A stretch of DNA of 20,213 bases, from positions 1 through 20,213 of IMG/VR virus record IMGVR_UViG_3300025168_008786; one strand, 5' to 3'. Shown piece by piece: positions 1 through 20,213 of this stretch (positions within the stretch are counted from its first letter, which is position 1; each line of letters starts with the position of its first letter). A model generated the notes under the pieces. It was not told the DNA's origin, ran no database searches, and saw nothing but the letters and a program-made list of their open reading frames with translations. Made by a program: the position numbers and the translations under genes. The DNA is from a virus.

Positions 1-165
1 CCGCAGAGACCACCGATGGGTGGCGGTATGCCACCGCGAGACCGTGGGCGGCGTGGTGGTCAAGGCACTCCTGTAGTGAAATTGGAAGATTTAATGGCTG
101 CAATGACGCAGGGACCGCCAGGAACGCAGCAAGCAAACATGCCTTTTCCTCAAAGACAACGGTAG
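1..165 (+). CDS. C-terminal end of an unidentified phage protein (partial)
   Basis: The frame is open from the first base to a TAG at 163-165 and gives 54 residues. The start lies outside the window. The visible part is rich in Gly, Pro, Arg and Gln, has no cysteine and looks disordered, with a short possible helix (VVKLEDLMAAM) before the end. It sits 12 bases upstream of the next + strand gene and has the same direction, so it probably belongs to the late virion block. No family could be recognised. A low-complexity tail like this could belong to a head-tail or scaffold-type protein, but that is a guess from position only. Confidence 0.6.
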   Translation, partial: PQRPPMGGGMPPRDRGRRGGQGTPVVKLEDLMAAMTQGPPGTQQANMPFPQRQR

Positions 166-177
166 AACTTTAAACTT

Positions 178-738
178 ATGGCTATTGATTTCACCTTTAC
201 GGGTAGGGATAAAACGACAACGCCTACAGTAGCGAACACTATGTCTGCTACTTACGGCGGTCTTGGGAGCAAAATGGCTCCGTCGTACAACAACACGCCT
301 ACAGCGACATACGGTGGCTTTTCAGCTGGTCAACGGTTTGGTGATTTGCAAACAGCGTTAGCCGACACGGGTTATCAACGCAGCGATGTTCAACGAAGTC
401 GAGCGATGAGCATTGACGATTTAATTCGTCAGTTTGCTGACCAGCGTCGCAGAATACCAGGCCAGTTCAATCAGCGAGGAATGTTGGATTCTGGTCAATA
501 CCAACGAGGGATGGGACGATCTTTTGCTGATCAGGTTCGTCAACAGGGGCGTTTAGAAATGGCAGCTCAGGCTGCTTTGAATTCGTTGGCGCAGCGTCAA
601 TTTGCCGCAGAACAGCAATACGCAGTAGGGAGACTGCAGGATGCTTTAGGTTCAGCAACCAGTCGAGCTCAAACGGCGTCGCAGGTCCCTGGTGTGGGTG
701 ACAGAGTGGCGCAGTTGTTGTCTGGCGGTCAGATTTAA
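178..738 (+). CDS. Putative virion protein, 186 residues
   Basis: The ATG at 178 has no clear Shine-Dalgarno. The stop TAA (736-738) shares its last base with the ATG of the next gene (TAATG), so the two are probably translationally coupled. The N-terminal 50 residues carry two imperfect copies of an ATYGG(L/F) motif in Ser/Thr/Asn-rich sequence. From about residue 60 the protein is Gln/Arg/Ala-rich and helical, with a segment reading RGMLDSGQYQRGM. Gly-Leu/Met-(L/N)-x-SG stretches like this recur in small proteins of phage virion blocks, but I cannot name a family. There is no cysteine or membrane segment. Position before two very large proteins suggests a neck, tail or internal virion component. 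An opposite-strand frame at 467-658 is a shadow. Confidence 0.8.
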   Translation: MAIDFTFTGRDKTTTPTVANTMSATYGGLGSKMAPSYNNTPTATYGGFSAGQRFGDLQTALADTGYQRSDVQRSRAMSIDDLIRQFADQRRRIPGQFNQRGMLDSGQYQRGMGRSFADQVRQQGRLEMAAQAALNSLAQRQFAAEQQYAVGRLQDALGSATSRAQTASQVPGVGDRVAQLLSGGQI

Positions 739-3700
739 TGGCAATAATTAATTTGCCGTACTTCGGCGGAGATCCAGGCAGAGTTACTTTACCTTATGAC
801 GGCAATCGTCCAGGCATTGCTAATTTACCTGACAGAGTTGCTTTACCTGACGGTCTTTCAGATTCTGAAAGAGACCGTGAAGAATTGTGGCAAAGCAATC
901 CTGACTTTAGAGACCAAAGTAACATATTTGGCGTTCCTTACGTTGGAACTGGGGATCTTATTCGTGGCGTGCCAGGAGCAGCGTGGGACGCCGTAGGGGC
1001 TGTCCAAAATGCTCCTGCCAACTTTGTAACTGGGCCAGTTTGGGATTTTATTCGAGGTGCCGCCACAGGGTTTCCTGATGCGGCAGACGTTCAACCCCCG
1101 CCGACATTGGCTCAACAAGGAATTGACCGATTAACAGCTTCGGAAATGGATCGTGAATGGTCGCCTAATCCGAATCCTGGTCGTCAGGCGCAGCGAGTTA
1201 TTACTGAAGCAGAATTGGCTGAGATGGTTGCTGGTTTGCAAGACCGAAATGCGGTTACCGACAATCGCAATTGGTGGGAAAGAGCCACAGGAGCCGTAGG
1301 GGACTTTGTTTCTGATTTTGGAGGCGGGGCCGCCAGTACTGCTGGCAAAATTTGGAACGGTGCTGAATGGGTGTTGAACCCAATGATTCAAGCAGGAGGG
1401 GAACTTCTTGAAGGGGATCTTAGCGAAGCCATAGGGGATTACATGGCAGGCCGCTTTGATCAAGGTCGCGATATTTTTGGGAATGTTATTCAGCCTGTGG
1501 CTGGATATTTAGGGCAAGAAGTTGGTCAACTTGCTGGGGATTTTGGCGATAATCTTTGGAATAATTGGGGATTAGGAACTGCTATGGGGGCTGCTGGTCA
1601 GTTCGGCCAGAGCCTTCCAGGGATGGCTTTGGACGCCGCTCAGTACCTTGGTAATCAGGGTTTAGATGCTACTAACTGGGCGGCCGGTCAGGGTTTGGAC
1701 GCCGCTCGGTATCTTGGTAATCAGGGTTTAGATGCTACTAACTGGGCGGCCGGTCAGGGTTTGGACGCCGCTCGGTATCTTGGTAATCAGGGTTTAGATG
1801 CTGCTAACTGGGCTGCCCGTCAGGGCTGGGATTTTACTACGCAGCAGGCCATCCCGTATTTCCAGCAGGACTTTATTGGCGACGTTAAAGATGTTTACGG
1901 TGCAACTAAAGATTGGGCGGTAGACGACGCTTGGGGGCAAGCCATCGAACCGTTCTACGAGAACGTATTGAAACCTGCTGGTCTTGATATTGCCGACTGG
2001 GCTGTTGATGACGTTTATGAAGATGTTATTACTCCGTTGTATGAGAATTATTTAAAACCAGCTGGTTTGGAAATTGCTGATTTTAGTTCGGAAGAACTAT
2101 GGCCGTGGATGAGGGATACAGCAATTCCTTATATTGAAAACAATTTGGGCGATGACATAAGCGACATTCTTGAAGCGGTTCCTGCGTTTGTTCGCGGTGT
2201 TGCCCCTGAGGGGTCAAGAGTTGATGACTGGCTCGAAGGCGCTGTGGGCGGCATTGGTTCTGCGTGGGACTTTGGAGAATCATTACCTGGTCGTGCAGGA
2301 GATTTTGGGAATCGCGTAGGTGATTACTTATTTGATCCTTCAAAGCCAGCATGGAGCCAAGGGTCCCCAGCGCAACAGGCCATATTGGAGGCCCTCGTTG
2401 CGTCTGCTGGTGGAGCTGGCGGTGCTGCTGCCGGCGGTGCGGGCGGTCAGGGTGGTTCTGGGCGGTCGGGCATAGCATTGCCAGGAACAGGCAACAATGT
2501 GGCTGGTGCCATGATGCCGTACCCAGGTGCCGCAGGTGCGGTCGGTGGGGCTTTGGCTGGTGGGCAACCTTCTTCGCTAGATGAAATGTATGCGGCCATG
2601 TACGACGCCCGCTACGACGCTATTCAAGATCAGTACCAAGCGGGAATGGCAGGTGCTGATCGACTAGGTCAGTTGGGGTCGGATTATGCCGACACCATCA
2701 GGTCTCAGGGGGCTACTGCTGCTGCGGATGCGGCGACTGCGGCGAATGCCTATTACACCACGGGGAAAGATGAAGCAGCGCGTGCTTACAACGAAACTAT
2801 TGGGGCGTTGAACGAGCGTGAACAAAGTTTGATGGATCGGTTTACCGAACTTGAAATAATGGAAGCCAGCGGCATTGTTGCTGATGCCGCAGAGCAGCGT
2901 CGGATAACAAACGATTTGACAAATCTTCAACGTGACCGAAACGATCTGAGTTATCAGATGAAGTCTGGTCAGTTGACTGCAGAATCGGCTCGTCGAGGAG
3001 CCCAAATTTCTGAGGCTGGAAGAACCAGTGCTAGCCGTTTGGCTATGGACGAATCATCGCTGCTGCAGGAGTTGTCGGCGTTGGAGTCTGGTCGTGTAGG
3101 CCAAGAGGCCGCTATGGCCGCTCAACTTGCTACTCGTTTTTCTGGGGCTCAGGCTTCCACAAAGAAAAGCATTGCTGATGCTGAGAAAACTTTGCGGGAC
3201 ATGGGGATTGAACCTGCTGCCTACACGGCTGCTCCTGGCGCGGAAACCCAAGCGTTGTTGGCGTCACAAGAAATGTCTATGCAGACGATGCAGAATCGGC
3301 TACGAGACGCTTCTGCAGCGCAGGCTATTGATCGGCGCATGAGGGGTCGTGAAATCTATTCGGCTGCAGGCAGGGCTTTGGAAGACAACTTGTTTGCGTT
3401 GCGGTCTGACCTTTCTGAAAGTATTGCCCAGCGAGGCGATTTGTTGGATGTAGAAAGGTTTGATGCTCGGGCTGATGCCGATATTGCTCAAGCTGCGGCG
3501 CTGGGTGAAATCAACTTGGAAGAGTTGGCTCGCTTGCAGGCATCGAAAGAATCTATCTTCGGGAAGCGAACCGATCTCTTTGATCAAGGTGAGTTGGAAC
3601 GGATCACAACCCGTAAAGAATACAACGCTGCGTTGGAGCGGGAAAGAGCCGCTAACCGTCGTGCATTGGAACAGGCATCAGCCAACCGTGTCCTTTCGGA

Positions 3701-4355
3701 AGCCGCAGCAGAAGAACGCAGGTTTGCGGCTGCTGAGTCCGAGTTGGATCGCAAAAACGCACTCGAGGTTGCAAGGCTGGCAGCCGAAGCACAGCTTAAA
3801 GAGGCTGAGACTGCGCGAGAAATTGCGATAGCGGAAGCCGCTATCGCAAAGGCTCAGTCTGATGCTGAAGAGTTTATTATGGTTGAAGTTAACGGCGTTC
3901 AGATACCTGTAAGCAGAACGTTCTACACAGAAGAAGTAATCTTTGGTGACGCCGCTGGTGGCGGTGGATCAGATGAGAATTTGATGCAAATGGAAGATTC
4001 CGAAGGGAACCTTTTCTTTGTGGATGTGGGTGGAGTTACCGACGACGGTGTTCCGTATTTGACGCAAAGTGCTGCAACGGACTTGCAGCTTCTTGGCAAC
4101 GCATTGACACCCGTTTACAGTGAATTCTCTGCAGACCAATTGAACCGTGGCACTGCGGCTGATCTGGGGCTGTCTCCATCGTTGGGTCTTCAAGCCGCAC
4201 TGGACAGCGGCGTGGAAGCTGCAGACATATTTGGTGCCATAGAAGGAAACCTTGAAGCGGCTAGGGGGTTCTCAGATGAGGCCTCCCTTGAAGCCCTCTT
4301 CACCAAGCCAGGTGAGAGCAAAGCAGTTTCTGACTTCCTAGCATCCTTGGGTTGA
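738..4355 (+). CDS. Large repeat and coiled-coil virion protein, 1205 residues
   Basis: The ATG overlaps the upstream stop by one base. Layout: residues 1-150 are Pro/Asp/Trp-rich; 150-300 are Gly/Ala-rich amphipathic sequence with many Trp; about 299-364 hold three tandem 22-residue units (core YLGNQGLDA); about 392-447 hold a divergent 28-residue duplication (core LKPAGL); 554-606 are a Gly/Ala-rich flexible stretch; 615-1045 are a long Ala/Glu/Arg/Gln-rich helical region, probably coiled coil; 1045-1205 look more globular. No cysteine was found. No enzymatic motif was recognised. Size, composition and place between virion genes suggest an internal or tail-associated structural protein. A tape-measure role is possible because of the long helices, but no clear hydrophobic transmembrane segments support it. 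Confidence 0.85.
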   Translation: MAIINLPYFGGDPGRVTLPYDGNRPGIANLPDRVALPDGLSDSERDREELWQSNPDFRDQSNIFGVPYVGTGDLIRGVPGAAWDAVGAVQNAPANFVTGPVWDFIRGAATGFPDAADVQPPPTLAQQGIDRLTASEMDREWSPNPNPGRQAQRVITEAELAEMVAGLQDRNAVTDNRNWWERATGAVGDFVSDFGGGAASTAGKIWNGAEWVLNPMIQAGGELLEGDLSEAIGDYMAGRFDQGRDIFGNVIQPVAGYLGQEVGQLAGDFGDNLWNNWGLGTAMGAAGQFGQSLPGMALDAAQYLGNQGLDATNWAAGQGLDAARYLGNQGLDATNWAAGQGLDAARYLGNQGLDAANWAARQGWDFTTQQAIPYFQQDFIGDVKDVYGATKDWAVDDAWGQAIEPFYENVLKPAGLDIADWAVDDVYEDVITPLYENYLKPAGLEIADFSSEELWPWMRDTAIPYIENNLGDDISDILEAVPAFVRGVAPEGSRVDDWLEGAVGGIGSAWDFGESLPGRAGDFGNRVGDYLFDPSKPAWSQGSPAQQAILEALVASAGGAGGAAAGGAGGQGGSGRSGIALPGTGNNVAGAMMPYPGAAGAVGGALAGGQPSSLDEMYAAMYDARYDAIQDQYQAGMAGADRLGQLGSDYADTIRSQGATAAADAATAANAYYTTGKDEAARAYNETIGALNEREQSLMDRFTELEIMEASGIVADAAEQRRITNDLTNLQRDRNDLSYQMKSGQLTAESARRGAQISEAGRTSASRLAMDESSLLQELSALESGRVGQEAAMAAQLATRFSGAQASTKKSIADAEKTLRDMGIEPAAYTAAPGAETQALLASQEMSMQTMQNRLRDASAAQAIDRRMRGREIYSAAGRALEDNLFALRSDLSESIAQRGDLLDVERFDARADADIAQAAALGEINLEELARLQASKESIFGKRTDLFDQGELERITTRKEYNAALERERAANRRALEQASANRVLSEAAAEERRFAAAESELDRKNALEVARLAAEAQLKEAETAREIAIAEAAIAKAQSDAEEFIMVEVNGVQIPVSRTFYTEEVIFGDAAGGGGSDENLMQMEDSEGNLFFVDVGGVTDDGVPYLTQSAATDLQLLGNALTPVYSEFSADQLNRGTAADLGLSPSLGLQAALDSGVEAADIFGAIEGNLEAARGFSDEASLEALFTKPGESKAVSDFLASLG
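1631..1828 (+). repeat. Three tandem 66-bp units inside the 1205-residue gene
   Basis: Units begin at about 1631, 1697 and 1763, exactly 66 bp apart, so the reading frame is kept and each unit encodes 22 residues. Units differ by only a few bases (for example CAGTACC versus CGGTATC, and GCTACT versus GCTGCT), which points to recent duplication. The third unit decays at its end (ARQGWD in place of AGQGLD). The repeated peptide is amphipathic with a Trp in each copy. Confidence 0.92.
1911..2078 (+). repeat. Divergent 84-bp (28-residue) tandem duplication
   Basis: Two adjacent 28-residue units, at residues 392-419 and 420-447 of the same protein, both start DWAVDD and end with LKPAGL(D/E)IA. 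By eye 19 of 28 positions are identical. The DNA has diverged much more than in the 66-bp array just upstream, so this is an older duplication. A partial third unit (DFSSEEL, WPWMRD) may follow. Confidence 0.8.
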
Positions 4356-4357
4356 TC

Positions 4358-7300
4358 ATGGTCGAAACCGACCGCTCTAAAATTATCGACATCATTACAG
4401 GTGGTGCCACACCTGTTTCGTTTGATCCGATAGATCCAGCAGCTTTTCAAACAGGGATTACCCACACTACGCGCACTACCCCCAATATCGGTGGCACAGC
4501 GATTACACGGTTTGCTAAACCTAAATCTGATAGTACTGGGGGTTTCTTGGGGGGCTTTGGCAAACTTATTGACGTTATTGACTGGCCTGCTGCGGGGATT
4601 CGTTCAGGAATTAAAGAACTTCGTGACGACGAGTTTTCTTGGAGCGACTGGTGGAAGCAGGGCGGTGGTGGCCCGTTCGCTGATGATCGCATGATGATGG
4701 CTGAAGTGATGCGTGAAACAGGTTCTCCTCTTGCCGAAGAGGGCAGCCTCAAAGAAATGGGTGCAGGACTTGGATTGGACATTGCTACAGATCCTTTGAC
4801 ATACTTTTTTGGGGTTGGGGCTATTCCCCGTATTTTAAAGTCGGCTGGCATGGTCCCTGACATAGTCAAGGCTTTGTCGCGTGCAGCAGGAAGAAGTTCT
4901 TCGGTTGAGAAATCTGCCGAGTTGCTTGCCGCTGCTGACAAAGTTAAAGCAACTAATTCGATTGGCGCTGCTGGTAAAGCGTTGGAAGAAATTGGCCTTC
5001 CGACTGGTCTCGGGTTCATGCTTCCTGGTACTGGCCGCTTAGGCCGTCACATAGTTGAAAAACCACTTAATATCCTTAGCGGTGGGTTGGTTTCTAAAGC
5101 AGCCAATCTTGCTCGAGCAAAGCAGGTGCCAGCGTTTGCCACTGGCAACGACTTTTTTGATGTTGCAAAGTATGCGCCTGAGATAGCCAGTTCAATGAGA
5201 TTGTTGAAAAAGGGCGACGACGCTGTCAGTAAGGCGTTATCAAAAAGTGGGGTGCCTGAACTTTTGCATGCCGAAATTAAACAGGCTGCCGCAATCGGCC
5301 AGAAGGCGGCAGTAGAAATTCCTTGGAGGATTCCTTGGTCCACTCCTTTGGTTGCGGCGGTAGCGCCGCTACCTGGCACGGCAATGCGTTTAGCAACCCA
5401 AACTAAAGTTATTGGTGCAATCAGTAACGCCCTCAATTATCGGGCACCAATTACTGCGTTGAGACGCCTTGGAGGCAAAGATCCTGATGCATCGTTGGCT
5501 GCCATATATTTAGAAGAAGCAGCGAACATGGCCCACATCGAAGGTGCGACGCTTCGACGCAAACTATTGGGCGTACCAGGATCTCGGCCCTTTGGATACA
5601 GAGGTGGGCTTTACCGCAACATTGAGGAAGGTTCGGGCGCTAACGCTCTTGTTGAAAAAGCGAAACGGTTTGACATCCCTAATGAAGACATGTTGCGGGC
5701 GTCTGACCGCCCAACCTATTTAGAAAATGGGATGCTTAACCCAGAGTTACCTCAATCGTTTACTCGGTTGGGTTCGGAAGGCATCGAATTCCACGAAGAG
5801 TTATTGAATTGGTGGAAATTTGCAGGACAAAGCATTGACGAAGCGGTAGGAACAAAAGTCTTACCAGGGTTTGCTAACGATTTGTATGCGGCGCGTTATT
5901 TGGGGGCCGCTGGCAAAAAAATCTTGGGTGGAGAAGGGGTGGAAATTGCAGCACATAACGGGTTGGGTGGGTCGCCGTGGAAAAAGAGATCTTACGTTAC
6001 GCCAGGACACTACGAGAAGATGGTTGCTCAGTACGGCGAGGAGCGGGCCGCTGATCTGTTTTCGCAAACGTGGATGGGTCAGCAGTTGGAGAACGTGACC
6101 GGTCCTGGTGCAACCGGCAAATCTATTCGTGACCAAATGGACGAGATCGGCGAAAACGTTCTCGGCAAAAGAGAATACCAACAATTGTTTTCTAACGATT
6201 TTGAACAGGTAGTTATTCGTTACATCTCGGACATGGAACGTGGTGTCCGCATGAAGTCTGTATTGGCATCTCTGGAAAACGCTGGCGCTATTATTAAAAG
6301 CACACCTGGCGGCGGCGTTCGCATGAGTTTGTTTGAACGGATTGAACATATTGCAGAAAACGCCAGACAGTTCGACGCCAACCTTCAAGCGCATCGCCGT
6401 GCAGCTCAGCGTGTAGGCGAACTTGATAATCTTTCGCCCGATGATCTTTCGCCCGCTGTGCTGGGCCGCAATTACGCAGGTGAAGGCGATTGGGTAATGC
6501 TCGGCATGGCCGATGATTTAAACGCAGTGAAACGAACAGTGCGTAATTTGCAAACGGGGGAGGGTTCTTGGTTGCCTACACGTTTGCAGAAAGCAATTAA
6601 AGATCTTAATGCGATAAAGGTTCCAGACGACAATCTTAATTGGGCGGCGATTCTTGAAGATTACGCAGAGGTTGCTAACAGCGTTGCGTTTCAGGTTGCG
6701 AGTTTACGTAAAGTGGCGGCTGGTATCGGTGCGGCTAAAGAAAGTGCTGGCATTAGAACCGCATATGGGTCTTTAAGAAATGTTAACCGTGATTTGCTTG
6801 AGTTGGAATCGGCGATTGCTCAGATGAACGGTTTGATGGCTCGGGCAGCCATGAACGACAAGTCGGTAAGGGCTGCCCAACAGATGGTGCGGACGCTGGA
6901 GACCGGTCAGATACCTTCCAACATGATGCCTGAGATGAAAGCATGGGCGAAGAAGTACAAGGAATGGATTGATCTTGACAATCTGACGGGATCAACGGTG
7001 TACATGCATGCTGCCGATGAGGCTTTTCTGCAAGCAGCAGTCAACCAGATCAGGAGCGGCACTGCTGCCCTTGGTCCTGCACCGACCTTTGAGGAGTTCA
7101 CGGCGATGGTGTTGCGGGGGAAAGGAATCAGTTACCGCCCCGTAATGGACGACTCCAAGTTTTTCCCGCAGGCACGGGACATAGCCAGCGACCCTCGATT
7201 CTCGGAGGCCGCCCAAGCGGGGGGGTACGACTGGGCGATGGGGATAGGTCACGGGTACTCCCCTGAGGACATCGCCTTGTTCTCTGTTTTCAAACGTGCG

Positions 7301-9433
7301 CCAGTTGTGAAGGGTAAGGCAGGCGATGTGACGGGGGAGTGGACAGGCCGCAAGGGGCTGGTTGGCGGTGTGGCGCAGCACGGCACGCAGCCAACGGCGC
7401 GGAATGTTCTCGATGAACAAGCCCTCCGACTCGGATACGAATCCTTCGTGGAGGGCCGCGCCGCCTATGCGGCAAGCCCAGCAGCCCGTCAGATGGCAAT
7501 GCCCGATCTGGCTTATCTTGCAAACAAGGTGGATGAAGTCCGAAACGTGGATGTGGGGCCTGTTGCCCGTGTTTACACTGAGGCGTTGGAAGAAGCTACA
7601 GCAGCAGCAGACCAATGGGCGGTGGTTGCTCCAGAACTTCAGAACGGTCTTAACGAGGCCAGAGTATTAGCCCAAAAAGATCTTCTGACCTCTGACGAGT
7701 TGTTTAACCAGCAGAAGTATCTGCAGTCTGCTAAAGAACAAATAACAAATCTTGAGTTGGAAATGAATCGTGCCCGCCGTTCGGCAGATTTAGGAAAACG
7801 CATTTCGGCGGTAGACAACCAAGAAGACGCAATCAGAATGCTTAACGATGAGCGAACTTTGCGTGGTTTTCAGCATGGCTACAACGAGGCTTTATCAAAC
7901 GAATTGACGGGGCCGTGGTTGACTGGCTATCAGGCTGTCAACATGAGCGAAAATGCAGACTTGTTTGCTAACGCAATGTATGCGGCTGCGAAACTTAACG
8001 ACCCTAAAGCGTTTGCCGAGTGGACTAAAGGGTACATGTCGTTGTTGAATTTTTGGAAAGCCCAAGCGGTGGCTACACCAGGTTTCGTTATTCGTAACAT
8101 AATGGGGGCTACTTGGATTAATTCTCAGATTGCTGGGGTGCCAATGGGTTCTCATTCTCGAATAATCGCCCAGAGGCGTGAAGCCTCTCGGGCATCTCAG
8201 GCGGCTGTTAATGACTCTGAGTATTTGAAACACATAAAGGACACTGCAGCAAGGGCTGGGACTGTCCCTGTTTACCCTGTGCGGGGCGACTGGAGATCAG
8301 GTACGTCTTATGTTCTTTGGAGAATGGGCAAAGAGGGCAAAGGTTCCATAAAGATAAAAGGTCTTCGGGGATTAGGCCGAGAATTTTCTGATACAGAATG
8401 GAAGCACTTTAAATGGATTGCGGATTCAGGTATCGCCGAGGGTGGTCAAGCCTATTCTGAGGTTGTTCAGGCTGTTGAACAAGTGCAGAGGAAAAAATCG
8501 TTGGCTCCTTGGCGATCAAATTTCTTTCTGTACAGGGGTGTGCGTGAGCAGAATGAAAGAGCCGAGTTCATGGTGCGTGGCGCTTTAGCGATGCATGTTC
8601 TTCAAACTGGTGGAAGTAAATCAAACGCTGTAAATCAGGTTCGCAAATTTCATTTTGATTACAGTGAGATAACCCCAACCGAAGCAAAAATCAAAGCGGT
8701 CATTCCGTTCTGGAAGTGGCAAAAAAATATTCTGCCTGTGCTTGTCGAATCGATTGGTACCAACCCTAAGGCGTGGTCTCGGCTGCAGCAGATCAAGGGC
8801 GAAGTCGAGTACATGAGCGGTGAAGAGGGCGTTGTTCCTGATTACTTCATGGAAAACCTTGGTGTGCGGTTGCCGTGGAGGATGGACGGATCGCAGGTCT
8901 ACCTGCTTCCCGATATGCCTTTTAGGGATTTGAACCGTTGGATGAAACCTGGTGAACGTGATATCACGGGCATTAAGCCGTTGGACATGGCGACACGAAT
9001 CGCCGCAGAGGCGGCGTTTCCTCTCGCCAAACTTCCGTTGGAACTGTGGGCAGGTCAGTTGTTCTTTGCTGACATTCCATTGAAGGGTCGTTACCAGCAA
9101 GTGCCGCCAAGTTACAGAAGCGTGCCAGGTTTAATGCCGATTCTGGGGGCGCTTGGTAAAGCAGAAAAGAACCGTCAAGGGGAATGGAAGATGACGGATT
9201 CGGATTTGTATATTCTTGATCAGATGCTCCCGATTATGGGTCGGCTTCGCAGGATTATCCCTGGTGAAGAAAAGTATAAGAAGCGGTGGACTACTACGTT
9301 TATTTCAACGATGCTTGGTGGTGGGCTACGAGTCAACACCCCTGAGGAACAGCGCAACCAGTTGATTCGGATGCAGCGTGATTTGGATGAGCATTACCGC
9401 AAAATGGTCGACGTTGAGGTTCGTAAGGTCTAG
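4358..9433 (+). CDS. Giant virion-associated protein, 1691 residues
   Basis: The ATG at 4358 lies two bases after the stop of the previous gene. A TTG at 4352 in the same frame would overlap that stop and add two residues; I prefer the ATG. No cysteine was found in the whole protein. Composition is Ala/Glu/Arg-rich and largely helical, with scattered hydrophobic stretches (for example near residues 140-155 and 1235-1260). Near residues 1431-1454 is a cluster reading FHFDYSEIT and then PFWKWQKN. I recall similar Phe-Asp-Tyr plus Pro-Phe-(W/Y)-x-W pairs in other very large phage proteins, some called large polyvalent or internal virion proteins, but could not check. An ejected or internal virion protein is the best guess. 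Residues about 828-1067 lie in unusually GC-rich DNA. Confidence 0.85.
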   Translation: MVETDRSKIIDIITGGATPVSFDPIDPAAFQTGITHTTRTTPNIGGTAITRFAKPKSDSTGGFLGGFGKLIDVIDWPAAGIRSGIKELRDDEFSWSDWWKQGGGGPFADDRMMMAEVMRETGSPLAEEGSLKEMGAGLGLDIATDPLTYFFGVGAIPRILKSAGMVPDIVKALSRAAGRSSSVEKSAELLAAADKVKATNSIGAAGKALEEIGLPTGLGFMLPGTGRLGRHIVEKPLNILSGGLVSKAANLARAKQVPAFATGNDFFDVAKYAPEIASSMRLLKKGDDAVSKALSKSGVPELLHAEIKQAAAIGQKAAVEIPWRIPWSTPLVAAVAPLPGTAMRLATQTKVIGAISNALNYRAPITALRRLGGKDPDASLAAIYLEEAANMAHIEGATLRRKLLGVPGSRPFGYRGGLYRNIEEGSGANALVEKAKRFDIPNEDMLRASDRPTYLENGMLNPELPQSFTRLGSEGIEFHEELLNWWKFAGQSIDEAVGTKVLPGFANDLYAARYLGAAGKKILGGEGVEIAAHNGLGGSPWKKRSYVTPGHYEKMVAQYGEERAADLFSQTWMGQQLENVTGPGATGKSIRDQMDEIGENVLGKREYQQLFSNDFEQVVIRYISDMERGVRMKSVLASLENAGAIIKSTPGGGVRMSLFERIEHIAENARQFDANLQAHRRAAQRVGELDNLSPDDLSPAVLGRNYAGEGDWVMLGMADDLNAVKRTVRNLQTGEGSWLPTRLQKAIKDLNAIKVPDDNLNWAAILEDYAEVANSVAFQVASLRKVAAGIGAAKESAGIRTAYGSLRNVNRDLLELESAIAQMNGLMARAAMNDKSVRAAQQMVRTLETGQIPSNMMPEMKAWAKKYKEWIDLDNLTGSTVYMHAADEAFLQAAVNQIRSGTAALGPAPTFEEFTAMVLRGKGISYRPVMDDSKFFPQARDIASDPRFSEAAQAGGYDWAMGIGHGYSPEDIALFSVFKRAPVVKGKAGDVTGEWTGRKGLVGGVAQHGTQPTARNVLDEQALRLGYESFVEGRAAYAASPAARQMAMPDLAYLANKVDEVRNVDVGPVARVYTEALEEATAAADQWAVVAPELQNGLNEARVLAQKDLLTSDELFNQQKYLQSAKEQITNLELEMNRARRSADLGKRISAVDNQEDAIRMLNDERTLRGFQHGYNEALSNELTGPWLTGYQAVNMSENADLFANAMYAAAKLNDPKAFAEWTKGYMSLLNFWKAQAVATPGFVIRNIMGATWINSQIAGVPMGSHSRIIAQRREASRASQAAVNDSEYLKHIKDTAARAGTVPVYPVRGDWRSGTSYVLWRMGKEGKGSIKIKGLRGLGREFSDTEWKHFKWIADSGIAEGGQAYSEVVQAVEQVQRKKSLAPWRSNFFLYRGVREQNERAEFMVRGALAMHVLQTGGSKSNAVNQVRKFHFDYSEITPTEAKIKAVIPFWKWQKNILPVLVESIGTNPKAWSRLQQIKGEVEYMSGEEGVVPDYFMENLGVRLPWRMDGSQVYLLPDMPFRDLNRWMKPGERDITGIKPLDMATRIAAEAAFPLAKLPLELWAGQLFFADIPLKGRYQQVPPSYRSVPGLMPILGALGKAEKNRQGEWKMTDSDLYILDQMLPIMGRLRRIIPGEEKYKKRWTTTFISTMLGGGLRVNTPEEQRNQLIRMQRDLDEHYRKMVDVEVRKV

Positions 9434-9462
9434 GCTCGCTGGGACGAAAGCGGGTTAAGTTA

Positions 9463-10227
9463 ATGGATTACGTATCGCGAGATGAATGGGATGCTCGGCC
9501 TACAAAGCGGTCGTTTACACGGCTGCGGCCTTCCCGCATGGTGGGAATAGTCGTTCATCATTCTGGCGTGCCCAATCCACCTGATGGCGTGGCGGCCATA
9601 AGAGCCTTTGAGCGTTACCATATGGAGACCCGAGGCTGGAACGCTATTGCCTACAACTGGTTGGTTGACGAGCGTGGAGTGATCTACGAGGGACGCGGCC
9701 CAGGGATTGTTTCTGGTGCCACCAAGCATTACAACTTTAAAACAGAAAGCATCTGTTATTCAGGCTTTGGTGGATCAGAAGTTCCTGAGGTCGCTCTCGT
9801 ATCAATCAGTGAAGTCATTGAAGACATTCAGTCCCGTTATGGAGGGAGATTGTGGTTGAAAGGGCATCAAGATTTGGCAGCGACAGCGTGTCCTGGCTCA
9901 GAGTTGTATGCGTGGTTGCAGAATGGTTGCGTCGTGTATGGCGGCAACCCGTCAAGTATAGATTTTGAAGGGATAGCAAGGTACATCAGGGCGTTGGGGC
10001 AGAAGCTTGACAACATTCCGTTGTCGAAGCTTCGGCGATCCAGAGGCCAGTTGGTGCAGTTGGTGCAGCAACGGTTAAGAGACCGAGGCCACGATGCTGG
10101 TGGGATCGACGGGGTGTTTGGTTCGAGAACGAAGGCGGCAGTGAAGTCATTTCAGAAAGCCGTAGGGTTTTTGCGTCCTAACGGCGTTGTGGATCGCTCG
10201 ACGTGGGACGCTTTGTTCTTGTTGTAG
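9463..10227 (+). CDS. Endolysin: N-acetylmuramoyl-L-alanine amidase with peptidoglycan-binding domain
   Basis: This 254-residue protein should cut the bond between N-acetylmuramic acid and L-alanine in host peptidoglycan at lysis. Residues 1-150 are an Amidase_2/PGRP-type zinc domain: VVHHSG supplies a zinc His (32 or 33), AYNWLVDERG carries Tyr64, and GHQDLAATACPG supplies His135 and Cys143. The position two before that Cys is Thr, where T7 lysozyme has its catalytic Lys. Residues 190-250 form a PG_binding_1 repeat (LVQ.RLRDRG, IDGVFGSRTKAAVKSFQ). No signal peptide is seen, so export should depend on the holin encoded 530 bases downstream. It starts at an ATG 29 bases after the giant virion gene; the Shine-Dalgarno is weak. 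Confidence 0.95.
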   Translation: MDYVSRDEWDARPTKRSFTRLRPSRMVGIVVHHSGVPNPPDGVAAIRAFERYHMETRGWNAIAYNWLVDERGVIYEGRGPGIVSGATKHYNFKTESICYSGFGGSEVPEVALVSISEVIEDIQSRYGGRLWLKGHQDLAATACPGSELYAWLQNGCVVYGGNPSSIDFEGIARYIRALGQKLDNIPLSKLRRSRGQLVQLVQQRLRDRGHDAGGIDGVFGSRTKAAVKSFQKAVGFLRPNGVVDRSTWDALFLL

Positions 10228-10238
10228 GAGGTTATTTC

Positions 10239-10424
10239 ATGCCTAAAGGCGAAGGATACGGGACGTTTCAGGAAACTTTCGGCGATCAGAATGATCAGCC
10301 GTATGACTCCACGTCGTCTTTCAACATGTGGGACATGTCGCAGAAAGCCAAGAAGGCTGCTGCGTTCCTGCGTAAAACCAATTTGGGGAATGCCGCTTAT
10401 GGTGGCCGTCCCTTCGGAAAGTAG
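10239..10424 (+). CDS. Small phage protein, 61 residues, unknown
   Basis: The start is the ATG at 10239, chosen because a strong TAGGAGG lies 7 bases upstream (10225-10231), overlapping the end of the endolysin gene. A GTG further upstream in the same frame would overlap the endolysin by 25 bases and lacks this signal. The product is hydrophilic with a Gly/Asp/Gln-rich first half (GYGTFQETFGDQ), a Lys/Ala helix (SQKAKKAAAFLRK) and a C-terminus ending GGRPFGK. It has no cysteine or membrane segment. It lies between the endolysin and holin genes but no lysis role is evident. Confidence 0.7.
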   Translation: MPKGEGYGTFQETFGDQNDQPYDSTSSFNMWDMSQKAKKAAAFLRKTNLGNAAYGGRPFGK

Positions 10425-10430
10425 CGCATC

Positions 10431-10583
10431 ATGAAAGATGGTTCAACTCCTGGCATGGTCCAAGCCGGTCAGGTCTTGGTCACTACGGTGACGCGACCTA
10501 CACAGAATCTCGGCATTTTAGACGAGGGTGCTATACGTCGCATGGCTAGCGGGATGCGTTCTCGCTTTGACGACGGCGACTAA
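10431..10583 (+). CDS. Small unknown protein, 50 residues
   Basis: An ATG frame starts 6 bases after the previous stop and ends at TAA 10581-10583. Its sequence begins MKDGSTPGMVQAGQVLVTT and ends SRFDDGD. The last base of the stop is shared with a further ATG (TAATG), the same coupling used elsewhere in this genome. The frame fills an otherwise empty gap between coupled genes, which is the main support. No domain was recognised. Confidence 0.55.
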   Translation: MKDGSTPGMVQAGQVLVTTVTRPTQNLGILDEGAIRRMASGMRSRFDDGD

Positions 10584-10621
10584 TGGCAGGCAAGAAGAAG
10601 CCGCGTAGGCCACGGTACTGA
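10583..10621 (+). CDS. Possible 12-residue basic peptide
   Basis: The ATG at 10583 overlaps the preceding TAA, and a TGA follows after twelve codons. The peptide MAGKKKPRRPRY is strongly basic. The next ATG is one base after the stop. It could be a true micropeptide, a coupling device that hands ribosomes to the next frame, or chance. Coupled spacing on both sides is the only evidence. Confidence 0.25.
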   Translation: MAGKKKPRRPRY

Positions 10622-10622
10622 A

Positions 10623-10760
10623 ATGCCGCTTCGGCGCGGTGCCAGCAGTGCAACGGTGGCGCACAACATCGGTAAATTAATTAGCGAAGGCTACCCCAGA
10701 GACCAAGCGGCTGCTATTGCCTATGCTAAAGTTGGCCGTAGAAAGACAGGTAAGAAGTGA
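10623..10760 (+). CDS. Small basic phage protein, 45 residues
   Basis: The frame runs from ATG 10623 to TGA 10758-10760 and overlaps the GTG start of the holin gene by four bases (GTGA). The sequence starts MPLRRGASSATVAHNI and carries EGYPRDQAAAIAYAKVGR before a Lys/Arg-rich end. From memory, short proteins with this plan (MPL.+G.S..TV..NI, then G...QA.AIA...AR) are very common in tailed-phage genomes, often near structural genes, with no established function. That resemblance and the coupling make this a likely real gene despite its length. Confidence 0.72.
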   Translation: MPLRRGASSATVAHNIGKLISEGYPRDQAAAIAYAKVGRRKTGKK

Positions 10761-10942
10761 CCACATCATCAGATTTTTCTTGGGGGCATTGGGGTGAGCG
10801 TGCGGCTTGGACAGCGGTTCAGGCGTTTACTGCCGTCCTGGTTGTAGGCGACGCATCGACTTTGCGTACCGCTGCGATAGCGGGGGCTGCAGCACTGCTT
10901 TCGGCTTTGAAATCTTTGGCGAAAGCGCGTCTCGGTTCGTGA
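10757..10942 (+). CDS. Holin, r1t-like
   Basis: The GTG start overlaps the upstream stop by four bases (GTGA), giving 61 residues. A hydrophilic N-terminus (to about residue 13) is followed by two hydrophobic helices, roughly residues 15-31 (AAWTAVQAFTAVLVV) and 36-50 (LRTAAIAGAAALLSALK), joined by a short Gly/Asp turn, and a basic tail (KSLAKARLGS). The pattern ERA..TA.Q, LRTA and A.LS.LKSLA fits the r1t holin family (PF16945 from memory). Such proteins form the inner-membrane lesion that releases the endolysin at the lysis time. The neighbouring amidase supports this. Its stop overlaps the GTG of the next gene. Confidence 0.85.
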   Translation: MTTSSDFSWGHWGERAAWTAVQAFTAVLVVGDASTLRTAAIAGAAALLSALKSLAKARLGS

Positions 10943-11274
10943 GCGGTGAAGCCCCTATCGACTTTGAGTCGGCATGGGCTTCGTGGTTTGCTGGGCCAGT
11001 TCGCGAAGAACTTCAGGCTGATATAGCCGAAGAACTTGACCGTACTTGCGGCGTGTTTGACGTTCAGGACGGGACTCATGCCAAGTGGAGCGAAAACACG
11101 CTTGGCGTGTTGACCGTTTTCAACACTGACGAAATCATTGCGTTGCTGTGTGCTTGGGATGAAGCAGCCGATGGTAACTGGTTGGCTCAAAAGGATGTAC
11201 TGATTTGGTTGGAGAAATGGATGCAGTTTATTTCTTCTTGCGTCGAGGCTGCACCACCTGATCTCAATCAATAA
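10939..11274 (+). CDS. Unknown acidic protein, 111 residues, coupled to the holin
   Basis: The start is the GTG at 10939, which overlaps the holin stop as GTGA, the same arrangement as the holin's own start. A longer frame from 10807 would lie inside the holin gene and is unlikely. The protein is acidic and Trp-rich (FESAWASWFAGPVREEL, WDEAADGNW, WLEKWMQF) with four Cys. No signal peptide, lipobox or membrane helix is visible, so a spanin or second holin is not supported. Being last in the lysis operon, it may modulate lysis, but nothing in the sequence shows this. It ends in an 11-bp convergent overlap with the opposite-strand sigma-like gene. Confidence 0.7.
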   Translation: MSGEAPIDFESAWASWFAGPVREELQADIAEELDRTCGVFDVQDGTHAKWSENTLGVLTVFNTDEIIALLCAWDEAADGNWLAQKDVLIWLEKWMQFISSCVEAAPPDLNQ

Positions 11275-11647
11275 ACCTGTCGCTGATTAACGGGTTTTGA
11301 ATCAACTGGTTTTGTAATTTTGCTATAACTTGATCACGTTTCCGAGCCAAAGTTGTTTTAGGGATACCTACAACACGGCCTACGAACCGTAGTGACAGGT
11401 GGACAACGACAAGCATGTCGAATATCCACCGTTCTTCTTCTTCCAAAGAATCCAATGCGTCGGCCAGGGCTTCCCGTAAAGCCATTTGTTCAATGACTGA
11501 TTCTTCAGGTTCTTCACATGGCGCACAGACCATGAGGGCTTCCATTGCGGAGAACGGTCGGTCAAACGCTGAAGTGTATCGGGAACTTCCTGTGCCACTA
11601 GGGATAAGTGGATCGTAAAGAAATTCCTTTCGGCGTCCATCACTCAC
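11264..11647 (-). CDS. Sigma-70 region-4-like DNA-binding protein
   Basis: I start this gene at GTG 11647, which overlaps the upstream stop by 8 bases, giving 127 residues. A longer frame to 11740 would overlap the neighbour by 100 bases. Residues about 48-112 resemble sigma region 4: an acidic helix (ESVIEQMALREALADAL), DSLEEEERWIFDML matching the L....R.I..L helix, then the helix-turn-helix LSLRFVGRVVGIPKTTLARKRDQVIAKL. Region 2, the part that melts the -10 element, is absent, so it is unlikely to be a complete sigma factor. It could act as an anti-sigma-like partner, an activator like ArpU/RinA late regulators, or a simple DNA-binding protein. It is last in the replication operon and faces the late block. 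Confidence 0.72.
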   Translation of the reverse strand: MSDGRRKEFLYDPLIPSGTGSSRYTSAFDRPFSAMEALMVCAPCEEPEESVIEQMALREALADALDSLEEEERWIFDMLVVVHLSLRFVGRVVGIPKTTLARKRDQVIAKLQNQLIQNPLISDRFID

Positions 11648-12089
11648 TGGGCGGGTCGGTCCAAGGGAAAAGAGAAGGTTTAAAATTGAAATATGTTTTG
11701 CCTTCTCGAAACGTCCCGAAGGTTGTTTCTCCTTTATCAATAAACTGCGTAACAGTTTTTAAAGGCATGAATGCGTATTGTTGTTTAGGGGTTGACCAGA
11801 CCCAAAGCCAGACGGGCATTTGCCCGTCCCACATGGTGAGTGCCGATATTTTCTCTTGCTTTAGTTTGAGACCGTTCTTTCCGCAGCCCATAACTTCTAT
11901 GAGCGTGTTGACGGTTACGTAGTCGGGGGTGTACCGCATGAACAGCGGCAATGTTTGAATAGAAAAGGGCGGTCTGTTGAATCCGAATCGTGCCCAGCCT
12001 TCAGTGCATTTTTCAAATGCGCCTTCAGCTTCGTCACCCATTGAGCCGTATCTCTGATCCCAAGGAAGGTCCGAGAACGGGCTACTCAT
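11640..12089 (-). CDS. PD-(D/E)XK-like nuclease candidate, 149 residues
   Basis: The ATG overlaps the stop of the RusA-like gene (TAATG). The core YTPDYVTVNTLIEVMGCGKNG, LKLKQEKISAL, then W resembles the PD...(D/E)-x-K nuclease core, with Asp in the PDY motif and Glu in EVMG. In EVMG the usual Lys is replaced by Met, so activity is uncertain unless another Lys (for example in LKLKQEK) takes over. I recall similar actinophage proteins with EVQG at this point. The N-terminus (FSDLPWDQRYGSMGDEAEGAFE) and the Trp-rich C-terminus are unassigned. With the resolvase next door, a role in junction or end processing during replication or packaging is plausible, not proven. Confidence 0.7.
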   Translation of the reverse strand: MSSPFSDLPWDQRYGSMGDEAEGAFEKCTEGWARFGFNRPPFSIQTLPLFMRYTPDYVTVNTLIEVMGCGKNGLKLKQEKISALTMWDGQMPVWLWVWSTPKQQYAFMPLKTVTQFIDKGETTFGTFREGKTYFNFKPSLFPWTDPPSE

Positions 12090-12433
12090 TATTTTTTCTT
12101 TCTTGCCGAAAGTTTTTGCACGAGTCTGTCGTCTGGGTATGCCACGCCGTTGAGTCCATCTTCAACCATTTTACACAGATTTGTAAGGTCGGCATTCAAT
12201 GGTGATATTTCTTCTTCAAGGGCGGTAATTGTCACAACAGTTTTTTTGGTATGAAAGGTAAAGGCAAGAGATACTGGACCGTCGAAGTACGGTCCTTTAT
12301 ACAGTTCAGCGACTCGGGTTTCGGCGGCGAGAGTTTTGGCGTCGGTGTACGCTCGACCTCGGGCAAAGCGTGGGCGACCCTTCGATTTGGGTCTGCCAGG
12401 TATCGTGAAACGGTAACTCAATTTGTTTGTCAC
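12089..12433 (-). CDS. RusA-like Holliday junction resolvase
   Basis: This 114-residue protein matches the RusA family size and plan: an N-terminal FTIPGRPKSKGRPRFARG strand and basic loop, and the catalytic segment PLNADLTNLCKMVEDGLNGVAYPDD. By alignment to E. coli RusA in memory (Asp70, Asp72, Lys76, Asp91), Asp82, Lys88 and Asp101 or 102 are present, but the Asp72 equivalent is Thr84. DLTN variants occur in phage homologues as far as I recall, so loss of activity should not be assumed. It should resolve branched recombination or replication intermediates. The ATG overlaps the primase stop as ATGA and the stop overlaps the next gene as TAATG. The C-terminus is a short Lys/Arg tail. Confidence 0.87.
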   Translation of the reverse strand: MTNKLSYRFTIPGRPKSKGRPRFARGRAYTDAKTLAAETRVAELYKGPYFDGPVSLAFTFHTKKTVVTITALEEEISPLNADLTNLCKMVEDGLNGVAYPDDRLVQKLSARKKK

Positions 12434-13386
12434 CGAGACATCTTTGCGCCAGCGTCGTCGACAAGTTTACGTAACTGCTGTTCTCCTGTGGCTCCTCTGG
12501 CCGCAAATTTCTGTCCCCATTTGAGATCGCATTGTCGTGTCCATTCGTGAACGGCTTCCACAGAGTACTTTTGCCTGAATAGTGAACATGCGAAGGAGAA
12601 CAGGGCGAGGCTACGGTCGTTGTGGGTGGGGCCTCTATCCCATATGTCGCGTGCAACCGCTTTGAAGTCAGCACCGATCTTGGTGCCAGTGTCAGTGAAT
12701 TTCGGCGTGTGTAATGGCCTCTTTGATGGTGGCGGCTGGTACAGGGCAGCCAACTTGATCATTTGTTGGCGTTCAACTTGTTGGTTGTACGCCTGTTCAA
12801 CAAAGTCGTCTAGTATCAAGCTGCTCTTAGGCCCGTTTAGAGCCTCCTGGCGGCCTTCAGGGCGTGTCATTGCGTATGGTAGACGTATTCCGTTGCCGAA
12901 GCCTTTAGCGGGCATTGTGACTTGTTTGGGATACACCTCTTTAGTAGGGCTTTCAACTATCTGACAAGCTGCAAACATAGCGTTGCGACCCATCTGCGCT
13001 GGTAGATCCTCTTTGAGGAACACCCACAGGTGGAAGCCTCGAGAGCGGGATGACTCAACCCAAGAAGTTATATTCATTTGGGTTAACAGTTCCTGCACGT
13101 TGACAGCGTGAACGTATGAGATGTCTCCTTCGTCCCAGTCGACAGCCAGCCAGCCGATGTTGCAACTAGGTGAACCCGTAATTTCCATTAGCGGGTACAC
13201 CCCGAGCTTTGAGTTTCCCCACAGGTGGTCAAAGACTGCTTGTTCAAAGAACGCACCATGAGCAGGCATTGCCGATCCGTCGTGGTCTCGCCACGGTCGG
13301 AACTGTCCATCAGTTGTTTCTTTGGCTAAAGCGTTGCCGCGAAACAGGTGGCAGAATTTGTCTACTAACTCTTCAGCCGCTTTCAT
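12430..13386 (-). CDS. DNA primase of the archaeo-eukaryotic (AEP/prim-pol) superfamily
   Basis: The protein has 318 residues. Catalytic signatures: LAVDWDEGD with Asp83 and Asp85 (hhhDhD metal-binding motif), VESSRSRGFHLWVFL with Ser114 to His119 (sxH nucleotide-binding motif), and GNGIRLPY around Arg168. N-terminal residues 25-70 (FRPWRDHDG, HLWG..KLGVYPL) match the strand and turn region that precedes the core in phage and TOTE-type AEP proteins. Residues 245-318 form a helical C-terminal domain (GPTHNDRSLALFSFACSLFRQ). There is no zinc finger or fused helicase; the helicase is the adjacent upstream gene, whose stop overlaps this ATG (ATGA). It probably makes primers at the fork; template-dependent polymerase activity cannot be judged. 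Confidence 0.88.
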   Translation of the reverse strand: MKAAEELVDKFCHLFRGNALAKETTDGQFRPWRDHDGSAMPAHGAFFEQAVFDHLWGNSKLGVYPLMEITGSPSCNIGWLAVDWDEGDISYVHAVNVQELLTQMNITSWVESSRSRGFHLWVFLKEDLPAQMGRNAMFAACQIVESPTKEVYPKQVTMPAKGFGNGIRLPYAMTRPEGRQEALNGPKSSLILDDFVEQAYNQQVERQQMIKLAALYQPPPSKRPLHTPKFTDTGTKIGADFKAVARDIWDRGPTHNDRSLALFSFACSLFRQKYSVEAVHEWTRQCDLKWGQKFAARGATGEQQLRKLVDDAGAKMSR

Positions 13387-14360
13387 CGCAGGTATCTGTC
13401 GTCGGGTGGGATGTCGTCATCACGGTATGGCCGTATCTGTCCAGTGTGCGGGCAAATAAAGTATTCAAAGTCGCCGAGCTTGTTGGGTGGGCGCTTGTTT
13501 TTGTTGATGCGAACATTGATTGAAACGGAGTGGTAGCACTTCTCCACATACGTCAGCGATGGGTCGTCGCGGCGACGGTACACGCCTAGCACCGCTAGTG
13601 CTTCTTGTTCTCCACCGAACTTGCCAGCATTAATTGTTGAGGGCTTGTGCCGATCTCCAGATCCCCTGCCAGCCTGATGCACAACAGCGAGCGGGACAGA
13701 AACTTCCTTGCACCACCTTTTTAAACCCTGCGCTTTAGCGACCACGCCGTTGTGGTCAGATTCTCCTGGTAACAGTTCGAGGTAATCAGCCATGACAAAG
13801 TCAGGGTTTCTTTGCCAGTAGTCTTGGGCTTCTTGAAATGCTTGTGTCATTTCTTTAAACGTCAAAGCACCGTCATTGATTAGAACCCTGTTGAACAGCG
13901 TCTTTGACGCATCTCGGATCTCGTCAAGGACGACCTGATTGCCGTCTTTGATTTGTTGTTCCAACTCCTCGCCGTTTCTCCCGAACGCCAAGCAGTGCAA
14001 CTTCTGAGCAATTAGTTCCCGAGGTTCATCAGGGGAGAACAACAACATGTGGGCGTCTGTGTTGAGTAACGCTGTGACAACCGAATTGTAAAGAACCTGA
14101 GATTTGCCATTGTGGCTGTGGCCTACAACTAGCAGCATCTCACCTCGAGCAAGACCGCGCATAGCAAGGTCAACCTCGGGGAAGCCAAGCAAGAATCGGC
14201 CTTCATCGTTGCGAACATAATCTACGAAGGAGTCAAACGCTGTCGATGTCGGTTCAATAAATTTGTAGTTGGAGTTGGGGGCAGCCTCCTGATCGGAGAC
14301 TGCCCCCTGCAGCCGTTGTTCGATCTGCTCAGGCGTTAAAGGTGCCTGCAGATCTGTCAT
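13383..14360 (-). CDS. DnaB/RecA-core replicative helicase
   Basis: The 325 residues hold a RecA-like ATPase: Walker A GHSHNGKS (residues 80-87), FSPDEPRE near 108-115 where DnaB has FS.EM, Walker B VMADYLELL with Asp192, and PLAVVHQAGR near 223-232. The first 55 residues are a poorly conserved tail, so the DnaB N-terminal domain that recruits primase is missing. This is typical of phage DnaB-like helicases paired with a separate primase, here the next gene. It should unwind DNA 5'-3' at the fork. The ATG shares a base with the upstream stop (TAATG) and the end overlaps the primase start (ATGA). The C-terminus is acidic and Arg-rich (YRDDDIPPDDRYLR). Confidence 0.9.
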   Translation of the reverse strand: MTDLQAPLTPEQIEQRLQGAVSDQEAAPNSNYKFIEPTSTAFDSFVDYVRNDEGRFLLGFPEVDLAMRGLARGEMLLVVGHSHNGKSQVLYNSVVTALLNTDAHMLLFSPDEPRELIAQKLHCLAFGRNGEELEQQIKDGNQVVLDEIRDASKTLFNRVLINDGALTFKEMTQAFQEAQDYWQRNPDFVMADYLELLPGESDHNGVVAKAQGLKRWCKEVSVPLAVVHQAGRGSGDRHKPSTINAGKFGGEQEALAVLGVYRRRDDPSLTYVEKCYHSVSINVRINKNKRPPNKLGDFEYFICPHTGQIRPYRDDDIPPDDRYLR

Positions 14361-15067
14361 TAGGAACCGCAGCGATCATGCATTGACTGAATGTTGAAAA
14401 CATGAATAGCACCTGTTCCGTCTTGGATGTGGGTTGGTGCTTGGTTGATCCACAGAGGGATACGTTCGTTACCCAACTGGTAATGTTTAGCGCCAACCTC
14501 AGAGATGTTGAAGTCGGGTGCGCCCGCCTTGTAACCCCCGTCGGCGTTTTCGCTGAGACCAGCAGCGAGGTTCTGTGCGCCTTTGGCTTTCTTAAACTTG
14601 TTGTCAAACACAACAAGTTTGTCACCATCAACCTTGGTTCCAGCGCACAAGAAGGCCACGTTCCATGCGGCCTGTTTACCGTCAGTCACGAATCCGTTGC
14701 TGTCAAGTGGTTTATTCCCGACTTTGCGGGCACCCCCCGATGGTTTCACCGACGCAGGAGCAGGAAACGTAGGCACTGCCATCGGGGGAATGTCCGCACC
14801 TGGTGCTATCGCTATCTCTGCGCCAGGAAACGCAGCCTGAACTGTTTCAACAGCTGAGGCTTCTGGAGGTGCGGCTGGGGCCGCTGCCGCAACGGGAGCT
14901 GCCGGCGAAGCGGTTGCTGTGCCGCCCGCACGATCAATGATGTCGTTGTAAACTGTTTCCACAACAACGAGGTAGTCGAGTACTCCCTCCTTGCCTTTGC
15001 CCATGCACACAGACCCAGCCACCTTGGCTGCAACCTGAGCGATAATAGATCTGTCTTTATCATTCAC
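14360..15067 (-). CDS. Replication-operon protein with Ala/Pro linker, unknown
   Basis: I start at GTG 15067 because AAGGAG lies 8 bases upstream (15076-15081); a longer frame to 15130 would overlap the nuclease gene by 29 bases. The 235-residue product has a helical N-terminal domain (residues 1-47, DKDRSIIAQVAAKVAG, VLDYLVVVETVYNDII), a 65-residue Ala/Pro-rich linker, and a C-terminal domain (113-235) with LDSNGFVTDGKQAAWNVAFL and HYQLGNERIPLWIN. No catalytic motif was found. Place between an exonuclease and the helicase suggests a DNA-binding accessory or single-strand-binding role, but the typical acidic SSB tail is absent and I do not recognise an OB-fold by eye. Confidence 0.75.
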   Translation of the reverse strand: MNDKDRSIIAQVAAKVAGSVCMGKGKEGVLDYLVVVETVYNDIIDRAGGTATASPAAPVAAAAPAAPPEASAVETVQAAFPGAEIAIAPGADIPPMAVPTFPAPASVKPSGGARKVGNKPLDSNGFVTDGKQAAWNVAFLCAGTKVDGDKLVVFDNKFKKAKGAQNLAAGLSENADGGYKAGAPDFNISEVGAKHYQLGNERIPLWINQAPTHIQDGTGAIHVFNIQSMHDRCGS

Positions 15068-15101
15068 CTGTATTGCTCCTTCCCTTTCGGGGTTGTTTGA
15101 T

Positions 15102-15899
15102 TTACCAGTGTGTCGGATTACTGCCGACACCTAGATGTTTGCCGCGACAACTGTCCCAGTTGGGACACCAGTCGGGGCTGCACTTCCATCCATCATAGCG
15201 CATGGGCCATGACGGAACTTTCGCCTCTATTAGATCCGCTATCGAATTGCAGAGGGGGACCAGCGCGGCCCAATCTGCAGGTGTACGCGTGACATCAATA
15301 ATTTCTAGGTTCCCGTCGGTCAGGTAGCAGAACCTGAACGGCTGAGGTGACTCAAAGTCGTTGCGCTCATGTGCTCTTGCCAACGTGTAAATCATTGATT
15401 GCAGGTCGTTGCGCCTGACCGCCCATGGCGGGTCGTGCTGACCTGTTTTCCAATCCCAAGTTAAGTCGGCCTCATCCAAGTCGCGGGTGCCTGTCAAAAT
15501 TATTCGTCGGCCTTCGTCTTGGTGAAGAACAAACTCAAATGGTGTCTCGAGGCCTACAGGAGCCAAATAGGGAAACACCTCGTGGTGCCAGCGATGCATC
15601 ATTTTGACAGCGACTTCGACTGTTGCTTCGGGAGTCCTAGCTCCTTTGTTCCAGCGTTCAATGCTGTCTACGTGGTTTTCCCATTGGATATGAAACTCTT
15701 CTAGAAGATCTTGGTAGGTCCACTCGTTGCCTGCCATGCGGGCATGCAACGCTGCTTCAATCGCTGCGTGGACGACGGTGCCTCGGACCATCTTGCTGCC
15801 GCTGACATCAGTAGCCGTCTTGTTGCGAAGCGTGCGGGCCTGCTCGGGGCAGGCCAGGAAAGTGTTCAACCAAGACTGTCGGAACCTGTGTTCGATCAT
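15102..15899 (-). CDS. Cas4/RecB-like PD-(D/E)XK exonuclease with probable Fe-S cluster
   Basis: The 265-residue reading starts at ATG 15899; a GTG two codons upstream is possible. Motifs: SWLNTFLACPEQAR with Cys17, RGTVVHAAIEAAL with His44, LTGTRDLDEADLTWDWKTG with Asp140, Asp149 and Lys151 (motifs II and III), NDLQSMIYTLA with Gln167 and Tyr171 (QxxxY), and C-terminal Cys240, Cys245 and Cys251. One N-terminal and three C-terminal Cys is the Fe-S layout of AddB/Cas4-type nucleases. Phage members are thought to process DNA ends in recombination or replication. No Cas1, Cas2 or repeat array is nearby, so a CRISPR role is not supported. It is the first gene of the replication operon. Confidence 0.88.
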   Translation of the reverse strand: MIEHRFRQSWLNTFLACPEQARTLRNKTATDVSGSKMVRGTVVHAAIEAALHARMAGNEWTYQDLLEEFHIQWENHVDSIERWNKGARTPEATVEVAVKMMHRWHHEVFPYLAPVGLETPFEFVLHQDEGRRIILTGTRDLDEADLTWDWKTGQHDPPWAVRRNDLQSMIYTLARAHERNDFESPQPFRFCYLTDGNLEIIDVTRTPADWAALVPLCNSIADLIEAKVPSWPMRYDGWKCSPDWCPNWDSCRGKHLGVGSNPTHW

Positions 15900-15943
15900 G
15901 CCCACATGTTAGACGAGGGGTGTGACAGCCATCAGGGACTGCT

Positions 15944-16000
15944 ATCAGATATCAGAAGATGGCCCTCGGGGCCATCATCAGATAACAGATATATCAGATA
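15944..16000. repeat. Cluster of ATCAGATA direct repeats
   Basis: Exact ATCAGATA occurs at 15944-15951, 15977-15984 and 15993-16000, with close variants ATCAGAAG at 15951-15958 and ACAGATAT at 15985-15992. The right-hand three copies follow one another at exactly 8 bp. The group surrounds a perfect hairpin and lies between the HTH gene and the first replication gene, overlapping the HTH gene by seven bases. It could be an operator for the HTH protein or an iteron-like replication site. Confidence 0.7.
15958..15976. terminator. Perfect hairpin between HTH gene and replication operon
   Basis: An 8-bp perfect stem (GATGGCCC with GGGCCATC) with a TCG loop lies 18 bases after the stop of the HTH gene on the - strand. 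It is followed on that strand by TTCTGATATC, only a weak U-tract, so rho-independent termination is possible but not strong. The ATCAGATA repeats on both sides suggest it may instead be part of a regulatory or origin structure. Confidence 0.55.
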
Positions 16001-16299
16001 GAGCCGTTGCTTCGCAACCGCTCTTCTCTGGCCCGCAGAATCTTTGCGACGCGAGACCGGCTGATGCCAGCCCATCGCCCAACCTCGGCTTGGCGCTCAC
16101 CTTTGTCGACAAGTAAAGCGATGTCGTCCTCTCTTGCGTCAGACAACCGAGATCTAAGACCTTGTAGGTCGCGTTCCAGCATTGTCCGCATTTTCATTCT
16201 GTCGCGTGGTTTCAACCGTTTCATAGACTGTTCGAGATCCGTAAAAGATGGAAGAAAGATCGTTCCATCTCCTGTTAAAGGTGAATCGTTTTCGGTCAT
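15994..16299 (-). CDS. Helix-turn-helix DNA-binding protein, 101 residues
   Basis: The ATG overlaps the previous stop as ATGA. The N-terminal 20 residues look disordered; residues 20-62 are a charged helical region (SMKRLKPRDRMKMRTMLERDL); residues 66-92 form a convincing HTH (GERQAEVGRWAGISRSRVAKILRAREERL), with GIS as the turn and SRSRVAKIL as the recognition helix. It lacks a recombinase or nuclease domain. Repeats of ATCAGATA begin within its last codons and continue downstream, so it may bind there and control itself or the replication operon. A small terminase subunit is an alternative for a short phage HTH protein, but its distance from packaging genes argues against that. Confidence 0.78.
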   Translation of the reverse strand: MTENDSPLTGDGTIFLPSFTDLEQSMKRLKPRDRMKMRTMLERDLQGLRSRLSDAREDDIALLVDKGERQAEVGRWAGISRSRVAKILRAREERLRSNGSI

Positions 16300-16532
16300 T
16301 GTTTGATTGACTCCACGGTAAGAACGTAAGCTTGTTCGATAAGCCCAACGATGCGCGTCAGGCTAGACCAATCTGCTTGTTCAGGATTTTCAGCCAGCAT
16401 CATTAATCTTGCTTCCAGCGGAGCGCACTGCTCGGCTGTGTGCATAATCATTTGACGAAACACATCTTGCTTTGGTGTGCGTAAAGCAGAAACATTTTCC
16501 CATATGGGGATGGAAGGTGCTTGTTCAGTCAT
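16296..16532 (-). CDS. Small unknown protein, 78 residues
   Basis: The start is ATG 16532, chosen because GGGGAG lies a few bases upstream and because starting at 16547 would lengthen the overlap with the neighbour. It overlaps the upstream gene by 8 bases and the HTH gene by ATGA. The product is predicted mainly helical (PKQDVFRQMIMHTAEQCAPLEARLMMLAE and a second helix LTRIVGLIEQAYVLTVESI). No domain was recognised. Being tightly coupled to the HTH gene, it may act with it. Confidence 0.7.
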   Translation of the reverse strand: MTEQAPSIPIWENVSALRTPKQDVFRQMIMHTAEQCAPLEARLMMLAENPEQADWSSLTRIVGLIEQAYVLTVESIKQ

Positions 16533-16722
16533 CTTCGATCTCCCCATGGGCTATGTCTGACCACGCCACGAAAGCCCGTTCGGCTTGTTCTGATAGTTCC
16601 TTAAGTGTGCGACTGATTTCAAACAGTGCATCTCCGAATCGGATTTGTGGGGAAGAAACTTCGTGTTCCTGGTTAATCAATTTGAGAATTGGTCTACCTT
16701 CATGGTCGTAACTACTTGTCAT
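16525..16722 (-). CDS. Small unknown protein, 65 residues, behind a structured leader
   Basis: The start is ATG 16722 because GAAAGGG (16735-16729 on this strand) precedes it by 6 bases, the same signal used by genes starting at 20080 and 18397. A longer frame to 16812 would run through a hairpin and is rejected. The protein starts MTSSYDHEGRPILKLINQE and has an amphipathic helix (ISRTLKELSEQAERAFVAW) and an acidic end (GEIEDD). No domain was recognised. It is first in a three-gene unit that ends with the HTH protein, and its translation may be controlled by the leader described separately. Confidence 0.75.
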   Translation of the reverse strand: MTSSYDHEGRPILKLINQEHEVSSPQIRFGDALFEISRTLKELSEQAERAFVAWSDIAHGEIEDD

Positions 16723-16797
16723 TGGGAACCCTTTCAACAATGGGGCATCCCCGCCCCGCTCGGAAAGGGTAGGTGAACGAGCGGAACGGGGATGCGG
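16723..16797 (-). promoter_or_regulatory. Structured 5' leader with loop complementary to the Shine-Dalgarno
   Basis: Bases 16745-16761 and 16779-16795 form a 17-bp stem. In RNA from the - strand all 17 positions pair, two of them as G-U; in the + strand those two are mismatches, so the - strand RNA is the better-folding one. The 17-base loop (16762-16778) contains ACCCUUUC, which is exactly complementary to GAAAGGGU covering the Shine-Dalgarno at 16735-16728. This could form an H-type pseudoknot that hides the ribosome-binding site. No U-tract follows the stem, so it is not an ordinary terminator. Confidence 0.65.
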
Positions 16798-16803
16798 ATG
16801 GTG

Positions 16804-16809
16804 ATCATA
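16804..16809 (-). promoter_or_regulatory. Candidate -10 element (TATGAT)
   Basis: TATGAT on the - strand matches five of six bases of the -10 consensus. Transcription would begin near 16797, just before the leader stem, giving a transcript with a hairpin at its 5' end. No good -35 hexamer was found at the expected distance, so this is tentative. Confidence 0.4.
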
Positions 16810-16861
16810 CAATGTTTACCTTACTTCATGGGGACGCTGTCCCAATGGCAACATAGTGTTA

Positions 16862-17029
16862 TTAAGACTTATCTCTCAACTTTTCTATCATCGCAGGCCA
16901 ACTGCGCCAATACGTGTCTAAAGCAACTGCTTTACGCTTCGAGAGTGGACGGTACGCCCACACATCTCTGGTGTACCAGCCGAGGACAGCACCAAAGATG
17001 ATGCCTGCGAAACCTACGGTAATGATCAT
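16862..17029 (-). CDS. Short membrane protein, 55 residues
   Basis: An ATG at 17029 overlaps the stop of the zinc-ribbon gene as ATGA; the frame ends with TAA at 16862-16864. The N-terminus MIITVGFAGIIFGAVLGWY is one hydrophobic helix containing small residues, followed by Thr-Arg-Asp and a basic, Trp-containing tail (VWAYRPLSKRKAVALDTYW). It would sit in the membrane with its C-terminal part probably cytoplasmic by the positive-inside rule. It is the last gene of the right-hand operon. No family was recognised; a superinfection-exclusion or membrane-anchoring role would be speculation. Confidence 0.72.
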   Translation of the reverse strand: MIITVGFAGIIFGAVLGWYTRDVWAYRPLSKRKAVALDTYWRSWPAMIEKLRDKS

Positions 17030-17271
17030 TCTTCTTCTCCTCCAAATGTTTTATCCCAACATTGTTTGCACAAATAATACGGAAACGGTCGTGTCGTGTC
17101 CGAGCCAATCAAAATGTCCCGTTGTTGTGGCGACAGGTTTCTGAAGATCCACGCCAAGTTGCCGCCTCCAAGCCATTCGGTGTACTGGTCTCGCATCACG
17201 CTGACGCTGTCTTGGTGGCTGCACCTCCCGCATGACGCTGTGAGTTCCACCCTGTCGGTTGCTGTAGTCAT
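17026..17271 (-). CDS. Zinc-ribbon-like protein, 81 residues
   Basis: The start is ATG 17271, which overlaps the methyltransferase stop as ATGA; a frame reaching 17403 would lie inside that gene. Two CxxC pairs, Cys14/Cys17 (CGRC) and Cys68/Cys71 (CKQC), could bind one zinc. Between them is LSPQQRDILIGSDTTRPF. From memory, small phage proteins with (L/S)...QR..LI.G and a closing C..CWD are frequent and uncharacterised. The end GGEEE overlaps the ATG of the short membrane protein. Nothing ties it specifically to the methyltransferase beyond coupling. Confidence 0.78.
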   Translation of the reverse strand: MTTATDRVELTASCGRCSHQDSVSVMRDQYTEWLGGGNLAWIFRNLSPQQRDILIGSDTTRPFPYYLCKQCWDKTFGGEEE

Positions 17272-18236
17272 GTTGCCTCCAGTTTGTCGGCCAGAACCTG
17301 TTGCATCAGCCACCCGTATGCGGCTGCCGCCTGCTGCGGGACAACACCGTTGCCCAACATCTTCAACTCCTGGGAGCGGGACAGACCCACGCCTGTCACC
17401 CACCCCTCAGGCAGACCCATCATCCACTCCACGAACCGTGACGACAGCTTGCTGTCGGTCACTGTGGCGGGGGCGCATCGTCCACTGGCCCACTCCCATC
17501 GGGCGATGGCGTCGGCATAGTCTCCCCACCCAACTTGGCTGCCACCACGTTCAGGGGATCTGAGTTTCTGTTCCACTGGGACGGACCCGCATTGTTCGCC
17601 CCGTCCTGGGCTGTCGGCGTCGGCAACAGACGCTGCACCTCTATTGACAGCGACTTGCCATGCGGGGCGTGCCTGCCGTCCGCTGCCTTCTGGTTGGGTG
17701 CCCACGCATCCCACCACTCCAACGTCTTGTTGGCCCCCATGTCGTTCACCACTGGCGTGGGCAACACAGAACCACCGCTCCCTGCGATGGCAGGCACCCA
17801 CCGACTGGTCGGCTCGAACACATGCCCACTCCGCATCGAACCCTCCGTCGGCCAACGCATCGAGGATCTGCCCGTAGGCATCACCTTGGTTGGCGGTGAG
17901 CACACCCCGCACGTTTTCCAGGAACAACCACTGTGCGCCTGCTCGTCTTGCCACAGAGACGACATCTCTGATCAACCACCTTTCATCGTCTATACCTGCC
18001 CGATTCCCAGCGTGGGACACGGGCTGACAAGGGAACCCCGCCGTGACCGCATCCACCTGTGGTGGATCGGCGATCTCGGTCAGGTCACCCAAGTTTGGTA
18101 CCCCGAACCGTGCATCCAACACAGCCGAAGCATGCTTGTCTGTCTCGGACACCCACACCAGGTCGGTGTCGATGCCTGCTAGTTGCAGCCCCAGTTCGAG
18201 GCCGCCGTACCCTGCACACAGAGCACCCACCCTCAT
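17268..18236 (-). CDS. Cytosine-5 DNA methyltransferase (Dcm type)
   Basis: This 322-residue enzyme would transfer a methyl group from S-adenosylmethionine to C5 of cytosine. Motifs in order: I LCAGYGGLELGL (residues 6-17), IV AGFPCQPVS with catalytic Cys70, VI LENV (106-109), VIII HRRERW (150-155), and X LGNGVVPQQ (294-302). The target-recognition region is about residues 156-265. WGDYADAIARWE and FVEWMMGLPEGWVT are typical of phage members. No restriction nuclease is adjacent, so it is probably an orphan that protects phage DNA. The gene is much more GC-rich than its neighbours (70% in 17461-17520, 42% in 16861-16920), suggesting separate acquisition. It overlaps both neighbours as ATGA. 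A second open frame inside it is listed separately. Confidence 0.95.
   Translation of the reverse strand: MRVGALCAGYGGLELGLQLAGIDTDLVWVSETDKHASAVLDARFGVPNLGDLTEIADPPQVDAVTAGFPCQPVSHAGNRAGIDDERWLIRDVVSVARRAGAQWLFLENVRGVLTANQGDAYGQILDALADGGFDAEWACVRADQSVGACHRRERWFCVAHASGERHGGQQDVGVVGCVGTQPEGSGRQARPAWQVAVNRGAASVADADSPGRGEQCGSVPVEQKLRSPERGGSQVGWGDYADAIARWEWASGRCAPATVTDSKLSSRFVEWMMGLPEGWVTGVGLSRSQELKMLGNGVVPQQAAAAYGWLMQQVLADKLEAT
17459..17773 (-). other. Overlapping +1 open frame within the methyltransferase, with LPTP motifs
   Basis: Shifted by one base from the methyltransferase frame, this stretch is open for over 100 codons and reads VLPTPVVNDMG, KTLEWWDAW, HGKSLSIE, LLPTPTAQDGANNAGPSQ and MPTPSPDGS before a stop at 17459. 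From memory, LPTP-containing segments of this kind occur in the target-recognition region of other phage cytosine methyltransferases. Here the main frame reads CVAHASG, SVADADS and YADAIAR at the same three places. The stretch may be a fossil of a former frame, a source of frame-switched specificity, or chance in GC-rich DNA. The full open frame extends upstream to 17965. Confidence 0.35.
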
Positions 18237-18397
18237 GCTTCATCCCACCCCATGGACAAGATCTTTGCATGGTCGACATCACCGTTCACCCCAACGAAAT
18301 CTGCAGGCGAACAGTTTGGTCCTAAAGTTTTTGTATCGATGCTTACAAGCATGCTGATTCTAAAAATCTTGATGTGGTCATGATCGTTATACTTCAT
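18233..18397 (-). CDS. Small unknown protein, 54 residues
   Basis: I start at ATG 18397 because GAAAGGG lies 6 bases upstream; an adjacent ATG at 18400 is only 3 bases from it. The stop overlaps the methyltransferase ATG as ATGA. The product starts MKYNDHDHIKIFRISM and ends ILSMGWDEA, with an acidic, Gly/Val/Asp-rich middle. No domain is recognised. Its 11-base overlap with the upstream gene and coupling to the methyltransferase support it as a real gene. Confidence 0.62.
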   Translation of the reverse strand: MKYNDHDHIKIFRISMLVSIDTKTLGPNCSPADFVGVNGDVDHAKILSMGWDEA

Positions 18398-18617
18398 CAT
18401 TTTCCCTTTCATGCAGAACCATGTTGATTCGGACCATCGTCGCGTCTTTCGCACGATGCTCGGCTGGCAACCCGTCCACTGGTGCCCTGTCCAAGTGGCC
18501 TACGGACACAACAAAATTTGTTGTGTCGACGCCGTCAGCCTCCAAGTAGCCGATGAGATCCGCAGTAGTCAGATGAATCTTCACCTCACGCGTTGTGAAC
18601 CCTTTGATAATTTTCAT
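18387..18617 (-). CDS. Small unknown protein, 76 residues
   Basis: The ATG at 18617 follows a GGGGAG by a few bases, which lies across the end of the WhiB gene. The product begins MKIIKGFTTREVKIHLTTADLIGYLEADGV and continues with a mixed strand and helix pattern (TTNFVVSVGHLDRAP, KDATMVRINMVLHERE). It has no cysteine, membrane segment or known motif. It might be a small alpha/beta protein; the function is unknown. It lies four bases after the WhiB gene. Confidence 0.72.
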   Translation of the reverse strand: MKIIKGFTTREVKIHLTTADLIGYLEADGVDTTNFVVSVGHLDRAPVDGLPAEHRAKDATMVRINMVLHERENDEV

Positions 18618-18621
18618 TTTG

Positions 18622-19014
18622 TTACTCCCCTGCCCTTACGGGCCAAATAGTCTTGTTTTCTCTTTTGATTTCACCTGTCAATACCCACGCTTTTCTCACG
18701 CGCCTCCGCTCACGCGGACTACAGCCACCCCACACGCCGTGAGTCTCATTGACCACAACAGCGTGAATTAAGCAGTCGTCAACCACAGGGCACGAGTCGC
18801 AATATTCACGCGCTAGATCGGCTCGATGGAGTGGTTCGGGATAGAACGGAAGTGGGCCAGCGGTCCTACAAGCTGCGTGCTCCATCCACAACGGCTGCTC
18901 AATTGTCTGCAGCAAACTAGCAACCGAACCAGGTATGTCTTCTTCTGGTGCGGGACAATCCGACTCGTGGCCCGTGGTGCCCGAACCGTCACAATCTGGA
19001 CAATCGGTGGTCAT
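18622..19014 (-). CDS. WhiB-like Fe-S transcription regulator with extra N-terminal Cys motif
   Basis: The start is ATG 19014, which overlaps the preceding stop as ATGA; a GTG at 19026 is the alternative. Of 130 residues, 44-110 form the WhiB domain: ACR with Cys49, then Cys72, Cys75 and Cys81 (C-x2-C-x5-C), which bind a [4Fe-4S] cluster, followed by GVWGG (93-97) and a basic helix (SPRERRRVRKAW). Wbl proteins typically work by binding region 4 of the principal sigma factor. The N-terminus adds CPDCDGSGTTGHESDC with Cys5, Cys8 and Cys20, like a CxxCxGxG zinc motif, which is unusual for the family. Phage Wbl proteins can influence host transcription. The gene lies mid-operon. Confidence 0.92.
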   Translation of the reverse strand: MTTDCPDCDGSGTTGHESDCPAPEEDIPGSVASLLQTIEQPLWMEHAACRTAGPLPFYPEPLHRADLAREYCDSCPVVDDCLIHAVVVNETHGVWGGCSPRERRRVRKAWVLTGEIKRENKTIWPVRAGE

Positions 19015-19265
19015 AGCATCACCCACGCGTCGTGGTTGGCTATCAGGTCAGCACGCTGACCATCTACCCAATCCACGACCGTATGCCCTTGAATAGCGCC
19101 ACGACCAAGAGCACGCGTTACTCGGTAGTGTCGGATCACGCCCTCGGAACCAATCGGTAGCCCAAGATAGTCCATGGTGGATGACTCCAACCTGACTCGT
19201 CGGCCCGCGTTGCTGCGATCAATGGATGATGCACCGTTCGCTAAGTAACCATGGATCAGACTCAT
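19011..19265 (-). CDS. DUF4314-like small protein, 84 residues
   Basis: I start at ATG 19265, one base after the upstream stop (TGATATG); an in-frame ATG at 19277 would add four residues and cannot be excluded. The core RRVRLESSTMDYLGLPIGSEGVIRHYRV, then TVVDWVDGQRADLIANHD, has the pattern of DUF4314/KOW-like small beta proteins as I recall them: G.RVRL, (L/M)P.G.EG.V, and V.W.DG...L....D. Such proteins are common in phages and have no established role. The end overlaps the WhiB start. Confidence 0.7.
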   Translation of the reverse strand: MSLIHGYLANGASSIDRSNAGRRVRLESSTMDYLGLPIGSEGVIRHYRVTRALGRGAIQGHTVVDWVDGQRADLIANHDAWVML

Positions 19266-19266
19266 A

Positions 19267-19506
19267 TCAGTACCCATAGCTTTCTCGCCGTTGTTGATCC
19301 CTGATAGCGTCCTGCAGAATCCCATCACGCTCTTTAGTCAGCTCAGACCACTCGTCAAACATTTCCTGTGGCCATGGCTCGAGATCCATGCAGCGCCCAC
19401 ACACGCATTCCGTTGTGGTTAGCTGGTTGCAAATAGTGCAACGGCCCGTGTACACCTCTGTGTACCGACGGTGGCCTTTCCGATTGATTCTAATCTGTGT
19501 GCTCAT
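19267..19506 (-). CDS. Cys-rich small protein, 79 residues
   Basis: The ATG overlaps the previous stop as ATGA. Residues 23-39 hold Cys23, Cys26, Cys34, Cys36 and Cys39 (CTIC, CVCGRC), a likely zinc knuckle. A basic N-terminus (RINRKGHRRYTE) precedes it, and a charged helical tail rich in Glu, Arg and Asp follows. The basic stretch plus zinc knuckle suggests nucleic-acid binding, but no family can be named. Confidence 0.72.
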   Translation of the reverse strand: MSTQIRINRKGHRRYTEVYTGRCTICNQLTTTECVCGRCMDLEPWPQEMFDEWSELTKERDGILQDAIRDQQRRESYGY

Positions 19507-19754
19507 GACGCACCCGTAACGTCATCAAAGAACAACGCAACTTCGCGTTGGTCTTTGGCCTCTTGCGTTAATGGAAAGAAATCCCATGCAGCGTGCCACG
19601 CTTGAACGACTTCTTTCGCTTGAGCTTTATTTACGCATGGGATAGCGAAGAGAAGAGAATCAGAAATACCTCCCGTTGGTGACGAGCACCATACGTGAAC
19701 CATAGATCCATCATCAGCACTGACTGCGTAAACGGCGGTAGGCGTACCTTTCAT
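19503..19754 (-). CDS. Small unknown protein, 83 residues
   Basis: The ATG overlaps the previous stop and its own stop overlaps the next ATG, both as ATGA. The sequence reads as alternating strands and a helix: TAVYAVSADDGSMVHVWC, SLLFAIPCVNKAQAKEVVQAWHAAWDFF, then an acidic end. A strand-strand-helix pattern ending in a Trp-rich helix is visible, with two Cys. No motif was recognised. Confidence 0.7.
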   Translation of the reverse strand: MKGTPTAVYAVSADDGSMVHVWCSSPTGGISDSLLFAIPCVNKAQAKEVVQAWHAAWDFFPLTQEAKDQREVALFFDDVTGAS

Positions 19755-20080
19755 GCTGACAACGATTCTGCGTGCTCATGAGATACGCACATTCCCTCAT
19801 GGCATACATACACGTCAAATTCGTATTGGCATGGTGCGCCACTGTCGTCAGCGATGGCAGTACCGAAGCAACTTGGGCAAGTCCCAAAGTGCTCAGACTT
19901 AGGGTCAAAGGTTTCGTGAACGATGGCTAGTTTCCGTCTGAGGTTCAAGATGGTGGCAATCGTATGTGTGGAAGTGATATCGGCTATCCGTAGCGAATTC
20001 TCTACCCACGGTACTGGCCCCTTGATGAGGTCTCGAAGAGCCCTCTGTTCAAATTCGTCTAGCGTGAATGTTGGTTCCAT
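19751..20080 (-). CDS. Cys-rich small protein, 109 residues, first gene of the right operon
   Basis: The ATG at 20080 has GAAAGGG 8 bases upstream (20089-20095). Residues 1-60 are helical (LDEFEQRALRDLIKG, TIATILNLRRKLAIVH). Residues 68-98 contain CPSC, Cys84, Cys93 and Cys98, enough for a zinc site, followed by a His-rich end (SHEHAESL). It is the promoter-proximal gene of a nine-gene run of coupled or nearly adjacent genes. As an early phage gene its product may act on the host, but its function is unknown. Confidence 0.75.
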   Translation of the reverse strand: MEPTFTLDEFEQRALRDLIKGPVPWVENSLRIADITSTHTIATILNLRRKLAIVHETFDPKSEHFGTCPSCFGTAIADDSGAPCQYEFDVYVCHEGMCVSHEHAESLSA

Positions 20081-20112
20081 AATGTCTACCCTTTCGTCGT
20101 TGTTGGTACAAC

Positions 20113-20151
20113 GTTAGCACCTGTATATGACAATCGCTAACATGGGGACAA
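20113..20151 (-). promoter_or_regulatory. Candidate early promoter with GTTAGC inverted repeat
   Basis: On the - strand, TTGTCC (20151-20146) and TATACA (20127-20122) are spaced 18 bases apart, a fair -35/-10 pair, about 40 bases upstream of the first ATG at 20080. The -10 lies inside an inverted repeat GTTAGC...GCTAAC (20141-20136 and 20118-20113) with 17 bases between arms. Such a repeat over a promoter is a plausible operator. Confidence 0.5.
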
Positions 20152-20184
20152 CATTAAGTTTGGCACTCAAGCGTAGACGCGACA

Positions 20185-20208
20185 ATGGCCGCCTCGAAAG
20201 GCGGCCAT
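20185..20208. terminator. Perfect 10-bp hairpin upstream of the right operon
   Basis: ATGGCCGCCT and AGGCGGCCAT pair perfectly around a CGAA loop. Its position suggests a terminator for a - strand gene lying beyond the window edge, insulating the promoter at 20122-20151. The following bases on the - strand (TGTCGC) are not a U-tract, so it would be a non-canonical terminator. Its outer bases GGCCATCATCA recur in the hairpin at 15958-15976. Confidence 0.5.
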
Positions 20209-20213
20209 CATCA

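Follow-up and report, generated by a model that had tools for sequence, protein, structure and literature searches.

A viral cytosine-C5 methyltransferase gene overlapped in the +1 frame by a conserved gene that probably encodes its target-recognition chain

The window analysed here, the whole of a 20,213-base stretch of DNA from a virus record, carries on its minus strand a cytosine-C5 DNA methyltransferase gene within which a second reading frame stays open over the same bases. This raises the question of whether the locus encodes one protein or two, and of which frame selection acts on. The first-pass annotation had described a complete main frame with motifs I, IV, VI, VIII and X and, one base over, a 168-codon frame with LPTP strings, and had suggested that the specificity region is dual-coding or arose or switched by paired frameshifts. 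Both frames are present as described, as is motif IX, which was missing from that list. The main frame, here called alpha, has the following features:

17268..18236, minus strand: alpha, complete 322-aa frame of a cytosine-C5 DNA methyltransferase (PF00145, E 3e-37)
17400..17444, minus strand: motif IX of alpha (SSRFVEWMMGLPEGW), read in the beta frame in M.EcoHK31I-like relatives
17328..17357, minus strand: motif X of alpha (LGNGVVPQQA), assigned by motif position

Alpha belongs to PF00145 and contains, in order, motifs I (CAGYGG), IV (GFPCQPVS, with the catalytic PCQ), VI (ENV), VIII (HRRERWF), IX and X; it also matches phrog_363 and phrog_116 (E ~1e-54). The PF00145 match is restricted to profile positions 1-165 of 324. 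In a conventional single-chain C5 methyltransferase the variable region between motifs VIII and IX is constrained in the catalytic frame. This is not the case for alpha, since its overlap-aware rate ratio NN/SN is 1.04-1.35 in this region versus 0.17 in the upstream non-overlapping region N1, and since its PF00145 match ends at position 165.

The second frame, here called beta, lies entirely inside alpha and is accompanied by candidate translation signals:

17459..17965, minus strand: beta, a 168-aa ORF overlapping alpha in the +1 frame, with its ATG at 17965-17963 and its stop at 17461-17459
17630..17767, minus strand: LPTP module 1 of beta (VLPTPVVNDMGANKTLEWWDAWAPNQKAADGRHAPHGKSLSIEVQR), putative target-recognition module, with related segments in relatives
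17519..17629, minus strand: LPTP module 2 of beta (LLPTPTAQDGANNAGPSQWNRNSDPLNVVAAKLGGET), putative target-recognition module, identified by sequence and homology search
17462..17518, minus strand: C-terminal tail of beta (MPTPSPDGSGPVDDAPPPQ), which shares its DNA with the alpha segment WGDYADAIARWE
17976..17983, minus strand: putative ribosome-binding site of beta, AAAGGTGG, 10 nt 5' of the ATG (duplex with the anti-Shine-Dalgarno sequence, -7.9 kcal/mol)
17972..17986, minus strand: mini-ORF of five codons (ATG AAA GGT GGT TGA), in frame with beta; 6 nt separate its end from the beta ATG

The +1 readings VLPTPVVNDMG (17767), LLPTPTAQDG (17629) and MPTPSPDG (17518) face CVAHASG, SVADADS and YADAIAR in the main frame. 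Segments related to module 1 occur in the homologous loci L008 (73%) and L037 (50%), and L055 and L050 carry the same module in their main frame. The in-frame stop of the mini-ORF and the beta ATG are both retained in 11 near homologues, and translational coupling of the two is possible.

Beta also has relatives of its own. It matches phrog_1008 over residues 35-135 (E 1.7e-7), and the same family is matched by 48 of the 51 homologous beta proteins. A tblastn search with the LPTP segment matched 40 phage records, the best (7e-9) being gp44 of Arthrobacter phage Andrew, a separately annotated 'DNA methyltransferase' that overlaps gp43. The suggestion that both frames match real protein families is upheld; no relatives of beta were found in Pfam, NCBIfam or the PDB. 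In PHROGs v4, phrog_1008 is itself named 'DNA methyltransferase'; neither its entry nor the papers found mention +1 overprinting on a catalytic chain. The shifted frame is often more conserved than the main one in IMG/VR relatives (73% versus 43% in L008, 99% versus 91% in L006). Most genes have one to eight LPTP motifs, which suggests multi-target enzymes. In L077 (644-2752) the recognition region spans about 465 codons and contains eight LPTP motifs; both frames are open throughout it, and the third contains ten stops.

Openness of the shifted frame was assessed in 71 homologues (the first sample) by shuffling synonymous codons and comparing observed with expected stops in each frame. Over the last 40 catalytic codons, the +1 frame contains no stops where 63.6 +- 6.7 are expected, and in the recognition region 26 versus 86.7; in the first catalytic part there is no depletion (238 versus 211). 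Frame +2 shows nothing comparable, and in a negative-control set of 31 C5 methyltransferases without a beta match, nine of which share genomes with beta-bearing genes, observed stops approximate expected ones in every frame. The open +1 frame therefore exceeds chance. In genomes that carry both kinds of gene, a beta match accompanies a PF00145 match ending by about profile position 185, whereas genes whose match reaches the end of the profile have no beta match. A second sample, made up of 89 genes obtained almost entirely with a beta query, gave 0 versus 101 stops over the last 40 catalytic codons and 2 versus 73 in the recognition region. The reciprocal test, in which the codons of 41 genes of the window's type were shuffled synonymously with respect to beta, gave no alpha-frame stops against 69.3 +- 6.5 expected, and 160 against 154 in the third frame.

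The distribution of substitutions identifies the frame that is constrained in each part of the gene. Among pairs less than 30% divergent, main-frame position 3 takes 56-64% of substitutions in the catalytic region, whereas between motifs VIII and IX main-frame position 1, which is position 3 of beta, takes 45-52%; the latter bias persists after these pairs are realigned on the main frame. Overlap-aware rates in the recognition region are 0.39 for beta (NN/NS) and 1.04 for alpha (NN/SN); in N1 they are 0.17 for alpha (NN/SN) and 0.96 for beta (SN/SS). On the basis of the codon-position pattern and these rates, beta is under purifying selection in the recognition region, and alpha looks neutral there apart from staying open. 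The proposal of dual coding is borne out by the stop, codon-position and rate tests, but the hierarchy implied by treating the shifted frame as secondary is reversed in this region. Constraint confined to the main frame, or a shifted frame devoid of real relatives, would have spoken against dual coding, and neither was found. An origin of the pattern in DNA repeats propagated by recombination alone was ruled out, as the changes sit at beta-synonymous positions.

Beta was located at 108 loci, comprising 101 found by beta homology in a search with a three-sequence alignment and seven annotated phages from beta-query matches. It is exactly +1 to alpha (alpha being -1 to beta) and overlaps the catalytic domain in all 108, 107 of which were found with the beta query, and it was never found apart from alpha among them. 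Judging by record titles, 21 loci lie on cellular contigs of Alphaproteobacteria, Gemmatimonadetes, Bacteroidetes, Planctomycetota, Bacillota, Desulforhopalus and Bdellovibrionales. Alpha alone is annotated in phages of Stenotrophomonas, Acinetobacter, Synechococcus, Salmonella, Lacticaseibacillus and Gordonia; both genes are annotated as overlapping in Arthrobacter phage Andrew (gp43/44) and in Mycobacterium phages Steamy (77/76) and Kristoff (77/76). Together, these comparisons show at the level of sequence that both frames are selectively maintained and that beta represents a conserved family, always in the +1 frame, with an internal start and a putative ribosome-binding site.

Four layouts of the recognition modules and the C-terminal motifs were distinguished in the first sample. 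In layout I, that of the window, the modules are in beta while motifs IX and X are in alpha (38 of 71 genes). Layout II, found in at least 13 of the 71 (e.g. L066, L080 and L095), has the modules and motif IX in beta and motif X in alpha. In layout III the modules and both motifs are all in beta (four genes by motif, more by annotation; e.g. L002, which is phage Andrew, and L011). Layout IV, represented by five genes (e.g. L068, L055, L071 and L050), is a single chain whose main frame itself encodes the LPTP modules. In a FastTree phylogeny with some weak nodes, layout II forms its own part, and layouts III and IV emerge several times among layout I genes, with six and four label changes, respectively; Kristoff was labelled II by motif search and III by its annotation. 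As judged from these label changes, frame switches are real but rare and derived. The earlier idea of paired frameshifts does not serve as a general explanation, beta being +1 at all 108 loci.

Some individual genes are less regular. The recognition regions of L055 and L050 are mosaic: the first LPTP module of the gene is read at +1 and the one after it in the main frame. L069 and L082 have the first half of the catalytic domain in the frame of the LPTP segment (clearly so in L069), and motif VIII and the C-terminal block in another; the break, which is similar on the two contigs, resembles a one-base shift fusing the start of alpha to beta.

In M.EcoHK31I the small chain is read from an alternative frame that overlaps the large one. 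Natural two-chain C5 methyltransferases are represented by M.AquI and M.EcoHK31I, each composed of two polypeptides, and fragments of several enzymes of this class complement one another (PMC3404938). In M.EcoHK31I (YGGCCR) the larger chain contains motifs I-VIII and X and the smaller one motif IX (PMC3404938, citing Lee et al. 1995), with the recognition domain predicted in the larger chain (PMC3404938). In M.AquI (CYCGRG) the large chain contains motifs I-VIII, and the small chain the distal variable region and motifs IX-X (PMC3404938). The window resembles both in having, at the gene level, a second chain encoded by an overlapping gene, as judged from a beta ORF with a start, a Shine-Dalgarno sequence, selection and a family match. 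It follows neither type, because IX and X are both in alpha. The small chain of M.EcoHK31I is described as carrying motif IX and that of the window holds LPTP modules only, a distinction drawn from the published description rather than from sequence; the IX/X split of M.EcoHK31I itself is seen in the homologues with layout II, except for where its recognition domain was predicted. The M.AquI small chain includes only part of the variable region, together with IX and X, motifs that the window's small chain lacks, while its split is close to layout III and is seen in phage Andrew (L002), L011 and L074. Another protein hidden in an actinophage methylase gene is the HNH endonuclease encoded out of frame in phage ShiLan (PMC11855218), where the methylase frame likewise stays open. 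However, that insertion is a mobile homing element, sporadic and in the third frame, whereas beta is a constant +1 partner. In the literature covered by the search, outside which most subscription papers lay, no general +1 specificity subunit was described beyond M.EcoHK31I, M.AquI and the ShiLan HNH endonuclease.

We consider it very likely that the locus comprises two overlapping genes, a catalytic alpha and a +1 beta that is translated from its own ATG and supplies target recognition, and that the two chains most likely form one enzyme. Alpha would be the catalytic chain, providing the AdoMet-binding and catalytic motifs I-VIII followed by IX and X. Both chains would be translated from one mRNA, beta initiating in the +1 frame at the ATG at 17965 inside alpha and contributing one or more LPTP modules. 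The part of alpha between motifs VIII and IX behaves as an unconstrained linker that needs only to remain open. The two chains would assemble into a single enzyme with beta as its specificity determinant; gain or loss of a module could then alter specificity with catalysis untouched. We infer the role of the LPTP modules in target recognition from where they lie, between motifs VIII and IX, and not from structure. The predicted fold of L068, a natural single-chain relative, matches M.HhaI (3e-15) with its LPTP part between these motifs, the LPTP region itself being predicted with low confidence.

It is improbable that beta is instead a separate protein, such as a regulator or a counter-defence factor, unrelated to methylation specificity and overprinted by happenstance. 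Such a protein would agree with the absence from the window's beta of any catalytic, IX or X motif, with the lack of Pfam, NCBIfam and PDB matches, and with the poor structure predicted for beta alone (mean pLDDT 61.6). However, the beta frame of relatives carries motif IX, or IX together with X; the single-chain enzymes place LPTP modules between VIII and IX; and beta was never found away from alpha at the 108 loci.

The position at which beta begins bears on another possibility, somewhat less probable still, that programmed ribosomal frameshifting yields one chain through a +1 slip near motif VIII and, in genes of the window's type, a slip back before motif IX. The single-chain relatives with main-frame LPTP modules indicate that a polypeptide with this order of parts is workable. 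In the first sample, the depletion of +1 stops sets in about 65 codons short of the end of the catalytic part, and starts (ATG, GTG or TTG) preceded by a good Shine-Dalgarno sequence peak at that boundary (32+11 = 43 genes versus 13 expected), a peak that argues against frameshifting. An ATG or GTG with a Shine-Dalgarno sequence occurs within the beta-start interval in 52 of the 71 genes (21.7 expected), and many relatives have this site within the stretch encoding AGKRKGxNDER. The second sample shows avoidance from about 95 codons upstream, some 30 further than the first, and no enrichment of such starts near -69 (29 versus 27 expected). Frameshifting needs nothing from these 65-95 stop-free codons upstream of the junction; because stop avoidance reaches so far beyond the domain boundary, a separate start is favoured over a slip there. 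Two opposite slips would be required, moreover, and alpha is open across the whole region.

That the shifted frame is a by-product, the gene being GC-rich with repeats of GCCGACGCC-type DNA and its +1 frame open and repetitive by chance, is extremely improbable: VADA and LPTP are indeed one DNA read in two frames, and alpha partly dictates the +1 reading of the catalytic segment, but the 31-gene control, together with the synonymous shuffles and frame +2, rules out a GC-rich or low-complexity artefact, and AT-rich relatives and the codon-position pattern likewise contradict this origin.

For the family as a whole, the preferred two-gene reading leads to a broader proposal, which we regard as likely: across a large family of C5 methyltransferases from phages and prokaryotes, a +1-overprinted specificity subunit would be obligatory and its LPTP modules exchangeable, each in-frame insertion lengthening the neutral linker and adding a DNA-target module, and this second protein would have been missed in most of the annotated records examined. 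Obligate overlapping genes have rarely been demonstrated across many phyla in phages and bacteria, and the one hidden here is probably a specificity subunit. If so, truncated-looking C5 methyltransferases, in which the PF00145 match ends near position 165-190, would each be half an enzyme on paper; a clone of the annotated frame alone may fail or mislead, and assigning methylomes to genes would require the hidden partner. PHROG 1008 would be explained, and the family would provide a natural system in which modules are exchanged under a two-frame constraint.

Several minor observations concern particular loci. In L058 and L059 an intein-like insert splits the methyltransferase exactly between PC and Q of the catalytic motif (GGSPC-FVAGTSVLTHDG...IVVHN-CQDLS; about 1394-3481 in L058). 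The gene of Salmonella phage S9-5 (L099) has E. coli counterparts (e.g. NZ_CP090448.1, 1254489-1255210) that are annotated as DNA cytosine methyltransferase, with copies of 94.5% identity on two chromosomes and of 75% on two others. Elsewhere in the window, the minus-strand frame at 18622-19026 encodes a WhiB-like protein, with four cysteines and a GVWGG motif recognised by eye, which would indicate an actinobacterial host.
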